A DNA stretch of 64,000 bases from positions 62,001-126,000 of the forward strand of contig NZ_JAKMCS010000008.1 in the NCBI RefSeq assembly GCF_022662195.1. Direction: 5' to 3'. The notes beneath the pieces were generated by a model. It did no database searches. It saw nothing but the letters and a program-made list of their open reading frames with translations, and was not told where the DNA came from. This DNA comes from Aestuariivivens insulae. Its GTDB lineage: Bacteria; Bacteroidota; Bacteroidia; Flavobacteriales; Flavobacteriaceae. This document shows, in pieces, positions 1 through 64,000 of this stretch (position 1 is its first letter; the number at the start of each line of letters is the position of its first letter). Position numbers and translations under genes: made by a program.

Positions 1-2000
1 CGCCCAACAGAAACTATTTTTGGTCGGGCAAAATTAGGGAGACGCCTACATCCAAGCCCTGTGTTTGGAATTCTGATACTTACTACAATAGCGAGGCGAA
101 ATGGAAGACCTATCCCGAGCGTCTGGAAGAACATGGTATCTCTTGGCGGGTCTATCAGAATGAGATTAGCGTTCAAACGGGACTCACGGGAGAGGACGAA
201 GCTTTGTTAGCGAATTTCACTGATAATAACTTCGAATTTTTTAGTCAGTTCAACGTACGCTTCAGTAAAAGCCATCAAAGCTTTTTAAAAAAGCGCTTTA
301 GCGAGTTACCCGATGAGATTGGTGAACTGGAGCAACAAATCAAAGCACAGCCTAAGGTGGCAACCCAAAAGCTTAGAAACCAGTTAGTGCAAAAGCAGAA
401 TCAGCTGAAAAAGATAAAGGAGGAGCTGGAATTATGGAGTCCTGAGAACTATGAAAAGCTTAGTACGTTCCAAAAGAACATTCATGAAAGAGCATTTACT
501 ACCAATAGTAACGATCCCCATTACCATGAGACGGAGTCCATTACCTTTAATGACAATGGTGAAGAACGGACTATGCGTGTGCCCAAGGGAGACATCTTGC
601 ACCAGTTTAGGGAAGATGTCAATACGAACAAGTTACCAACAGTATCCTGGCTTGTGGCTCCGCAAAAATTTTCGGACCACCCCAGCGCCCCTTGGTTCGG
701 AGCTTGGTATGTTTCCGAAGTACTGGATATCCTGACGAAGAATCCAGAGGTGTGGAAAAAGACAATATTCATCTTAACTTATGATGAGAACGATGGGTAT
801 TTCGACCATGTGCCGCCTTTTGTGGCCCCACATCCGGAACAAAAGCACAAGACTTCCAAAGGGATTGATGTTACTTCAGAATATATTACCATGGAAGACG
901 AGCTCGAAAAGCGTGGTGTGAAACCTGAAAATGCCCGGGAAACTCCCGTTGGCATGGGGTACCGTGTACCTATGGTTGTAGCCTCACCGTGGAGCCGTGG
1001 CGGATGGGTGAATTCCGAGGTATGCGATCTTACCTCTCCACTGCAGTTCATGGAAAAGTTCTTGGCCAAGAAAACAGGAAAGACCATTAAGGAGACCAAT
1101 ATAAGCAGTTGGCGCAGGGCTATTTCTGGAGATATGACCTCTGCTTTTCGTCCATTCAACCCTACGGCACTAAATTTCTCGGAGTTTGTGGACAGGACAC
1201 CCTTTATGGAGGATATTTACAGGGCAAGCTTTAAGTCCCCGCCGTCTAACTTTAAACCACTTAGCGCAGGGGAGATGGAGAAAGTGCGGTCAGGAGAGCA
1301 TGATCTCCCGTACATGCCGGCACAAGAACCCGGGATCAAGGATTCTTGTGCATTGCCCTATGAGCTATACATAGAAGATAGTATTGACAGGACAAATGAA
1401 ACCTTTAAATTGTCGTTTCAAGCTGCTAACCAAGTGTTTGGGAATTTGGCTTCCGGAGCTCCGTTTAATGTCTATGCTCCTGGTAATTACCTCCAGGAAG
1501 ACCACTCAAGAATAAAGCATTTCAAGCCAGTTAAGGCATGGGCTTTTGCAGTAGAAGCGGGAGAACAGGTAGAGGATACATGGCCCTTAAGCCATTTTGA
1601 AAACGGGAATTACCATTTACGGGCCTATGGTCCAAATGGTTTTTATAGGGAGTACAAGGGAAGTGCATCAGATCCAGAACTTAAGATAAAGTGCCACTTC
1701 GAAAGTGTTGGGCGCTTGTTAAGGAAGCTATCGGGTAATGTGGAGCTGGAAATAGCCAATACCTCAGGGGTGGATTATAGGATAGAAATTACCGACCATG
1801 CCTATAATAGCCCAACAGTAAGTCATGATGTTGCCAAAGGTGATACGATCAAGGTTGTATTAAGATCGAGCGATAGTTATGGCTGGTACGACTTTTCATT
1901 AAGGGTAGTAGGCATCGGCACTTATGAAAGACGCTTCGCTGGTCGTGTAGAAACGGGCAAGGCCTCTAAGACAGACCCGTTTATGGGGCGGGTAATTTAG
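1..2000 (+). CDS. Phosphocholine-specific phospholipase C, 3' part
   Basis: The reading frame is open to the left edge (first full codon at base 3), so the gene starts outside the window. About 665 residues are visible and family members are usually about 800 or more. The visible part starts with a NRNYFWSGKIR segment typical of acid-phosphatase-like phospholipases C. It continues through a catalytic-fold stretch with the LTYDENDGYFDHVPP and YRVPMVVASPWSRGG segments, and ends in two C-terminal beta domains of the bacterial phospholipase C type (about residues 450-650 of the visible part). The enzyme would hydrolyse phosphatidylcholine or sphingomyelin outside the cytoplasm, but the export signal is not in view. 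Base composition looks richer in G+C than the genes that follow. Family assignment is firm; exact substrate is inference. Confidence 0.9.
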   Translation, partial: PNRNYFWSGKIRETPTSKPCVWNSDTYYNSEAKWKTYPERLEEHGISWRVYQNEISVQTGLTGEDEALLANFTDNNFEFFSQFNVRFSKSHQSFLKKRFSELPDEIGELEQQIKAQPKVATQKLRNQLVQKQNQLKKIKEELELWSPENYEKLSTFQKNIHERAFTTNSNDPHYHETESITFNDNGEERTMRVPKGDILHQFREDVNTNKLPTVSWLVAPQKFSDHPSAPWFGAWYVSEVLDILTKNPEVWKKTIFILTYDENDGYFDHVPPFVAPHPEQKHKTSKGIDVTSEYITMEDELEKRGVKPENARETPVGMGYRVPMVVASPWSRGGWVNSEVCDLTSPLQFMEKFLAKKTGKTIKETNISSWRRAISGDMTSAFRPFNPTALNFSEFVDRTPFMEDIYRASFKSPPSNFKPLSAGEMEKVRSGEHDLPYMPAQEPGIKDSCALPYELYIEDSIDRTNETFKLSFQAANQVFGNLASGAPFNVYAPGNYLQEDHSRIKHFKPVKAWAFAVEAGEQVEDTWPLSHFENGNYHLRAYGPNGFYREYKGSASDPELKIKCHFESVGRLLRKLSGNVELEIANTSGVDYRIEITDHAYNSPTVSHDVAKGDTIKVVLRSSDSYGWYDFSLRVVGIGTYERRFAGRVETGKASKTDPFMGRVI

Positions 2001-2004
2001 ATAT

Positions 2005-2049
2005 AAAACCTCAATGTAGCCTTTACTCTTAAGGGTGTATTGAAGTTTT
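2005..2049 (+). terminator. Weak terminator-like hairpin after phospholipase C
   Basis: AAAACCTCAAT (2005-2015) can pair with ATTGAAGTTTT (2039-2049) with one mismatch, leaving a long loop that may fold further. It follows the stop codon by a few bases. Support is only the inverted repeat. Confidence 0.35.
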
Positions 2050-2124
2050 ATTAATCAGCTCAATTGGTGTCATTATAGTGTTCTTTATTCTAGCTATATA
2101 GTTAGGAGAAGGTGTTTTTATTTT

Positions 2125-2138
2125 TTATGCATGCATAA
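2125..2138. promoter_or_regulatory. Candidate MarR operator upstream of the 2187 gene
   Basis: TTATGCATGCATAA is a perfect 14-base palindrome. The same 14 bases form the centre of a 26-base palindrome in front of the marR gene at 59465. It lies about 31 bases upstream of a TACTTTTG -7 element (2163-2170), where it would cover the -33 region. This position suggests repression. The link to the MarR protein is inferred from the shared sequence. Confidence 0.6.
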
Positions 2139-2151
2139 TATATTTCTTCTG

Positions 2152-2170
2152 AAAAATTCATGTACTTTTG
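2152..2170 (+). promoter_or_regulatory. Promoter of the 2187-3761 pair
   Basis: The -7 element TACTTTTG (2163-2170) fits the Bacteroidota consensus TAnnTTTG and lies 17 bases before the ATG at 2187. The 19 bases 2152-2170 are identical to 31565-31583 in front of the peptide deformylase gene. Confidence 0.55.
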
Positions 2171-2186
2171 AAGAAATATGATTTAA

Positions 2187-3134
2187 ATGGCTGCAGAACT
2201 CACCAAGTTATTGGATATAAAATATCCTATTATTCAGGCTCCTATGTTTTTAGTATCCAATACAGCCATGGTTGTTGAAGCCATGAAATGTGGTATAGCG
2301 GGTTGTATTCCAGCATTAAATTATAGAACCTTGGATGAGCTTAGGGCTGCAGCTAAAGAATTAAAAGCAGCAAAACCTGTAGGAGGAGCATTCGGGTTTA
2401 ACTTAATAGTTAACAAGTCCAATGTAAAATATAAAGGACAGTTGCAAGTACTGTGTGAAGCAGGTTGTGACTTTATTATCACTTCGTTGGGAAGTCCAGA
2501 AGAAACTATTAATCGTGCCCATAAAGTGGGCATCAAAGTATTTTGTGATGTTGTTGATTTAAAATATGCTAAAAAGGTTGAAAATTTAGGTGCCGATGCT
2601 GTTATAGCTGTTAACAATGAGGCAGGAGGACATAGAGGGGATATGTCTCCAGAACATTTAATTAAAGAGCTAAAAACCAATTGTAATATTCCCATTATTT
2701 CTGCTGGGGGTGTGGGGTGCAAAGCCGATATTGATAAAATGTTAAGTTATGGAGCAGCCGGTGTTTCGGTGGGAAGTCCTTTTATTGCTTCGGTCGAAGC
2801 TAATGTTACAAAGGAATATAAGCAAGCTTGTGTAGACTATGGAGCTAATGATATTGTTATGACCGAACGGATTTCCGGGACACCTTGTACTGTAATTAAC
2901 ACACCTTATGTTCAAAAAATTGGAACTAAAGCCACATGGCTTGAGAAGCTATTGAATAAAAACCGAAAATTGAAGAAGTGGGTAAAAATGATTAGGTTTA
3001 AAATTGGTATGAATGCCACAAAAAATGCAGCAACCAAGGCAACCTATAAAACAGTTTGGGTAGCTGGTCCAAGTATTGAATATACCAATGCTATTCTTCC
3101 TGTTAAGGACATTATTAAAAAATTGATTGATTAG
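2187..3134 (+). CDS. Nitronate monooxygenase / FabK-like FMN oxidoreductase
   Basis: This 315-residue protein is an FMN-dependent TIM barrel of the 2-nitropropane dioxygenase family. The N-terminal YPIIQAPMF segment, the NNEAGGHRGD segment around residue 150 with the family histidine, and the FMN phosphate-binding AGGVG (about residue 173) followed by GAAGVSVGSPF are all visible. The family includes nitronate monooxygenases and the enoyl-ACP reductase FabK, and the sequence alone does not decide between them. A PPOX-family flavoprotein follows 21 bases downstream, so the two probably form an operon. The MarR-type palindrome upstream ties it to the beta-oxidation operon at 52.7-59.5 kb, which favours a role in lipid or acyl-CoA chemistry; that is inference. 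Confidence 0.85.
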   Translation: MAAELTKLLDIKYPIIQAPMFLVSNTAMVVEAMKCGIAGCIPALNYRTLDELRAAAKELKAAKPVGGAFGFNLIVNKSNVKYKGQLQVLCEAGCDFIITSLGSPEETINRAHKVGIKVFCDVVDLKYAKKVENLGADAVIAVNNEAGGHRGDMSPEHLIKELKTNCNIPIISAGGVGCKADIDKMLSYGAAGVSVGSPFIASVEANVTKEYKQACVDYGANDIVMTERISGTPCTVINTPYVQKIGTKATWLEKLLNKNRKLKKWVKMIRFKIGMNATKNAATKATYKTVWVAGPSIEYTNAILPVKDIIKKLID

Positions 3135-3155
3135 CTTAATTAATTATACGAACAA

Positions 3156-3761
3156 ATGAAGGTTACCAACACAGAACAACTAAGGGCATTATATGGGTTT
3201 CCAGCTGGAAGGGCAAAAGATAAGGTTTTAAATAAACTAGAAAAACACAGTATCAATTTTATTGAACATGCTCCTTTTTTGGTATTGTCGTCAGTTAATA
3301 ACCAAGGACAATTAGATGCTTCTCCAAGAGGTGGAGAACCAGGGTTTGTGAAAGTTATTGGAGATAACAAAATTGTAATTCCAGATGCCAAAGGCAATAA
3401 TAGAATAGATAGCCTAATTAATATTGTTGAAACTGGCAAAATAGGCTTATTGTTTCTAATTCCAGGAGTAGATGAAACGTTAAGAATTAATGGGAATGCC
3501 TATATTTCTTCAGACCAAAAAGACTTACAGCTATTTGCTTCTGAAAAACACTTGCCAAAATCATGTATTGTTGTTACTGTAAAAGAGGTCTTTCTACATT
3601 GTGCGAAGGCCTTTATGCGTTCAAAATTATGGGACAGTTCAGCTCAAATAGATAGGAACACATTTCCAACTATGGGTGAAATGCTTAAAGATCAGCTTAA
3701 GATTGATGGTTTACCAGAAACGAGAGAGGAGATGGTTAAGCGTTACCAGAAAGATTTGTAA
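3156..3761 (+). CDS. PPOX-class (pyridoxamine 5'-phosphate oxidase-like) flavoprotein
   Basis: The 201-residue product has the split-barrel flavin-binding pattern of the PPOX superfamily: a LVLSSVNNQGQLDASPRGG segment around residues 45-63, IVIPDAKGNNRIDSL, and GLLFLIPGVDETLRINGNA. It resembles the FMN-binding subgroup often annotated as MSMEG_1061 or DR2398 type rather than true PdxH. No membrane segment or signal peptide is seen. It follows the flavin oxidoreductase gene closely on the same strand and should share its promoter and operator. The substrate is unknown. Confidence 0.8.
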   Translation: MKVTNTEQLRALYGFPAGRAKDKVLNKLEKHSINFIEHAPFLVLSSVNNQGQLDASPRGGEPGFVKVIGDNKIVIPDAKGNNRIDSLINIVETGKIGLLFLIPGVDETLRINGNAYISSDQKDLQLFASEKHLPKSCIVVTVKEVFLHCAKAFMRSKLWDSSAQIDRNTFPTMGEMLKDQLKIDGLPETREEMVKRYQKDL

Positions 3762-3885
3762 GATTTTAAATAATTCACTCTCTTAAACCTAAACTATTCT
3801 TCATTAATAATTCATGTTTGATTATACTAAAATATAGTCATACATCGGTAATTTTGTGTATTTCATCTTTTTGTTTAATAAAAAG

Positions 3886-3950
3886 AATTAAAAGTTAAAC
3901 AAAATTATTATGTTTGAAGAAATAATTAAAAAGTTAAACAAAATATTATG
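3886..3950 (+). repeat. Direct repeat and 13-codon leader ORF before the fasciclin gene
   Basis: A segment of about 27 bases is present twice, at 3886-3912 and 3924-3950, with small differences; both copies contain AAAGTTAAACAAAAT-like sequence and end in ATG. The second ATG (3948) starts the fasciclin gene. The first ATG (3910) opens a 13-codon frame whose TGA overlaps the fasciclin start as ATGA. The repeat could be an operator pair, a duplicated start region or a translational leader. Confidence 0.5.
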
Positions 3951-5363
3951 AAAGCAACGACACTTAAATTGAAAGACCCCAGTCTCTTTTTAAAATTACC
4001 TATGCTGATGTTTGCTTTATTGTTACTAGTACTTTCTTGTAGTAATGAAGATGTAGAAATAATGGATGCTGAGTCTCAAGAACCTACTATAATAGAAGTG
4101 TTAGAGTCTTATAACCGGACGGCCTCTACTGCTAAAACTACTTCATCTGATGGTTACAGTGATGGGCCAACCTTTGAGATACTAAGTGTGGCTTTAGCAA
4201 AAACAAAATTATCCAGTACGGTTTCAAAAAATAGATTGACTGTTTTTGCTCCTACAGACAAAGCTTTTGAAGCTATTGGTTTAAACAAAAAGAACATAGC
4301 TGATGTTCCTGGTATTGTTGATATTCTATTGTACCATGTGGTGGGACAACCAGTTTATAGTTCGCAGTTGGTTTCAGGATCAGTTGAAACTGTTCAGGGA
4401 AGTCATGTAATTGTAAATGTAGATGGTGATAATGTTTTGGTCAATAATGCAATGGTAACTATTGCAGATATCAAGGCAAGAAATGGCGTAATACATGTTT
4501 TAGATGAGGTGTTGTCTATACCCACTCTTAATTTAGTAGATTTAGCCATTAGTCAAGATCCTGAATTTTCAATTTTGGTAGATGCCGTGACCAAAGCTGG
4601 TTTGGGTGATACACTGGCTAATGCTGGACCATTTACTGTTTTTGCGCCAACAAACCAGGCTTTTATGGATTTGTTGGAAGCTACCCCTTTTACCTCGTTA
4701 GATGATATACCAGTAGATTTATTGACACAAATATTACTTTATCATGTTGTTGATGGCTATGTCTTTAGTAATCAGCTTAGCAATGGCTTTGTACCAACGC
4801 TCAATGGTGCTGCAGTTCAAGTTAACCTTGATGATGCGCCAATGGTATATATAAACGATTCCAGTGTACAGATGGCTAATGTACAAGCTACAAATGGTGT
4901 TATACATGTTATCGACAAGGTATTAATGCCTCCAACACAGAATTTAGTAGAATTGGCAAGTAGTTATAGCCCTGAGTTTTCATTACTATTGGAAGCTGCT
5001 ACAGCTGCAGGTTTAGCTGGAGTGTTAAGTGGTGAAGGCCCTTATGGGCAGCTTACTGTATTTGCTCCAACAAATGCTGCATTTTTAAGCCTTTTAGGAG
5101 AAAGTGATGTTGAGTCTGCTAAAGCAGTTATCAATGGGTTGGATGTTAATGCGTTAACCAATATCTTGTTGTACCATGTAGTTGAAGGGCGTGTTTATTC
5201 AAGTGATTTATCAAGCGGTTCGGTAACTACATTAAATGGAGATTTTGATTTGGATTTGAACAGTTTAACAATAGACGGGACAGCAATGTTAATACCAGAC
5301 TTATTGAATGTGCAAGCCACCAATGGTGCTATTCATGTGATAGACGCCGTTTTAGTACCATAA
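3948..5363 (+). CDS. Fasciclin (FAS1) three-domain lipoprotein
   Basis: The 471-residue protein starts with a basic N-terminus, a hydrophobic run and a lipobox LVLSC near residue 31, so it is an exported lipoprotein. Three FAS1 domains follow, at roughly residues 45-195, 196-328 and 329-471. Each carries the LTVFAPTnxAF motif near its start, an ILLYHVV segment in the middle and an NGxIHVxDxVL segment at its end. FAS1 domains mediate adhesion or carbohydrate contact. No partner gene is adjacent: the upstream pair has its own promoter and a convergent GMP reductase gene follows. The start overlaps a short leader frame by ATGA. Adhesion is a family-level inference. Confidence 0.9.
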   Translation: MKATTLKLKDPSLFLKLPMLMFALLLLVLSCSNEDVEIMDAESQEPTIIEVLESYNRTASTAKTTSSDGYSDGPTFEILSVALAKTKLSSTVSKNRLTVFAPTDKAFEAIGLNKKNIADVPGIVDILLYHVVGQPVYSSQLVSGSVETVQGSHVIVNVDGDNVLVNNAMVTIADIKARNGVIHVLDEVLSIPTLNLVDLAISQDPEFSILVDAVTKAGLGDTLANAGPFTVFAPTNQAFMDLLEATPFTSLDDIPVDLLTQILLYHVVDGYVFSNQLSNGFVPTLNGAAVQVNLDDAPMVYINDSSVQMANVQATNGVIHVIDKVLMPPTQNLVELASSYSPEFSLLLEAATAAGLAGVLSGEGPYGQLTVFAPTNAAFLSLLGESDVESAKAVINGLDVNALTNILLYHVVEGRVYSSDLSSGSVTTLNGDFDLDLNSLTIDGTAMLIPDLLNVQATNGAIHVIDAVLVP

Positions 5364-5412
5364 AAGATTAATAGAAAAAGAAAAGTTTTTAATTGGTTTG
5401 ATTGGTTAGTTT

Positions 5413-5445
5413 GAGGGTATGGCTTTTATATGAAGCCATACCCTC
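5413..5445. terminator. Bidirectional terminator between fasciclin and guaC
   Basis: A 13-base perfect stem, GAGGGTATGGCTT (5413-5425) with AAGCCATACCCTC (5433-5445), has a 7-base loop and T-rich flank. It lies between two converging genes. Confidence 0.85.
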
Positions 5446-5462
5446 TTATTTATTGGATAGGT

Positions 5463-6503
5463 TTATTCAGAATAAGTCCTGTTTTCTTGTTCGTTAACCC
5501 TAATGAATGTAGTACGTTTGGTAAGTTCTTTTAGCCTGGCAGCTCCAACATAGGTACAGGTGCTACGCAAACCTCCCAAAATATCTTGGATAGTTGACTC
5601 AACGTCACCTTTATAGGGTATTTCAACAGTTTTGCCCTCACTGGCACGGTATTCGGCAATGCCACCAGTATGTTTGTTCATTGCAGTTGCAGAGCTCATG
5701 CCATAAAACTTTCTAAAGGACTGGCCGTTGCGTTGAACAATTTCACCACCGCTTTCATCATGGCCCGCCAACATGCCGCCAAGCATCACAAAATCGGCAC
5801 CAGCACCAAAAGCTTTAGCGATATCACCTGGATGGGAACAGCCACCATCACTAATAATTTGTCCGCCTAATCCGTGAGCAGCATCAGAGCATTCAATAAT
5901 GGCCGAAAGCTGTGGATAGCCTACACCTGTTTTAACCCTAGTTGTACAAACTGAACCAGGGCCTATTCCAACTTTAACAATATCTGCCCCAGAAAGTAAA
6001 AGTTCTTCAACCATTTCACCCGTTACCACATTCCCGGCTATAATAACCTTGTCGGGATATTGATCCCGGGTTCGTTTTACAAATTCAGCAAAGTATTCAG
6101 AATAGCCATTGGCCACATCAATACATATAAATTGTAATGATGGATTATTTTGAATAATGGCACTTAACTTTTCTGAATCTTGTTTGCCAATACCAGTGCT
6201 AACGGCAATGTAATGGTAATCTTCTTCTTGAAAATTACTTAAGAATGCCTTCCAATCATTTAAAGGATAATGTTTATGTATGGCAGTAAAAATCTTTTTT
6301 TGGGATAAGGCTTTGGCCATGTTAAAAGTGCCTACCGTATCCATATTGGCCGCCATAATGGGAACGCCCTTCCAGAGTAGCGGGCTGTGCAAAAATTTAA
6401 ATTCCCGTTCTAAGGTGACTTGTGACCTGCTTTTAATTGTTGATCGTTTGGGGCGAATCATAACGTCCTTAAACCCCAACTTAATATCATATTCTATTCG
6501 CAT
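5463..6503 (-). CDS. guaC: GMP reductase
   Basis: The 346-residue protein belongs to the IMP dehydrogenase/GMP reductase family and would reduce GMP to IMP with NADPH in purine salvage. The [10 protein letters not shown] segment (about residue 50), the catalytic loop [11 protein letters not shown] with Cys186, and the flap region [14 protein letters not shown] are clear. Length matches GuaC, and there is no CBS-domain insertion as in IMP dehydrogenase, which supports reductase over dehydrogenase. It is monocistronic, convergent with the fasciclin gene and sharing its terminator. Upstream lies a 616-base region with repeats. Confidence 0.93.
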
Positions 6504-6581
6504 GGTTTAAACTAAAATTATACAACTCTAAATTTAGTTTTTTAACTTGAGAATAGAAAATAATAAATTGATGGAATGGAT

Positions 6582-6700
6582 AAGCTGGAAGTTGGAAGTT
6601 AGAAGCTGGAAGTTAGAAGTTAGAAGCTAGAAGTTAGAAGCTAGAAGATGGAAGTTGGAAGCTTGAGGCTTGAAGCTTGAAGCTTGAAGATGGAAGTTAG
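6582..6700. repeat. Array of 17 heptamers, consensus AAGYTDG
   Basis: Read from 6582, the sequence breaks into 17 uninterrupted 7-base units. Sixteen start AAG and one starts AGG; units include AAGTTAG, AAGCTAG, AAGTTGG, AAGCTTG and AAGATGG. There are no unique spacers, so it is not a CRISPR. Short arrays in the same AAG register flank both four-helix-bundle genes at 54.6-56.6 kb. Confidence 0.9.
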
Positions 6701-6788
6701 TGTACGTCCCTAATATAGATTGACCACTAAAAAATCAAATCCTATTGGGTTAACTTTTTTAACTACCTTGTTTTCATATTGTTTACTC

Positions 6789-6808
6789 GGAATGAATCCA
6801 CTCCTCCT
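6789..6808. repeat. Dispersed intergenic motif, copy 1
   Basis: The 20 bases here are identical to 37321-37340, also in a gene-poor interval, and are followed by AG- and GG-rich remnants. This looks like one end of a family of small dispersed elements. Confidence 0.6.
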
Positions 6809-6849
6809 AGAAAAGGATGAGAGTTAAAAATTGATCCATAAGCACAATT

Positions 6850-6888
6850 CCTTCCCCGGTCATTGAGCTTGTCGAAATGAAGGGAAGG
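6850..6888. repeat. REP-like inverted repeat with TGAGCTTGTCGAA core
   Basis: CCTTCCC (6850-6856) pairs with GGGAAGG (6882-6888), and an inner TCATT/AATGA pair surrounds the core at 6864-6876. The same 13-base core occurs at 14091-14103 within CCCT/AGGG arms. Confidence 0.65.
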
Positions 6889-7119
6889 TGGTTTTAAACT
6901 CGTATAAGAGTTTAAAGTTGGAACGGTATTACTAAAAAAAGCACAAAGGTTTTGTCATGTACTGAGCTAACAAATAAAGCCCTGCAAAAGTGATAGGAGC
7001 GGCAGCTTTTTTAAAATTCCAAAAATTTTAAAAAACTATAGCGGATAGCACGGTGGCTTGCCATTTGCCCAAAAAAGTTCCTGAAAAAGCGATGTCCTAA
7101 AATGGTATTTAAAACTAAA

Positions 7120-7500
7120 TTACTTTACGGCAATTAAGCTAATTTCAACATTAACATCTTTGGGTAATCGAGCTACTTCAACGGTTTCCCTAGCCGGTGC
7201 ATTTTCGTCATTAAAATAGCTGCCGTATGCTTCATTAATTAACGTAAAGTTATCCATGTCGCTAATAAATATAGAGCACTTAATTACGTGGTCGAACGTC
7301 ATATGGGCAGCTTCTAATACAGCCTTAAGGTTTTGCATCACCTGATGGGTCTCGGTTTTAATATCGTCTAAAACCAAATTTCCTGTTTCTGGATTAAAAG
7401 CTATTTGACCAGACGTGTAAAGCATGTTGCCTACTAAAACCGCTTGATTATAGGGTCCAATGGGAGCGGGTGCCTTTGTGGTATTTATTATTGTTTTCAT
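7120..7500 (-). CDS. RidA family enamine/imine deaminase
   Basis: The 126-residue protein matches the YjgF/YER057c/UK114 family in length and motifs: PAPIGPYNQAV near residue 12, LYTSGQIAFNPETG, and PARETVEVARLPKDVNVEI at the end with the catalytic arginine. RidA hydrolyses reactive enamines such as 2-aminoacrylate made by PLP enzymes, so it protects metabolism in the cytoplasm. It lies 77 bases downstream of lptD on the same strand and probably shares its transcript, although the two functions are not obviously related. Confidence 0.92.
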   Translation of the reverse strand: MKTIINTTKAPAPIGPYNQAVLVGNMLYTSGQIAFNPETGNLVLDDIKTETHQVMQNLKAVLEAAHMTFDHVIKCSIFISDMDNFTLINEAYGSYFNDENAPARETVEVARLPKDVNVEISLIAVK

Positions 7501-7577
7501 TGGTTTGGTTTATTTGTTGTTGGTTTATTAGGGTGTTTAAAATGCAATAGGTAAATCTTTTTTCCTCTTATCTAACA

Positions 7578-10271
7578 TTATAAACTTCTATCTGGCTGTC
7601 TGCGTTTTTCGTATTTTAAATCTTTCAATAAGCTAGACTTAATACCTATAAAGAAATTCCAATAGGCACGAGATCCAAATGGATTCCATGCAAAGTTCAT
7701 ACGCCAACTAAGCAAATCACGTTCAAATCTGAACTGCGTATTTGTAAATCCTTGATTTTTTAAATCATAACCCGATGAAACACCTACCGACCATTTTGGG
7801 GAGAGCTCAACGTCTCCCGAAAACATAAGCGAGTGTGACGAAATTTCATTTTGCCTTCGGCTGTTGCTATAGTTTACGGCATAAGCCAAGCGAAGGTTCC
7901 AGGGAATCTTGTAATTGTACAATTCACTGGGTTTTTCGTCTTCATCGTCTTCTTCTTTAGAAGCATTTATTTCCTGATTGGAAAAGTCCAAATTTTTTGG
8001 CAAGACATCCTCGGGACGATTACTGGCTTCTTGGCCACCATCTTTATCTTTCTTGCCTTTGTTAGATAGGGAATAGCTCATAGTTAGGTTGGCACTGGTT
8101 AACCTAAATAGGCTTCCTCCGTTATCTATATTAAACTTATCTATTCTGTTGTTATTGTTGTCTAGTGCATAAGGGTCTAAGGAAGCACCAAAATTCACAC
8201 TCATTTTATTATTAAAGAGTTGCGTACCTCCAGACATTCTAACGGGACTCCATTGTAGGGAGTCACCTGCCACATTATAGGAGGTAGAAAAATTAAGGTT
8301 GTTCAGTAAGGTTATCTTTTTAGGTTCGGTGGCCGTAGTATCCCTATCTCTTACCTTAGCTTCCAAATTATTCGCTACGGAAATTCCTATGGAGCTTGAA
8401 AAGGTTTTACCGGGAACACCAAAAAGCCCACCTTCAAACCTGGAAAATTCATCTTCCAGTTCGCCCACAGTTTGCCCATCGGCAGTAACCACTTCAACAT
8501 TCTCATAGTATTTATCGAAAGCAGGATTGATATTATAGCTTACAGACGGGCGCATAACATGCCTTATGGCCTGTATTTTTTTATCTTCTCCAAAATCGAA
8601 CATACCATAAATGGTGGTTCCCAAACTGGTGCTAAAATTGTAGGTTCTATACGAGTCGAATCCCTTTAGGTCTTCGGTTATGGTTTTCCCTTCGTCTGGA
8701 TCGTAAAATTTGTTTATGGTATTGAACGTCCAAACTTCATTATAATTGGTACTGGCACTAACACTAAAATATTTTAATAGTTTAAAGTTGGTACTTAAAG
8801 GAATGTTATGCTGAAAACCTGCTCTGGCGTCATCAAACATTTCCTTTTTAAAGAATAAGGAATCTGTAGTTTGTATCCTGTTTTCACCCCTTACGCTATA
8901 TTGTAAGTTTATATTTTGAATAATTCCTTTTTTGGATCCTGATTTAGGGGCTAAAGGATATATACGTCCTACACTACCTTGAAAAGTAGGTAGGGTCATA
9001 TTTATTTGCTGTGTATTGGTATTTTGTGAGTGGGTTGCCGTAAGACTAAAATTTACTTGAGGCTCCCCTTGAAAGGTTTTGGAGTAAGATACCGAAGATG
9101 ATAAGGTGTTACTTAAAAAATTACCCGTATTAATTTGGTTAAGCGAGTTTCTATAGTAAGTGCTACTTCCTAAATTCACCGAAGCAGAAAAGCGGGAATT
9201 GGGGCTTGCTTTAGAATCCTGGCTGTGCGACCACCTTAAATTGTAAATGGTACTTCTTGAATAATCGGGAAAACCACGTTCGCTAGTAATTAAATTTTCA
9301 TACCTGAAACTTAAGTTGCCCCTAAACTTGTAGCGTACAGCATAAGAGTTTTCTGCTCTAAAACCGTAACTTCCGTTGGTATAGTAATCGCCATAAACAG
9401 CTAAATCAAAATAATCGCTTATAGCAAAGTAATATCCAAAGTTTTGTAAAAAATAGCCCCGATCGTTTTGCTCACCAAAACTGGGGATGATAATTCCTGA
9501 GGTTTGCTTTTCAGACTGTGGGAAGAATCCAAAAGGAACTCCAATAGGAGTTGGTACATCGTAAATAAACAAATTGGCAAGCCCGGTAACAATCTTTTTC
9601 TTAGGGACTATTTTAGCCTTTCTTAGTTTGATATAGTATTCCGGGTCGTCTAAATCTTGGGCAGTCGTATATTTAGCGTCTTTTATAAAGTATACCGAAT
9701 CGTTTACACGTTTAGTCACATTAGCGATAACGGTTCCTTCACCTTGTTCTGTAATAGAGCGGTAAATGAGTGCTTTTTCTGTTTTGGTGTTGAATAAGAT
9801 GGAGTCTGGTTCAACAACATTACCATCTTTACTGAAAACGGGAGCTTGGGTATAGCCTTCAATACTATCGGTTATACCTTTGGCGTAAACCAAGTCCTTG
9901 CTTAAATCTATAGTAATGCTTCCAGCTTTAATGTTCATGCCGTCATAATCTATTTCGGCATTATTATACAGATATAATTTCTGTTGCTTCTTATTAAACG
10001 AGGTGTAATCTGTCGCAGTATACTTTACAATACCCGCTAGTAACTCTTTCTTTGGTTTTATGGAATCGGTTTGGGTAGAATCCTGTTCTTTTTTGATTAT
10101 GCCCTCAGGGTTAATTATACTGTCTGCCTTTATAGTAATGTTTTCAGTTTTAACTTCTTTCTTGTTACCAATAATCTTTCTATTGTCAGGGAGTTCTTGG
10201 GCGTAGCCAAACATGTTGATAAACATGGTAAAACTTAGGGCAAAAAGTATTTTAAAGTTGTTTGTGTGCAA
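7578..10271 (-). CDS. lptD: LPS-assembly protein LptD (OstA)
   Basis: The 897-residue outer membrane protein has a signal peptide ending near residue 25 (FGYAQ). An N-terminal OstA/jellyroll-like part follows, with repeated segments such as LYLYNNAEIDYDG and ALIYRSITEQGEG (about residues 75-210). A long C-terminal beta-barrel with many alternating aromatic strands ends in a strand typical of outer membrane proteins. The VPFGFFPQSEKQTSGIIIPSFGE segment is characteristic of Bacteroidota LptD. It would insert lipopolysaccharide into the outer leaflet with LptE, which is not seen here. It is divergent from the amidase gene and followed by ridA. Identification rests on the conserved middle segment and architecture. 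Confidence 0.88.
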   Translation of the reverse strand: MHTNNFKILFALSFTMFINMFGYAQELPDNRKIIGNKKEVKTENITIKADSIINPEGIIKKEQDSTQTDSIKPKKELLAGIVKYTATDYTSFNKKQQKLYLYNNAEIDYDGMNIKAGSITIDLSKDLVYAKGITDSIEGYTQAPVFSKDGNVVEPDSILFNTKTEKALIYRSITEQGEGTVIANVTKRVNDSVYFIKDAKYTTAQDLDDPEYYIKLRKAKIVPKKKIVTGLANLFIYDVPTPIGVPFGFFPQSEKQTSGIIIPSFGEQNDRGYFLQNFGYYFAISDYFDLAVYGDYYTNGSYGFRAENSYAVRYKFRGNLSFRYENLITSERGFPDYSRSTIYNLRWSHSQDSKASPNSRFSASVNLGSSTYYRNSLNQINTGNFLSNTLSSSVSYSKTFQGEPQVNFSLTATHSQNTNTQQINMTLPTFQGSVGRIYPLAPKSGSKKGIIQNINLQYSVRGENRIQTTDSLFFKKEMFDDARAGFQHNIPLSTNFKLLKYFSVSASTNYNEVWTFNTINKFYDPDEGKTITEDLKGFDSYRTYNFSTSLGTTIYGMFDFGEDKKIQAIRHVMRPSVSYNINPAFDKYYENVEVVTADGQTVGELEDEFSRFEGGLFGVPGKTFSSSIGISVANNLEAKVRDRDTTATEPKKITLLNNLNFSTSYNVAGDSLQWSPVRMSGGTQLFNNKMSVNFGASLDPYALDNNNNRIDKFNIDNGGSLFRLTSANLTMSYSLSNKGKKDKDGGQEASNRPEDVLPKNLDFSNQEINASKEEDDEDEKPSELYNYKIPWNLRLAYAVNYSNSRRQNEISSHSLMFSGDVELSPKWSVGVSSGYDLKNQGFTNTQFRFERDLLSWRMNFAWNPFGSRAYWNFFIGIKSSLLKDLKYEKRRQPDRSL

Positions 10272-10547
10272 CGCTTTTAATGTATTTTTGTAAAAGTATG
10301 GCTCGGTTTTTGAATTGCCAAAATTACATATATTTTTCTGTGATTTAATTGATATTCCACGAAAAATTTAAAATTATAATATACTGGGAATTCAAATTGT
10401 TAACCTCATAGAAGTATCAATATTTGTTCCATTTTGGCTAAAAGGTGCATAACGTGAGTTTAAAAACAATAAATGCATACAAATTGTTACTAATAACGGA
10501 TATTCAAAATTTAATTTAAAATTAAGCCATTGCTAAAATTTAAACGG

Positions 10548-11648
10548 ATGAAAACGATAAAGGTATTACGCTTAGTATGTTCTATAATTACATTAGTGAT
10601 TTTATCGACTAGTCATGTAATAGCTCAACCAAATAACCATGAATTTGTTGTGGTTTTAGATGCTGGTCATGGAGGGCATGACCCTGGCAACCTTGGGAAT
10701 GGTTATAAAGAAAAGGATATTGCTTTAAAAATTGTTTTGCAAGTAGGAAAAGAGTTAGAGAAGAATCCTGATATAAAAGTAGTGTATACAAGAAAGAAAG
10801 ATGTTTTTGTGGATTTGTTTGTAAGAGGGAAAATTGCAAATAAGGCCAATGCAGATTTGTTTGTTTCGGTTCATTGTAATTCTCACAACTCTAGCGCCCA
10901 TGGAACCGAAACTTTTGTGTTAGGAACACATCGTAATAAAACCAACTTTGAAGTTGCCAAAAAAGAGAACTCGGTTATTTTCCTAGAAGATGATTATGAA
11001 AAGAACTATGCAGGATTCGATCCAAATTCTCCAGAATCGGTGATGAGTATTTTGCTGAGTCAAGAGGAGTATTTAGATCAAAGTATACAACTGGCAAGCT
11101 TGATAGAGAAAAATTTTTCAGGCAAGTTAAAACGTAACAGTAGGGGGGGTAAGCAAGCCGGATTTATTGTGTTGCATCAAACAGTAATGCCCAGTGTTCT
11201 TGTAGAAACAGGGTTTTTAACTTATAAAAAAGAAGGAAATTATCTTAATTCAAAAAAAGGACAAGGAGAAATGTCCCAGGCCATAGTTTCTGCAGTATTG
11301 GAATACAAAAAAAGCATTGATACCAATGTAGATTACTATGTAGATAACGACACAGCTAGTGAAATTACAGAAGAAATCTCAAGCGATATCGTGTTTAAAG
11401 TTCAAATAGCGGCCAGTTCCAATGCCATAGATACCAAACCATATAATTTTAAAGGGCTCGATAATATTTCTATGCTAAAAGAAGGTAGCCTGTATAAATA
11501 TTTTTATGGGCAAACCTCAAATTATGAGGCCACTAAGGCGTTAATAGAAGAAGCTAGACGTAAAGGGTATGGGTCGAGTTTTGTTGTGCCATTTAAATCA
11601 GGTAAAAAGATAACCTTGGCCGAAGCTTTAAAAACTACAGCTAATTAG
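10548..11648 (+). CDS. N-acetylmuramoyl-L-alanine amidase with C-terminal SPOR-like domain
   Basis: I chose the ATG at 10548 because it gives a clean signal peptide (MKTIKVLRLV... cleaved near VIAQ); an in-frame TTG lies 18 bases upstream. The Amidase_3 domain shows VVLDAGHGGHDPG with zinc ligand His41, Glu55 in the KEKDI segment, SVHCNSH with His109, and the catalytic VLVETGFLT segment near residue 227. The last 80 residues look like a SPOR peptidoglycan-binding domain. The enzyme would cut the amide bond between MurNAc and the stem peptide in the periplasm, probably at division sites. It is followed 52 bases later by the MlaD-type gene. Confidence 0.92.
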   Translation: MKTIKVLRLVCSIITLVILSTSHVIAQPNNHEFVVVLDAGHGGHDPGNLGNGYKEKDIALKIVLQVGKELEKNPDIKVVYTRKKDVFVDLFVRGKIANKANADLFVSVHCNSHNSSAHGTETFVLGTHRNKTNFEVAKKENSVIFLEDDYEKNYAGFDPNSPESVMSILLSQEEYLDQSIQLASLIEKNFSGKLKRNSRGGKQAGFIVLHQTVMPSVLVETGFLTYKKEGNYLNSKKGQGEMSQAIVSAVLEYKKSIDTNVDYYVDNDTASEITEEISSDIVFKVQIAASSNAIDTKPYNFKGLDNISMLKEGSLYKYFYGQTSNYEATKALIEEARRKGYGSSFVVPFKSGKKITLAEALKTTAN

Positions 11649-11700
11649 AGTCATTCTTTTTAAATTTATCTTAAATTTGTTTCTCTAAAAACCAAAGATT

Positions 11701-12636
11701 TTGAAACTATCAAAAGAAGTTAAAACTGCCTTACTTGTCATTTCAGGAATCATTCTACTTATTTATGGCTTTAATTACTTAAAAGGAGAAAGCCTTTTTT
11801 CTAATGAATCCACATACTATACAGAGTTCGATTACAACGCCTTAAGTACATCTTCACCTGTTACCATTAAAGGGAATGCAGTGGGTAAGGTAAGCAACAT
11901 AGAATATGACTTTAAATCGGGGAAAACCAAAGTATTCTTTACCGTTAACCCAGAATTAAAACTATCCAAGAACAGTACAATAAGATTGTATGAAACTGGT
12001 ATTATGGGAGGGAATGCATTGGCTATAATCCAGGCCGATGATACTGAAATGGCTAAAAATGGCGATTTTATTGCTTCAGAAATACAACCAGGGCTAATAT
12101 CCAGTTTAAAGCAGAATTTTTCTGGTCTTAGTACTAATTTAGACAGTACCTTACGTTCTGCAGATACCTTATTGGTTAGTTTAAACACCTTGGTGGCAGA
12201 TGAATCCCAAAACGGACTTAAAGCGACCATTGCAGAATTGAACAGTACCTTAAAAGCAGTAAAAGGATTGGCTGTTTCTGCTCAAGCTATGGTTGATAGC
12301 AATGATGATAAATTGGCTAAGATTATCGATAATTTTAATACCGCTAGTGAAGGTTTAGCTAGTTTATCCAACGATATTAAGGATATAGAACTTAGTAAAA
12401 CAGTATCTAATCTAGACAACACGCTTACGTCTTTAAGTGCCATTTTAAACGATATGGAACAAGGCAATGGCTCCATGGGAAAACTACTTAAGGACGAAGC
12501 ATTATATACTAATCTGGAAGGCGCTACCAAGGAACTGGAATCGCTTTTAAGAGATATAAAACTGCACCCTAAGCGCTATTTTAGAATTTTATCAAAAAAG
12601 GAAATCCCTTATAGCGGTGAGGACCAATCTAATTAA
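11701..12636 (+). CDS. MlaD family (MCE domain) lipid transport protein
   Basis: The 311-residue protein starts with TTG: an in-frame stop at 11686 leaves no ATG before the conserved KLSKEVKTALLVISG start. A single membrane anchor (about residues 8-27) is followed by an MCE domain (about 38-115, with TSSPVTIKGNAVGKVSNI and LYETGIMGGNAL) and a long helical region to residue 300. MCE proteins form hexameric lipid carriers in the periplasm. The MlaE permease and MlaF ATPase genes are not in the window. The amidase gene lies upstream and the iron-sulfur gene starts 9 bases downstream. Confidence 0.88.
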   Translation: MKLSKEVKTALLVISGIILLIYGFNYLKGESLFSNESTYYTEFDYNALSTSSPVTIKGNAVGKVSNIEYDFKSGKTKVFFTVNPELKLSKNSTIRLYETGIMGGNALAIIQADDTEMAKNGDFIASEIQPGLISSLKQNFSGLSTNLDSTLRSADTLLVSLNTLVADESQNGLKATIAELNSTLKAVKGLAVSAQAMVDSNDDKLAKIIDNFNTASEGLASLSNDIKDIELSKTVSNLDNTLTSLSAILNDMEQGNGSMGKLLKDEALYTNLEGATKELESLLRDIKLHPKRYFRILSKKEIPYSGEDQSN

Positions 12637-12645
12637 TACTGCCAC

Positions 12646-13959
12646 ATGGAATATTTGCCAAATATATGTTTTGCAATAGCCCTTGTTTTAGGTATAGGTT
12701 ATTTTGCTAAAAATGTAAAGAAACTTACCCGAAACATTAAACTGGGGCAGGATGTAGACGTTAGTGATAACAAGTCGCAACGTTGGAGAAATATGGTTAG
12801 GATAGCCTTAGGACAAGGAAAAATGGTAAAGCGTCCTATAGCAGGTGTCCTTCATATTATTGTTTATATAGGGTTTATAATCATCAATATTGAAATTTTA
12901 GAAATTGTTATTGACGGTTTGGTAGGTACACACAGAATAGGTTTAAAAGTGTTGCCAATCTCCATTTACGGTTTTCTAATAGGTGCTTTTGAAGTTTTGG
13001 CGGTTTTGGTATTTGTGGCTGTTACCGTATTTTGGATTAGAAGAAACATTATAAAACTGCAGCGCTTTTGGAAAAGTGAAATGACCAGTTGGCCTAAAAA
13101 TGACGCCAATTATATCCTGTATTTCGAAATGGTATTAATGACCTTGTTTTTGATTATGAATGCTACCGATGTCCATTTTCAGGAGATCAATACAGGCAAT
13201 ATTTTTAGTCAGTACATAGCATCGTGGTTTTCGGGGCTTCCAGAGCTTCAGCTTCATGGTATAGAAAGAACGGCTTGGTGGTTGCATATTTTAGGTATTT
13301 TGGTGTTTTTAAACTATTTATATTTTTCAAAACACCTGCATATATTATTGGCATTTCCAAATACCTTCTATGCTAAGCTGGAGCCAAAGGGTCAATTGAA
13401 TAATTTAGATGCTGTTACTAAAGAAGTAAAAATGATGATGGATCCCAACGTCGATCCATTTGCTGCACCAGCTGAAGGAACAGCAGCAGAAATGCCGGCT
13501 AAGTTTGGAGCCAGTGATGTTCAGGATTTAAGTTGGTTGCAACTTTTAAATGCTTACACCTGTACAGAATGTGGGCGTTGTACTAGCGAGTGTCCTGCAA
13601 ATCAAACGGGCAAAAAGCTATCACCAAGAAAAATCATGATGGATACCAGGGACCGCCTGGAAGAAGTTGGTAAAAATATCGATGCCAATAAAGGTGAGTT
13701 TAAAGCAGATGGCAAGCAGTTATTGGACGATTACATAACCAGAGAGGAGTTATGGGCCTGTACAACCTGCAATGCCTGTGTTGAAGCTTGTCCGGTAAGT
13801 ATCGATCCCTTGTCCATAATTTTAGATATGCGCCGCTATTTGGTTATGGAACAATCGGCTGCACCAGTTGAGTTGAACAACATGATGACCAACATAGAGA
13901 ACAATGGTGCACCATGGCCATACAACCAAATGGACCGATTAAACTGGAAGAATGAATAG
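12646..13959 (+). CDS. Membrane cytochrome b / 8Fe-ferredoxin subunit, HdrE-EMO-like
   Basis: The 437-residue protein has about five hydrophobic membrane spans in its first 240 residues, arranged like the NarI/HdrE cytochrome b domain, with histidines in and near the spans. It then has a cytoplasmic ferredoxin domain with two 4Fe-4S motifs, CTECGRCTSECP (Cys306/309/312/316) and CTTCNACVEACP (Cys372/375/378/382). With the next gene (263 residues) the total is 700 residues. That matches the size and domain order of single-chain ETF:menaquinone oxidoreductases (EMO: cytochrome b, ferredoxin, two CCG domains). The likely role is passing electrons to or from menaquinone. Annotation pipelines call it only an Fe-S binding protein. 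Role is inferred. Confidence 0.8.
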   Translation: MEYLPNICFAIALVLGIGYFAKNVKKLTRNIKLGQDVDVSDNKSQRWRNMVRIALGQGKMVKRPIAGVLHIIVYIGFIIINIEILEIVIDGLVGTHRIGLKVLPISIYGFLIGAFEVLAVLVFVAVTVFWIRRNIIKLQRFWKSEMTSWPKNDANYILYFEMVLMTLFLIMNATDVHFQEINTGNIFSQYIASWFSGLPELQLHGIERTAWWLHILGILVFLNYLYFSKHLHILLAFPNTFYAKLEPKGQLNNLDAVTKEVKMMMDPNVDPFAAPAEGTAAEMPAKFGASDVQDLSWLQLLNAYTCTECGRCTSECPANQTGKKLSPRKIMMDTRDRLEEVGKNIDANKGEFKADGKQLLDDYITREELWACTTCNACVEACPVSIDPLSIILDMRRYLVMEQSAAPVELNNMMTNIENNGAPWPYNQMDRLNWKNE

Positions 13960-13996
13960 AAAATTATATGGGAAGCCTGCCTGTCAGTGGTAGGTT

Positions 13997-14041
13997 ATTC
14001 TAAAATCGTGGCTTCGAGAACCTCAGCCGCGATTTTAGAAT
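13997..14041. repeat. Long hairpin between the two iron-sulfur genes
   Basis: ATTCTAAAATCGTGGCT (13997-14013) pairs with AGCCGCGATTTTAGAAT (14025-14041) over 17 bases with one T/G wobble and an 11-base loop. It could be a dispersed REP-type palindrome or an mRNA processing or attenuation structure. It is not followed by a T run, so it is a poor intrinsic terminator. Confidence 0.75.
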
Positions 14042-14087
14042 CGGGCTTTTAGGAGCAACCTTTTTATGCTGTCATTTCAGCGTGTTA

Positions 14088-14106
14088 CCCTGAGCTTGTC
14101 GAAGGG
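14088..14106. repeat. TGAGCTTGTCGAA repeat core, copy 2
   Basis: CCCT (14088-14091) and AGGG (14103-14106) frame the core TGAGCTTGTCGAA (14091-14103), which is shared with 6864-6876. It is a short dispersed palindromic element in the gap between the two iron-sulfur genes. Confidence 0.6.
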
Positions 14107-14168
14107 AAGGCAGGAATCCATATGAAAAAAAAGATTTTTAATTCAATCCCTAACGCAAAAAAAGAATA

Positions 14169-14960
14169 ATGAGCGAAACAATTAAAGTTCCTACAATGGC
14201 CGAGTATATGGCCCAAGGCAAACAACCCGAAGTCTTGTTTTGGGTAGGATGTGCAGGTAGTTTTGATGATAGGGCCAAGAAAATAACCAAGGCATTTGTA
14301 AAACTTTTAAACCAAGCTAAGGTTGACTTTGCGGTTTTGGGAACCGAAGAAAGTTGTACAGGAGATCCAGCCAAGCGTTCTGGAAATGAGTTTTTGTTTC
14401 AAATGCAAGCGGTAACCAATATAGAGGTGTTGAATGCTTATGAAGTAAAAAAGATAGTAACCGCTTGTCCGCATTGCTTTAATACCATTAAAAATGAGTA
14501 TCCAGAATTAGGTGGAAACTATGAGGTGATGCACCATACCCAATTTCTAAAGTCTTTGCTAGAAGAAGGGCGTTTAACTATTGAGGGAGGACAATTTAAA
14601 GGTAAGCGTATTACATTTCATGATCCCTGTTACTTAGGCCGCGCCAATAATGTTTTTGAAGCACCGCGTGATCTAATACAAAAACTGGAAGCCGAACTGG
14701 TAGAAATGAAAAAATGCAGGCAAAATGGGTTGTGTTGTGGTGCTGGAGGCGCACAAATGTTTAAAGAGCCCGAGAAAGGTAATAAAGATGTTAATGTAGA
14801 GCGTACCGAGCAAGCTTTGGACGCAAAACCTGAAATTATTGCAGCAGGATGCCCGTTTTGTAATACCATGATGACCGATGGTATTAAGGCTAAAGAGAAA
14901 GAGGAAGATGTAGCCGTTATGGATATCGCCGAACTTATCGCTAATGCGAAAGAGTTATAG
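14169..14960 (+). CDS. Two-CCG-domain iron-sulfur protein, HdrB/HdrD-like
   Basis: The 263-residue cytoplasmic protein has two cysteine-rich CCG domains. The second is complete: Cys154, Cys189-Cys190, Cys228 and Cys231 (C-X34-CC-X37-C-X2-C), the pattern that binds a non-cubane 4Fe-4S cluster in heterodisulfide reductases. The first is Cys28, Ser62-Cys63, Cys100 and Cys103, so one cysteine of its CC pair is serine. The CTGDPAKRSGNEF segment is typical of HdrD-like and EMO-like proteins. It follows the membrane ferredoxin/cytochrome b gene, separated only by a repeat-filled gap, and is probably its partner. Lactate or glycerol-phosphate dehydrogenase subunits (LutA, GlpC) are alternatives, but no flavin subunit is adjacent. 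Confidence 0.82.
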   Translation: MSETIKVPTMAEYMAQGKQPEVLFWVGCAGSFDDRAKKITKAFVKLLNQAKVDFAVLGTEESCTGDPAKRSGNEFLFQMQAVTNIEVLNAYEVKKIVTACPHCFNTIKNEYPELGGNYEVMHHTQFLKSLLEEGRLTIEGGQFKGKRITFHDPCYLGRANNVFEAPRDLIQKLEAELVEMKKCRQNGLCCGAGGAQMFKEPEKGNKDVNVERTEQALDAKPEIIAAGCPFCNTMMTDGIKAKEKEEDVAVMDIAELIANAKEL

Positions 14961-14963
14961 TTT

Positions 14964-15050
14964 AAAGTTCAAGGTTTATGGTTTTAAAGCGTATCAACCA
15001 TCAATCTCAAAATCAATCTAAAGGAGAATCAATCTCAAATCAATCTAAAG
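14964..15050. repeat. Degenerate heptamers and a tandem 23-24-base repeat
   Basis: AAAGTTC, AAGGTTT and ATGGTTT run in register from 14964 to 14984. Then a 24-base unit (15000-15023) is repeated as a 23-base unit (15028-15050), each built from ATCAATCT blocks. The repeats end just before the start of the next gene. Confidence 0.65.
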
Positions 15051-15057
15051 TAATATC

Positions 15058-15543
15058 ATGTTAGTAGATTTTAATACGTTACCAGAAGAATCAAGAGTTT
15101 GGATTTACCAATCCAACCGATCTTTTACAGAGCAAGAGATAGAGGAAATCAAATTAAAATTAAACACGTTTATTGAAAACTGGACCGCTCATGGCAGTGA
15201 TTTGCAGTCTGGATATATTATAAAATACAAACGATTTATAGTAATTGGGTTAAATCAAAATTTGAATAAAGCAACCGGCTGTTCTATTGATGCATCGGTA
15301 AATTTTATTCAGCAATTGGAGAAAGATTACAATGTGGATTTAATGGATAAAATGAATGTATCCTATAAACAAGGCCAGTTTATTGCATATAAATCCTTAA
15401 CCGATTTTAAACAAATGGCAAAGGACAAAGCGGTTTCAAAAAATACCATTGTATTTAATAATTTGGTGACCAATATAGCCGAGTTTAATGATAATTGGGA
15501 AGTGCCTGCCAGTGAGAGTTGGCACAGTAGGTTTATTAAGTAA
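15058..15543 (+). CDS. Conserved flavobacterial protein, function unknown
   Basis: This 161-residue soluble protein has no signal peptide or membrane span. Relatives in Flavobacteriia are often labelled ABC transporter ATPase, but no Walker A, Walker B or signature motif is present, so that label is unsupported. Visible features are an acidic/helical first third with repeated glutamate and lysine, an FIVIGLNQNLNKATGCSIDAS segment around residues 63-82, and a C-terminal WEVPASESWHSRF. It is followed by serB about 150 bases later, and both lie on the same strand. I do not assign a function. Confidence 0.7.
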   Translation: MLVDFNTLPEESRVWIYQSNRSFTEQEIEEIKLKLNTFIENWTAHGSDLQSGYIIKYKRFIVIGLNQNLNKATGCSIDASVNFIQQLEKDYNVDLMDKMNVSYKQGQFIAYKSLTDFKQMAKDKAVSKNTIVFNNLVTNIAEFNDNWEVPASESWHSRFIK

Positions 15544-15695
15544 TGGTATTTATTGCGATTTTTTAAGTTTTCCTGCTTTATGATTAAAGGGTTTTCAAAA
15601 ACTCGTAAAAGAGGAAGTTATACTTCTCTAAAACTTTCATATGTTATTCAAAATACTCATTTTTACAGCTTGTTACCTAATAGGAAATACATATT

Positions 15696-16919
15696 ATGGC
15701 CAGTGAGATTTATTTATTGAACATTTCCGGACAGGATAAACCGGGCTTAACTTCAAGTTTAACGGGCGTATTAGCCGAGTATGATGCTAAAGTGTTAGAT
15801 ATCGGACAAGCCAATATCCATGAAACCTTATCATTAGGGATATTGTTTAAAATTGAATCTGGAAAAAAATCGGCAGCTGTATTAAAGGATTTGCTTTTTA
15901 AAGCCTATGAACTAGGGATAAAGGCAAAGTTTACCCCCATTTCATTAAACGACTATGAGCATTGGGTAAACCTTCAAGGTAAAGACCGCTATATTGTTAC
16001 CATTTTAGGGGAACGATTGGCAGCAGAGCAAATATCGAAAGTCACTAAAGTCATTTCAGAAAAAAACCTCAATATCGATTCCATTAAGCGTTTAACAGGA
16101 CGTTTATCACTGGTTAAGGAAGAAGAATACCCTAGGGCCTCAATCCAGTTGTCCATTAGAGGAAAAATTGGTGATAAAAGCGAGTTTACAGAGAAGTTTA
16201 TGCAAATTTCACATGATTTAGATGTCGATATAGCATTTCAAGAAGATAACATTTATCGTAGAAATAGACGTTTGGTATGTTTCGATATGGACTCAACCTT
16301 AATACAAACCGAGGTTATAGACGAATTAGCAGAGCTGGCTGGTGTAGGAGAGGAAGTAAAGGCCATTACAGAGTCCGCAATGCAAGGAGAAATAGACTTT
16401 AATGAAAGTTTCGTGAGGCGTATGAAGCTTTTAAAAGGTTTGAGTGAAAAAGTACTCCACGATGTCGCTGTAAACCTGCCAATAACCAAAGGCGCTAGAA
16501 GGCTTATAGATACCTTAAGATCATACGGGTTTAAAACCGCTATTTTGTCGGGAGGGTTTACCTATTTTGGCCATTATTTACAAAAGGAATTGGGTATAGA
16601 TTATGTTTATGCCAACCAATTGGAAATTAAAGATGGAGTTTTAACGGGAGATTATCTAGGTGATATTGTAAATGGCGACAAGAAAGCAGAATATCTAAGG
16701 GAAATAGCCATAAAGGAAGGTATAGACATTAGTCAGACTATAGCCGTGGGCGATGGAGCCAACGATTTGCCCATGCTTAATCTTGCTGGATTGGGAATAG
16801 CGTTTCATGCAAAGCCTAAAGTGAAGAATAATGCACAAAGCTCAATATCTAGCATAGGTTTAGATGGGGTATTATATTTATTGGGGTATCACGACAGGCA
16901 TATCGATCTGTTGGATTAA
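15696..16919 (+). CDS. serB: Phosphoserine phosphatase with N-terminal ACT domains
   Basis: The 407-residue protein has two ACT-like domains (about residues 4-85 and 98-180) and a C-terminal HAD phosphatase domain. The nucleophile motif DMDSTLIQTE starts at Asp197. Motif II is ILSGGFTYFG and motif III/IV is AVGDGANDLPML. It performs the last step of serine synthesis, phosphoserine to serine. The ACT domains suggest amino-acid feedback control. The length fits the long SerB form found in mycobacteria and Bacteroidota rather than the short E. coli type. It is probably transcribed alone. Confidence 0.95.
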   Translation: MASEIYLLNISGQDKPGLTSSLTGVLAEYDAKVLDIGQANIHETLSLGILFKIESGKKSAAVLKDLLFKAYELGIKAKFTPISLNDYEHWVNLQGKDRYIVTILGERLAAEQISKVTKVISEKNLNIDSIKRLTGRLSLVKEEEYPRASIQLSIRGKIGDKSEFTEKFMQISHDLDVDIAFQEDNIYRRNRRLVCFDMDSTLIQTEVIDELAELAGVGEEVKAITESAMQGEIDFNESFVRRMKLLKGLSEKVLHDVAVNLPITKGARRLIDTLRSYGFKTAILSGGFTYFGHYLQKELGIDYVYANQLEIKDGVLTGDYLGDIVNGDKKAEYLREIAIKEGIDISQTIAVGDGANDLPMLNLAGLGIAFHAKPKVKNNAQSSISSIGLDGVLYLLGYHDRHIDLLD

Positions 16920-17045
16920 CCTATACTTTAACCGTTAATGATTTCTTTATAAATCTATCTTAAAGTCTTTTTATCTTCTTGGTAAAAATAGTATTTTGGC
17001 ATGGTTATTAGTAAACTAAATACTAAATAACATAACCCAATTATT

Positions 17046-20006
17046 ATGCGCCAACACTATTTGTTTTATATATTTTTATTATTAGTAAACTACTTTGGTT
17101 TTAGCCAGAATAACATCGATCCCTTATTGGCCGATGATGCTATTGGCCAACAAAAATGGGTGGATAGCACCTATAATTCCTTATCACTAAAAGAAAAGAT
17201 AGGCCAATTATATATGATCATGGTGTTTTCCAATCAGGATGAAAAAACCAAGCAAGCCAATATAAAATTGATACGCAAGCATCAATTGGGAGGCGTTATT
17301 TATTCTTTGGGTGGTCCAGTAAAACAAGCTAAACTCAATAACGAGCTACAGGCTATATCTAAGGTGCCGTTATTAATAGGAATGGATGCCGAATGGGGTT
17401 TGGGTATGCGATTGGATTCTACTTACTCATTTCCTTGGAATATGACACTTGGAGCGATAAAGGATAATAAGCTAGTTGAACGGACAGGACAATTAATAGG
17501 AGAACACTGTAAACGGTTGGGCGTGCACTTTAACTTTGCCCCCGTTGTAGACATTAATACCAATCCCAAAAACCCAATAATTGGAAACCGTTCGTTTGGT
17601 GAAAGCCGCAACAATGTGACCGAAAAAGCATCGGCATTCATGAAAGGCATGCAAGGTGCTGGTGTTTTGGCCAATGCCAAGCATTTTCCAGGGCATGGCG
17701 ATACAGACCAAGATTCGCATAAAACCTTACCTTCGGTTAGTTTCGATGAAAAACGTATAGACTCCGTTGAGCTATATCCCTATAAAAAGCTTATAAAGGA
17801 AGGCTTGTCCAGTGTTATGGTAGCCCATTTAAATGTGCCTAGTTTAGAACCGCGTTTGGGTTACCCTTCATCCTTGTCGAAGCACATTGTTACAGATATT
17901 TTAAAGCAACGCCTAGGCTTTAAAGGCCTTATTTTTACAGATGCCTTGAATATGAGAGGTGTTGCAGACCTTGTTAAGCCTACTTCAGATGGCAGTACAT
18001 CCAGTAAAATTACTACCAGTGGTGAAATAGATTTAGAGGCATTTAAAGCAGGTAATGATGTTTTGCTTATTTCTGAAGATGTGCCCGCAGGGATTTCAAA
18101 AATAGAAGAAGCTTATCGCAGTGGTGAAATAACCGAGGCGCGTTTGGCCCATTCGGTAAAAAAAGTACTTCGAGCAAAATACAAAGTAGGGCTTCATCAT
18201 TATGAACCAATTGGCTTAAATCACTTGGTTGAAGATTTAAACAGGTTGAAAGATGACTTGCTTTATGAGGAACTTATAGAAGAGGCCATAACAGTTGTTA
18301 AAAATGATAAAAACCTCATTCCTTTTCAAAAACTAGAAACCAAGACTTTTGCTTATGTTGAGTTAGGGGACGATTCCGGCTCTCCTTTTTTTAAAGAACT
18401 TAAAAAATATACTAAAGTTCATAAAATTGAATCGGATAATTATAAGACTTTAACCAATAGGCTACAGGATTATAATACTGTTATTATTGGATTTCACCGT
18501 TCTAATGAGACCCCTTGGAAAGCACACAAGTTTAGAGCAGAAGAGTTAACTTGGATAAAAAAAATAGCAAAAACCCACGACGTAGTTTTGGATGTTTTTG
18601 TAAAGCCATATGCCCTTATAGATTTAAAAGACGTGGCTGATATTGAAAGTATTGTGGTAAGCTATCAAAACAGTGCTATTGCGCAGGAAAAATCGGCACA
18701 GTTATTATTTGGGGCCATTCCTTCAAAAGGAACATTACCCGTTTCTGCAGGAGATTATTTTAAGGTAGGCGATGGCATCTTTAACAATGCTATTGAGCGC
18801 TTAAGCTATGGATTGCCAGAACGTGTGGGCATGAATTCAGAAAGGTTAAGTAAAATAGATTCTGTGGCCAAATTAGCAGTGAGAAAGAAAATGACACCGG
18901 GCATACAACTGCTGGTTTCCAGAAAGGGCAAGGTGATTTACAATAAAAATTTTGGAAAGCATACCTACAAAGGCAAGGAAAAAGTAGGGTTTGATGATAT
19001 TTACGATGTTGCTTCATTAACTAAAATACTGGCAACGTTACCTCTTTTAATGGAATTGGTGGAAGAGGGCATCGTGTCATTAGATACAAAGTTACCAGAG
19101 ATCTTGCCAGAATATGAAGACTCGAATAAAGCAAATATAACCCTAAAAAGTATGTTGTCCCACTATGCGAGATTGCGTCCTTGGGAACCTTTTTATTATA
19201 AAACCTTGGACTCGGTAACTAAAAAACCTAGCGATACCTATTATAGAAGGGTTAAAAGCAGGGATTTCAATTTAGAAGTTGCTAAAAATCTATACTTAAG
19301 AAGTGATTACGAAGATTCGATTCAGAGTATAATTAAAGATTCAGAATTACTTTCTAGGTTGCGTTATCGCTATAGCGATTTCCCGTATTACATCTTAAAG
19401 AAATTTATTGAGTACCATTACGACAGAAGGTTAGACGAACTGGTAAGACGGCATTTTTATGAACCACTAGGCGCTAATTATACCATGTATAATCCATACC
19501 ATACCGTTAGTAGTAAAAAGATTGTGCCAACAGAGGTTGACGATTATTTTAGGTACCAAGAAATACATGGTTATGTACACGATATGGGGGCGGCAATGCA
19601 AAATGGCGTAGGTGGACATGCCGGTGTTTTTAGTAATGCCAACGATGTTGCTAAAATTATGCAAATGTACTTGCAGAAAGGATTTTATGGAGGCAAAAGG
19701 TATTTGAAACCAGAAACTATAGATAAGTTCAATACTTGCTACTATTGCGATCATGACAATAGACGAGGGGTTGGTTTCGATAAGCCACAATTGGGGGAAG
19801 AAGGACCTACCTGTGGATGTATATCCATGACAAGCTTTGGACATTCCGGTTTTACAGGCACTTATGCATGGGCAGACCCAGAAGAAGAAATAGTATATGT
19901 GTTTTTGGCGAATAGAACATACCCTAAAGCTGAAAATAATGTATTGTTAAGAGAGAATATTAGAACTGAAATTCAACGCTTAATTTATGAAGCGATTGAA
20001 GAATAA
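17046..20006 (+). CDS. GH3 beta-N-acetylglucosaminidase fused to a serine beta-lactamase-type hydrolase
   Basis: The 986-residue exported protein has a signal peptide (first about 21 residues, FGFSQ). It carries an N-terminal GH3 domain with the NagZ-type KHFPGHGDTDQDSH loop (about residues 212-225, the His-Asp dyad) and FTDALNMRG with nucleophile Asp299, then a GH3 C-terminal-like part to about residue 600. A class C beta-lactamase/esterase domain follows (about 610-986), with SLTK (Ser657 and Lys660), a YSD motif near residue 780 and a HSGFTG motif near the end. The pair of activities suggests trimming of peptidoglycan in the periplasm: GlcNAc removal plus D-ala-peptidase or esterase action. 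This fusion is known in Bacteroidota; the exact substrate is inferred. Confidence 0.9.
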   Translation: MRQHYLFYIFLLLVNYFGFSQNNIDPLLADDAIGQQKWVDSTYNSLSLKEKIGQLYMIMVFSNQDEKTKQANIKLIRKHQLGGVIYSLGGPVKQAKLNNELQAISKVPLLIGMDAEWGLGMRLDSTYSFPWNMTLGAIKDNKLVERTGQLIGEHCKRLGVHFNFAPVVDINTNPKNPIIGNRSFGESRNNVTEKASAFMKGMQGAGVLANAKHFPGHGDTDQDSHKTLPSVSFDEKRIDSVELYPYKKLIKEGLSSVMVAHLNVPSLEPRLGYPSSLSKHIVTDILKQRLGFKGLIFTDALNMRGVADLVKPTSDGSTSSKITTSGEIDLEAFKAGNDVLLISEDVPAGISKIEEAYRSGEITEARLAHSVKKVLRAKYKVGLHHYEPIGLNHLVEDLNRLKDDLLYEELIEEAITVVKNDKNLIPFQKLETKTFAYVELGDDSGSPFFKELKKYTKVHKIESDNYKTLTNRLQDYNTVIIGFHRSNETPWKAHKFRAEELTWIKKIAKTHDVVLDVFVKPYALIDLKDVADIESIVVSYQNSAIAQEKSAQLLFGAIPSKGTLPVSAGDYFKVGDGIFNNAIERLSYGLPERVGMNSERLSKIDSVAKLAVRKKMTPGIQLLVSRKGKVIYNKNFGKHTYKGKEKVGFDDIYDVASLTKILATLPLLMELVEEGIVSLDTKLPEILPEYEDSNKANITLKSMLSHYARLRPWEPFYYKTLDSVTKKPSDTYYRRVKSRDFNLEVAKNLYLRSDYEDSIQSIIKDSELLSRLRYRYSDFPYYILKKFIEYHYDRRLDELVRRHFYEPLGANYTMYNPYHTVSSKKIVPTEVDDYFRYQEIHGYVHDMGAAMQNGVGGHAGVFSNANDVAKIMQMYLQKGFYGGKRYLKPETIDKFNTCYYCDHDNRRGVGFDKPQLGEEGPTCGCISMTSFGHSGFTGTYAWADPEEEIVYVFLANRTYPKAENNVLLRENIRTEIQRLIYEAIEE

Positions 20007-20014
20007 AATACTGG

Positions 20015-20049
20015 AAGTTTAAAAGTTAAAAGTACTTAAAGTTGAAGGT
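20015..20049. repeat. Degenerate heptamer run before bshA
   Basis: Five 7-base units can be read from 20015: AAGTTTA, AAAGTTA, AAAGTAC, TTAAAGT and TGAAGGT. They resemble the AAG heptamers of the 6582 array but are more degenerate. Confidence 0.5.
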
Positions 20050-20090
20050 TACTTTAGCACTTTAAACGCTAGGCATTTAAAACTAAAAAA

Positions 20091-21227
20091 ATGAAAATAG
20101 GAATTGTTTGTTATCCTACCTTTGGAGGAAGTGGTGTAGTAGCTACAGAATTGGGGTTAGAACTGTCTAAGCGCGGTCATGAAATCCATTTTATCACTTA
20201 TAACCAGCCGGTAAGATTGGAATTGTTGAGCAATAATGTGCACTACCACGAAGTAACCGTGCCAGAGTATCCATTGTTCCATTATCAGCCTTATGAGTTG
20301 GCACTATCTAGTAAGCTGGTTGATATGGTAAAACTCCATGAAATTGAAATTTTACACGTACATTATGCGATACCACATGCTTATGCGGCATATATGGCAA
20401 AAAAAATGCTTGAGGAAGAGGGTGTTTATGTGCCAATAGTGACTACGCTTCATGGAACAGATATTACTTTAGTGGGGAGTCATCCATTTTACAAGCCAGC
20501 CGTTACGTTTAGTATTAACAAATCTGATGCTGTAACAGCTGTTTCAAAAAGCCTAAAGGATGATACAATAAGGTTGTTCAACATAAAGAATGAGATTCAT
20601 GTGGTACCAAATTTTATCGATTTAGATAAGCATAACAATAAATTTACGGATTGTGAGCGTAGCATGATGGCAAGTAAGGAAGAAAAAATAATTACGCATA
20701 TTAGTAATTTAAGACCGGTAAAACGCGTATTAGATGTGATTAAGGTGTTTTATAATATTCAAAAAGAAATGCCAGCTAAATTGATGCTTATTGGAGAAGG
20801 GCCAGAACGAGAAAATATTGAATATGAATGCCAAAAATTAGGCATAATGGATAGGGTTATTTTCTTTGGAAAAAGTAATGAAATTGATAAAATATTAGGT
20901 TTTAGTGATCTATTTTTGTTAACATCCCAGACTGAAAGCTTTGGACTGGCGGCTTTAGAAGCTATGGCATCTGGAGTTCCGGTAATTTCAAGCAATACCG
21001 GAGGTATACCAGAAGTAAATGCCCATGGTGTATCGGGGTATTTAAGTAATGTGGGCGATGTGGACGATATGACCAAAAATGCATTGCATATTTTAAGTGA
21101 TGAGAACCGATTAAAGACATTTAAGGAAAACGCCAGAAAAGAATCCTTAAAATTTGACTTACATGCCATTGTACCACAATACGAAGCGATTTATGAGGAT
21201 ACACTTGCAAGGTGTTTGGTGTCATAA
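20091..21227 (+). CDS. bshA: N-acetyl-alpha-D-glucosaminyl L-malate synthase
   Basis: The 378-residue GT4 glycosyltransferase starts with GIVCYPTFGGSGVVATELG, diagnostic of BshA. It has the HVHYAIPHAYAA and TTLHGTDITLVG segments and the C-terminal donor-site ESFGLAALEAMASGVPVI (E-x7-E). It joins GlcNAc from UDP-GlcNAc to L-malate, the first step of bacillithiol synthesis, so the organism probably uses bacillithiol as its low-molecular-weight thiol. The bshB and bshC genes are not in the window. A bidirectional terminator follows. Confidence 0.95.
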   Translation: MKIGIVCYPTFGGSGVVATELGLELSKRGHEIHFITYNQPVRLELLSNNVHYHEVTVPEYPLFHYQPYELALSSKLVDMVKLHEIEILHVHYAIPHAYAAYMAKKMLEEEGVYVPIVTTLHGTDITLVGSHPFYKPAVTFSINKSDAVTAVSKSLKDDTIRLFNIKNEIHVVPNFIDLDKHNNKFTDCERSMMASKEEKIITHISNLRPVKRVLDVIKVFYNIQKEMPAKLMLIGEGPERENIEYECQKLGIMDRVIFFGKSNEIDKILGFSDLFLLTSQTESFGLAALEAMASGVPVISSNTGGIPEVNAHGVSGYLSNVGDVDDMTKNALHILSDENRLKTFKENARKESLKFDLHAIVPQYEAIYEDTLARCLVS

Positions 21228-21253
21228 GGAATATTGAAAAATAAAGACATAAA

Positions 21254-21283
21254 AAAAGCATCCGTTTTAGTGTGGATGCTTTT
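21254..21283. terminator. Bidirectional terminator between bshA and the 21305 gene
   Basis: AAAAGCATCC (21254-21263) pairs perfectly with GGATGCTTTT (21274-21283) around a 10-base loop, with A and T tracts on both sides. The flanking genes converge. Confidence 0.88.
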
Positions 21284-21304
21284 CTTTTATATAAGAATGC
21301 TAGA

Positions 21305-21808
21305 TTAGAACTGGTAACGAATACCAAGGGCGATATCAAAATCTAAATCATCGTTATTGTAATCACCATCTCCAAATCCAATTTCTGGTCTAAAATCAAG
21401 AGAGATAAGTAATGGAATATCAAAATTATATTCTATACCAATATCTCCAGCAGCAAAGAAAAATGTTTCACTGTCACTTACAGTACCACCGCCTGGGATG
21501 CTATAGTTACCTTCATAAGAAGCTAAACCTCCACCAGCACCAACATACCAGTTAAATGAGGCATCTAAAGGGAATACCCATTGGTATAATCCAGCAAGTT
21601 TAAACCCATCAAAATTGTTTCCATCTCGCCATCCTAAATCAACCTCTAATCTGTTGTTTTCCCCTAATCCACGTTGGTAGGATATTTCGGCTCCAAACCC
21701 ATCACTGTCACCAAGTCGTAAACCTAATGCATTTTCAGAAATGCTTTGGGCGTTAGAGGTAAATGCGAATCCAATAAGTGCAATTGCTAATAAAAATACT
21801 TTTTTCAT
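21305..21808 (-). CDS. Small outer membrane beta-barrel protein, unknown role
   Basis: The 167-residue protein has a signal peptide (MKKVFLLAIALIGFAFTSNAQ, cut after about residue 21). Alternating hydrophobic and polar strands and glycines follow (LGLRLGDSDGFGAEISYQRG, WYVGAGGGLASYEG), ending with FDIALGIRYQF, a typical C-terminal outer membrane strand. It looks like a small eight-stranded barrel of the OmpW/OmpX-like class. No enzymatic motif was recognised. It is a single gene ending at the shared terminator. Confidence 0.75.
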   Translation of the reverse strand: MKKVFLLAIALIGFAFTSNAQSISENALGLRLGDSDGFGAEISYQRGLGENNRLEVDLGWRDGNNFDGFKLAGLYQWVFPLDASFNWYVGAGGGLASYEGNYSIPGGGTVSDSETFFFAAGDIGIEYNFDIPLLISLDFRPEIGFGDGDYNNDDLDFDIALGIRYQF

Positions 21809-22163
21809 AAGTTTAAAGTTTCTAGTTATCGTTAATAATATACGCTCAATAGTTAAAAATAGATCATTTTCAACTTCGATGTATGAAACAAAAATAACGC
21901 CAAAAATGTGATTATCTTGAGCGTTGACATAAAAATATTAACTTTTTTAAATCAATAATCGTTTAAAAGCACATTTACAGATCTTAATAAAAAAGCTTAT
22001 AGTTGTATTGACTTTTAGGGTTTAATAAGTGGTTTTTATTGTTATGTTAAGGAATGTACTGTTTAAGACAATGTTATAGACAAAAATAAAAGCCATGACT
22101 GCGTCTCAGTACTGAACACCGAACACTGAACACTGAACACTGAATAAACCAACTGTTAACTGC
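21809..22163. other. Gene-free interval with heptamer repeats
   Basis: No coding frame of note. The promoter region of the 21305 gene should lie at its left end. A TGAACAC-type heptamer array sits at 22113-22140 near the end of the 22164 gene. Otherwise nothing was recognised. Confidence 0.6.
22113..22144. repeat. Four heptamers, (T/C)GAACAC
   Basis: TGAACAC, CGAACAC, TGAACAC and TGAACAC follow without interruption, then TGAA. It has the same 7-base period as the array at 6582 but a different unit. Confidence 0.8.
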
Positions 22164-23015
22164 TTACTTTCTTTTATTCTGATCCACTATAGTAATGGCA
22201 GCAATGAGATCTTGAAATTCGATGTCGTCATAATCTTCTTCCTCCTCATTCACATAAAAGGGAGATAGTTTATCCTTATTAAAGTGATATACTTTCCAGC
22301 GTTTAAACTGATATTCCAATGCGGTAAAGTTTTCAACCCAATCCCCCGAATTCAAGTACAGGGTTCTACCATGCTTATTCTCTTTATATTCCATTTTGGG
22401 CTGATGGATATGGCCACAAATGACATAGTCGTAGCCATTTTCTATGGCTAAATCGGTGATAACAGTTTCGTAATCATTTATATATTTTACAGCACTTTTA
22501 ACACTGTTCTTTATTTTTTTTGATAACGAATAACGTTCCTTACCCCGTTTTTCCAAATACCAATTCGCAAACCTATTTAAAAGTGTTAGAATATTGTAAC
22601 CGTAACTACCTAGTTTAGCTATCCATTTAGCATTTTGTATGGATACATCAAACACATCCCCATGTAACAACCAAGCCTTTTTACCATCTACTTCCAAAAC
22701 CATTTTGTTCACAATTGAAATGTTTCCTATGGTGGTCCCGGCAAATTTCCTTAGCATTTCGTCGTGGTTGCCAGTAATGTAAATAATTTCTACGCCACGG
22801 GATGCCAAGTCAATTAACTTTTTAATGACTTTTAAATGGGATTTAGGAAAATAGCGTTTAGTAAATTGCCAAACATCAATGATATCTCCATTCAAGATAA
22901 GCTTTTTAGGTTCAATACTATTTAAGTAGCTTAATAAATCTTTGGCATGGCAACCATAAGTGCCCAAATGGATATCAGAAATAACGGCAATTTCAACTTT
23001 ACGTTTTATTTTCAA
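22164..23015 (-). CDS. LpxH-like metallophosphoesterase (UDP-2,3-diacylglucosamine diphosphatase type)
   Basis: The 283-residue protein has all calcineurin-type phosphoesterase motifs: DIHLG (about residue 15), NGDIIDVW, GNHDE, HGDVFD and GHIHQPK. The LNGDIIDVWQFTKRYFP segment and the spacing to GNHDE resemble LpxH and its close relatives, which cleave UDP-2,3-diacylglucosamine to lipid X in lipid A synthesis. It is somewhat longer than E. coli LpxH (about 240). The C-terminal 30 residues are acidic. A different sugar-nucleotide diphosphatase role cannot be excluded. It appears monocistronic. Confidence 0.8.
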   Translation of the reverse strand: MKIKRKVEIAVISDIHLGTYGCHAKDLLSYLNSIEPKKLILNGDIIDVWQFTKRYFPKSHLKVIKKLIDLASRGVEIIYITGNHDEMLRKFAGTTIGNISIVNKMVLEVDGKKAWLLHGDVFDVSIQNAKWIAKLGSYGYNILTLLNRFANWYLEKRGKERYSLSKKIKNSVKSAVKYINDYETVITDLAIENGYDYVICGHIHQPKMEYKENKHGRTLYLNSGDWVENFTALEYQFKRWKVYHFNKDKLSPFYVNEEEEDYDDIEFQDLIAAITIVDQNKRK

Positions 23016-23203
23016 CGGAAATAAATTTTATGAAGTAAATAACAGCTTTTTGTATTACTAAACCGTTATCTCATAATTATCTCTATATGAGTATATTGTT
23101 AAGTTAATGTTACTGGTTTTTGCTTTTTTAAGGAAGTAAGCTTTTGGGGAAATTTCACTTTTGTATGTCTTAGAATAGGTTTATTTTAGCAAAAAATTTA
23201 ATT

Positions 23204-24262
23204 ATGGCTGGAAATTCCTTCGGAAAACTATTTAATTTAACAACATACGGCGAATCCCATGGCCCTGCATTGGGTGGGGTAATAGACGGCTGCCCACCGG
23301 GAATAGACTTAGATGTTGAAGCCGTTCAGAATGAATTGGACCGAAGAAGGCCAGGACAATCGGCAATTGTAACGCAGCGCAAAGAACCCGATACTGTAAA
23401 ATTTCACTCAGGTATTTTTGAAGGCAAGACTACGGGAACGCCTATTGGATTTGTTATAGAAAACACCAACCAGAAATCCAACGACTATAGCCATATAAAG
23501 GACAGTTACAGACCCAGTCATGCCGATTACACTTACGATCAAAAATACGGCCTGAGGGATTACCGTGGGGGCGGACGTAGTTCGGCACGTGAAACTGCCT
23601 GCCGTGTGGTTGCAGGAGCCATTGCAAAGCAAGTACTTAAAGGAATTGAGATAAAGGCATATGTGTCAAGTGTGGGTACAATGGCATTGGATAAGCCTTA
23701 TACCGAATTGGATTTAACACAAATAGAGTCAAATATAGTACGCTGTCCAGATCAGGGTGTAGCGGCGCAAATGGAATCCTATATTAAAGAGGTGCGTAGT
23801 AAGGGGGATACCGTTGGAGGTGTTGTAAGCTGTGTTATAAAAAATGTGCCCGTAGGTTTGGGCGAGCCTGTATTCGATAAGTTACACGCCGAATTAGGTA
23901 AAGCCATGTTATCCATTAATGCGGTTAAAGGTTTTGAATACGGTAGTGGTTTTCACGGAAGTACCATGTATGGCAGTGAACATAACGATGCTTTTAATAC
24001 AGATGGCACTACAAAAACCAATTATTCGGGAGGTATTCAAGGCGGCATAAGCAACGGCATGGATATTTATTTTAGTGTGGCCTTTAAACCGGTGGCTACC
24101 TTAATTCAGAAATACGAAACCATAGACAAGTCTGGAAATAGAGTAGAAATGCAAGGGAAAGGGCGCCACGACCCATGCGTAGTGCCACGTGCTGTACCCA
24201 TTGTTGAGGCTATGGCCGCTTTGGTTTTAGCTGACTTTTACTTGATTAATAAGATGTACTAA
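23204..24262 (+). CDS. aroC: Chorismate synthase
   Basis: The 352-residue enzyme converts EPSP to chorismate with reduced FMN, the last step of the shikimate pathway. All three family signatures are present: [19 protein letters not shown] at the N-terminus, [22 protein letters not shown] around residues 122-143, and [22 protein letters not shown] near the C-terminus. The length is typical. It lies divergent from the phosphoesterase gene and is probably expressed alone. Confidence 0.97.
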
Positions 24263-24391
24263 TTCTTTTTCTTATCTTTCTGTTGTAAATAACATTGTTT
24301 ATTTTCCCTTCTTATCTGTGCTTCATAAATAGGTTTCTAGCTTTAACTTTATGGGAAAGTATTTGGGGATGGTATATAATGCTTTATTTAT

Positions 24392-24934
24392 ATGAGATGG
24401 ATTAGACTATTATTAACGCTTGCAAAAGCCCGATTCCGATCTAAAGTCAACGGTTCGGAAACAACTTGTGTAAATTTTAGGGTGTGGATAACCGATATAG
24501 ATGTGTCTGTAATGAACCATGCGGCTATTATGACCATTTTCGAAATGGGACGAGGTGATTTTATGGTACGCACCAATTTTTTTAAGGTGGCTATCAAAAA
24601 TAAGTGGTTTTTTCCCAACCAGGCTATCAACGTTCAATTTTATAGGCCCTTAAAACTTTTTCAGAAGGCAAAAGTCTATACTAAAATGTCATTTGTGGAC
24701 GATACATGGTTTTATTTTGAACAAAAGATCATGAGAAAAGGAAAGCCTATTGCGGCCTGCTTTGCTAATGGATTGGCAAAAAAGGGGAGGGAAACCGTAC
24801 CAACAGCTAAAATTATAGAAGCTTTGGGGATAGATATTAATAATGTTCCCCGAGTGAAACATGAATTGATCGATCAGTTTCATGAGAGCAATCATAAAAT
24901 GACAGAAAAGATTATTGAAAACTGGGAGCTATAA
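24392..24934 (+). CDS. Acyl-CoA thioesterase-like hot-dog protein
   Basis: The 180-residue protein fits the 4HBT hot-dog fold: VWITDIDVSVMNHAAIMTIFEMGRGD near residues 35-60, then INVQFYRPLKLFQKAKVYTKM and a DDTWFYFEQKIMRKGKPIAAC strand pair. Such proteins hydrolyse acyl thioesters. The start region MRWIRLLLTLAKARF is a short amphipathic helix rather than a signal peptide. Substrate chain length is not predictable. It stands alone between aroC and the symporter gene. Confidence 0.75.
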   Translation: MRWIRLLLTLAKARFRSKVNGSETTCVNFRVWITDIDVSVMNHAAIMTIFEMGRGDFMVRTNFFKVAIKNKWFFPNQAINVQFYRPLKLFQKAKVYTKMSFVDDTWFYFEQKIMRKGKPIAACFANGLAKKGRETVPTAKIIEALGIDINNVPRVKHELIDQFHESNHKMTEKIIENWEL

Positions 24935-25052
24935 TGCTGTTTGCATCTTCACTTTATTGGGTAAACTATTAGTTTTTCATTTAAACCATTAAAAAATAAT
25001 TATATTGCTTCAAAAATAATTTCAAATTCATAAAACAATAAAATTTTAAAGC

Positions 25053-26378
25053 GTGAAGAAGTTGGCATTACACTGGAAGATTATTATAGGAATGGTTCTA
25101 GGGATCATTTTTGGTTTCATAATGAATACCGTTAGTGGCGGGAAAGGGTTTGTAACCGATTGGATTGCGCCTTTTGGTACCATTTTTATTAATCTTTTAA
25201 AGCTTATTGCAGTGCCTTTAATTTTAGCATCCTTGATTAAAGGGATATCCGATTTAAAGGATATTTCCAAAATCAAATCCATGGGCCTCCGCACCATAGC
25301 GATATATATCACTACCACGTTGGTCGCCATTGTTATTGGCTTAAGTATTGTGAATACTGTAAAACCAGGTAAAGGTATGCCACAGGATACTATAGAAAAA
25401 ATTAAAATGAAGTATGAAAACGATGCTGGGGTTACCGATAAATTAATGAAAGCTACGGCACAAAAAGATGCAGGGCCATTACAAGCCTTGGTCGATATTT
25501 TTCCGAGTAATGTTTTCAAGGCTTTTGCCGATGCTTCAATGTTACAAGTTATCTTTTTCGCCCTTTTTGTTGGAATTTGTTTGTTGTTGATTGGAGAAAA
25601 GAAAGCAAAACCATTGGTTAGTTTTTTCGACTCGCTTAATGAAGTGGTCATGAAAATGGTCGATTTAATTATGCTCTTTGCTCCTTATGCTGTTTTTGCT
25701 TTGTTAGCTAACGTAATTATAGCATTCGATGATACTGAAATACTCGTAAAGCTTCTGTTTTATGCTTTGTGTGTTGTTGGCGGTTTAATTTTAATGATTG
25801 TATTTTATCTGACCTTAGTTGGGGTTTTTGTAAAAAAATCACCCACATGGTTTTTAAAGGAAATTAGCCCTGCACAACTATTGGCCTTTTCAACCAGTAG
25901 TAGTGCCGCAACTTTGCCGGTAACCATGGAACGCGTTGAAGAGCATTTAGGTGTCGACAAAGAAGTATCTGGTTTTGTATTGCCTGTAGGTGCTACGGTT
26001 AATATGGATGGAACGAGTTTATACCAAGGTATAGCAGCGGTATTTATTATGCAGGTGATTTGGCCAGAGGGACTCACATTCACTAATCAAATGGTTATTG
26101 TATTAACCGCGCTATTGGCCTCTATTGGTAGTGCTGCTGTACCAAGCGCAGGCATGGTTATGCTGGTTATTGTGTTGGAATCTATTGGTTTTCCTGCCGA
26201 ATTGTTACCTATAGGTCTGGCTCTTATTTTTGCAGTTGATCGCCCATTGGATATGTGTAGAACAGTGGTTAATGTTACTGGAGATGCTACGGTTTCAATG
26301 TTGGTCGCTAAGTCTTTAGACAAAATACATGAGCCTAAACCTAAAGAATGGGACGACCATTACGATGAAGTAAAATAA
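25053..26378 (+). CDS. Dicarboxylate/amino acid:cation symporter (DAACS family)
   Basis: The 441-residue inner membrane protein starts with GTG directly before KKLALHWKIIIGMVLG. It has the eight-helix, two-hairpin layout of the GltP/DctA family. Diagnostic segments are the first re-entrant loop STSSSAATLPVT (about residues 282-293), GATVNMDGTSLYQG (about 318-331) and DRPLDMCRTVVNVTGDA (about 402-418), which hold sodium and substrate ligands. It imports glutamate, aspartate or C4-dicarboxylates with Na+ or H+. The sulfurtransferase gene begins 6 bases downstream, so the two are one operon. Confidence 0.92.
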   Translation: MKKLALHWKIIIGMVLGIIFGFIMNTVSGGKGFVTDWIAPFGTIFINLLKLIAVPLILASLIKGISDLKDISKIKSMGLRTIAIYITTTLVAIVIGLSIVNTVKPGKGMPQDTIEKIKMKYENDAGVTDKLMKATAQKDAGPLQALVDIFPSNVFKAFADASMLQVIFFALFVGICLLLIGEKKAKPLVSFFDSLNEVVMKMVDLIMLFAPYAVFALLANVIIAFDDTEILVKLLFYALCVVGGLILMIVFYLTLVGVFVKKSPTWFLKEISPAQLLAFSTSSSAATLPVTMERVEEHLGVDKEVSGFVLPVGATVNMDGTSLYQGIAAVFIMQVIWPEGLTFTNQMVIVLTALLASIGSAAVPSAGMVMLVIVLESIGFPAELLPIGLALIFAVDRPLDMCRTVVNVTGDATVSMLVAKSLDKIHEPKPKEWDDHYDEVK

Positions 26379-26384
26379 AACATA

Positions 26385-27206
26385 ATGGACTCTAAAATAC
26401 ATCTTGCCCAACCCATAGTTTCTGTTGGTTGGTTGTACGACAATAGAAGTGCCGAAAACTTGGTGATACTTGATGGCACTATGAATAAAGTGTTTGATGC
26501 ATCCCAAAACCAAATTGTCAATGCACGCTATTTCGATATAAAAAATAAGTTTAGCAATACGTCAGACCCTTTTCCAAATGCGTTTCCTTCAACTGAACAA
26601 TTTGAAAGGGAAGCCAGGGCTTTAGGGATTAAAAATGATAGTGCCATTGTGGTATACGATGATCAAGGAATTTATTCCAGTGCCCGCGTTTGGTGGTTGT
26701 TCAAGACTTTTGGATATCATAGTGTAGCCGTGTTGAGCGGAGGGTTTCCAGCTTGGCAGGAAAGCGGATACCCCATTGAGCCAATGAAACCTTACCAAGG
26801 TAAGACAGGTAATTTTAAAGCAAATCTTCAGCTTGGGACGATGAAGTTTTTTAACGATGTTAAGTACATATCAAAAGACCAAAGCCATAAAATTATAGAT
26901 GCGCGCTCCGCAGCGCGGTTCAATAGTGAGGAACCAGAACCGAGAGCGGGATTGCGTAGTGGTACTATTCCTAATTCTGTGAATTTGCCGTTTAAGAAGT
27001 TATTGGACAATGGCCTATTAAAACCTAAAGAAGACCTACAGGGTTTGTTTAGTGAGCTTGCAGATACTAATGAGCCTCTTGTGTTTTCATGTGGTTCTGG
27101 CATTACGGCCTGTATTTTGGCATTAGGGGCAGAGATTTCAGGCTATAAACATATTTCGGTATACGATGGTTCCTGGACTGAGTGGGGAACCTTAGTAGAA
27201 GCATGA
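26385..27206 (+). CDS. 3-mercaptopyruvate/thiosulfate sulfurtransferase
   Basis: The 273-residue protein has two rhodanese domains (about residues 8-140 and 155-273). The active-site loop is CGSGITA, preceded by LVFS. CGSGxTA is typical of mercaptopyruvate sulfurtransferases, whereas classical rhodaneses have CRKGV-type loops. It transfers sulfur from 3-mercaptopyruvate to thiol or cyanide acceptors in cysteine catabolism. It shares an operon with an amino-acid/dicarboxylate symporter, which fits amino-acid use. A terminator follows at once. Confidence 0.9.
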   Translation: MDSKIHLAQPIVSVGWLYDNRSAENLVILDGTMNKVFDASQNQIVNARYFDIKNKFSNTSDPFPNAFPSTEQFEREARALGIKNDSAIVVYDDQGIYSSARVWWLFKTFGYHSVAVLSGGFPAWQESGYPIEPMKPYQGKTGNFKANLQLGTMKFFNDVKYISKDQSHKIIDARSAARFNSEEPEPRAGLRSGTIPNSVNLPFKKLLDNGLLKPKEDLQGLFSELADTNEPLVFSCGSGITACILALGAEISGYKHISVYDGSWTEWGTLVEA

Positions 27207-27207
27207 T

Positions 27208-27227
27208 AACCGAAAGGTATTTCGGTT
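27208..27227 (+). terminator. Terminator after the symporter-sulfurtransferase operon
   Basis: AACCGAAA (27208-27215) pairs with TTTCGGTT (27220-27227) around a GGTA loop, followed by GTTTT. It begins one base after the stop codon. Confidence 0.8.
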
Positions 27228-27268
27228 GTTTTAATGTATAAGCGATTTAAGACAATAGTATATTGGTT

Positions 27269-27964
27269 TTATAGTTGCGTCTTTTCACGGTTTTTAATTT
27301 CACCATAGATCATTTTAATATCCGGAAGTTCCGTAAAGTAATAGTGTGCCCAAATATAGATGTGATTGAATAAAGCTAATATTATAGCTGCTTCCGATTG
27401 TAGTAAAAGACCAGGAATCCATAGTATTAAGAATCCAAAAATGTACATGCTATTTGAGGTGTATTTAAATATGCCTTGCTTAACAAAAGACTTATGTTTA
27501 TACCTATCTGGGTAAAAATGATCAATACCAACAGCACGATCAAACCCAAAATAAGTTTTTACAGAATAAAACAGGTAAAGGACTGGAATGGTTAACAAAC
27601 CAGATAAGACATAAGATGTGTTTATATCAATATCAACTGTATTTCTATTTGAAAAGGCCAGCACAACAATAGAAAAAGGCCGTAAAATAATGAGGATAGC
27701 AAAGCCCAGTTTGTACAACCTAAAACTATGTTTGCCCAATACTTTAGATAAACCTCTATAGTATAATTCACTGCGCCAACAAAGGAGTACATAAACCTGA
27801 TGGATTATTGGTATTGAAGAGGTAAAAACAAGCCATTTTGGGGTGCTCACTCCCCAAAGTCTACCTACTGTCATACTCGCATGGGTCGTGGTATACCAGT
27901 AAAGTAAACCTAATAATGTTACGAGCGTAACCAAATGCCAATGTTGTTGTCTTAATAGTTTCAA
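27269..27964 (-). CDS. Membrane methyltransferase-like protein (PEMT/ICMT fold)
   Basis: The 231-residue protein has about six hydrophobic spans. Its C-terminal part carries the phospholipid/isoprenylcysteine methyltransferase pattern: HFYPDRYKHKSFVKQGIFKYTSNSMYIFG (about residues 140-170) and HYYFTELPDIKMIYG near residues 210-225. In this fold those segments bind S-adenosylmethionine and the lipid head group. A role in methylating phosphatidylethanolamine or another membrane lipid is possible but not shown. It is 37 bases from the next gene on the same strand and could be co-transcribed with it. Confidence 0.7.
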   Translation of the reverse strand: MKLLRQQHWHLVTLVTLLGLLYWYTTTHASMTVGRLWGVSTPKWLVFTSSIPIIHQVYVLLCWRSELYYRGLSKVLGKHSFRLYKLGFAILIILRPFSIVVLAFSNRNTVDIDINTSYVLSGLLTIPVLYLFYSVKTYFGFDRAVGIDHFYPDRYKHKSFVKQGIFKYTSNSMYIFGFLILWIPGLLLQSEAAIILALFNHIYIWAHYYFTELPDIKMIYGEIKNREKTQL

Positions 27965-28001
27965 TTGTATTTATATAGAGTATGTTGGTTTAATATTAAC
28001 A

Positions 28002-28646
28002 TTATTTTATTTGAAACGAGATCCCAGATTCTATGCCTATGCTATTATGACCTTCATTAGGAGAAGCGAGTTCAAAATTAGAATTGTGTCGAATCGTCAA
28101 ACGTAGATCAAAAAGTAACCTTTTTTGTTGATAGGAGAAGCCATATCCCAATATGTCTGAGAAAGCAAACCCCTTTTTTAACCGTTCTGTACCCTGCGTT
28201 GCAATCATGGGGCCAACACTTCCCAATAGGTAAGTACTAAAATGGGTTAATAGTTTATATCTTAAAATAATTCCAAAATTAATGGCATACTCCTCAAATG
28301 ATCTTTTTTGGGTAAACTGTTCCCTTAGTTCTAAATAGTTAGAACCTGTATTGGGTTGAATGTAATATTTGTTTAAAAGTTGATGCCTGGAAAAATAGAC
28401 ACTGGGTTCTATATTAATCTCATAACCAAACCTTCTTTTATTGCTCAATCGATAGTTGATTTGAATTTTGAAATATCTATTATTATACAAATAGTTAGAA
28501 TTATTGAACGGAAATTTATTTTGGGAAGATAGCCCATAATTTAACCCTAGATATAATAAATGAGAGCGTTTTTCAAATGTTTGAGCATGTGTTTCGAAAA
28601 TGACTATAATATTAAAAAGGATGAGCAAATATATATTCATCTTCAA
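28002..28646 (-). CDS. PagL-like lipid A deacylase / acyloxyacyl hydrolase-family outer membrane protein
   Basis: The 214-residue protein has a signal peptide (cleavage near THAQ, residue 22) and a strand-rich body that looks like a small outer membrane barrel. The C-terminal RHNSNFELASPNEGHN segment matches the HxSN...PNxG motif of PagL, with His187 and Ser189 as the expected dyad. In PagL the third residue is a glutamate 14 positions after the histidine; here that position is Asn201. It would remove the 3-O acyl chain of lipid A, if active. The neighbouring gene is a lipid-methyltransferase-like membrane protein. The family call is moderate and activity uncertain. Confidence 0.65.
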   Translation of the reverse strand: MKMNIYLLILFNIIVIFETHAQTFEKRSHLLYLGLNYGLSSQNKFPFNNSNYLYNNRYFKIQINYRLSNKRRFGYEINIEPSVYFSRHQLLNKYYIQPNTGSNYLELREQFTQKRSFEEYAINFGIILRYKLLTHFSTYLLGSVGPMIATQGTERLKKGFAFSDILGYGFSYQQKRLLFDLRLTIRHNSNFELASPNEGHNSIGIESGISFQIK

Positions 28647-28826
28647 CTAATGGTTGCAAGCGGTATTGTATGGTTTTGTGAGAGGGGGTAAGTTAGCGTC
28701 ATTTTACATCGTAGCTTAAAGTTAATCAATTCGAGTGAATTTTCATAAGAAATCCTATGCTAATGGACTAGTTATCACAACAAATAATTTTAAACCCATT
28801 TTTTTATCCATTGTTAACCTACAAAA

Positions 28827-28847
28827 AAACGCCCTAGGAGGGCGTTT
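28827..28847 (-). terminator. Terminator of dapD
   Basis: AAACGCCC (28827-28834) pairs with GGGCGTTT (28840-28847). Read on the minus strand, the stem is followed by a run of T, as expected for the dapD transcript. Confidence 0.85.
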
Positions 28848-28877
28848 CTTCTTCTTCTAATATATAAGACTGTTTTA

Positions 28878-29693
28878 TTAAACAGCTACATCATGCTCAC
28901 GCAATGCATCATTTAAAGAGGTCTTCTTATTGGTGCTTTCTTTACGTCTACCAATAATTAAGGCACAAGGCACATTATAACTTCCCGAAGGGAATTTCTT
29001 GGTGTAACTTCCAGGGATAACTACAGAGCGTGCAGGAACGCGTCCTTTCATTTCAACAGGAGTATCGCCCGTAACATCAATTATTTTGGTAGATCCTGTT
29101 AAAACCACATTGGCACCCAAAACGGCTTCGGTTTCTACATGAACCCCCTCAACTACAATACAACGAGAACCTATAAAGGCATTATCTTCAATAATTACTG
29201 GAGCTGCTTGAAGGGGTTCTAATACACCACCAATTCCTACACCACCCGATAAGTGTACATTTTTACCAATTTGGGCACAACTTCCTACTGTAGCCCAAGT
29301 ATCAACCATAGTGCCTTCATCTACATAAGCACCTATATTTACATAACTAGGCATTAAAATAGTACCGCTTGATATATAAGCACCATGTCTTGCTACCGCG
29401 TGAGGTACAACACGAATACCTTTTTCAGCATAACCGCGCTTTAAAGGAATCTTATCGTGAAACTCCAATGGTCCTGCTTCAATAGTTTCCATCTTTTGAA
29501 TTGGGAAATATAATACCACCGCTTTCTTTACCCACTCGTTTACTTGCCAGCCATTTTCTACTGGTTCTGCAACACGCAGTTCCCCTTTATCCAATAAGTC
29601 GACAACACGCCTTATGGCTGTGGTGGTTTTTTCATCATTTAATAGGGATCTATCTTCCCAAGCTTTCTCTATTGTTTGTTGTAATTCTGTCAT
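28878..29693 (-). CDS. dapD: 2,3,4,5-tetrahydropyridine-2,6-dicarboxylate N-succinyltransferase
   Basis: The 271-residue enzyme uses succinyl-CoA to acylate tetrahydrodipicolinate in the succinylase branch of the lysine/diaminopimelate pathway. It has the helical N-terminal domain, the VVPHAVARHGAYISSG segment and a left-handed beta-helix of hexapeptide repeats (about residues 105-230, with GAYVDEGTMVDTWATVGSCAQIG). It supplies meso-diaminopimelate for peptidoglycan. lysA, the last gene of the pathway, is at 59.6 kb in the same window but not linked. The gene is followed by a strong terminator. Confidence 0.96.
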   Translation of the reverse strand: MTELQQTIEKAWEDRSLLNDEKTTTAIRRVVDLLDKGELRVAEPVENGWQVNEWVKKAVVLYFPIQKMETIEAGPLEFHDKIPLKRGYAEKGIRVVPHAVARHGAYISSGTILMPSYVNIGAYVDEGTMVDTWATVGSCAQIGKNVHLSGGVGIGGVLEPLQAAPVIIEDNAFIGSRCIVVEGVHVETEAVLGANVVLTGSTKIIDVTGDTPVEMKGRVPARSVVIPGSYTKKFPSGSYNVPCALIIGRRKESTNKKTSLNDALREHDVAV

Positions 29694-30001
29694 TGGTCTA
29701 AAATTTCCACAAATATACTAGCTATAGTTTTTTTAAAGGGTAATTTTTTTATAAAAATCCTGTGTGTTTATTGGCAATTTAATAACAAAAATTAGCTGCT
29801 TTTTCCTTTGAACGTCTTCACTTTTTGGATGAAGTGCATTGAGGTGGCCTTTTGGTCGGTAAAGTTGTGTTTTTTATCTGTTTATCGGTAGAAACAATCA
29901 CATTTTCTAATAATCGAAAATACTAAATGCTACAACTAATTTTTTCTGTTTGAGGCATTCCTCCGATCTATATTTGAATCAGTAATCAAAACCCAAATCT
30001 G
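29694..30001. other. Intergenic region between dapD and the 30002 gene
   Basis: This 308-base gap between divergent genes has no coding frame of note. A TATATTTG -7 element (29969-29976) lies 25 bases before the ATG at 30002. The left end should hold the dapD promoter. Nothing else was recognised. Confidence 0.55.
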
Positions 30002-30259
30002 ATGAAAACTTTATATATAACTTTAATCTTAGTACTTTCTTTTACTCTTACCAATGCACAGAGTAATGTTGAAACAAACAAAAAAGAGTCTAAAGAAGTT
30101 GTGGTATCTTCAACAGATAATACTATTGAAATAGATACTTTAAAACTTAAAGAAGTTATCTCTAAAACCAGTGATATAAGAAGTTATTTAAATTTAGAGC
30201 GTAAAGTTGAAAATATTAAACTGGTATTTCCTAAAATAAACAGACGTAAAATCGCTTAA
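30002..30259 (+). CDS. Small exported hypothetical protein
   Basis: The 85-residue product has a clear signal peptide (MKTLYITLILVLSFTLTNAQ), leaving a mature protein of about 65 residues rich in lysine, glutamate and serine. No cysteine or known domain is present. Coding status is supported by the signal peptide, a TATATTTG promoter just upstream and a hairpin terminator downstream. Function unknown. Confidence 0.7.
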   Translation: MKTLYITLILVLSFTLTNAQSNVETNKKESKEVVVSSTDNTIEIDTLKLKEVISKTSDIRSYLNLERKVENIKLVFPKINRRKIA

Positions 30260-30302
30260 GCTAAGAGCATATTCAAATATTGATATAGGTTAAACTATTG
30301 AA

Positions 30303-30330
30303 GAAAGATCATCTGAAAAGATGGTCTTTC
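30303..30330 (+). terminator. Terminator after the 30002 gene
   Basis: GAAAGATCATCT (30303-30314) pairs with AGATGGTCTTTC (30319-30330), with one wobble pair and a 4-base loop, followed by a T-rich stretch that also carries the ruvX -7 element. Confidence 0.7.
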
Positions 30331-30342
30331 TACTTTTATGCC

Positions 30343-30350
30343 TATTTTTG
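30343..30350 (+). promoter_or_regulatory. ruvX -7 element
   Basis: TATTTTTG fits TAnnTTTG and lies only 7 bases before the ruvX ATG at 30358. This implies a nearly leaderless transcript. Confidence 0.5.
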
Positions 30351-30357
30351 AACTTCT

Positions 30358-30768
30358 ATGGGACGCGTCTTAGCAATAGATTACGGATTAAAAAGAACGG
30401 GGATAGCCGTTACTGATGAACTTCAGATTATCGCATCGGGTTTAACTACGGTCGATACAAAAGAGCTGTTGCCCTTTTTAAAGGATTATGTTGCTAATGA
30501 AAATGTGGAACTGTTTTTAGTGGGAGAGCCCAAACAAATGGATAATACTCCGTCTGAAAGCGAAGCATTGATTTTACCTTTTTTAGAAAAACTAACCCAA
30601 CATTTTCCTAAAATACCAATTAAAAGGGTAGACGAGCGCTTTACCTCTAAAATGGCCTTTCAAACAATGCTTGATAGCGGACTTAAAAAGAAACAACGTA
30701 AAAACAAGGCCTTAATAGACGAAATTAGTGCGACCTTAATTCTTCAAAGTTATTTGTATTCAAAATAA
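30358..30768 (+). CDS. ruvX: Putative Holliday junction resolvase / pre-16S rRNA nuclease YqgF
   Basis: The 136-residue protein has the RNase H-like fold of YqgF. The N-terminal AIDYGLKRTGIAVTD motif holds the first catalytic aspartate, VGEPKQMD follows, and VDERFTSKMA carries the acidic residue near position 99. E. coli YqgF trims pre-16S rRNA; the Holliday junction role is by older annotation. It stands alone upstream of a secreted protein gene. Confidence 0.93.
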   Translation: MGRVLAIDYGLKRTGIAVTDELQIIASGLTTVDTKELLPFLKDYVANENVELFLVGEPKQMDNTPSESEALILPFLEKLTQHFPKIPIKRVDERFTSKMAFQTMLDSGLKKKQRKNKALIDEISATLILQSYLYSK

Positions 30769-30864
30769 TTGTAGTAAAATTCTATTGGTTAAAAAAACTG
30801 TAATAAAATACGGCGGTATTAAAATTTTGTTTAATTTTAGACATATAAACTTAACGCAATTTTT

Positions 30865-31446
30865 ATGAAACATTTTTACTTACTACTACTTACTGTTTTT
30901 GGACTTAACTTTATTACTGCACAAGGCTGTCCAGATAAAGGCTTTTCTAGTGGAAATACAATTTATTTTATTGATGATAATAATTCTTTCAGTTGTGGGG
31001 ATTGGCCAGCTACTATTACAGTTAATGGAACGTTAACTTATAATTTTGATGCAGGTAGTTGTTCAACAAACTTATTGACTTATACAACTGCTGGGACGCC
31101 AATCGCAGACAATAGCGCTTTTACAGCAGATTTTGGAGGATCTATAGGAAGCTGTGATTTTGCAGCCAATGGAACTTTGCCTGTTGAAGAGTTTATTTTA
31201 AATAGAACCTTAAGTGTTTATCCTAATCCATTGCGTACAGGTAATGATATAACCATATCGTTTGGGTCGCCTATAACGGCAAAAGCCAGTGTTTATAGTA
31301 TTACAGGAAGAAAAGTAACTCATTTAGTTATTGATAATCAAGATAAAAAGGACATTAATTTAACTAATCTGGTAAATGGTGTTTATATGTTGAAGATAGA
31401 GAAAGGGGATGCTTTAGTGACCCGTAAAATCGTTATTATGAAGTAA
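30865..31446 (+). CDS. T9SS type A sorting-domain protein
   Basis: The 193-residue protein has a signal peptide (cut near ITAQ, residue 20) and a cysteine-containing body of about 90 residues rich in threonine, glycine and asparagine. Its C-terminal type A sorting domain starts around SVYPNPLRTGNDI (about residue 117) and ends in VTRKIVIMK. The sorting domain directs export by the type IX system and attachment to the cell surface. The short cargo region matches no enzyme I recognise. A strong terminator follows. Confidence 0.88.
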   Translation: MKHFYLLLLTVFGLNFITAQGCPDKGFSSGNTIYFIDDNNSFSCGDWPATITVNGTLTYNFDAGSCSTNLLTYTTAGTPIADNSAFTADFGGSIGSCDFAANGTLPVEEFILNRTLSVYPNPLRTGNDITISFGSPITAKASVYSITGRKVTHLVIDNQDKKDINLTNLVNGVYMLKIEKGDALVTRKIVIMK

Positions 31447-31474
31447 ATATTATTATAGATAATAAAATATCAAG

Positions 31475-31500
31475 AACTCCTTTTTAGATAAAAAGGAGTT
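31475..31500 (+). terminator. Terminator after the T9SS cargo gene
   Basis: AACTCCTTTTT (31475-31485) pairs perfectly with AAAAAGGAGTT (31490-31500), with a 4-base loop and a T run after it. Confidence 0.9.
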
Positions 31501-31564
31501 TTTTTATGGGTAGTTATAAACTGTATGGTATTTTCCCATTTATTTTATTTGAACTTGCAAATGA

Positions 31565-31583
31565 AAAAATTCATGTACTTTTG
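31565..31583 (+). promoter_or_regulatory. def promoter, 19 bases identical to the 2187 promoter
   Basis: The -7 element TACTTTTG (31576-31583) lies 24 bases before the def ATG. The whole 19-base segment is identical to 2152-2170. No copy of the MarR palindrome is present here. Confidence 0.5.
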
Positions 31584-31607
31584 TGCCATTAAAAGCAAAA
31601 CAGAAGA

Positions 31608-32198
31608 ATGATTTTACCTATTGTAGCCTATGGTGACCCCGTGTTAAGGAAAAAGGCAACCGATATTTCTAAAGACTACCCAAATTTAGATACACTATTG
31701 GGGAACATGTTCGAAACAATGTATAACGCCTACGGTGTTGGGTTGGCCGCACCACAGGTTGGCTTACCAATACGGTTGTTTTTGGTAGATACCTCACCTT
31801 TTGCGGAGGATGAAGAACTTTCAGAGGAAGACAAGAATGCTTTAAAGGATTTTAAGCGGGTTTTTATAAATGCAAAAATCACAGCAGAAGAAGGTGAGGA
31901 ATGGGCATTTAACGAAGGTTGTTTAAGTATTCCAGATGTTAGGGAAGATGTACTTAGACAACCTAAGATCACCATAGAGTATGTAGATGAAAATTTTAAT
32001 CCGCACACCGAAACTTTTGACGGCTTGGTGGCCAGGGTCATTCAACATGAATACGACCATATTGAAGGTATTTTGTTTACCGATAAGCTCTCTGGATTTA
32101 AGAAACGATTGCTTAAGAGTAAACTTTTAAATATTTCCAAAGGAAAAATTAGGGTGGATTATAAAATGAGATTTCCCAATCAAAAAAAGAAACGCTAA
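31608..32198 (+). CDS. def: Peptide deformylase
   Basis: The 196-residue enzyme removes the formyl group from nascent proteins. The three family motifs are clear: GVGLAAPQVG (about residue 43), EGCLSIP (about 104) and QHEYDHIEG (about 145), giving the Cys/His/His metal site and catalytic Glu. A gene for a DUF5606 protein follows 55 bases downstream and may be co-transcribed. Confidence 0.97.
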   Translation: MILPIVAYGDPVLRKKATDISKDYPNLDTLLGNMFETMYNAYGVGLAAPQVGLPIRLFLVDTSPFAEDEELSEEDKNALKDFKRVFINAKITAEEGEEWAFNEGCLSIPDVREDVLRQPKITIEYVDENFNPHTETFDGLVARVIQHEYDHIEGILFTDKLSGFKKRLLKSKLLNISKGKIRVDYKMRFPNQKKKR

Positions 32199-32253
32199 GG
32201 TTTGTAGTCAATAGATAAAAAAATATATTTGTGCCCCTTTCAAAATAAAATTT

Positions 32254-32685
32254 ATGAGCTTAGAAAAGATATTAGCAATTTCAGGAAAACCAGGATTGTA
32301 TAAGTTAATAACCCAAACAAGAGGTGGTTTTGTAGCAGAGTCATTAATAGATAAAAAAAGGCTTTCGGTAAGAATACAGGAAAATGTGAGCTTACTTAGC
32401 GAAATAGCCATTTATACTTTAACCGAAGAAGTGCCTCTAAAACAAGTTTTTGAAAATATTAAGAAAAAGGAAAATGGCTCACAAACCAGTGTTAAGCCTA
32501 AAGATAGCAAAGATAAGCTAGAAGAGTACTTTTTTGATATTTTGCCAGATTATGATGAAGATAGGGTGTATGCCAGTGATATTAAAAAAGTTATTCAATG
32601 GTATAACCTGTTGCAGCAACATAATATGCTCGATAATTTAGATGCAGAAAAGGAAACAGAAAAGGCTTCAGATGAAGAAGAATAA
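32254..32685 (+). CDS. DUF5606 domain protein
   Basis: The 143-residue soluble protein matches the conserved Bacteroidota DUF5606 family, with N-terminal LEKILAISGKPGLYKL and a central FFDILPDYDEDRVYASDIKKVIQWY segment (about residues 92-115). The C-terminus is rich in glutamate and lysine. The family commonly lies next to def, as here. The function is not known to me. Confidence 0.85.
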   Translation: MSLEKILAISGKPGLYKLITQTRGGFVAESLIDKKRLSVRIQENVSLLSEIAIYTLTEEVPLKQVFENIKKKENGSQTSVKPKDSKDKLEEYFFDILPDYDEDRVYASDIKKVIQWYNLLQQHNMLDNLDAEKETEKASDEEE

Positions 32686-32687
32686 TT

Positions 32688-32712
32688 AAAAACCTCCAAT
32701 ACGGAGGTTTTT
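32688..32712 (+). terminator. Terminator after the def-DUF5606 pair
   Basis: AAAAACCTCC (32688-32697) pairs with GGAGGTTTTT (32703-32712) around a 5-base loop, with more T after it. Confidence 0.9.
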
Positions 32713-32868
32713 TTATTGGTTTAGTGTAAGGTTCAAGGTGTATTAGCCGACTTAAACTTTTGTTAATCTTTAAAAGTTAAATTCAATGAAATGCCCATTG
32801 GTAAGCAACAAGCCAAGCATGTTGAATAATCATGGCATTACACCTAACCTTTGAAAAACAAATATGAT

Positions 32869-33546
32869 ATGCAGGTGAAATCTCTTTGGTTCTTCGATGA
32901 CGTTAATCTTTTTAAAGTACTATGCCCACACAAGTTTAAAGCCTACAAAGCGTCCCATGATTTCGATTCCTATAAAAAAAAGGACTATATCTATTTTGAA
33001 GCCGATTCTGCAAACAAAGTGTACCTTATAGAAAAAGGTAAAGTAAAGATTGGCTATTACAATGAAGATGGTACCGAAGTGATCAAGGCCATTTTAACGC
33101 GCGGGGACCTCTTTGGTGAAACGGCTATTTTTGGTGAATCTAAAAGGGAAGAGTTTGCACAATCTGTAGACAATGCCACCAGTATTTGTCCAATAGGGGT
33201 CGATACGATGCTGGAACTTATGAGGCGCAACCAAAGTTTTAGTTTTAAAATATACAAAATTATTGGGTTTAAATTAAAACGATTGGAAAGACGCTTGCAA
33301 TTGTTGTTGTTTAAAGATGCCAAAACCAGATTGTTGGAGTTTTTGGATGAGCTTTGTGCAGATTATGGCTATGATTGTGAAAAAACAGGAGATAAGGTAA
33401 TACGCCATCCCTATACCCAAAAGGATATTGCTTGCTTAATTGGCACTTCTAGGCCTACACTTAATGTATTACTTAATGAACTTAAAGAAGAAAACATTAT
33501 TGAATTCAACAGAAAGGAAATAAGAATCCATGAGAAAATAGCGTAA
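32869..33546 (+). CDS. Crp/Fnr family transcription regulator
   Basis: I place the start at the ATG at 32869; a TTG six codons earlier is in frame. The protein (225 residues) has a cyclic-nucleotide-binding-like beta-roll (about 30-130, with GKVKIGYYNEDGTEV and GDLFGETAIFG), a dimer helix and a C-terminal winged helix-turn-helix (PYTQKDIACLIGTSRPTLNVLLNEL). The cysteines do not form an FNR-type N-terminal cluster, so it is more Crp-like. It differs from the second Crp/Fnr protein at 46327. Target and signal are unknown. A large inverted repeat lies just downstream. Confidence 0.88.
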   Translation: MQVKSLWFFDDVNLFKVLCPHKFKAYKASHDFDSYKKKDYIYFEADSANKVYLIEKGKVKIGYYNEDGTEVIKAILTRGDLFGETAIFGESKREEFAQSVDNATSICPIGVDTMLELMRRNQSFSFKIYKIIGFKLKRLERRLQLLLFKDAKTRLLEFLDELCADYGYDCEKTGDKVIRHPYTQKDIACLIGTSRPTLNVLLNELKEENIIEFNRKEIRIHEKIA

Positions 33547-33573
33547 GGTCTATTTAAATATTACCTAAAACTT

Positions 33574-33748
33574 GTTGTGCATTTTGAGTCAAAACAGTAA
33601 TGAATGTGTCAGTTCGAGTGATTTTGAGGAACGAAAAATTGTATCGAGAACTATTTTAAAGACTAAAATTCCTGTTCTCGATACAAATTTCACTCATTTT
33701 AATCTTGAAATTCACTCGAATTGACAGAATTTTATCAAAATGCACAAC
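33574..33748. repeat. Nested inverted-repeat element (REPIN/MITE-like)
   Basis: Three pairs of arms lie in nested order. The outer pair is GTTGTGCATTTTGA (33574-33587) with its exact reverse complement at 33735-33748. The middle pair is TGTCAGTTCGAGTGA (33607-33621) with a near-complement at 33711-33726. The inner pair is TGTATCGAGAAC (33640-33651) with its exact complement at 33674-33685. No ORF lies inside. It resembles a non-autonomous palindromic element. Confidence 0.8.
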
Positions 33749-33820
33749 GGGTTACCTAAAGAGAACATAAGCTAAGCTATGGAAGTGTTTTTTAGTTAGT
33801 TTCTTAATTTATATTATAAA

Positions 33821-33855
33821 AAACGACCAATAAAAATTTTATTCATTGGTCGTTT
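33821..33855. terminator. Bidirectional terminator before sodC
   Basis: AAACGACCAAT (33821-33831) pairs perfectly with ATTGGTCGTTT (33845-33855), flanked by A and T runs. It serves sodC on the minus strand and possibly the regulator gene on the plus strand. Confidence 0.88.
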
Positions 33856-33874
33856 TTTTTATAAGATGGATAAG

Positions 33875-34462
33875 TTATTCAATAATCCCCGCACAGCTTA
33901 CACGGGCCCCTGCTGCACCCGAAGGTTGAGAGGTTAAATCGTCTTCACCGGCATGAACAATAACACCTTTACCTAGGATGTTTTTGGTATCATCATCACA
34001 GCCAATACACCATTCATCGGTAGAAAACTGGATAAGACCATTACCTTTCTCATCGGCAGTAAAATTACCTATATCACCTTTATGATACCCAGCTTCTGCA
34101 CCCCACTTACCATGTGGTTGTGACGTTGGGTTCCAGTGACCGCCGGCCGATTTTCCGTCGGCAGAAGAACAATCGGCAGTTTCGTGCAAATGAATGGCAT
34201 GTTTGCCAGGTTCTAAGCCACTCATCATAGCCGTCATGGTTACTTTACCATCTTCTTCTTTAAATGTTACTTGTCCGCTAACATTACTTTCACTTTTTGC
34301 TTCAAGTGTTATGGTTAATTTTTTGCCCTCGTTAGCAGGAGCTTCTTTTTCAACAACTACTTCTTCGGTTTCTGTTGCTTCTTTGTTTTCTTTCTTTTCA
34401 TTTTTACAGCTAAGAGCACAAACTAGTGCTAAAGTAGTGACTACGATTATTGGTTTTTTCAT
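33875..34462 (-). CDS. sodC: Cu/Zn superoxide dismutase lipoprotein
   Basis: The 195-residue protein has a lipoprotein signal with the lipobox ALSC near residue 19, an acidic/lysine linker, and a SodC domain. Copper and zinc ligand segments are visible: HAIHLHETADC, GGHWNPTSQPHG, HKGDIGNF, and the C-terminal IVHAGEDDLTSQPSGAAGARVSCAGII with the electrostatic-loop arginine and disulfide cysteine. It removes superoxide in the periplasm. It precedes the hemN/cbb3 region but has its own terminator. Confidence 0.94.
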   Translation of the reverse strand: MKKPIIVVTTLALVCALSCKNEKKENKEATETEEVVVEKEAPANEGKKLTITLEAKSESNVSGQVTFKEEDGKVTMTAMMSGLEPGKHAIHLHETADCSSADGKSAGGHWNPTSQPHGKWGAEAGYHKGDIGNFTADEKGNGLIQFSTDEWCIGCDDDTKNILGKGVIVHAGEDDLTSQPSGAAGARVSCAGIIE

Positions 34463-34640
34463 CTGTTTGTTTTTATTGTTTTTTAATGGTTAGACGTGAT
34501 CTTTTGATTGTTCAAATTATGTCGGGTTCATGTTTAGACTATTTGATTTATGAATTATTAAAGAATTGATAGCATCACTATGTTCAATTGAAATTTTGAT
34601 TAAAATTAAGCTAATAATATTCCAATAACAAATTTTAGAT

Positions 34641-34654
34641 ATGACATATGTCAT
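34641..34654. promoter_or_regulatory. Fnr-type box upstream of hemN
   Basis: ATGACATATGTCAT is a perfect 14-base palindrome with TGAC-N4-GTCA half-sites. Its centre is 29.5 bases before the first base of a TAGTTTTG -7 element (34677-34684). That corresponds to about -41.5 from the likely transcription start, the classical class II activator position. Confidence 0.75.
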
Positions 34655-34701
34655 TTTTTTAAAGACAGCGAAAGTTTAGTTTTGTCCTATAATTGTTAGG
34701 T

Positions 34702-36066
34702 ATGTTAAGTTCATTAGTAAAAAAATACAATGTAGCGGGGCCGCGCTATACCAGTTATCCAACAGTACCGTATTGGGATAATACGACATTTTCGTTGGAG
34801 AAATGGAAATCCTCATTGGTTAGGTCGTTTCAAGAAAGTAATTCAAAAGAAGGTATAAGCCTTTATATTCACTTGCCATTTTGCGAAAGCTTGTGTACGT
34901 TTTGTGGTTGTAACAAACGTATCACCAAACAGCATAACGTTGAGTCTCCATACATTAATGCGGTGCTCAAGGAGTGGCAATTGTATTTGGATGTATTGGG
35001 TGATAAACCAGTAATTAAGGAATTGCATTTGGGTGGAGGTACTCCAACATTTTTTAGTCCAGAAAATTTAACCCGATTAATAAAAGGTATTTTAAACAAA
35101 GCCACGTTAGCCGTAAACTATGAATTTAGTTTTGAAGGCCACCCCAATAATACCACACGCGAGCATTTACAGGCCTTGTACGATGTTGGTTTTAGGCGCG
35201 TAAGCTATGGTGTACAGGATTATAATCCTGTAGTACAAAAGGCGATACATAGAATACAACCTTTTGAGCATGTAAAAAGAGCTACGGAACTGGCGAGGGA
35301 AATAGGGTATACATCTGTAGGCCATGATATTATTTTTGGCCTGCCTTTTCAAACGCTAGGGCACATTAAGGAAACCATCTTAAAAACAAAAGAGTTGCTT
35401 CCAGACCGTCTTGCTTTCTATAGTTATGCCCACGTGCCTTGGATAAAAGGGAATGGACAACGCGGATTTAAGGATTCTGATTTACCGTCGGCCGAGTTAA
35501 AGCGGCAACAATACGAATTGGGTAAACAATTGCTTGCCGAAGTGGGTTATGAAGAAATAGGCATGGACCATTTTGCTCTGAAGACAGATTCACTCTATAA
35601 ATCCATGGTTTCTGAAAAGCTACATCGGAATTTTATGGGGTATACAGCTTCTAAAACACAAGCTATGATTGGATTGGGAGTATCTTCCATTAGTGATAGT
35701 TGGTATGGCTTTTCACAAAATGTTAAGGATATTGAAAGCTACTACAGATTATTGGATGAAAATAGTATTCCTGTCTACCGTGGCCATATTTTAAGCAAAG
35801 AAGATTTGATTATTCGTAAACATATTCTTAACTTGATGTGCCAATTTAAAACGATTTGGAATGCAAATGATTTGTTTTTTAAGGAGCTCCCCGATATTCT
35901 TATAGAACTAAAGGAAATGGAAAACGATAAGCTCATCAATATAGGGACAGACTATGTTGAGGTCACTGAAAAGGGACGTCCGTTTGTTAGAAATATTTGT
36001 ATGGCGTTTGATGTATTATTAAAAAGAAAACAGCCGGAAACCAAACTGTTTTCTATGACGGTTTAA
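34702..36066 (+). CDS. hemN: Oxygen-independent coproporphyrinogen III oxidase
   Basis: I use the ATG at 34702; an in-frame TTG lies three codons upstream. The 454-residue radical-SAM enzyme has the GPRYTSYPT start, the CESLCTFCGC cluster motif (CxxxCxxC plus the extra cysteine of HemN), LHLGGGTPTF and a C-terminal HemN domain. It decarboxylates coproporphyrinogen III to protoporphyrinogen IX without oxygen, so it supplies haem under low oxygen. The Fnr-type box upstream and the nearby cbb3 oxidase fit that. A universal stress protein gene follows 85 bases later on the same strand. Confidence 0.95.
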   Translation: MLSSLVKKYNVAGPRYTSYPTVPYWDNTTFSLEKWKSSLVRSFQESNSKEGISLYIHLPFCESLCTFCGCNKRITKQHNVESPYINAVLKEWQLYLDVLGDKPVIKELHLGGGTPTFFSPENLTRLIKGILNKATLAVNYEFSFEGHPNNTTREHLQALYDVGFRRVSYGVQDYNPVVQKAIHRIQPFEHVKRATELAREIGYTSVGHDIIFGLPFQTLGHIKETILKTKELLPDRLAFYSYAHVPWIKGNGQRGFKDSDLPSAELKRQQYELGKQLLAEVGYEEIGMDHFALKTDSLYKSMVSEKLHRNFMGYTASKTQAMIGLGVSSISDSWYGFSQNVKDIESYYRLLDENSIPVYRGHILSKEDLIIRKHILNLMCQFKTIWNANDLFFKELPDILIELKEMENDKLINIGTDYVEVTEKGRPFVRNICMAFDVLLKRKQPETKLFSMTV

Positions 36067-36151
36067 CTAGACAAAAAGCGTCTTGAAGTTTACTTCAAGA
36101 AACCCTTAAAATTGTCATTCCCGTTAATAGGGAAAACAAAAAATTAAAGAG

Positions 36152-36982
36152 ATGAAAAAAATTATTGTACCCATAGATTTTTCAGAGCATTCAGAATATG
36201 CCTTGAAAGCAGCATCGAAATTAGCGTTAAAGAATGATGCCGAATTATTGGCGTTGCATATGTTGGAAATGTCCGATATCATGCTAACAGCAAGTGGGGA
36301 AGACCCACAAAAAGTGATTTACTTTTTAAAACTGGCTGAACAACGGTTTGAAGAATTCCTAAAAAAAGATTACTTAAAAAACGTTAAAGTAACTCCCATA
36401 ATTAAACACTTTAAAGTTTTTAGCGAAGTTAACGATGTTGCCCAAAAACATAATGCAGATCTTATTGTTATGGGATCCCACGGCGCCAGTGGCGTTAAGG
36501 AATTTTTTGTGGGCTCCAATACAGAACGGGTAGTGCGTCACTCTGAAATTCCTGTTTTGGTTGTGAAAAAAGACTTGCCTAAAGTTAACTTTGATGTTGT
36601 GGTCTATGCTTGTGATTTTTCAGAAGAAAGCATAGAATCTTTCATTAAGGCAACAAAGATGTTTGATAGAATGAAAGCTAAATTGTATATGGTACACGTA
36701 AATTTACCTAACGATCGCTTTAGAAGTTCGGCCGAAATAGAACGTAATGTGGTTAGTTTTTTAACGAAAGCCGATGGTAATTTAGATAGGTTGGATTGTG
36801 TTAATTATGTAAACGACTATACTATAGAAGATGGTATTTTAACTTTTGCCAATAAAATTGGAGCCGATTTAATAGCTTTATCAACGCATGGAAAAAAGGG
36901 GATTGCCCACTTTTTTGAAGGTAGTATAAGTGAAGATGTTGCCAACCATGCTACTTTACCAGTTTTAACTTTTAAGATTTAA
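36152..36982 (+). CDS. Tandem universal stress protein (UspA family)
   Basis: The 276-residue protein holds two Usp domains (about residues 1-146 and 150-276). The first has the DFSEHSEYALKAA start and an ATP-loop-like GSHGASGVKEFFVGSNTERVV. The second has STHGKKGIAHFFEGSISEDVA. Two-domain Usp proteins are common next to micro-oxic genes. It follows hemN on the same strand and may read through from the hemN promoter. Exact role unknown. Confidence 0.9.
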   Translation: MKKIIVPIDFSEHSEYALKAASKLALKNDAELLALHMLEMSDIMLTASGEDPQKVIYFLKLAEQRFEEFLKKDYLKNVKVTPIIKHFKVFSEVNDVAQKHNADLIVMGSHGASGVKEFFVGSNTERVVRHSEIPVLVVKKDLPKVNFDVVVYACDFSEESIESFIKATKMFDRMKAKLYMVHVNLPNDRFRSSAEIERNVVSFLTKADGNLDRLDCVNYVNDYTIEDGILTFANKIGADLIALSTHGKKGIAHFFEGSISEDVANHATLPVLTFKI

Positions 36983-37018
36983 GATTATCATTTTTGAATT
37001 GATTTTAGCAAATTAATG

Positions 37019-37043
37019 AGGGGGGCTTTGTATTGAGCCTCCT
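37019..37043 (+). terminator. Terminator after usp
   Basis: A G-rich arm (37019-37027) can pair with AGCCTCCT (37036-37043), allowing a G-U pair, followed by TTTTT. Confidence 0.6.
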
Positions 37044-37158
37044 TTTTATTGGATAAGTTACTAAAGTGAAATCATGTTTTTTAAATGGATGAATGCTATT
37101 AGGTATGGGTGGCTTGAACATTCTAAGATAAATCCAAATTTTTTATTCGAAAACAACG

Positions 37159-37207
37159 CCTTCCCTTTTTAAGGGAAGGTGGATTTGATTTCGTTAGAGA
37201 AATCAAA
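37159..37207. repeat. Two-hairpin dispersed element
   Basis: CCTTCCCTT (37159-37167) pairs with AAGGGAAGG (37171-37179). TTTGATTTC (37184-37192) pairs with GAAATCAAA (37199-37207). The compact double hairpin looks like a small repetitive intergenic element. Confidence 0.65.
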
Positions 37208-37320
37208 GACGGAAGGGTTAAAGTCCAAACTTGATCTCAACTAAAATATATTTATTAAGTGTAATCATAACAAATGATTCTTTACCAAATAAACTTCCTT
37301 GTCTTCATCCCATTAAATTG

Positions 37321-37340
37321 GGAATGAATCCACTCCTCCT
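37321..37340. repeat. Dispersed intergenic motif, copy 2
   Basis: Identical over 20 bases to 6789-6808, and again followed by an A- and G-rich stretch. Confidence 0.6.
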
Positions 37341-37496
37341 TAATAAAAGGGGAACTTTTTGTTCGAAAACAATTCGTTTGCCAGTTAAGGTGACTCTTAT
37401 TGAGCAGACAAAAGATCTTTAAAATTAGAATTTCTAATTAGTTTCTATTCTGCTTAGCTGAGAACAACCGAGGTTTTTAAACTTTATTACCAGGAG

Positions 37497-38198
37497 TTAA
37501 TGACAGTTCATAGTGTTGGAAACAGCATCATAAACAGGGGCAGGAGAGAGGTAAGGGATGCCTAAGCCCAAACCACGAAGTATAAACAAGAGTCCGATAA
37601 TAACAACAAATATGGGTATGGCCCGCTGTATTTTTTGTCTGATACTTCCTTTTAAAAATTGACTGAAGTAAATAGCGGTTGTCATTAGGGGTATGGTGCC
37701 CAAACCAAAAACAGACATGTATATACTGCCATTAAAAGCATTACCACTGGCAATGGCAGCAAAAACAGCCATATAAACCAAACCACAAGGTAGAAAACCG
37801 TTTAAAAAACCAATGGTTAAAAAGGTGTCGGCCGTTTTTTTCTTTAGGGCATTTCCTAAAGCCGATTTAATTTTCGAAATAATGCGGTAAATGGGTTTGG
37901 AAATGGTATAGCTATTTAACTTATGCTGAGGTATCAAGACCAGAACAATCATGATTACTCCAATAGCTATAGATAATTGTTGCTGTAATCCAAACAAGTA
38001 AAAGCTTTTGCCAATAAGTCCGAACGCAAGGCCAATAATACTATAGGCTATTAATCTACCTATATGATAAACGGTTATTTGTGATATTTTTTTGTAGTTG
38101 TTTGTTCGGTCTACAGGCAACATAAAGGCTATTGGCCCACACATGCCTACACAGTGAAAACTTCCCAATAAACCTAATATGAATGCCGATATAAGCAT
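37497..38198 (-). CDS. SafE/TauE-like membrane protein of the cco cluster
   Basis: The 233-residue protein has six or seven hydrophobic spans and the LGLLGSFHCVGMCGPIAF start typical of the UreH/TauE-like family found at the end of cbb3 oxidase gene clusters. The histidine and two cysteines in HCVGMC are likely metal ligands. A second GFLNGFLPCGLVYMAVFAA segment holds the PCGL motif. A role in copper or metal handling for oxidase assembly is an inference from motif and context. It begins one base after the ccoH stop codon. Confidence 0.8.
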   Translation of the reverse strand: MLISAFILGLLGSFHCVGMCGPIAFMLPVDRTNNYKKISQITVYHIGRLIAYSIIGLAFGLIGKSFYLFGLQQQLSIAIGVIMIVLVLIPQHKLNSYTISKPIYRIISKIKSALGNALKKKTADTFLTIGFLNGFLPCGLVYMAVFAAIASGNAFNGSIYMSVFGLGTIPLMTTAIYFSQFLKGSIRQKIQRAIPIFVVIIGLLFILRGLGLGIPYLSPAPVYDAVSNTMNCH

Positions 38199-38199
38199 G

Positions 38200-38646
38200 T
38201 TAATAGTTAATGGATTCTTTATATAAATACGAAATTCCGTTATATTGCCAATCTATTTTAATGTTCCAACGACCATCTACCAAACGATTGTCAGGTATGA
38301 GCAAATATGTGTTAGACAATGAAATAGCTGTTTCAAAGTCTAGTTGTTTGTTAGATGGTCTGTATAGGAACATTTTTCCGGTAATTCTTTTGTGATCTAA
38401 ATTTTTGGGGAATAGTATTTTTAAGCCTTCACCAGTTTTTTCATAGCTAATATTTTCGGTTAGGGTTTTCGCATTTTTTAGCTTTTCAATATCGTTTTGA
38501 TAGGCCAATTCTTCGCCATAATAATCCTCGGTAACTAAATCGTGATCATACTTGTCATTCACGTTCATGGTTATAATAAAATACATGATAAAGCTAATAA
38601 AGCCTATAAATGCTATTACAATTCCGGTGCCCCAATTTAGTTTCAT
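38200..38646 (-). CDS. ccoH: CcoH/FixH family cbb3 assembly protein
   Basis: The 148-residue protein has one N-terminal membrane span (LNWGTGIVIAFIGFISFIMYF) and an outward-facing domain with the LVTEDYYGEELAYQNDIEK motif characteristic of FixH. CcoH stabilises the cbb3 oxidase during assembly. It lies between ccoG and the SafE-like gene, 48 bases after ccoG. Confidence 0.88.
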   Translation of the reverse strand: MKLNWGTGIVIAFIGFISFIMYFIITMNVNDKYDHDLVTEDYYGEELAYQNDIEKLKNAKTLTENISYEKTGEGLKILFPKNLDHKRITGKMFLYRPSNKQLDFETAISLSNTYLLIPDNRLVDGRWNIKIDWQYNGISYLYKESINY

Positions 38647-38694
38647 TGCTTCGTTTTTTTTAACTATTAACCAATAACTTAATAACTAATTAAC

Positions 38695-40119
38695 TTACTT
38701 ATAACTCCTTGGCCCTAAAAAATTGGCCGTGGTAGTTTCAATAAGGGTATCGCCTTGATACACCCCAATCTTAATTTTATTTCGGTCGCCCGATAGGACA
38801 GAATTATTAATCTCTACGAACAACGTCCCTTCTGCAATTCCTTGACTGGGTACAGTAAAGGTATCACTTGTAGCTACCAATTTTAATTCTCCTTTATGCG
38901 ACATTAATTTTATGCTCACGTTGTCAATATCGTGGCTTGTTTTATTTACCAATTTATAGGTAAATACATTGCTTATAATATTATTGTCTTTATGCTCGTA
39001 AAGTTGTCCTGGCAGCCTTAAAACTGTAGCTTCAACATCGTTACGTAAAAATAACATGCCAATTAATAAGCCTGTCAATATAGATAACACTGCAATGTAG
39101 CCTTTCATTCTAGCTGTTAGCTTAAAAGGTACTTTTTGCTCTATGTTTTCTTCACTAGCATAACGAATAAGACCTTTTGGTAAATTGATGCTTTCCATAA
39201 TATGGTCGCATTCATCAATACAGGCCGTACAATTAACGCATTCCAGTTGTGTACCGTTTCTAATATCAATTCCAGTGGGGCACACATGTACGCATTGTAG
39301 GCAATCTATACAGTCGCCATGGCCTAGGGCCTGTCTGTCTTCATTTTTTCTAAACTTTTTTCTGCCATTTTCACCTTCACCACGTTTATGGTCATAGGCC
39401 ACTACAATAGATTTAGTGTCCAGTAACACCCCTTGTAGTCTACCATAGGGACAAGCAATAATGCAAACCTGCTCCCTAAACCATGCAAAGACAAAATAGA
39501 AAACCGCTGTAAAAATAATTAGAGGAAACAACGTGCTTAAATGTTGTAACGGGCCCTCGTTAACATAACGTAATAGCTTATCGCTTCCTATAAGATAGGC
39601 CAAAAAGACATTGGCAATTAAAAAGGATATTACTAAAAAAATAAACCATTTCAATATCCGCTTTTTAATTTTTTCAGAGTCCCATACTTGCCTATCTAAT
39701 TTGCGTTGTTTGTTTCTGTCACCTTCAATCCAATATTCAATGCGCCTAAATACCATTTCCATAAAAATGGTCTGCGGACAAATCCAACCGCAAAAAATAC
39801 GTCCGAAGGCTACTGTAAATAAGGTAATAAATACAACACCTATAATCATGGAAATGACAAACAGGTGAAAATCCTGGGGCCAAAACGGAAAGCTAAAAAT
39901 ATTGAAACGTCGCTCTAAAACATTAAACATTAAAAACTGGTTGCCGTTTATTTTGATGAAAGGCGATAAGATTAAAAATGCTAATAAGAAATAGCTAACA
40001 ATTTTACGTTTGTCGTAGTACTTTCCATTGGGTTTTTTTGGAAACACCCATGCACGTTTACCTTCTTCGGTAACGGTACCTATGGAGTCTCTAAATTTTT
40101 CGTTATTTGGTGTTTCCAA
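38695..40119 (-). CDS. ccoG: Cytochrome c oxidase accessory protein CcoG (FixG/RdxA)
   Basis: The 474-residue membrane protein has five or six spans in its first half and a polyferredoxin-type centre: FCGWICPQTIFMEMVFRRIE, CIIACPYGRLQG, CIDCLQCVHVCPTGIDI and CVNCTACIDECDHIM. A C-terminal periplasmic immunoglobulin-like domain (FixG_C) follows. CcoG reduces Cu(II) for delivery to the oxidase. The start codon is TTG: in-frame upstream sequence has no ATG before a stop at about 40149, and METPNNEKFRDSIGT aligns with the usual start of the family. A strong hairpin separates it from ccoP. Confidence 0.93.
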   Translation of the reverse strand: METPNNEKFRDSIGTVTEEGKRAWVFPKKPNGKYYDKRKIVSYFLLAFLILSPFIKINGNQFLMFNVLERRFNIFSFPFWPQDFHLFVISMIIGVVFITLFTVAFGRIFCGWICPQTIFMEMVFRRIEYWIEGDRNKQRKLDRQVWDSEKIKKRILKWFIFLVISFLIANVFLAYLIGSDKLLRYVNEGPLQHLSTLFPLIIFTAVFYFVFAWFREQVCIIACPYGRLQGVLLDTKSIVVAYDHKRGEGENGRKKFRKNEDRQALGHGDCIDCLQCVHVCPTGIDIRNGTQLECVNCTACIDECDHIMESINLPKGLIRYASEENIEQKVPFKLTARMKGYIAVLSILTGLLIGMLFLRNDVEATVLRLPGQLYEHKDNNIISNVFTYKLVNKTSHDIDNVSIKLMSHKGELKLVATSDTFTVPSQGIAEGTLFVEINNSVLSGDRNKIKIGVYQGDTLIETTTANFLGPRSYK

Positions 40120-40134
40120 TGGATTAGGGGTTAA

Positions 40135-40168
40135 AGACTCCCTTTGTTATGAAAAATAAAGGGAGTCT
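40135..40168 (-). other. Hairpin between ccoP and ccoG
   Basis: AGACTCCCTTT (40135-40145) pairs perfectly over 11 bases with AAAGGGAGTCT (40158-40168) around a 12-base loop. On the minus strand it follows the ccoP stop and precedes ccoG with only a short T tract. It may attenuate or stabilise mRNA between structural and assembly genes. Confidence 0.75.
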
Positions 40169-40189
40169 GTTAGAGCTATTAATCTATTC

Positions 40190-41113
40190 TTATCGAACAG
40201 GTTCAACTTGGGTTTCTGTGGTGCTTTCAGTTGTATTGTCTTCACCTCCCCATAAATCACCTTGTGGATCTTTGGGGTTGGCTGGTGTTGTTCCTTGAAA
40301 TGTTAAAACATAACTGGCTACTTGCGCAATTTCTAAAGGTTTTAATTGTTGTTTCCAGGCAACCATACCTTTTCCAGAGCGTCCACCTTCAGAAATGGTC
40401 TTGAATACACTCTTAATATCACCTCCCAATATCCAGTATTTATCGGTTAAATTGGGGCCTATACCACCACCGCCATCTATCATATGGCAGGCAACACAAT
40501 TGGTTTCATAAATGGCTTTTCCCGCACTTAAATCTGAAGCCTCTGTAAGTTGTTCTACAGTATTGACATCTACAAGGTCCTTGGCTGTTTTCTTATATTC
40601 TTCAATAGCTGTTCTTGCATCGGCGAGTTCTGTTTCCAGTTCGTCTAATTGACCTGGGCCATCAAAAACGTGATACCTCAAGAGATAAACCGCTGCAAAA
40701 ATGATGGAAATATAGAACCCGTATAACCACCATGGCGGTAAGCTGTTGTCCAATTCTTTAATACCGTCGTAATTATGGTCTAATATTATTTCGTGTTCTT
40801 CTTCAAGTGGTTTTTGTTTTAAAAGCTTTTTATAAACGTTTTTCAACCAAGTAAATTGATATGACTTTTCTTTTTCGGCCAAAAAGCGTGCCTTGGCTTC
40901 TGCATCTAATTTTTGTAGCATAACGTTTTCAAGAGCACTTATAATAGCTTCAATGGCAATTAGAATAAGCAATACTAAGAAAAGGAACAGCAATACACTG
41001 GGGTATTCTATAAATGCTGGTTTGTCTCCAGAGTCTATAAAGTATTCTACAGCACCAAAAATGATGAAGAATACAATGGGTACTCTTACCCAGGATGGAA
41101 CTAAGTTTTTCAT
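40190..41113 (-). CDS. ccoP: cbb3 oxidase subunit III (CcoP), single-haem type
   Basis: The 307-residue protein has two N-terminal membrane spans, a linker, the cbb3 N-terminal segment (DGIKELDNSLPPWWLYGFY, about residue 115) with a third span, and one c-type haem motif CVACH followed by GGGGIGPNLTDKYWI. Classical proteobacterial CcoP has two haem c motifs; only one is present here, as is common in Bacteroidota. It shuttles electrons to the CcoNO core. It is the last structural gene of the cluster before the hairpin. Confidence 0.9.
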   Translation of the reverse strand: MKNLVPSWVRVPIVFFIIFGAVEYFIDSGDKPAFIEYPSVLLFLFLVLLILIAIEAIISALENVMLQKLDAEAKARFLAEKEKSYQFTWLKNVYKKLLKQKPLEEEHEIILDHNYDGIKELDNSLPPWWLYGFYISIIFAAVYLLRYHVFDGPGQLDELETELADARTAIEEYKKTAKDLVDVNTVEQLTEASDLSAGKAIYETNCVACHMIDGGGGIGPNLTDKYWILGGDIKSVFKTISEGGRSGKGMVAWKQQLKPLEIAQVASYVLTFQGTTPANPKDPQGDLWGGEDNTTESTTETQVEPVR

Positions 41114-41199
41114 TTGATAGTTTTTTATTGTTTTTTAATGGACAAATGTAACCTCCTATTAGGGTTGGAATATGAATTCATGTTTTTGAATAGTCGGTT

Positions 41200-41385
41200 T
41201 CATAATATATCGTCGTTTTGGTTGTCTAATGGCATATTGCTTACACTATTTATATAGTCTTTTTTAGCGGTTACTACCCACCACGTTAGGACTACAAAAA
41301 AGATAAAAAAGATGAGTAGGGAAATGATGGGGTAGATCTCTACACCTGTAATGCTGTCCATATGGTTTTTTACAAATTTTAACAT
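41200..41385 (-). CDS. ccoQ: CcoQ/FixQ-type small subunit
   Basis: The 61-residue protein has one membrane span (IYPIISLLIFFIFFVVLTWWV) and a short polar tail. Position (4 bases after ccoNO and before ccoP), size and topology fit CcoQ, which stabilises the cbb3 complex. Sequence alone would not be diagnostic. Confidence 0.85.
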   Translation of the reverse strand: MLKFVKNHMDSITGVEIYPIISLLIFFIFFVVLTWWVVTAKKDYINSVSNMPLDNQNDDIL

Positions 41386-41389
41386 AATA

Positions 41390-43582
41390 CTAGTTTTGCG
41401 CAGTTTCTACTTTAATATCTGTTCCTAAGCGTTGTAGATAGGCTATTAACGCTACTATTTCCCTGTTTTTCATTTCAACGAACGCTTCACCGTTTTCAGC
41501 AGCATAAGTTTTATTGGCCTCATAGTTTTTGGCAAAATCAGGATCACTATAAAGGTTTTCTTCAATTTGAGAGCCTTGTTCCAGCATGCTTTGTTGTGCA
41601 TTGGCTATGTCTGCATCGGTATAAGGAACACCTAAGGAGACCATGGTTCTCATCTTGGCTTCGGTTTGTGATTTGTCAAGCTCACTTGATTTACCAGTAA
41701 TTAACCATGGGTAACGTGGCATGATAGATCCCGACGAGGTACTTTGTGGATCGTACATGTGGTTAAAGTGCCAATTATCAGAATATTTACCTCCAACACG
41801 ATGCAGGTCCGGCCCAGTACGCTTACTGCCCCATAGGAAGGGATGGTCGTAAACATATTCACCAGCTTTAGAGTATTCGCCATAGCGTTCTACTTCACTT
41901 CTAAAGGGACGAATCATTTGTGAGTGACAGCCCACACAGCCTTCTCGTATGTAAATGTCGCGACCTTCCAATTCAAGTGGTGTATAAGGTTTAACACTCG
42001 AAATGGTTGGTATATTCGATTTTACCATAATAGTTGGTACAATTTGAATGACCCCACCAATTAAAATAGCTACGGTTGCCAATAAGGTTAATTGTACAGG
42101 TCTTCTTTCCAACCAAGTATGCCATCCTTCACTGGCGGTACGTTTTTTGGTCACACGTTCCAAAGCAGGAGCTTCAGCCAATTCATCTTCCACTTTACTG
42201 CCACTTTTAATAGTAGCTATAACATTGTAAACTAAAATAAGTAGACCTATAATGTATAGGGTACCACCAATGGCACGCATGGCATACATAGGCATTATTT
42301 CGGTAACTGTTTCTAAGAAGTTACCATAAACCAATGTTCCATCAGGATTAAATTGTTTCCACATACTGGCTTGGGTAAATCCTGCTACATACATGGGGAG
42401 TGCATAGATAATGATACCCAAGGTGCCTAACCAGAAATGTAAATTGGCCAAGCCTAAAGAATGCAGTTTGGTTTTAAATAAACGTGGAATTAAATAATAA
42501 ATAATACCAAAGGCCATAAAACCGTTCCATGCTAATGCGCCTACGTGTACGTGGGCAATAATCCAATCGGTAAAGTGGGCAATGGCGTTTACGTTTTTAA
42601 GGGATAGGGTAGGGCCTTCAAACGTTGCCATACCATAACCGGTAATGGCCACAACCATAAATTTTAAAACAGGATCGGTACGTACCTTGTCCCAAGCACC
42701 ACGAAGCGTTAGTAGTCCATTGATCATACCTCCCCAAGACGGCATTAACAGCATTACCGAAAATACCACACCTAAATTTTGGGCCCACTCTGGTAAAGCG
42801 GTATACAATAAGTGATGGGGTCCAGCCCAGATATATATAAAGATTAATGACCAAAAGTGTACAATAGATAACCTATAGGAATAAACAGGTCTATTGGCTG
42901 CTTTGGGTACAAAGTAGTACATGATTCCTAAAAACGGTGTTGTTAAGAAGAATGCTACAGCATTATGGCCATACCACCATTGTACTAAGGCGTCTTGAAC
43001 ACCTGCGTATACAGAATAACTCTTAAGGGCACTTACAGGAAGTTCCAAACTATTAAAAATATGTAGTACAGCAACAGTGACAAAGGTGGCAATGTAGAAC
43101 CAAATGGCCACATATAAATGACGCTGGCGCCGTTTTAAGATCGTCCAAATCATATTGACACCAAATACAACCCAAATTAATGCAATGGCAATATCGATGG
43201 GCCATTCCAATTCGGCATACTCTTTAGAAGTTGTAATACCAAGGGGCAAGGTAATGGCGGCGGCCACTATAATGAGTTGCCAACCCCAAAAGTTAATGTT
43301 GCTTAACAGGTCGCTTGCCATACGTGCTTTCAACAAGCGTTGCAGGGAATAGTAAATACCAGCAAACATGGCATTACCTACAAAGGCAAAAATAACAGCA
43401 TTGGTATGTAAAGGCCTAAGGCGACCAAAACTTAACCACGAAATGCCATCGGTAAGATTTGGAAATAAGAACAAAAAGGCCAATAGAAGACCTACTAGCA
43501 TGCCTACTACTCCAAATACTATTGTGGCATAAATGAACTTGGTAACGATTTTGTTATCGTAATGAAACTGTTGCATTTCCAT
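41390..43582 (-). CDS. ccoNO: Fused cbb3 oxidase subunits I and II (CcoN-CcoO)
   Basis: The 730-residue protein joins the haem-copper oxidase subunit I (about residues 1-490, 12 or more spans, with haem/copper histidines in WYGHNAVAFFL, GPHHLLY and HVHVGALAWNG) to the monohaem cytochrome CcoO (about 520-730, with REGCVGCHSQMIRPF and axial-methionine segment SIMPRYPWL). Fusion of ccoN and ccoO is typical of Bacteroidota. This is the catalytic core that reduces oxygen to water at high affinity and pumps protons. It starts 9 bases after ccoS. Confidence 0.96.
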   Translation of the reverse strand: MEMQQFHYDNKIVTKFIYATIVFGVVGMLVGLLLAFLFLFPNLTDGISWLSFGRLRPLHTNAVIFAFVGNAMFAGIYYSLQRLLKARMASDLLSNINFWGWQLIIVAAAITLPLGITTSKEYAELEWPIDIAIALIWVVFGVNMIWTILKRRQRHLYVAIWFYIATFVTVAVLHIFNSLELPVSALKSYSVYAGVQDALVQWWYGHNAVAFFLTTPFLGIMYYFVPKAANRPVYSYRLSIVHFWSLIFIYIWAGPHHLLYTALPEWAQNLGVVFSVMLLMPSWGGMINGLLTLRGAWDKVRTDPVLKFMVVAITGYGMATFEGPTLSLKNVNAIAHFTDWIIAHVHVGALAWNGFMAFGIIYYLIPRLFKTKLHSLGLANLHFWLGTLGIIIYALPMYVAGFTQASMWKQFNPDGTLVYGNFLETVTEIMPMYAMRAIGGTLYIIGLLILVYNVIATIKSGSKVEDELAEAPALERVTKKRTASEGWHTWLERRPVQLTLLATVAILIGGVIQIVPTIMVKSNIPTISSVKPYTPLELEGRDIYIREGCVGCHSQMIRPFRSEVERYGEYSKAGEYVYDHPFLWGSKRTGPDLHRVGGKYSDNWHFNHMYDPQSTSSGSIMPRYPWLITGKSSELDKSQTEAKMRTMVSLGVPYTDADIANAQQSMLEQGSQIEENLYSDPDFAKNYEANKTYAAENGEAFVEMKNREIVALIAYLQRLGTDIKVETAQN

Positions 43583-43591
43583 AAGTAATTG

Positions 43592-43777
43592 TTAATCTTT
43601 TTTGGTTAGTACTGATTTATTGTTTTTTTCTTTTACGAGTTCGTCTTCAAAGAGCATTCTTACCGAAGGCGTATAGCTGTCGTCATACTGTCCGCTTCTT
43701 ACTGCCAATACAAAGGCAATAAAGAAGCCAACAGCCACAGCAATGCTTATAGCTAATAAAATGTATATAACACTCAT
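43592..43777 (-). CDS. ccoS: cbb3 oxidase assembly protein CcoS
   Basis: The 61-residue protein has one N-terminal membrane span and the conserved FFIAFVLAVRSGQYDDSYTPSVRMLFED region of CcoS. CcoS is needed to insert redox cofactors into the oxidase. It opens the structural-gene transcript: an Fnr-type box and a -7 element lie just upstream, between it and ccoI. Confidence 0.9.
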   Translation of the reverse strand: MSVIYILLAISIAVAVGFFIAFVLAVRSGQYDDSYTPSVRMLFEDELVKEKNNKSVLTKKD

Positions 43778-43797
43778 ACCTGTTTGAAGTTATGGGT

Positions 43798-43805
43798 CAA
43801 AATTA
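43798..43805 (-). promoter_or_regulatory. -7 element of the ccoS-N-Q-P promoter
   Basis: On the minus strand this reads TAATTTTG, fitting TAnnTTTG, and lies 20 bases before the ccoS start. Its first base is 29.5 bases from the centre of the Fnr-type box at 43828-43841. Confidence 0.65.
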
Positions 43806-43827
43806 GTTTCATGTGTATTGTTAAAAA

Positions 43828-43841
43828 ATGACTTTTGTCAT
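43828..43841. promoter_or_regulatory. Fnr-type box upstream of ccoS
   Basis: ATGACTTTTGTCAT has TGAC and GTCA half-sites with a 4-base spacer. It begins right after the ccoI stop codon and precedes the ccoS -7 element by the same distance as at hemN, so the oxidase genes can be transcribed separately from ccoI. Confidence 0.75.
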
Positions 43842-43842
43842 G

Positions 43843-46218
43843 TTATTTTAATTTTCTGGCTAAAAGGTTGGTTGTTACAGTAGTAAATGCCACAATACTA
43901 ATAGAACTCAATGGCATTAGTATGGCTGCTACTACGGGAGATAGTTGTCCAGTAACGGCAAAATATAAACCAATGACATTATAAACAAAGGACAATACAA
44001 AACTCCACTTGATGATTTTTATGGCTGATTTTGAAATGCTGATATACTTATGCAAATGGTTAAATTTTGAAGCATCTAAAATGGCATCGCAAGCCGGGGA
44101 AAATACATTGACGTTTTCTGAAATGGCTATACCAACATCACTCTGGGCCAATGCACCAGCATCGTTTAGACCGTCACCTATCATTAATACCCTAGCGCCT
44201 TCGGTTTGATGAAATTTGATATATTCCAGTTTGTCTTCTGGCTTTTGATTAAATAATAACTTGGTTTTAGTAGGCAATAATTTGGTTAAATTGTCTTTTT
44301 CACCTGCATTATCACCAGATAGTATTACCAAATCGTATTCCTTTTTAAGGGTATTGAATAATTTGGACAATCCAGCTCTATACTTATTGAAGAATGTAAA
44401 CTTTCCTTTGTAACTATTGTTGGTGCTAATATGTACCGAAGTATTTAATGTGGCTGTATCTATAGCATGTCCCACAAAAGGGGCAGATCCCACCTTGATG
44501 TTGGCATTCCTATGTTTGGCTTCAATCCCTTGGCCTAAATGCTCTTCGAAGTAATCCAAAGAAATAATATCATTGGATTTTAAGATGCTGTATAATGAGC
44601 GGCTTAATGGGTGGTTTGAACCTCGTAACGTGCTTTTTAATAAGGTTTCTTCATCTTTAGATAGTTGCAGCCCTTCATAATTTATGGCAGTTTCTTTATT
44701 AGCGGTTATGGTGCCTGTTTTATCAAAAATGATGGTATTGATTTTTGCGAGTTTTTCAATGACCGAAGCATTTTTTAAATAGAATTTTTTCTTTCCCAGA
44801 ATCCTTAAAATGTTACCAAATGTAAAAGGAGCGGCCAAAGCTATAGCGCATGGGCAAGCAATAATGAGTACCGATGTAAAGACATTTAGGGCTTTACTTG
44901 AGTCTGTTACTAGCCAAAAAGAGGTTGCTACAAACGCAATTAACAGAATACTAATGGTAAAGCTTTTACTAATACGGTTAGTAATGTTGGTGAAAGACAA
45001 TGCTTTATCTTTCTTAAACACATCATTACTCCATAATTGGGTGAGGTAACTTTGTTCTACCGATTTTAGTACTTCTACTTCAATGCTGCCTTCCAATTGT
45101 TTGCCCCCGGCAAAGAGTTTGTCGCCAGAGTGCTTTGTAACGGCTTTGGACTCGCCTGTAACAAAACTGTAATCAATTCTTGCCTTACCTTTTATTAAAA
45201 TACAATCTACAGGAATAAGTTCTTCGTTCCTTATTAAAAGGCGATTCCCTTTTTCAATATCGTAAACCTGTATGGATTCTTCTTTGTTATCTTGTGTAAC
45301 CCTTGTAATGCCAATCGGGAAATACGATTTGTAATCCCGTTCAAACGAGAGGAAGCTATAGGTTTTTTGCTGAAAGAACTTCCCTAAAAGCAAAAAGAAA
45401 ACAAGTCCGGTTAAGCTGTCGAAAAAGCCTGATCCCATATTGAGGATAATTTCGACAGAGCTACGAACAAAAAGAACAATAATTCCTAGGGCAATAGGTA
45501 CGTCTATATTAAGAATTTTAGATCGTAAGCCCTTGTAAGCCGAAATAAAATAATCTTGGGCGGCGTAAACAACAACCGGTATCGAATAGCTAAACATTAA
45601 CCATCTAAAAAGATGCTTGTATTGTTCCAGCCAAAATTCTTCTACCTGAAAATATTCTGGGAACGATAAAAACATAACATTGCCAAAGGCAAAGCCAGCA
45701 ACCCCCAATTTATAAATCAACGAACGGTCTACGTGTTTTTTTCCAACACTATAGTCCTCTAGGCTAATGTAAGGTTCGTAACCAATACTGCTCAATACTA
45801 TCACAAGGTCTTTTAAAGAAAGATGTTCTGGATTATAGGAAACCCTAACTGTTTTTTTTCCGAAGTTAACCATAGAGGTACTAACAGCAGGATTTAACTT
45901 GTTTAAGTTTTCCAGGATCCAAATACAGGAACTGCAATGCACATGCGGTATGTAAAGCGTTACAATTTGCATGTCGTCATCATTAAATTCCAGCAATTGT
46001 TCTATGATCTTTTGGTTATCCAAAAAATTATATTTGCCTTCAATGTCTTTGGGAGTGGTCCCTGGGGCTTGTTGTAAATCGTAATAGCAAGTTAAGTCGT
46101 TGCTGCTAAAAATTTCGTAAACCGTTTGGCATCCATTGCAACAAAACGATTTGTCATCATAAAGAATACCAGAAGATGTGGCATCCAATCCACAGTGGAA
46201 GCATGTTCTATACTCCAT
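43843..46218 (-). CDS. ccoI: Copper-translocating P-type ATPase of the cbb3 cluster (CcoI/FixI)
   Basis: The 791-residue P1B-type ATPase has an N-terminal cysteine-rich segment (CFHCGLDATSSG and CCNGCQTVYE), an HMA domain with HCSSCIW (about residue 95), the TGESKAVTKHSGDK actuator region, the ion-binding IIACPCAIALAAP motif, the phosphorylation DKTGTITANKE motif and an ATP-binding GDGLNDAGALAQ hinge. It exports copper for loading into the oxidase. It heads the cco cluster and is divergent from the Fnr-type regulator, with which it shares a 108-base promoter region containing an Fnr-type box. Confidence 0.94.
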   Translation of the reverse strand: MEYRTCFHCGLDATSSGILYDDKSFCCNGCQTVYEIFSSNDLTCYYDLQQAPGTTPKDIEGKYNFLDNQKIIEQLLEFNDDDMQIVTLYIPHVHCSSCIWILENLNKLNPAVSTSMVNFGKKTVRVSYNPEHLSLKDLVIVLSSIGYEPYISLEDYSVGKKHVDRSLIYKLGVAGFAFGNVMFLSFPEYFQVEEFWLEQYKHLFRWLMFSYSIPVVVYAAQDYFISAYKGLRSKILNIDVPIALGIIVLFVRSSVEIILNMGSGFFDSLTGLVFFLLLGKFFQQKTYSFLSFERDYKSYFPIGITRVTQDNKEESIQVYDIEKGNRLLIRNEELIPVDCILIKGKARIDYSFVTGESKAVTKHSGDKLFAGGKQLEGSIEVEVLKSVEQSYLTQLWSNDVFKKDKALSFTNITNRISKSFTISILLIAFVATSFWLVTDSSKALNVFTSVLIIACPCAIALAAPFTFGNILRILGKKKFYLKNASVIEKLAKINTIIFDKTGTITANKETAINYEGLQLSKDEETLLKSTLRGSNHPLSRSLYSILKSNDIISLDYFEEHLGQGIEAKHRNANIKVGSAPFVGHAIDTATLNTSVHISTNNSYKGKFTFFNKYRAGLSKLFNTLKKEYDLVILSGDNAGEKDNLTKLLPTKTKLLFNQKPEDKLEYIKFHQTEGARVLMIGDGLNDAGALAQSDVGIAISENVNVFSPACDAILDASKFNHLHKYISISKSAIKIIKWSFVLSFVYNVIGLYFAVTGQLSPVVAAILMPLSSISIVAFTTVTTNLLARKLK

Positions 46219-46244
46219 AATATTTGCTCTAATTATACCTGTTG

Positions 46245-46253
46245 CAAAGGTTA
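46245..46253 (-). promoter_or_regulatory. Probable -7 element of ccoI
   Basis: On the minus strand this reads TAACCTTTG, a near match to TAnnTTTG with one extra base. Its TTTG lies at the same distance from the Fnr-type box at 46275-46288 as in the ccoS promoter. Confidence 0.45.
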
Positions 46254-46274
46254 GTATATTGGATATATTTTAAT

Positions 46275-46288
46275 ATGATATATGTCAT
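46275..46288. promoter_or_regulatory. Fnr-type box between ccoI and the fnr-like gene
   Basis: ATGATATATGTCAT differs from a perfect palindrome at one position. It sits at activator distance from the ccoI -7 element on the minus strand. On the plus strand it is only 15.5 bases from the TATTTTTG (46297-46304) of the regulator gene, where bound protein could block RNA polymerase. Confidence 0.7.
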
Positions 46289-46326
46289 GTTTTGCTTATT
46301 TTTGAAAAACAAATAAGAATTTTGGT

Positions 46327-47004
46327 ATGGGCAAATGCGAGCAATGCATAATAAAACAGTTTAATTCACTTAAAGCTTTGACTAGCGATGAATTAGTTCG
46401 AATTTCTAAATGTAAAACCTCAAAAACCATCAAAAAAGGAGAGATTCTTTTTGAAGAAGGAGAAAATATTAATGGGGTTTATTGCGTTAAGGATGGAATT
46501 TGTAAGCTTTCCAAGTTAAGCGAAAATGGTAAGGACCAAATTGTAAAAATGGTGGTTAAAGGGCAATTGATAGGGCAACGCTCGTTGGTTACAGATGAGA
46601 GCTCTAATTTACAGGCCACTGCTTTAAACGATATGGAAGTTTGTTTTATTCCGAAGAGTGAAATCATTGCCGATCTTCAAAAAAATGCAAACTTTTCGTT
46701 TGAGATTTTAAAAGAAATGGCACACGATTTAAAAGAAGCCGACGATGTTATTGTTAACATGGCCCAGAAATCGGTTAGACAACGTTTGGCAGAGACCTTG
46801 GTTTATATACACGATAGTTTTGGTACAAATCCAGATGGTACATTAAGTGTTATTCTTTCGCGTGAAGATTTTGCCAATATTGTTGGTACGGCTACAGAAT
46901 CGGCCATTAGGGTATTGTCTCAGTTTAAAAAGGATGGCTTAATATCTACAACAGGAAAATATATTAAGATTGAAAATTTGAATGGCTTGAAGTTTGTGGA
47001 GTAA
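46327..47004 (+). CDS. Fnr-type Crp/Fnr regulator
   Basis: The 225-residue protein has a Crp/Fnr beta-roll and a C-terminal helix-turn-helix with recognition helix GTATESAIRVLSQF. Cys4 and Cys7 (KCEQC) and Cys106 (in EVCFIP) line up with E. coli FNR Cys20, Cys23 and Cys122. The equivalent of Cys29 is not cysteine, but Cys29, Cys53 and Cys59 lie nearby. It may therefore sense oxygen through an iron-sulfur cluster with altered ligands, or sense NO or redox. Divergence from ccoI and the nearby boxes make it the likely activator of hemN and the cco genes and possibly its own repressor. Regulatory role is inferred. Confidence 0.88.
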   Translation: MGKCEQCIIKQFNSLKALTSDELVRISKCKTSKTIKKGEILFEEGENINGVYCVKDGICKLSKLSENGKDQIVKMVVKGQLIGQRSLVTDESSNLQATALNDMEVCFIPKSEIIADLQKNANFSFEILKEMAHDLKEADDVIVNMAQKSVRQRLAETLVYIHDSFGTNPDGTLSVILSREDFANIVGTATESAIRVLSQFKKDGLISTTGKYIKIENLNGLKFVE

Positions 47005-47058
47005 GCAAATAAAAAGAAGGTTTTAAAAATATTAAATACCCTCTCTTTTATGCAATAT

Positions 47059-50000
47059 CTAAAACTTTTGAAAGGTCTTGATGTCCTTAAATGGATTTGC
47101 TTTTAATCCTTCCATTTTAATTTTGTAAGACTTCCATTCTGAATTAAAAAATGTGTTGGTCTTGTCTAATGCGTCGTTTAGGGCATTCTTTGCGTGTGTA
47201 ATCAAGGTTTCTTCTGTAGAACTAAGTCCGTTTTGTCTGGATTGCACGTAACCACTTGCTAGGTTTAAACGTTGTATAACATGAGGCTTCGAATTACGGG
47301 TAAGGCCTTGCCGTTTATCTTCCTTTCCTAAATATGTATCAATTAGCGAGTCTATTTGCTTTATAATGTCTTTAGATAGCTTAATTTCTTCTTTAAATCC
47401 TATTTTATCTAAATCCGTTAAATTGGTTTGGTAATTTTTTGCAATCTCTTTACTTTCATTTAACTGTTTAACAGCATTTGCCATTGTTTGTTGCATGGTT
47501 TCAATTTGCTTCAGTGCATCGTAAACAGCATCTATAGATTCTTGGGATCTGTTTAACCTCGGATCACTTTTTACTGTAACATTGGTTTCTGAAGTTTGAT
47601 CTCCAAAGGTCATAACCAATTTATAGGTGCCGGGCTTTACTGTCACACCACTGGATTCATGGTTGTTTTTTTGGATGGTACGTGATGCCTGATCGGGTCC
47701 TTTTTCATTGAGATGCCAGATCCACTTATGAAACCCTGTTTCATTGGGAGCCTTTTGTTTTAAGGTCCTTATTAAGCGATCCCCATCATATATCTTCATA
47801 AAAAGGGAATCCCATTTAATTGCCTTGGATTGTTCCTCTTGAGACTCAGTATCTTCGGATTCCTTGGCACCCTCTTTGTCTTTGTCCTTATAACCATTGG
47901 TATCTTCTTCTTGTTTATCCTTCTTAGCAATAGTTACGAAGTATGGGATAATAGCTCCTGAACTTCTATTTTCCCCGTTAAAAATGGCATCGCCGCCAAA
48001 TCGGCTTCCCGTGGGTTGTTGGTAAGCTGCTAAGTAAGCAGTTGAAGGTTGGAACATAGTGAGTTTTTTGTTGGCTATTTGTGGGTCTTTAGCTAAAGCT
48101 CGTAGTGGGCGAATATTGTCAATAACCCAGGCAGCGCGACCAAATGTCCCTATAACAAGATCGTCTTCTCTAGGGTGAATTACCAGATCTTTAACGGAAA
48201 CACTGGGAAAGCCTTCTGTCCATTTAGTCCACTTGTTTCCAGTATCAAAGGAAATATACAGGCCGTCATCGGTACCTAAAAAAAGAAGATTGGGTTCTTC
48301 CAGGTCTTCTATAATGCAAAGGGCATAACTTTTTACATCAGTTTCGTCCACAATGCGTTGCCAGGTTTTACCATAGTCTTTGGTTCTGTAGGCGTAGGGC
48401 GTGTAATTAAATCGTCTGTAATCATTGGCAATCAGTAAAGCTTCTCCCCGATGTTTGTTGGAGGCCTTTATTTGGGGAATCCAGCTTCCTTGTGGTAAGT
48501 TTTTTATGTTCTTGGAGACATCGATCCATGAGGTGCCACCATTGCGGGTAATGTGCACACGGCCATCGTCGGTGCCTACCCAGATCATGTCCTTTTCAAT
48601 AGGGGAAGGTTCAATTACCAATATGGTACAGTGATTTTCAGCTCCAGTGGCATCAAGGGTCAATCCGCCACTATTGTCTTGTTTTTGCTTTTCGGGATCG
48701 TTGCTGGTCAAATCTTCAGAAATAAGGGACCATGTTAAGCCTTTGTCTGTCGATTTATGTACAAATTGACTTCCGAAGTAAAGGGTACTATTATCAAAAG
48801 GATCACTATTAATGGCAGCATTCCAATTAAAACGCAGTTTAACTTCTGGGTCGGGATGTGTGGGCCTAACTAAATAGTTGTTACCGGTTTCGGCATCGTA
48901 TCGACTTACATAACCTTGTTGGCTCATAGACCAGCCATAACGAGGGTTTTCTTTATCGGGAATAACATCGAAACCATCTCCAAACGAGATTTCTTGCCAA
49001 TACGAATTACGAATACCTTGGCTACGCCATACATAGGATGGTCCTTTCCATGAACCGTTATCTTGCATGCCACCATAGACGTTATAGGGGATGTCGTTAT
49101 CCACATTGATGTGGTAGAACTGGGCAACGGGCAGGTTTCCAATAAAACGCCAAGTTGCACCACCGTCTTTGGTAATGTTCATGCCACCGTCATTCCCATC
49201 AATCATGAAATTGCCGTGTTCTGGATGTATCCACCAAGCATGATGATCTGGATGAATACCATTATTAACGCCATAGGCAGGCATGAGTTGCGTGAAATTC
49301 TTTCCGCCATCTTCACTAACATTTATATAGGTGAATACCGAGTAAACCCTGTTTTCATTTTGAGGATCCACGAATATATCGGAGTAATAGAATGGTCTAT
49401 TCCCTATGTCTTCTTTATCGTTAATCTTTTTCCATTTAAATCCACCATCCACACTTTTATATAAAGCATTCTTTTTGGCCTCAATAAGTGCATAAACTAC
49501 ATTGGGTTTGTTTGCCGCTATAGCAATACCAATGCGTCCTAAATTTCCTTTGGGTAAGCCATCTTCATCGGTTAATTTTTTCCATGTGTTCCCACCATCA
49601 TGTGTAATATGGAGCCCTGAGCCTTCACCACCGGATTTAAAAAACCAAGGATCTCGCTTGTGTTCCCACATTGCAGCTATTAATTTATTGGGGTTTGAAG
49701 GATCCATAACCAGATCGGCAGCCCCCGTTCTGTTATTGGCAAATAATATACGTTCCCACGTTTTGCCTCCATCAATTGTTTTAAATATGCCACGTTCGGC
49801 GTGTTCTCCCCAAGGTGAACCTATTGCTGCTACATAAACAACGTTAGGGTTTGTAGGATCTATGATTACACGATGGATGTGCCTAGTGTTTTCAAGCCCC
49901 ATAATAGCCCAGCTTTTACCGGCATCTAAAGAGCGGTAAATACCAAAACCACCATTTAAACTGTTTCGGGGGTTTCCTTCGCCTGTACCTACCCAGATCA

Positions 50001-50295
50001 CACTGGGGTTAGATTGCTGGATAGCCACTGCTCCAATGGATGCGGTAGCTTCCTTTTCGAAAACGGGATCCCATTTTATACCTCCTGAAGTAGATTTCCA
50101 TAACCCACCGGAAGCAGTCCCAACGTACATGATGTCTGGGTTAGCATGTACCACATCTATAGCTGTAACACGACCGGACATGCCTCCGGGGCCTATGTTT
50201 CTTGGGCGCATGTCTTTAAGCATATCCATTGTAAATTCTTGGGCAGAAAGTAAGGCAATGCACAATAGCATGGTTAGGGTAGTTATTCTTTTCAC
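47059..50295 (-). CDS. Large exported BNR/sortilin-type beta-propeller protein
   Basis: The 1078-residue protein has a signal peptide (first about 19 residues). Many BNR or Asp-box repeats follow, such as SLDAGKSW, TIDGGKTW, THDGGNTW, SVDGGFKW, SEDGGKNF, TKDGGATW, STDKGLTW, TRNGGTSW and TKDYGKTW, forming one or two ten-bladed VPS10/sortilin-like propellers to about residue 740. The C-terminal part is less defined and contains a glutamate-rich segment (about 840-860) and a helical tail (about 960-1070). No catalytic residues of sialidases are recognised. Such proteins are widespread in Bacteroidota and often called glycosyl hydrolases without proof. It ends convergently with the regulator gene. 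Confidence 0.85.
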   Translation of the reverse strand: MKRITTLTMLLCIALLSAQEFTMDMLKDMRPRNIGPGGMSGRVTAIDVVHANPDIMYVGTASGGLWKSTSGGIKWDPVFEKEATASIGAVAIQQSNPSVIWVGTGEGNPRNSLNGGFGIYRSLDAGKSWAIMGLENTRHIHRVIIDPTNPNVVYVAAIGSPWGEHAERGIFKTIDGGKTWERILFANNRTGAADLVMDPSNPNKLIAAMWEHKRDPWFFKSGGEGSGLHITHDGGNTWKKLTDEDGLPKGNLGRIGIAIAANKPNVVYALIEAKKNALYKSVDGGFKWKKINDKEDIGNRPFYYSDIFVDPQNENRVYSVFTYINVSEDGGKNFTQLMPAYGVNNGIHPDHHAWWIHPEHGNFMIDGNDGGMNITKDGGATWRFIGNLPVAQFYHINVDNDIPYNVYGGMQDNGSWKGPSYVWRSQGIRNSYWQEISFGDGFDVIPDKENPRYGWSMSQQGYVSRYDAETGNNYLVRPTHPDPEVKLRFNWNAAINSDPFDNSTLYFGSQFVHKSTDKGLTWSLISEDLTSNDPEKQKQDNSGGLTLDATGAENHCTILVIEPSPIEKDMIWVGTDDGRVHITRNGGTSWIDVSKNIKNLPQGSWIPQIKASNKHRGEALLIANDYRRFNYTPYAYRTKDYGKTWQRIVDETDVKSYALCIIEDLEEPNLLFLGTDDGLYISFDTGNKWTKWTEGFPSVSVKDLVIHPREDDLVIGTFGRAAWVIDNIRPLRALAKDPQIANKKLTMFQPSTAYLAAYQQPTGSRFGGDAIFNGENRSSGAIIPYFVTIAKKDKQEEDTNGYKDKDKEGAKESEDTESQEEQSKAIKWDSLFMKIYDGDRLIRTLKQKAPNETGFHKWIWHLNEKGPDQASRTIQKNNHESSGVTVKPGTYKLVMTFGDQTSETNVTVKSDPRLNRSQESIDAVYDALKQIETMQQTMANAVKQLNESKEIAKNYQTNLTDLDKIGFKEEIKLSKDIIKQIDSLIDTYLGKEDKRQGLTRNSKPHVIQRLNLASGYVQSRQNGLSSTEETLITHAKNALNDALDKTNTFFNSEWKSYKIKMEGLKANPFKDIKTFQKF

Positions 50296-50398
50296 ACTTT
50301 TAAATTTAAGTTATAGATGTTTCAGTTTAATGTAGGAATGAATATACAAAAAAAATAATGAGGTGTCCTAAAAAATATATTGGTAATCTCTTTTTAAG

Positions 50399-50968
50399 TT
50401 ACCCTCTCGATTTAATATTTGCTTCACATAGTTCAATAATTTCCTTAATTCGCTTTTCTCGTGTAGCGTCCCTTTTGGCCTGGTTTAACCAGTATAAGTA
50501 GCTCTTTCTATAGGAAGGTGCAAAATTTTTATAATTCTTTAAGGCCTTGGGATTAGTATTGAAGGCCATTTCCAAATCTTCGGGAATCACTTCATTTTCC
50601 ACATCGTCTAGAGCCGTCCAACTACCATTTGCTTTAGCAATTTCAATGGTTTTTAATCCACTCTCATGCATTAGGTTATCTAACTTTAATGCTTCTATGT
50701 ACCTTTTGTTTAAGGCACTCCAAACACTTTTTGGATTTCTAGGCGTGAAATATTGCCTGCGTTTGCCATTGCCTAAGCTTTTAACGGTAGAATCTATCCA
50801 ACCAAAGCATAAAGCCACTTTTACGGCCTCTTCCCACCGCATAGTGGGTACATTTAGCTCCAATTTGTAGAATATTAAATAAACGCCTTTTGAGGTCTTA
50901 TGATTTTGTAATAGCCAATCGTACCAATCGGTGTCACGCTCGAAATAAAGTTCTGGGAAACCTTCCAA
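50399..50968 (-). CDS. YdeI/OmpD-associated family protein
   Basis: The 189-residue soluble protein matches the YdeI family: N-terminal LYFERDTDWYDWLLQNH, a central CFGWIDSTVKSLGNGKRRQYFTPRNPKSVWS segment and a C-terminal FAPSYRKSYLYWLNQAKRDATREKRI motif. The family has been linked to cell envelope stress and antimicrobial peptide resistance, without a known reaction. It starts 3 bases after the M1 peptidase stop and is likely co-transcribed with it. Confidence 0.88.
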   Translation of the reverse strand: MEGFPELYFERDTDWYDWLLQNHKTSKGVYLIFYKLELNVPTMRWEEAVKVALCFGWIDSTVKSLGNGKRRQYFTPRNPKSVWSALNKRYIEALKLDNLMHESGLKTIEIAKANGSWTALDDVENEVIPEDLEMAFNTNPKALKNYKNFAPSYRKSYLYWLNQAKRDATREKRIKEIIELCEANIKSRG

Positions 50969-50971
50969 ATC

Positions 50972-52618
50972 TTATATTTTTTTTGATGTTACATAGAAAT
51001 CCCTGTCCACTTCAAAAGCTTTTATATTTTCATCTTGAGTAAGTGTTTTCCAATCGGCATTGGGGTACAACCATTGTTTGTTTTTGTTGATATTAACTTC
51101 AACGGGCATGTCAAACTTTGCTATAATGTTGTTCCATCTATACTTTAAGGTTTTGCCATCGATTTTGTATTCCAATGTTGGAACCATAGTGGTTCTTAAA
51201 TACTGATTGAAAAATTCGGTTAGATCGTAACCTGTTTCTTTGCTTATATAATCTTCAATTTGTTGTGTGGTAACGGTTTGATGATAAAACGTTCTATTTA
51301 AACCACGTAGAATCTTTCGCCATTTTTCGTCATCTTCAATAAGTTGTCTCAAGGTGTGCAACATGTTAGCGCCTTTATAGTACATATCACCAGACCCTTC
51401 ATGGTTTACGTTATAGATGCCTATTATTGGCCTATCATTTAAAATGTTTTTTCTAGTGCCAATAACGTAATCTGCCGAAGCTTGTTTTCCATAGTAATAA
51501 TCCAAGAATAAATTTTCAGAATAGGCCGTAAAGCTCTCGTGTATCCACATGTCGGCAATATCCTTATAGGTGATGTTATTGGCAAACCATTCGTGTCCTG
51601 CTTCATGTATAATTATAAAGTCGAATTTTAGCCCCCAACCGGTACCAGATAAATCGGTGCCTTTATAGCCTTTTTGGTAGTCATTACCATAGGTCACGGA
51701 GCTTTGGTGTTCCATGCCTAAATAAGGGACTTCTACCAGTTTAAAGCTATCGGCATAAAAAGGGTATTGTCCGAACCAATATTCAAAAGCTTCCATCATC
51801 TTTGTAGCGTCTTTAAAGTGCACTTTTGCTTTTTCTAGATTGTCTTTCAATACATAGTAATCCATTAGTAAATTTCCGCCTGCCCCATCATAAACCTCCG
51901 AAAAATTAGCGTAATCACCAATGTTAATGTTTACACCATAGTTGTTTATTGGATTTTTAACAAACCAATGGTAGGTTTTGGTATCACCAATTTGCTCTAC
52001 CTTTCTTAGTCTACCGTTCGATACATTCATTAATTTAGAAGGCACATTAACACTTATAAGCATACTATCTACCTCATCGTACATATGGTCTTTACAGGGC
52101 CACCAAACACTAGCTCCCAAACCTTGGCAGGACGATGCTATAAAATGATTACCGTTTTGATCTTTTTTCCAGGATATACCGCCATCCCAAGGCGCCCTAA
52201 CGGCTTCTCTAGGTTGTCCTTCATAATAAACATCAATGGTATTAGTGGCACTGGTATTTTGTTCACCCTCAAGCTTGATAAAATGGGCATTACCTTCATG
52301 TTTAATTTGTAGTTCCTTACCATTTTGAATCGCTTTGGTAAGTGTTAAAGGCGGTTGCAAGTCTATTTGCATAACCGTATGGGGTTCCAGTACTTTATAC
52401 TGAATGGTATTCTTTCCTGAAATGTGTTTTTGGTCAGGATTCACCTTTATGTCCAAATGGTAATAGGTAAGGTCCCACCAAGCACGCTCTGGGGTAATGC
52501 TACCTCTTAAGGTGTCTTGTCTGGTAAAGTGGTTTTTCTCTTGTAATAAACCTTGTGAGTTCCCTGAAAAGGTTAATGCTATTGTTAAAAAAAGGAATAA
52601 GCTGTAACGGATAATCAT
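50972..52618 (-). CDS. M1 family metallopeptidase
   Basis: The 548-residue exported protein has a signal peptide (cut near GNSQ, residue 22), an N-terminal beta domain, the M1 exopeptidase segment LGMEHQSS in place of GAMEN (about residue 300), and the zinc motif HEAGHEWFANN with the downstream glutamate in MWIHESFTAYSE. Zinc-aminopeptidase activity on peptides outside the cytoplasm is expected. It lacks the long helical C-terminal domain of PepN, as is usual for this Bacteroidota subgroup. It leads a two-gene unit with the YdeI-like gene. Confidence 0.92.
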   Translation of the reverse strand: MIIRYSLFLFLTIALTFSGNSQGLLQEKNHFTRQDTLRGSITPERAWWDLTYYHLDIKVNPDQKHISGKNTIQYKVLEPHTVMQIDLQPPLTLTKAIQNGKELQIKHEGNAHFIKLEGEQNTSATNTIDVYYEGQPREAVRAPWDGGISWKKDQNGNHFIASSCQGLGASVWWPCKDHMYDEVDSMLISVNVPSKLMNVSNGRLRKVEQIGDTKTYHWFVKNPINNYGVNINIGDYANFSEVYDGAGGNLLMDYYVLKDNLEKAKVHFKDATKMMEAFEYWFGQYPFYADSFKLVEVPYLGMEHQSSVTYGNDYQKGYKGTDLSGTGWGLKFDFIIIHEAGHEWFANNITYKDIADMWIHESFTAYSENLFLDYYYGKQASADYVIGTRKNILNDRPIIGIYNVNHEGSGDMYYKGANMLHTLRQLIEDDEKWRKILRGLNRTFYHQTVTTQQIEDYISKETGYDLTEFFNQYLRTTMVPTLEYKIDGKTLKYRWNNIIAKFDMPVEVNINKNKQWLYPNADWKTLTQDENIKAFEVDRDFYVTSKKI

Positions 52619-52676
52619 GGTTCTAATTTTGCCCTAAAGTTAACTAAAATGTTTCTTAAGGGTTTGTTAATATAAA

Positions 52677-52705
52677 AAGCGTTCTAAATTTATTTTAGAA
52701 CGCTT
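52677..52705 (-). terminator. Terminator of the fad operon
   Basis: AAGCGTTCTAAA (52677-52688) pairs perfectly with TTTAGAACGCTT (52694-52705) around a 5-base loop. On the minus strand, a T run follows. It closes the marR-fadN-fadA-fadE transcript. Confidence 0.9.
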
Positions 52706-52732
52706 CCTACAATTTGAGTTAGTCACTTAAAA

Positions 52733-54544
52733 TTAAAAACAATAGGTATTCTCCTGAATAACTTTATTAGCTATAATTTGCCTTAATTCGATAATGTTGG
52801 GCATGTTATTATATTTAATATAACGTTTTAGACCCATAAGCATCATACGTTGTTCATCACCGGTAGAGAATGAAATAATGGAATGTTTTCCAGCAGTTTC
52901 AATAACATCTATGGCATGGAACAGGTTTAGTTTTGCCATAGCTATTTGCTCTTTTGCATTTTCTTCTCCTTTGGTTTTTGCCATTTTTTCGGCGCGTAGA
53001 ATTGCAGATTCCGCCAAATAAATTTGAATCAAAATATCGGATGCAGCCAACATAAGCTGTTGTTGTTCTTCTATTTGTTCGCCATATTTCTGCAAGGCTG
53101 CCCCGGCAACCATTAAAAAGAGTTTCTTTAAATTTTTGATGATACTTTTTTCTTCTGAAAACAGCTCAGAATAATCTGCAGTCTCAAATGACGGAATGCC
53201 CATTAGTTCTTCCTTAACGGCCATGGCGGGGGTGAGCACGTCTACATGGCCTTTCATGGCTTTTTTGATGAGCATACCAATGCAAAGCATGCGGTTGATT
53301 TCGTTGGTGCCTTCGTAAATTCTTGTTATACGAGCATCTCTCCAAGCCGATTCCATTGGGGTATCTTCGGAAAAGCCCATGCCTCCAAAGATTTGAATGC
53401 CTTCGTCTGAACATTTTTGGATGAATTCTGAAACAGCCACCTTCAGCATAGAGCATTCAATAGCATATTCTTCAACACCTTTAAGCTCTGCCTCCTGATG
53501 GGAATCTTTACCATTGTCTTTTCTGAGTTCAATACGGTCTTCAATATTTTTTGCCGCTCTATAACAAGCAGCTTCACCAACCCAACAGTTGGTAGCCATT
53601 TCGGCTAATTTTTGTTGAATGGCACCAAAACTGGAAATGGATCGTTTAAATTGAATGCGTTCATTGGCATATTTAACAGATTCTGAAATCACACGACGTT
53701 GGGCATCTAGACAGGCAACAGCCAATTTTATCCTACCCACATTAAGGGCATTCATGGCAATTTTGAAACCATTCCCCCTGGTTGAAAGCATATTTTCAAC
53801 AGGAACTTCGGTTTCATTAAAAAATACTTGGCGCGTAGATGAAGCACGAATGCCTAGTTTATGTTCTTCTTCACCCAAGGTAATGCCATTAGGATTTTCA
53901 GGGTCGTATTCTACAATAAATCCGGTAATGTATTTATCATCTTCAATACGGGCAAAAACAATCATAAGATGACAGAATCCAGCATTTGAAATCCACATTT
54001 TTTGTCCGGTAATTTTATAGGTTTTACCGTCTTCAGAAAGTACCGCTTTAGTTTTACCGGAATTGGCATCGCTACCGGCACCCGGTTCTGTTAAGCAATA
54101 GGAGCCAAACCATTCACCAGAGGCCAGTTTTGGAACATACTTTTGTTTTTGTTCTTCGGTACCATAAAGTGTAATGGGCATCGTTCCTATACCGGTATGC
54201 GCACCAAAAGCCGTACTAAATGAACCCGTAGCGCCAGAAATATAGTCGCAGACCAACATAGTATCCACAAAGCCCATACCCATACCGCCATAAGCTTCGG
54301 GAACGGCAACACTTAAAAAGCCAAGTTCGCCCGCTTTTTTCATACAGGATTCGGTTAGCGCATAATCTTTTTGTTCAAACTGCGCTTTTTTGGCCCAAAT
54401 TTCGCGATCTACAAATTCGGTTACGGCCTCTTTCATCATCAATTGATCTTCATTGAAATCTTCTGGCGTGAATACATCCTCGCAGGTTGTTTCTTTTACG
54501 AGGAATTGACCACCTCTTAATATGTTTTTTTCTGTTTCTTTCAT
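52733..54544 (-). CDS. fadE: Acyl-CoA dehydrogenase (FadE type)
   Basis: I use the ATG at 54544; a TTG ten codons upstream is in frame. The 603-residue flavoprotein has the usual acyl-CoA dehydrogenase domains in the first 430 residues (LTEPGAGSDANSG, KMWISNAGF, and catalytic-region RITRIYEGTNEINRM) and a C-terminal extension of about 150 residues, as in very-long-chain and FadE-type enzymes. It oxidises acyl-CoA to trans-2-enoyl-CoA, passing electrons to ETF. It is third in the fadN-fadA-fadE order, the same order as the B. subtilis fadNAE operon. A four-helix-bundle ORF lies between it and fadA. Confidence 0.93.
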   Translation of the reverse strand: MKETEKNILRGGQFLVKETTCEDVFTPEDFNEDQLMMKEAVTEFVDREIWAKKAQFEQKDYALTESCMKKAGELGFLSVAVPEAYGGMGMGFVDTMLVCDYISGATGSFSTAFGAHTGIGTMPITLYGTEEQKQKYVPKLASGEWFGSYCLTEPGAGSDANSGKTKAVLSEDGKTYKITGQKMWISNAGFCHLMIVFARIEDDKYITGFIVEYDPENPNGITLGEEEHKLGIRASSTRQVFFNETEVPVENMLSTRGNGFKIAMNALNVGRIKLAVACLDAQRRVISESVKYANERIQFKRSISSFGAIQQKLAEMATNCWVGEAACYRAAKNIEDRIELRKDNGKDSHQEAELKGVEEYAIECSMLKVAVSEFIQKCSDEGIQIFGGMGFSEDTPMESAWRDARITRIYEGTNEINRMLCIGMLIKKAMKGHVDVLTPAMAVKEELMGIPSFETADYSELFSEEKSIIKNLKKLFLMVAGAALQKYGEQIEEQQQLMLAASDILIQIYLAESAILRAEKMAKTKGEENAKEQIAMAKLNLFHAIDVIETAGKHSIISFSTGDEQRMMLMGLKRYIKYNNMPNIIELRQIIANKVIQENTYCF

Positions 54545-54565
54545 GGTGTTCGAATTAATAGAATC

Positions 54566-54586
54566 AAGAGTCAAGAACCAAGATTT
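54566..54586. repeat. AAG heptamers on the fadE side of four-helix ORF 1
   Basis: AAGAGTC, AAGAACC and AAGATTT are contiguous on the plus strand. The inner AGAACCAAGA (54574-54583) is repeated in inverted orientation at 54963-54972 on the other side of the ORF. Confidence 0.65.
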
Positions 54587-54616
54587 ATAGATTTAACCCT
54601 GATTGAAATCTTGAAA

Positions 54617-54937
54617 TCATTTTTTGAATTTTATTGTTTTTTGATCTAGTTCGTTAAACTTATCTTCACTGAGATAGTTTTCATTATAGGCTACTATCAA
54701 TTGAGTTTCCCATTCAAAAGCAGATCCTAAGCTATCTTCTAAATATTTATTAAAATATTTGTCTGAGCTTTTACTTGATCCTTCTGAAATATTTGAGGGT
54801 ATTGAAACAGCACTTCTATTCATTTGTATTACTAATCCAAATTTCTCAAAATCTGGAAATGTTCTGGTAAGCTTATAGTTATCTCTTACTAGTTCTATTC
54901 CTTCTTGCCAAATTTTTAATTTTTTAAAGTTGTGCAT
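54617..54937 (-). CDS. Four-helix-bundle (S23/IVS-type) protein 1, probable frameshift near C-terminus
   Basis: The 106-residue product matches the four helix bundle family first known from 23S rRNA intervening sequences: FKKLKIWQEGIELV, FGLVIQMNRSAVSIPSNISEGSS and a third/fourth-helix segment. It stops early at IKFKK. Adding one base in the A run corresponding to 54629-54632 restores IKIQKMISRFQSGLNL and a stop at 54585, giving the usual length of about 118. A one-base deletion is therefore likely. The ORF lies between fadA and fadE on the same strand, flanked by 10-base inverted repeats. No function in fatty-acid oxidation is expected. Confidence 0.8.
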   Translation of the reverse strand: MHNFKKLKIWQEGIELVRDNYKLTRTFPDFEKFGLVIQMNRSAVSIPSNISEGSSKSSDKYFNKYLEDSLGSAFEWETQLIVAYNENYLSEDKFNELDQKTIKFKK

Positions 54938-54962
54938 CTGTCTTTGTTCTAGTTTCTAAAAG

Positions 54963-54972
54963 TCTTGGTTCT
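54963..54972. repeat. Inverted repeat partner on the fadA side of four-helix ORF 1
   Basis: TCTTGGTTCT is the exact reverse complement of 54574-54583. It overlaps the fadA stop codon (54971-54973) and is part of a degenerate heptamer stretch (54941-54972) read on the minus strand. Confidence 0.65.
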
Positions 54973-56161
54973 AATTAAGAAATTCAAAAATGGCACAAGC
55001 GCCTTGCCCCGTACCTACACACATAGTAACAGCGCCATATTTGTTTTTCATGTTGCGCTTTCGCATTTCATCAAACAATTGAACCGATAATTTAGCTCCT
55101 GTACATCCCAGCGGATGACCAAGAGCGATGGCACCACCATTAACGTTTACTAAATCCGGATTTAAATTTAATTCCCTAATAACGGCTAGCGATTGGGAGG
55201 CAAAGGCCTCATTCAATTCAATTAAATCTAAATCATCTTGCTTCAATCCTGCAAGTTTTAAGGCTTTGGGGATGGCTTTTACAGGCCCAATTCCCATAAT
55301 GCGGGGTTCTACACCTACGGCCGCATAGCTTACCAAACGTGCAATAGGTTCCAGGTTAAGTTCTTTAACCATGGTTTCACTCATAACCATAACAAAAGCA
55401 GCACCATCACTCATTTGGGATGAATTCCCAGCTGTTACTGTACCACCTTGAGCAAAAACAGGACGTAGTTTAGCCAATGCTTCCAGGCTTGTATCTGCAC
55501 GAGGGCCTTCGTCTTTGGTAACGGTATAGGTTTTTGTAGTTTTTTTGCCATTGGAGTCAATGTACGTTTGTTCAACTTCAATGGGTACAATTTGATCTTG
55601 AAATCGGTTTTCAGCTTGTGCTTTCAGGGCTTTTTGATGGGAGTTATAAGCGAAAGCATCTTGGTCTTCACGAGATACTTTAAACTGTTTAGCTACAGCT
55701 TCAGCCGTATTGCCCATACCCCAGTAATAGTCTTCGTGACCAGCTTTTATGGTATCGTAATTGAGCTCTGGTTTAAACCCTGTCATAGGTACAGCGCTCA
55801 TACTTTCGGAACCGCCTGCTATAATACAATCGGCCATACCGGCCTGAATTTTAGCAGTAGCGATGCCTATGGTTTCAATACCTGAAGAACAAAACCTGTT
55901 TACCGTTACGCCAGGCACATCAATACTATTTAAACCAATGAGTGAAATAAACCGCGCCATATTTAAGCCTTGTGAGCCTTCGGGCATGGCGTTGCCTACA
56001 ATTACATCATCAATTCTTGAAACTTCAAGATTGGGTAATTCTTTCATCATGTATTGAATGGTTTCAGCGCCCAATTCATCGGCTCTTTTAAACCGAAATA
56101 CACCTTTAGGGGCTTTCCCAACTGCTGTTCTGTATGCTTTGACTATATATGCTGTTTTCAT
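54971..56161 (-). CDS. fadA: Acetyl-CoA acyltransferase (thiolase)
   Basis: The 396-residue thiolase has the nucleophile region RFCSSGIETIG (about residue 90), GGAIALGHPLGCTGA with the catalytic histidine, and CVGTGQGACAIFE at the C-terminus with the second cysteine. It cleaves 3-ketoacyl-CoA to acetyl-CoA and a shortened acyl-CoA. It is the middle enzyme gene of the fad operon. Both of its flanks carry a four-helix-bundle ORF with heptamer repeats. Confidence 0.95.
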   Translation of the reverse strand: MKTAYIVKAYRTAVGKAPKGVFRFKRADELGAETIQYMMKELPNLEVSRIDDVIVGNAMPEGSQGLNMARFISLIGLNSIDVPGVTVNRFCSSGIETIGIATAKIQAGMADCIIAGGSESMSAVPMTGFKPELNYDTIKAGHEDYYWGMGNTAEAVAKQFKVSREDQDAFAYNSHQKALKAQAENRFQDQIVPIEVEQTYIDSNGKKTTKTYTVTKDEGPRADTSLEALAKLRPVFAQGGTVTAGNSSQMSDGAAFVMVMSETMVKELNLEPIARLVSYAAVGVEPRIMGIGPVKAIPKALKLAGLKQDDLDLIELNEAFASQSLAVIRELNLNPDLVNVNGGAIALGHPLGCTGAKLSVQLFDEMRKRNMKNKYGAVTMCVGTGQGACAIFEFLN

Positions 56162-56164
56162 AAA

Positions 56165-56192
56165 AAGTATTTGGTATTAAGTACGAAGTATT
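56165..56192. repeat. AAG heptamers on the fadA side of four-helix ORF 2
   Basis: AAGTATT, TGGTATT, AAGTACG and AAGTATT are contiguous on the plus strand. The 10 bases GTATTAAGTA (56174-56183) occur inverted at 56568-56577. Confidence 0.7.
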
Positions 56193-56196
56193 ATGA

Positions 56197-56547
56197 CTAT
56201 TTCAGGGAATTTTGAAGTGCAAAGTTCATTTTTGTGACTTCAACTATTTCATTGATTATTGGTCTTAGCTTTTCTTCTGTTGTTAGATTTAGTCGTTTTG
56301 ATAAATACAGTTGTGTTAATAGTTCAAATGAAGAACCATTAGCTATTCCTAAAAATTGTTTGAATTCTCCGTTGGAGTTTCTTCCTGCTCCTTCAGCTAT
56401 ATTTGAGGGGATAGAAATTGCACTTCTCCTTAATTGAGATGTTAATCCGTATTTTTCTTCTTTCGGGAAATTTTCAGAAATCCTATAACAGTTTTCGGTT
56501 ATATCCATTGCTTTCTGCCATATTTTTAGTTCTTCAAATCTGTGCAT
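56197..56547 (-). CDS. Four-helix-bundle (S23/IVS-type) protein 2
   Basis: The 116-residue protein is an intact member of the same family as the ORF at 54617: FEELKIWQKAMDI, YGLTSQLRRSAISIPSNIAEGAGR, FKQFLGIANGSSFELLTQL and a last helix ending QNSLK. The two proteins share the same layout but differ widely in sequence, so they are not a recent duplication. It lies between fadN and fadA, 35 bases from the fadA start. Diversity-generating retroelements use a related accessory protein (Avd), but no reverse transcriptase or template repeat is seen here. Confidence 0.88.
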   Translation of the reverse strand: MHRFEELKIWQKAMDITENCYRISENFPKEEKYGLTSQLRRSAISIPSNIAEGAGRNSNGEFKQFLGIANGSSFELLTQLYLSKRLNLTTEEKLRPIINEIVEVTKMNFALQNSLK

Positions 56548-56558
56548 AACTTTTAGTT

Positions 56559-56579
56559 TTGTCTTTATACTTAATACTT
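56559..56579. repeat. AAG heptamers on the fadN side of four-helix ORF 2
   Basis: Read on the minus strand, AAGTATT, AAGTATA and AAGACAA are contiguous. They contain the inverted partner (56568-56577) of 56174-56183. Orientation is opposite to the array on the other side of the ORF. Confidence 0.7.
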
Positions 56580-56600
56580 TCTACTAAATACACTTCGTAA

Positions 56601-59009
56601 TTAGTTACGAAGCGGTTTCCCCGTTTTCAGCATATGCTGTATACGTTCTAAGGTTTTGCGTTCTGTACATAAACTTAAAAATGCTTCGCGCTCTATATCC
56701 AATAAATATTGTTCGCTTACCAATGTTGGCTCCGATAAATCGCCACCTGCCATAACATAGGCTAGTTTATTGGCAATTTTTTGGTCGTGTTCGCTTATAT
56801 AATTGCTGGCTTCCATAGCATCGGTACCCACTAAGAACATACCTAATGCCTGTTTGCCTAAAACTTTAACGTCACTACGTTTTACAGGTTTCGTATAGCC
56901 TGTTTCTGCCATTAATTTGGCATAAGCTTTGGCCGTGGCAATTTGGCGATCTTTGTTAACCACGACAACATCTTTTCCTTTTTGTAGTACTCCCAAATCG
57001 AATGCTTCATAAGCCGATGTAGATACTTTGGCCATGCCTATGGTTAAAAAGTATTCTTGTAAAACATTCAGTTCGACATCACCTTTTCTAAAGGTATCCG
57101 ATGCCCTTAAGGCCATTTCTTTCGAGCCTCCGCCACCAGGAATAACACCAACGCCAAATTCAACCAATCCCATATAGGTTTCTGCGGCAGCAACTACTTT
57201 ATCGGCATGCATGGAAAGCTCACATGCACCTCCAAGAGATAGGCCATGTGGCGCAGATATGGTAGGGATTGATGAGTAGCGCATGCGCATCATGGTATCT
57301 TGAAAGTACTTGATGGCTGCATTCAATTCGTCGTATTCCTGCTCTACGGCTAACATAAAGATCATACCAATATTGGCACCAACTGAGAAATTGGCGCCTT
57401 GGTTACCAACAACTAATCCCTCGAAATTCTGTTCTGCTAAATCTATTGCTTTGTTTAATCCTGCAAGTACATCGCCGCCAATGGTATTCATTTTCGACTG
57501 GAATTCACAATTTAAAATGCCGTCGCCTAAATCTTCAATAACAACTTCGGAATTTTTATATACTTCATTGGTTTTTCTAATATTATCCAATATGATAAAC
57601 GCATCTTGACCAGGAACCTTTTCTTGCGATTTTTTAGCAATATCATAGACATAAGTAGCGCCATTTTTTACTGCATAAAATGACGTATTTCCTGAAGTAA
57701 CCATATCGTTTATCCAAGAGGCAACCTCCAAGTTTTCGGCTTTTATGAGTTCAATACCCTTGTCAATACCTATAGTATCCCAAATTTGAAAGGGGCCATG
57801 TTCCCAGCCGAACCCAGCTTTCATGGCATCGTCTATTTTGTAAATGTCGTCTGATATTTCTGGAATACGATGTGAAACATAAGCGAACAAAGCCGCAAAC
57901 GTTTTTCTGTAAAAGGTGCCAGCTTTATCTTTTCCGTTTACTAGGATGCTAAAGCGGTCTATAACTTTATCGACTGATTTCGTTAATTCTAAGGTTGCAA
58001 ACTTTGCTTTATTTGCCGAGCGATATTCCAGAGTATTTAAGTCTAACGATAGTATTTCCTTTTTGCCATCTTCAGTAACTTGTTTTTTGTAAAATCCTTG
58101 CCCAGATTTGCTACCAAACCATTTGTTTTCCATCATGGTATTAATGAAATCGGGAAGGTTAAAGAGTTCTATACGTTCATCTTTTTTACAATTTTCGGCG
58201 ATACCATTGGCCACGTGGACTAATGTATCCAAGCCCACTACGTCTACTGTTCTAAAGGTGGCTGATTTAGGACGACCGATAACGGGACCGGTAAGTTTAT
58301 CCACTTCTTCTATGGTCAATTCCATATCTTTAACAATATGAAATAGACTCATAATGCTAAAAATTCCAATTCTATTGCCGATAAATGCAGGGGTGTCTTT
58401 TGCGACAACCGCAGTCTTGCCAAGAAATTGCTCGCCATAACCGTTAAGGAAGTCCAATACGTCCTGGGACGTTTCAGGTCCTGGTATAATTTCAAATAAT
58501 TTTAGGTAACGTGCTGGATTGAAGAAGTGAGTGCCACAAAAGTGTCTTTGAAAGTCGTCACTTCTGCCTTCACTCATAAATTTAATAGGGATACCCGATG
58601 TATTACTGGTGATTAAAGTTCCAGGTGTTCTGTATTGTTCCAGTTTTTCAAAGACTTGCTTTTTTATATCGAGTCGTTCTACAACAACTTCCATAATCCA
58701 ATCAACATGGGCAACTTTAGCGATATCGTCTTCTAAATTACCAGTGGTTATCCTACTGGCAAATTTTTGATGGTAAATAGGAGAGGGGCTAGATTTAAGG
58801 GCTTTTGCCAAGGCCTCATTAACCAATCGGTTTCTTACTACTTTATCATTTAAAGTAAGCCCCTTGGCTTTTTCATTTTCATTTAATTCCCTTGGTACAA
58901 TATCCAATAGAAGTACTTCTACACCAATATTGGCAAAGTGGCAAGCGATACCACTTCCCATTATTCCAGAACCTATTATGGCTACTTTTTTAATTCTACG
59001 TTTGCTCAT
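56601..59009 (-). CDS. fadN: 3-hydroxyacyl-CoA dehydrogenase / enoyl-CoA hydratase (FadN type)
   Basis: I use the ATG at 59009, 12 bases after the marR stop; the in-frame TTG at 59021 is less likely. The 802-residue protein has an N-terminal NAD-binding domain (VAIIGSGIMGSGIACHFA), the 3HCDH domains with THFFNPARYLKLFEIIPG, a second C-terminal 3HCDH part, and then a hydratase domain (GGACELSMHADKVVAA and GVGVIPGGGGSKEMALR, about residues 590-650). The dehydrogenase-first order is that of B. subtilis FadN (YusL), the reverse of E. coli FadB. It does steps two and three of beta-oxidation. Confidence 0.93.
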   Translation of the reverse strand: MSKRRIKKVAIIGSGIMGSGIACHFANIGVEVLLLDIVPRELNENEKAKGLTLNDKVVRNRLVNEALAKALKSSPSPIYHQKFASRITTGNLEDDIAKVAHVDWIMEVVVERLDIKKQVFEKLEQYRTPGTLITSNTSGIPIKFMSEGRSDDFQRHFCGTHFFNPARYLKLFEIIPGPETSQDVLDFLNGYGEQFLGKTAVVAKDTPAFIGNRIGIFSIMSLFHIVKDMELTIEEVDKLTGPVIGRPKSATFRTVDVVGLDTLVHVANGIAENCKKDERIELFNLPDFINTMMENKWFGSKSGQGFYKKQVTEDGKKEILSLDLNTLEYRSANKAKFATLELTKSVDKVIDRFSILVNGKDKAGTFYRKTFAALFAYVSHRIPEISDDIYKIDDAMKAGFGWEHGPFQIWDTIGIDKGIELIKAENLEVASWINDMVTSGNTSFYAVKNGATYVYDIAKKSQEKVPGQDAFIILDNIRKTNEVYKNSEVVIEDLGDGILNCEFQSKMNTIGGDVLAGLNKAIDLAEQNFEGLVVGNQGANFSVGANIGMIFMLAVEQEYDELNAAIKYFQDTMMRMRYSSIPTISAPHGLSLGGACELSMHADKVVAAAETYMGLVEFGVGVIPGGGGSKEMALRASDTFRKGDVELNVLQEYFLTIGMAKVSTSAYEAFDLGVLQKGKDVVVVNKDRQIATAKAYAKLMAETGYTKPVKRSDVKVLGKQALGMFLVGTDAMEASNYISEHDQKIANKLAYVMAGGDLSEPTLVSEQYLLDIEREAFLSLCTERKTLERIQHMLKTGKPLRN

Positions 59010-59021
59010 TTCTTTTAGCAA

Positions 59022-59465
59022 TTATTGATTTTGGTCGTAAATTTTTTTATTAGCAATCATGTCGACAATCAATTCGGCAACTTCATAAAAGTGTTCTATT
59101 TTTTCTTCCGAAATGTTATTTCTTACAGCATCATTAAAGGTAAGTACCTTTTCTCTAGAATAGTCTCTTTTTTCCTTACCAAATTCGGTTAAGTATATTA
59201 ATACGCCTCGACCGTCCTCTGGATTGGGGCGTCGTTCTATAAGCCCTCTTTCCTCCATAGATTTTAATATTCTGGATAGACTGGTGGCTTCCATGCCCAT
59301 TTTAGGCCCTAAGGCTGTAGATGGGGTACCTTTTTCGGGATCTATGCTTAATAAGGTGAAGCCAGTAGCCATGGTACTATCAAATTTAGCTGCTTCTTCA
59401 TTATACATTTTTTGTACGGTAAGCCAAGTTGTACGTAATATGTAGTCTATGGTCTTATCTTTCAT
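59022..59465 (-). CDS. MarR family regulator of the fad operon
   Basis: The 147-residue protein has the MarR winged helix-turn-helix: KGTPSTALGPKMGMEATSLSRILKSMEERGLIERRPNPEDGRGVLIYLTEFG (in pieces, about residues 48-100), flanked by dimerisation helices. It is the first gene of the marR-fadN-fadA-fadE unit. A 26-base palindrome next to its -7 element is the likely operator, so it probably represses itself and the fad genes and is released by an acyl-CoA or fatty-acid ligand. The ligand is inferred from context only. Confidence 0.9.
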   Translation of the reverse strand: MKDKTIDYILRTTWLTVQKMYNEEAAKFDSTMATGFTLLSIDPEKGTPSTALGPKMGMEATSLSRILKSMEERGLIERRPNPEDGRGVLIYLTEFGKEKRDYSREKVLTFNDAVRNNISEEKIEHFYEVAELIVDMIANKKIYDQNQ

Positions 59466-59485
59466 GTTTAATTAGTTGGTGAGCC

Positions 59486-59493
59486 CAAATATA
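59486..59493 (-). promoter_or_regulatory. -7 element of the marR-fad operon
   Basis: On the minus strand this reads TATATTTG, an exact TAnnTTTG match, 20 bases before the marR start. The operator palindrome begins 4 bases upstream of it. Confidence 0.7.
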
Positions 59494-59497
59494 ATAA

Positions 59498-59523
59498 AAT
59501 TTATTATGCATGCATAATAAATT
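59498..59523. promoter_or_regulatory. MarR operator, 26-base perfect palindrome
   Basis: The central 20 bases are TTATTATGCATGCATAATAA, and the symmetry extends three bases further on each side. It covers about -12 to -38 of the marR promoter, so occupancy should block transcription. Its inner 14 bases recur at 2125-2138. Confidence 0.8.
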
Positions 59524-59567
59524 ACTAAAAAAAGGAGAGTCAAATTTGTTAAAAAATAATGACAAAA

Positions 59568-59600
59568 AAAAATGCTCAATTAAATGAATTGAGCATTTTT
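59568..59600 (-). terminator. Terminator of lysA
   Basis: AAAAATGCTCAATT (59568-59581) pairs perfectly with AATTGAGCATTTTT (59587-59600) around a 5-base loop. On the minus strand, a run of T follows. Confidence 0.92.
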
Positions 59601-59621
59601 TTGGATTTAACAAAAGCTTGA

Positions 59622-60857
59622 TTATTTAGCCAAAATAGGAGCTTTGGTTTTTTCAAAATCAATTTCAACTTGATTTTTTAAAATATCATCAAATGTTTCA
59701 CGTTTTCTAATTAAATGCGCTTTCTTGTTATGCCATAATACTTCTGCGGGGCGATAGCGTGAGTTATAGTTGCTTGACATAGAAAAACAGTAGGCACCAG
59801 CATTTTTAAAGGCTAAGATATCGCCTTCATTAATTTCCTTTATCCTTCTATTGTTGCCAAATGTGTCTGTTTCACAGATATAACCTACAACGGTATAAAA
59901 ACGTTCACGTCCATTTGGATTTGATATGTTTATTATATCGTGGTGTGAACCATAAAGCATAGGGCGTATCAAATGGTTAAAACCAGAATCAACTTGGGCA
60001 AATACGGTAGATGTGGTTTGTTTTACAACATTTACCTGGGTTAAAAACGTTCCAGCTTCACTAACCAAAAATTTACCTGGCTCAAAGGCTAAAGTTAATT
60101 CTTTACCATAATCTTTGCAGAAGTTATTAAATCTTTCAGACAGTTTTTTACCTAACTCTTCAATATTAGTTTCAATATCCCCTTCTTTATAAGGTACTTT
60201 AAAACCTGATCCAAAATCGATAAACTCTAAATTTTTGAACTGTTTAGCGGTTTCAAATAAAATTTCACTGGCGTAAAGGAAAACGTCAATATCCAATATA
60301 TCACTACCAGTATGCATATGTATGCCGTTAATGGTCATTTTGGTGTTTTCAACAATACGTAATAAATGTGGAATTTGGTGAATGGAAATACCAAATTTGG
60401 AATCGATATGCCCTACAGAAATATTACTGTTGCCTCCAGCCATGACATGCGGATTAATACGAATGCAAACCGGAGTCTCTGGATACTTTGTGCCAAATTG
60501 CTCTAAAATAGATAGGTTGTCAATATTTATTTGAACACCAAGTTTTGAAGCTTCTTCAATTTCTGCCAACGATACACCATTAGGCGTAAAAATAATCTGT
60601 TCTGGTTTAAAACCTGCTGCCAAGCCCAAATTAACTTCCTGTATGGAAACAGTGTCAATCCCAGATCCTAAAGTTTTTAATAACTTAAGTACCGATATAT
60701 TTGATAATGCTTTTACAGCATAATTTACCTTTAGTTTTTTAACCCCTTTAAACGCATTGGTTAAACGATTGTATTGTGATGTAATCTTTTCTGCATCGTA
60801 AACATATACAGGACTTCCAAAATCCTTCGCTATATGTAATAATTGACTATTAGTCAT
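59622..60857 (-). CDS. lysA: Diaminopimelate decarboxylase
   Basis: I start at the ATG at 60857 (MTNSQLLHIAKDFGSP). A longer frame reaches 60938, but a TATCTTTG -7 element lies inside that extension. The 411-residue PLP enzyme has VNYAVKALSN with Lys49, HIDSKFGI, the IHMHTGSDI segment, IDFGSGFKVPY, EPGKFLVSEAG and the CETDTFG active-site cysteine. It decarboxylates meso-diaminopimelate to lysine. With dapD at 28.9 kb it shows the succinylase route is present. A strong terminator follows. Confidence 0.95.
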   Translation of the reverse strand: MTNSQLLHIAKDFGSPVYVYDAEKITSQYNRLTNAFKGVKKLKVNYAVKALSNISVLKLLKTLGSGIDTVSIQEVNLGLAAGFKPEQIIFTPNGVSLAEIEEASKLGVQINIDNLSILEQFGTKYPETPVCIRINPHVMAGGNSNISVGHIDSKFGISIHQIPHLLRIVENTKMTINGIHMHTGSDILDIDVFLYASEILFETAKQFKNLEFIDFGSGFKVPYKEGDIETNIEELGKKLSERFNNFCKDYGKELTLAFEPGKFLVSEAGTFLTQVNVVKQTTSTVFAQVDSGFNHLIRPMLYGSHHDIINISNPNGRERFYTVVGYICETDTFGNNRRIKEINEGDILAFKNAGAYCFSMSSNYNSRYRPAEVLWHNKKAHLIRKRETFDDILKNQVEIDFEKTKAPILAK

Positions 60858-60876
60858 AAGTATCTTAAATTTTATG

Positions 60877-60884
60877 CAAAGATA
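60877..60884 (-). promoter_or_regulatory. lysA -7 element
   Basis: On the minus strand this reads TATCTTTG, an exact TAnnTTTG match, 19 bases before the ATG at 60857. It decides the shorter lysA start. Confidence 0.65.
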
Positions 60885-61063
60885 TTTCTTTACTTTATAA
60901 TTGAAAATAAATAACACAAAATTATACATAATAAACAAAATGTTAATTATATAACAAGGAATATTTTTTTCAAATTAATTGAAAGCGTTTATTCTTTATA
61001 AAAACATTAGTCTAATTACAAGCTATTATTTACATTTGCACATCTTAAATTATTAAGCAAATT

Positions 61064-62254
61064 ATGAATTTACACGAATATCAAGGTAAGGAAATATTAA
61101 GTAGTTTTGGAGTGCGTATTCAACGTGGTATTGTAGCACAGAACGCAAGTGAAGCCGTAGAAGCAGCAAAACAATTAACAGAAGAAACCGGTACGGGTTG
61201 GCATGTTATAAAGGCACAAGTTCATGCAGGAGGACGTGGTAAAGGAGGCGGTGTTAAGCTTGCCAAGAATTTGCAGGAAGTAGAAGAGTTAGCAGGACAA
61301 ATTATAGGAATGAACTTGGTTACACCTCAAACATCTGCTGAAGGAAAAAAGGTGCATCAAGTATTAGTAGCTGAAGATGTTTATTATCCTGGTGAGAGTG
61401 AAACCAGTGAGTTTTACATGTCTGTTTTATTGAATAGAGCGAATGGACGCAATATGATTATGTATTCTACTGAAGGTGGAATGGATATTGAAACTGTTGC
61501 TGAAGAAACGCCACATTTAATATTTACTGAAGAAATAGATCCAACTATCGGTTTTATGCCATTTCAAGCAAGACGTGTGGCTTTTAATTTAGGATTGTCT
61601 GGCGTGGCTTTTAAGGAAATGACCAAATTCGTTACCGCTTTATATACAGCGTATGTGAAATCGGATTCTTCGTTATTTGAAATCAACCCAGTGTTAAAGA
61701 CCAGCGATAATAAAATCATGGCCGTTGATGCTAAAGTTACGATTGATGATAATGCACTATACCGCCATAAGGATTATGCCGAACTAAGGGATTTACGTGA
61801 AGAAAATCCTGTTGAGGTTGAAGCTAAGGAAGTTGGCCTAAACTATGTCGACCTTGATGGTAATGTAGGTTGTATGGTTAATGGAGCAGGATTGGCTATG
61901 GCAACTATGGATTTAATTAAACAAGCAGGAGGGGAGCCCGCCAACTTTTTGGATGTTGGTGGTACCGCAGATGCCGCTAGAGTTGAAGCCGCTTTTAAAA
62001 TTATATTGAAAGACCCTGCTGTAAAAGCTATTTTAATTAACATTTTTGGAGGTATTGTACGTTGCGACCGTGTGGCCCAAGGTGTTATTGATGCTTACAA
62101 AAATATGGGTAACATCAATGTGCCTATCATTGTTAGGTTACAAGGAACTAATGCCGATATCGCAAAAGAATTAATTGACAATTCTGGATTAGATGTACTA
62201 AGTGCAACCGAATTCCAGGAAGCTGCAGATAAAGTACAGCAAGTATTAGCTTAG
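61064..62254 (+). CDS. sucC: Succinyl-CoA synthetase (ADP-forming) beta subunit
   Basis: The 396-residue ATP-grasp subunit begins MNLHEYQGKEIL, a near-universal SucC start. It has VKAQVHAGGRGKGGGVKL, MSVLLNRANGRNMIMYSTEGGMDIE, FEINPVL, NGAGLAMATMD and the C-terminal FGGIVRCDRVAQGVI segment. It makes ATP and succinate from succinyl-CoA in the TCA cycle. The alpha subunit gene sucD is not adjacent: a terminator and a small exported protein follow, so the two subunits are encoded apart, as in many Flavobacteriia. Confidence 0.97.
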   Translation: MNLHEYQGKEILSSFGVRIQRGIVAQNASEAVEAAKQLTEETGTGWHVIKAQVHAGGRGKGGGVKLAKNLQEVEELAGQIIGMNLVTPQTSAEGKKVHQVLVAEDVYYPGESETSEFYMSVLLNRANGRNMIMYSTEGGMDIETVAEETPHLIFTEEIDPTIGFMPFQARRVAFNLGLSGVAFKEMTKFVTALYTAYVKSDSSLFEINPVLKTSDNKIMAVDAKVTIDDNALYRHKDYAELRDLREENPVEVEAKEVGLNYVDLDGNVGCMVNGAGLAMATMDLIKQAGGEPANFLDVGGTADAARVEAAFKIILKDPAVKAILINIFGGIVRCDRVAQGVIDAYKNMGNINVPIIVRLQGTNADIAKELIDNSGLDVLSATEFQEAADKVQQVLA

Positions 62255-62301
62255 GCTTAATATTAGACTATAGATTCTTAACATATAAGTACAATTTTAT
62301 T

Positions 62302-62326
62302 AAGAGTAGTGTAAAGCACTACTCTT
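62302..62326 (+). terminator. sucC terminator
   Basis: AAGAGTAGTG (62302-62311) pairs perfectly with CACTACTCTT (62317-62326) around TAAAG, followed by TTTT. Confidence 0.9.
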
Positions 62327-62378
62327 TTTTGTTGCATAGTTTTGGAGTGAAAATAATAAGTAATTATTTAAACAAAAA

Positions 62379-62738
62379 ATGAAACGAAAAACTATGAAAA
62401 CAATTAAATTATTATCGGTACTGGCAATTCTGGCAAGTGTAAATTTGGGATTAGCATCCACTAATCCAGAACATGAAAATCCTAAAGGGAAAACAATTGC
62501 AGTTGAAATTCAACAGCTTTTAAGCAAGTCTAATTTGTTAGTAGAAGAAGACGTGATGGCCAAAGTCTATTTTACTATTAATTCCAAGAACGAGATTGTT
62601 GTTTTAACCGTAAACTCTGAATCATTAGTATTGGAAGAATTTATAAAATCCAGATTGAATTATAGTAAAGTAAAAACGAAAAGTGTCCAACAAGGAAAAA
62701 GGTATGTTATTCCTGTGAAGTTAGAAGCACAATTATAG
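62379..62738 (+). CDS. Small exported protein with TonB-C-like fold, unknown role
   Basis: The 119-residue product (or 114 from the second ATG at 62394, which gives a cleaner signal peptide) has a signal peptide ending near LGLAS. The mature part runs through IAVEIQQLL, DVMAKVYFTINSKNEIVVLTVNSES, and VQQGKRYVIPVKLEA. The alternation of strands and one helix recalls the TonB C-terminal/energy-transducer fold often seen in small flavobacterial secreted proteins, but the similarity is weak. It sits alone between sucC and a converging small gene. Function unknown. Confidence 0.7.
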   Translation: MKRKTMKTIKLLSVLAILASVNLGLASTNPEHENPKGKTIAVEIQQLLSKSNLLVEEDVMAKVYFTINSKNEIVVLTVNSESLVLEEFIKSRLNYSKVKTKSVQQGKRYVIPVKLEAQL

Positions 62739-62760
62739 AAGATTTAAAAAAAGTAAAATG

Positions 62761-62786
62761 AAGCTCTTAATTTATTTTAAGGGCTT
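62761..62786. terminator. Imperfect terminator between two converging small genes
   Basis: AAGCTCTTAA (62761-62770) pairs with TTAAGGGCTT (62777-62786) with one mismatch, flanked by A and T tracts. The right arm overlaps the end of the 62772 gene. Confidence 0.55.
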
Positions 62787-63014
62787 TTCTTTTTTGGGCA
62801 TGGGGCCACGCATATGGATAACCAGGCCATTTAAAAAATTCCTTAAAATTTGATCGCCACATTCTACATATTTAGGATGGTCTTCCTTTCTAAAAAAAGC
62901 ACCTAATTCGCTTTTGGAAATCCTAAAGTCAACAAGCTTTAGAATGTCCACAATATCGCTGTCCTTTAATTTGAGCGCTACACGCAATTTTTTTAATATA
63001 TCGTTATTTGTCAT
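62772..63014 (-). CDS. DUF1456 protein, single-repeat form
   Basis: The 80-residue protein carries one DUF1456 (YehS-type) unit: NNDILKKLRVALKLKDSDIVDILKL, then ISKSELGAFFRKEDHPKYVECGDQILRNFLNGL. E. coli YehS has two such units in about 156 residues; this gene has one and a short basic tail. No break or frameshift is visible, so it is probably a natural short form. Function unknown. Confidence 0.82.
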   Translation of the reverse strand: MTNNDILKKLRVALKLKDSDIVDILKLVDFRISKSELGAFFRKEDHPKYVECGDQILRNFLNGLVIHMRGPMPKKEKPLK

Positions 63015-63393
63015 TTTTATGAACCTCTATTAGTTCTATGTCGAGTTTTTATCACTATCTGAATAAAATCGACGCTTTCTAGAATTTTTAGAATTTTTAG
63101 AATTTTTCAAAGATACTTCAATAAAATTATTTAAGAGGTTAAAGTGATTTAAAATTCAATAATATTTATATTGTTGAAAATCAGATAATTAAAACGCTTT
63201 TGGTTTTGATGAAATGGGTGTTAAGTAGCAAAAAGATATCGGTTTTCCTAGCCCTCATTTTTATTTTCTTTGATAAAGTTATAAAAAATGGCGATAAAGT
63301 GCGTCTCTGTTTTCGATGAGATACATTATATCAACGATTATAAATGTAAGGTTTTGAGTATCTTTATAGTATAATTAATTAATCCTCCTCAAA
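63015..63393. other. Gene-free interval with a 9-base tandem repeat
   Basis: This 379-base region between divergent small genes has no coding frame of note. AGAATTTTT occurs three times in tandem at 63081-63107, close to the start of the 62772 gene. Nothing else was recognised. Confidence 0.6.
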
Positions 63394-63795
63394 ATGATTA
63401 ATAGAGTTGAAAAATTGAGCTTACTTTCTGAAATGATAGCATTTGCGAAGTATGACAAAGAGATTAATAATATTGAGTATAACTTTCTTTTGGGTGTAGC
63501 AAAACAGTTGGATATTGCCCGCGAAGATTTTGATTATTTAATAGAACACCCTGTAACTTATACTCATTTAAAATCTCATAGCGAACGTATTGTACAGTTC
63601 CATAGACTGGTACTTTTAATGAATATAGATAGTGAGAGCTCAAGATCTGGAGCAATAAAACTATATAATTTTGGTCTACGAATGGGGTTGAGCCATGAGT
63701 CGATTAGTAAAGTACTTTATTTAATGGAAAGTTTTCCGAATAAAATTGTACCACCAGACGTACTTATAGATATTTTTAAAACACAATATAATTAG
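63394..63795 (+). CDS. TerB-like helical protein next to uvrB
   Basis: The 133-residue all-helical protein has a first half (KLSLLSEMIAFAKYDKEINNIEYNFLLGVAKQLDIAREDFDYLI) like the TerB tellurite-resistance fold, with an acidic pair in the first loop. The remaining helices are rich in serine and leucine. There is no signal peptide. It is convergent with uvrB, as is common in Flavobacteriia. A metal or stress role is only suggested by the fold. Confidence 0.7.
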   Translation: MINRVEKLSLLSEMIAFAKYDKEINNIEYNFLLGVAKQLDIAREDFDYLIEHPVTYTHLKSHSERIVQFHRLVLLMNIDSESSRSGAIKLYNFGLRMGLSHESISKVLYLMESFPNKIVPPDVLIDIFKTQYN

Positions 63796-63821
63796 TATTT
63801 ATTGGTTTGAATTCTAATTTG

Positions 63822-63856
63822 GAAGCGCTAAAGGGATTTTAAACTTTTAGCGCTTC
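63822..63856. terminator. Shared terminator overlapping the uvrB stop
   Basis: GAAGCGCTAAA (63822-63832) pairs with TTTAGCGCTTC (63846-63856). The uvrB stop codon (63839-63841) falls in the loop. T-rich sequence follows on the plus side. Confidence 0.7.
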
Positions 63857-64000
63857 TATTTTATTTTGGTATAGCTTAATGTCGTCCCGTAGTTTTGCTG
63901 CGGTGATAAAATCTAAAGCTTTAGCGGCTTCCTCCATTAATTTTCGTTTGTCCCTAATTTTCTTTTCCAATTCTGGTTTGGTAAGGTACTCACTCTCTGG
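63839..64000 (-). CDS. uvrB: Excinuclease ABC subunit B, C-terminal end
   Basis: The minus strand is open from the right edge to the stop at 63839, giving 53 residues. They include EKKIRDKRKLMEEAAKALDF and ITAAKLRDDI, the UVR domain at the C-terminus of UvrB, which contacts UvrC in nucleotide excision repair. The rest of the gene lies outside the window. Confidence 0.9.
   Translation of the reverse strand, partial: PESEYLTKPELEKKIRDKRKLMEEAAKALDFITAAKLRDDIKLYQNKIEALKV

Follow-up and report, generated by a model that had tools for sequence, protein, structure and literature searches.

Small S23 cassettes with heptamer arms, located in operon junctions, appear to be gained and lost whole and may link rRNA intervening sequences (IVSs) with bacterial heptamer repeats. 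S23/IVP proteins were first encountered in the IVSs of 23S rRNA. Two of the cassettes lie in the fad operon of the window, the whole 64,000-nucleotide stretch of Aestuariivivens insulae DNA analysed here. Comparative sequence analysis shows that the layout exists and is general, that it is present or absent as a whole at the same junctions, that ORF-less derivatives occur, that S23 is under purifying selection, that the arms follow the S23 lineage, and that one copy is embedded in a 23S rRNA gene. From these features we infer a protein-operon form of the 23S IVS: the cassette is probably its mRNA-junction counterpart, gained and lost as an ORF together with its arms, in which S23 probably recognizes its own heptads.

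Cassettes in the fad operon

As the initial annotation had claimed, S23-family ORFs occupy both the fadN–fadA and fadA–fadE junctions (Table 1). ORF 1 matches PF05635 with an E-value of 3.1e-33 (114.6 bits) and TIGR02436 with 98.3 bits, and ORF 2 matches them with 9.5e-41 (138.8 bits) and 130 bits, respectively, against cut-offs of 33.8 and 24 bits. The solved relative 2gsc matches ORF 2 (E 4.5e-25), and the solved S23 relative is a homopentamer. The perfect 10-base inverted repeats already noticed around each ORF are present and form the cores of longer arms, which pair over 18 nt in cassette 1 (54574–54591 with 54955–54972, 89%) and over 26 nt in cassette 2 (56156–56181 with 56563–56588, 77%). 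These complementary ends could pair into a stem that encloses the ORF. The heptamers described in the flanks can be read directly in the sequence as ATCAAGA/GTCAAGA/ACCAAGA in cassette 1 and AAGTATT/AAGTATA in cassette 2, and the reported overlap of one repeat pair with the fadA stop codon holds as well. In cassette 1, the heptads of the 5′ arm continue towards ORF 1. Complementary arms are present as in the terminal inverted repeats of DNA transposons or MITEs, and their heptads differ between the two cassettes.

The predicted fold of cassette 2 is better than that of shuffled sequences (z −2.26), while that of cassette 1 is not (z −0.2); the arms are partly paired in both. The two arm pairs of the window are only modestly unusual relative to chance, as 3 of the 51 genes of the window, the second S23 ORF among them, reached an arm score of 25, compared with 39 of 78 S23 loci. 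The significance of the arms therefore comes from the family-wide locus test and not from the window alone.

Table 1. Features of the two S23 cassettes, the neighbouring genes and solo heptad arrays in the window (the names fadA, fadN and fadE are carried over from the initial annotation)
Feature	Coordinates	Strand	Remarks
S23/IVP four-helix-bundle ORF 1	54617..54937	-	106 aa; fadA–fadE junction; PF05635 and TIGR02436
S23/IVP ORF 2	56197..56547	-	116 aa; fadN–fadA junction; PF05635 and TIGR02436
Cassette 1, 5′ arm	54955..54972	-	Coding strand AGAACCAAGACTTTTAGA; overlaps fadA stop codon
Cassette 1, 3′ arm	54558..54591	-	Complementary heptads; core 54574–54591; more CAAGA heptads to 54558
Cassette 2, 5′ arm	56563..56588	-	AAGTATT/AAGTATA heptads
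Cassette 2, 3′ arm	56156..56188	-	Core 56174–56188
fadA (thiolase)	54971..56161	-	Between both cassettes; PF00108, PF02803
fadN-type 3-hydroxyacyl-CoA dehydrogenase/enoyl-CoA hydratase	56601..59021	-	Upstream of cassette 2; Pfam
fadE-type acyl-CoA dehydrogenase	52733..54574	-	Downstream of cassette 1; ATG at 54544 is a likelier start
Solo heptad array GAAGTTG/GAAGTTA/GAAGCTG	6578..6704		Without S23; resembles by eye the arms of L007 in the same genome
Solo heptad array ACTGAAC	22102..22153		Resembles by eye the L004 cassette

Arms and heptads across S23 loci

Judged by sequence matching, the agreement between the two flanks of one S23 locus is far closer than that between re-paired flanks. In a first set of 78 loci, the own-arm sum was 2157, whereas 20,000 flank re-pairings gave a mean of 1348 (sd 36, max 1512). 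The corresponding sums were 2462 versus 1443 in a second 78-locus set, 1692 versus 1028 in 60 further loci, and 946 versus 458 in 27 loci from nine genomes with non-Bacteroidota names, where six of the 27 share arms with loci of the second 78-locus set. The observed sum was never reached by any permutation in any of the four sets. Within the first set, the own partner was the single best downstream flank at 18 loci, 14 loci exceeded the 99th percentile of re-paired scores, and 45 outscored every one of 20 shuffles made from their own flanks, with the broken ORFs L005 and L009 scored from truncated frames (15 and 23, versus 35 and 34 otherwise). Weak arms (score <25) account for 39/78, 23/78 and 27/60 loci of the first, second and further sets. 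The S23-plus-heptad-arm layout also occurs on cyanobacterial plasmids, where 2 of the 11 loci scored lack inverted arms (L188 carries same-direction arrays and L190 none). One S23 copy with heptad arms, L193, lies within a 23S rRNA gene (arm score 47); it is the only one shown to do so among the loci read, and the window cassettes are outside rRNA genes.

The seven-base periodicity is reflected in a lag-7 autocorrelation of 0.34–0.37 in S23 flanks versus 0.29 in shuffles, and AG at heptad positions 1–2 reached 83% and 82%, versus 56% and 47% in shuffled arms. Array length peaks at 28–34 nt in both samples. A peak at five AG anchors was strong in the first set (35/125) and weaker in the later one (9/60); the motif-free length peak replicates better than the five-anchor peak. 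AG was kept on the 5′ arm only in 13 heptads and on the 3′ arm only in 6 (p 0.17). In 27 of 94 loci, the own arms outscored no fewer than 95% of the heptad permutations, and heptad collinearity is therefore partial. Some fadN–fadA orthologues contain an additional CT array between the arm and the ORF. The heptad sequence tracks S23 relatedness even across unrelated sites: over 29 pairs at non-homologous sites, the cosine was 0.302, compared with a permuted mean of 0.084 (max 0.202), and was equalled in 0 of 2000 permutations. We propose that this tracking and the favoured five AG anchors arise because S23 binds its own heptads.

Heptad arrays also stand alone. In 464 kb of the window's genome, 17 arrays were detected versus 0.5 in shuffles, 13 of them not near S23; the detector recovered arrays at just 2 of the 6 S23 loci known from the same 464 kb. 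Two such solo arrays are in the window (Table 1), and the ACTGAAC array sits just past the stop codon of a gene at 22164–23015 (minus strand). A signature of RNA pairing was sought in the arm mismatches, which comprised 74 of G–U type versus 81 of A–C type in an initial count and 98 versus 121 (p 0.14) after pooling. G–U-compatible mismatches are not commoner than A–C ones in the pooled arms; there is therefore no sign of selection on RNA pairing, and no such selection is claimed.

Turnover and selection at operon junctions

S23 loci are predominantly placed in sense between co-directional genes (142 of 156). The fadN–fadA junction accounts for 47 of the 156 and the fadA–fadE junction for 14, over many genera, with the fad site over-represented by one sample that was drawn with ORF 2 as the query. 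These fad-junction genes fall partly in site-specific clades, and many copies are therefore long-lived residents. Several S23 lineages nevertheless occupy one junction, with at least nine label changes forced by well-supported branches, and other copies are located at cas6–cas4, cmr2–cmr3 and further gene pairs.

The initial annotation had called for a search for empty sites, and the comparison gave S23-free and ORF-less ones: 60 fad junctions comprise 12 with S23, 6 with ORF-less strict heptad hairpins, 18 with other sequence and 24 that are shorter than 45 nt and lack S23. These classes were assigned by gap length and a stem rule, which missed what look by eye like heptad hairpins in L034 (fadN–fadA), L020 and L041 (both fadA–fadE); these three fell into the 18 with other sequence, together with non-heptad repeats (L022). 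TAG is the stop codon in 17 of 36 gaps of at least 45 nt versus 1 of the 24 short ones (Fisher p 0.0004), and the arms start with TAG and end with CTA at several fad sites. In two species of one genus, the same junction holds distant S23 lineages with different heptads (L002 and L201). Two congeners have no S23 at the L004 site, and the site corresponding to L200 is ORF-less in G000, with the same heptads kept. S23 was not found in loci L228, L229, L231 and L233, whose junctions were left unread in the congener comparison.

The earlier idea of a mobile cassette thus stands in that the layout is general and is gained and lost as a unit, as seen in the S23-free and ORF-less sites and in arms that follow S23 relatedness; a recent jump with precise ends was found at none of the compared sites. 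Conserved presence at these exact sites across distant genera without empty ones, which the initial annotation had named as counter-evidence, is seen in half: fad copies recur in many genera, but the short junctions exist. The Calothrix loci L184 and L185 were considered as one cassette on two plasmids and rejected; their surrounding DNA is near-identical too, so no jump is shown.

To judge from substitution rates, S23 is under purifying selection. The dN/dS of ORF 2 is 0.06 and 0.07 against two same-junction orthologues (L104 and L105), and values of 0.04–0.26 were obtained in 17 of 18 S23 pairs, the remaining pair being dS-saturated (pN/pS 0.14). The system is common: of 296 genomes sampled from the phylum, 232 have a PF05635 match (220 over the curated cut-off), and the window's genome has 14. 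Carriage by phages was considered and rejected, as a search of 50,697 phage records with ORF 2 gave no match.

Proposed mechanism, alternatives and known systems

The cassette can be described as an AG-anchored heptad array of approximately 30 nt, followed by the S23 (IVP) gene and then by a second array that is the inverted complement of the first. It occupies, in sense orientation, the gap that separates co-directional genes and often starts at the upstream stop codon. It would be co-transcribed with the host operon, the arms then being able to pair with the ORF in the loop. By analogy with the Coxiella 23S IVS, RNase III-type cleavage at the stem would cut the mRNA in two. The S23 protein most likely binds the heptads of its own cassette. 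A bolder version, which we think rather unlikely, holds that S23 is a pentameric ring reading five AG anchors seven bases apart, that one ring covers the roughly 30 nt of an arm, that protein and heptads co-evolve, and that S23 elements, gained and lost in operon junctions and rRNA across many phyla, are the source of the scattered and so far unexplained STRR, TAACTGA and GGGAATC arrays.

It is somewhat unlikely that the cassette acts at the DNA level, with the arrays as terminal inverted repeats, the ORF-less hairpins as MITE-like forms, S23 as an accessory DNA-binding protein and no role for RNA pairing. The absence of a G–U excess, the existence of ORF-less hairpins and one-armed arrays, and the TAG and CTA ends of the arms are consistent with this reading. 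However, family searches with ORF 1 and ORF 2 gave only S23/Avd-type models and matched no transposase model, the insertions are overwhelmingly in sense between co-directional genes, and the same anatomy occurs in a 23S rRNA gene, where RNase III cuts such stems according to PMC4990558 (on Coxiella). S23 might instead be a domesticated gene of the fad operon, such as a regulator, with the arms as incidental junction structure, as the accumulation at the two fad junctions, the partly site-specific clades and the dN/dS of 0.05–0.16 in same-fad-junction pairs would suggest. The short S23-free junctions, the several S23 lineages at one junction, the copies at cas6–cas4, cmr2–cmr3 and other pairs, and the sampling with ORF 2 argue against this possibility, which we regard as unlikely.

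Slippage and quasi-palindrome correction could also build arrays and arms neutrally in any tolerant gap, S23 being a bystander. Such an origin would agree with the many arrays away from S23, the wobble test and the variation of the arms between loci, but an arm score of 25 is far commoner at S23 loci than at control genes, array length peaks near 30 nt rather than tapering, the AG anchor is conserved, and the heptad theme follows the S23 lineage across unrelated sites; we consider it decidedly unlikely. Highly improbable is a retro-mobile cassette, in which S23 as an Avd homologue would recruit a reverse transcriptase, and the stem-loop RNA, once excised, would be copied by it into further junctions. 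ORF 2 does match Avd models below their cut-offs (bAvd, 24.8 versus 40 bits; DivGenRetAVD, 26.8 versus 80 bits), insertion is in sense between co-directional genes, and 5 of 12 S23-rich genomes, including that of the window, have a PF00078 match. The other seven have none, one of them with 16 S23 matches, and the link to a reverse transcriptase is accordingly not supported. The single match in the window's genome (G000) lies elsewhere (C28), at a contig start, and covers positions 1–88 of 205, and no reverse transcriptase lies beside the window ORFs, since Pfam identifies the three genes next to them as fad genes.

Two old puzzles, what S23/IVP proteins do and where bacterial heptamer repeats come from, may become one testable system. 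Should the arms be processed or bound, the expression of host operons would change, fatty-acid oxidation included, and CRISPR operons in three cyanobacterial plasmids would also be affected.

REP/RAYT elements likewise combine a protein gene framed by inverted arrays with many gene-less genomic copies; S23 differs in having no transposase-family match, and its heptads vary per cassette. TRAP is an RNA-binding ring that recognizes spaced (G/U)AG triplets. We propose an analogy between a ring protein with evenly spaced AG anchors and the putative binding by S23, although the two differ in fold and subunit number.

Two heptamer families show further parallels. TAACTGA heptamers occur in Beggiatoaceae, Cyanobacteria and five Bacteroidetes (MacGregor 2015, PMC4679880) as intergenic 7-nt direct repeats near gene boundaries, often mixed with other heptamers, and have AG every seven bases on the opposite strand. 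No mechanism of mobility was evident to its author, and "intervening", "23S" and "STRR" do not occur in the main text. GGGAATC heptamers of Xanthomonas, with related ones in Nostoc, are also intergenic and in Xanthomonas often form convergent (inverted) pairs, 70 in Xcc, mostly between same-direction ORFs (PMC4692102). They are read there as G-quadruplexes, and "S23" and "four helix" are absent from the main text.

The closest system is the 23S IVS of Coxiella burnetii, as described in PMC4990558. It contains an S23p ORF, terminal inverted repeats that form a stem, and tandem GACAGAT heptamers right before the ORF, whose sets number two or three depending on the strain, with one variant in addition. 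Cleavage by RNase III is demonstrated there, the function of S23p is given as unknown and its ORF is described as being in reductive evolution. In a literature search largely of papers open without subscription, this was the only paper with both "heptameric repeats" and "intervening sequence", and no work joining mRNA-junction S23 with heptamer arms was found. The view of the initial annotation that this heptamer association is not a described element therefore holds only in part: an S23 ORF in a stem-loop is the known 23S IVS, heptamers are present in Coxiella, and L193 lies in 23S. The cassette is not a wholly new element. Both systems place an S23 ORF within stem-forming repeats, with heptamers, in sense in a transcribed host gene. 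The Coxiella IVS resides in rRNA, and RNase III cleavage is shown for it, whereas the window cassettes occupy junctions of a metabolic operon, carry heptad arrays on both arms and, in contrast to the Coxiella ORF as described, belong to a family under purifying selection.

S23 genes and complementary heptads in the source genome

The fad operon runs on the minus strand in the order MarR-like regulator, fadN-type gene, fadA thiolase and fadE-type gene. Family searches confirmed that both junctions proposed to hold four-helix-bundle ORFs contain members of the S23/IVP family (PF05635/TIGR02436), and the inverted-repeat arms noted around each ORF lie at the positions given for them. The nearest named relatives of ORF 2 belong to Flavobacteriaceae. 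Taken alone, the arms of the window are unremarkable, since an arm score of at least 25 is reached by 3 of the 51 window genes, including the second S23 ORF itself.

Features of the window discussed in the text
Feature	Coordinates	Strand	Remark
S23 ORF 1	54617-54937	minus	fadA-fadE junction
Arms of cassette 1	54574-54583; 54963-54972		inverted repeat
S23 ORF 2	56197-56547	minus	fadN-fadA junction
Arms of cassette 2	56174-56183; 56568-56577		inverted repeat
MarR-like regulator	59022-59465	minus	read from sequence alone
Solo heptad array	6578-6704		no S23 gene; by eye resembles the L007 cassette elsewhere in the genome
Solo heptad array	22102-22153		no S23 gene; by eye resembles the L004 cassette elsewhere in the genome

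The window is one stretch of a 4.23-Mb draft genome, in which 14 PF05635 matches correspond to about 13 loci. The initial annotation proposed a check for heptamer repeats around other S23 genes; by eye, at most of these loci heptads flank the gene on one side and their complements on the opposite side, and the heptads vary between loci. Three of the S23 genes (L005, L009 and L012/L014) are broken by a stop or a split, and their repeat flanks persist. At L006, a tandem copy of the S23 gene's 3' end together with its CT-type array appears to follow the cassette (about 1840-1960).

Arm complementarity and cassette anatomy

Arm scores were obtained by aligning the 150-nt upstream flank to the reverse complement of the 150-nt downstream flank, and their sums were compared with 20,000 random re-pairings of flanks. 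In set 1 (78 ORFs after removal of three duplicates and of the split ORF L012/L014), the own-arm sum is 2157 against a re-paired mean of 1348 (sd 36, maximum 1512). The corresponding values are 2462 versus 1443 (maximum 1707) for set 2 (80 named loci, 78 of them scored) and 1692 versus 1028 (maximum 1220) for the later-fetched set 3 (60/60 loci). Set 4 (27 of 30 loci, three dropped) gives 946 versus 458 (maximum 598) and comprises nine genomes recorded as other phyla, which are metagenome bins whose labels may be wrong in some cases; six of its loci share arms with set 2 loci. None of sets 1-3 is a random sample: high-scoring S23 matches predominate in sets 1 and 3, and ORF 2 served as the query for set 2. 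Weak arms (score below 25) occur in 39/78, 23/78 and 27/60 loci of sets 1, 2 and 3.

The autocorrelation of the flanks is maximal at lag 7, with a second peak at lag 14. Among 94 loci with heptads in register, position 1 is A in 83% and position 2 is G in 82%; shuffled arms aligned by the same register rule give 56% and 47%. Array lengths measured without reference to a motif have their peak at 28-34 nt in each sample (26/69 and 22/54 of the arrays found in the first, 125 loci; 11/27 and 13/29 in the second, 56 loci). Unbroken runs most often contain five AG anchors in the first sample (35/125 upstream and 33/125 downstream, compared with about 0.1% for shuffles); in the second, five forms a lesser local maximum (9/60 and 7/60). 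By simple ORF calls, 142 of 156 cassettes lie in sense orientation between two co-directional genes. In 18 of 84 arms, the AG of a TAG stop codon doubles as the first anchor; in 11, the first anchor precedes it by one heptad. At four fadN-fadA loci (L104, L105, L106 and L112), an additional CT-type array separates the AG arm from the S23 ORF, an arrangement that looks like a hairpin stacked onto the cassette. The arms of L123 are swapped, CT-type upstream and AG-type downstream, which places S23 between two hairpins rather than inside one.

In a plasmid collection, 31 records (25 cyanobacterial) contain S23; 13 were read and 11 scored. Nine of the 11 have arm scores of 29-60, including two near-copies and one locus from Riemerella, a Bacteroidota; the other two lack inverted arms, L188 having same-direction arrays and L190 none. 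Three cyanobacterial plasmid loci carry S23 inside CRISPR operons (L188, L192 and L195), two at the cas6-cas4 junction (L192 annotated type I-D) and one flanked by cas10/cmr2 and a gene of the Cmr3 family (type III-B). ORF 2 matched no phage record, and PF05635 was found in 0/14 well-known control genomes.

Turnover at junctions

A search of 60 genomes, including the window's own, found fadA in 50, and the best 30 loci of these 50 were read. Cassettes had been proposed to insert in transcribed gaps, and the 60 fad junctions of these 30 loci comprise 12 with S23, 6 with ORF-less heptad hairpins (by a strict rule), 18 with other sequence of at least 45 nt and 24 short ones (<45 nt). Five genomes combine a cassette at one junction with a hairpin at the second; in four of them the hairpin bears the cassette's theme (cosine 0.41-0.52, against a between-genome mean of 0.157 and 95th percentile of 0.469), a result that is no more than suggestive. 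Both fad junctions of L022 are filled by a different, non-heptad repeat (TCCCTCTCCTTTAGAGAGGGTTAGGG type). L155, recorded as a Limnohabitans MAG, has counterparts of the window's fadA and fadN at 76-78% identity and is probably a mis-binned Bacteroidota contig.

Within one genus, the same junction has unlike heptads in L002 and L201, and the S23 proteins there are distant (46% over 54 residues). Two congeners have no S23 at the L004 site, where their gaps measure 61 and 65 nt; in genome G022, the site is occupied by a related cassette whose heptads are the same. At another junction (L200), a 70% identical S23 is found with matching heptads; there, genome G000 has those heptads and no ORF, and G008 and G020 are without S23. 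On a tree built from 156 S23 proteins, the 47 fadN-fadA copies require at least 9 label changes on well-supported branches versus 40.7 when shuffled, indicating that they are clustered, yet arrived several times.

Across the 118 of 156 loci with strong enough arms, theme similarity is 0.302 for 29 S23 pairs that share at least 65% identity and occupy non-homologous sites, versus 0.084 permuted (0/2000 as high). This tracking of S23 lineage by arm sequence suggests that S23 recognizes its own heptads. The solved relative matched by ORF 2, 2gsc, is described as a homopentamer (PMC4990558), and we hypothesize that five anchors would suit such an assembly.

Possible mechanism and relation to known elements

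An IVS-like life is the simplest reading, because the cassettes share their anatomy with 23S IVSs. L193 from Azospirillum has S23 within a 23S rRNA gene (Rfam RF02541) and heptad arms scoring 47. Under the IVS-like reading, the cassette would be transcribed together with the host operon, the arms would pair into a stem, and cleavage would occur at that stem. In the Coxiella IVS, cleavage is demonstrated, and the RNase III site is located where the first heptamer begins (PMC4990558). The arms of cassettes 1 and 2 are partly paired in predicted folds, and only cassette 2 beats shuffles. A DNA-level element stays a serious rival, because a wobble test on arm mismatches gave no sign of RNA-level selection.

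Already published are S23 ORFs in IVSs and the heptamers of the Coxiella IVS (PMC4990558), as well as the TAACTGA (PMC4679880) and GGGAATC (PMC4692102) repeats. No account of S23 genes at mRNA junctions being regularly framed by heptad arms was found in the accessible text of the literature searched; this link is made here from sequence comparison. The dN/dS values of 0.04-0.26 in 17 of 18 S23 pairs (dS being saturated in the remaining pair) indicate that the protein is maintained, which speaks against a purely decaying parasite; the broken genes, 3 of about 13 in the source genome, are a counterpoint. Reductive evolution is reported for the Coxiella IVS ORF (PMC4990558); in contrast, the S23 genes analyzed here are maintained.
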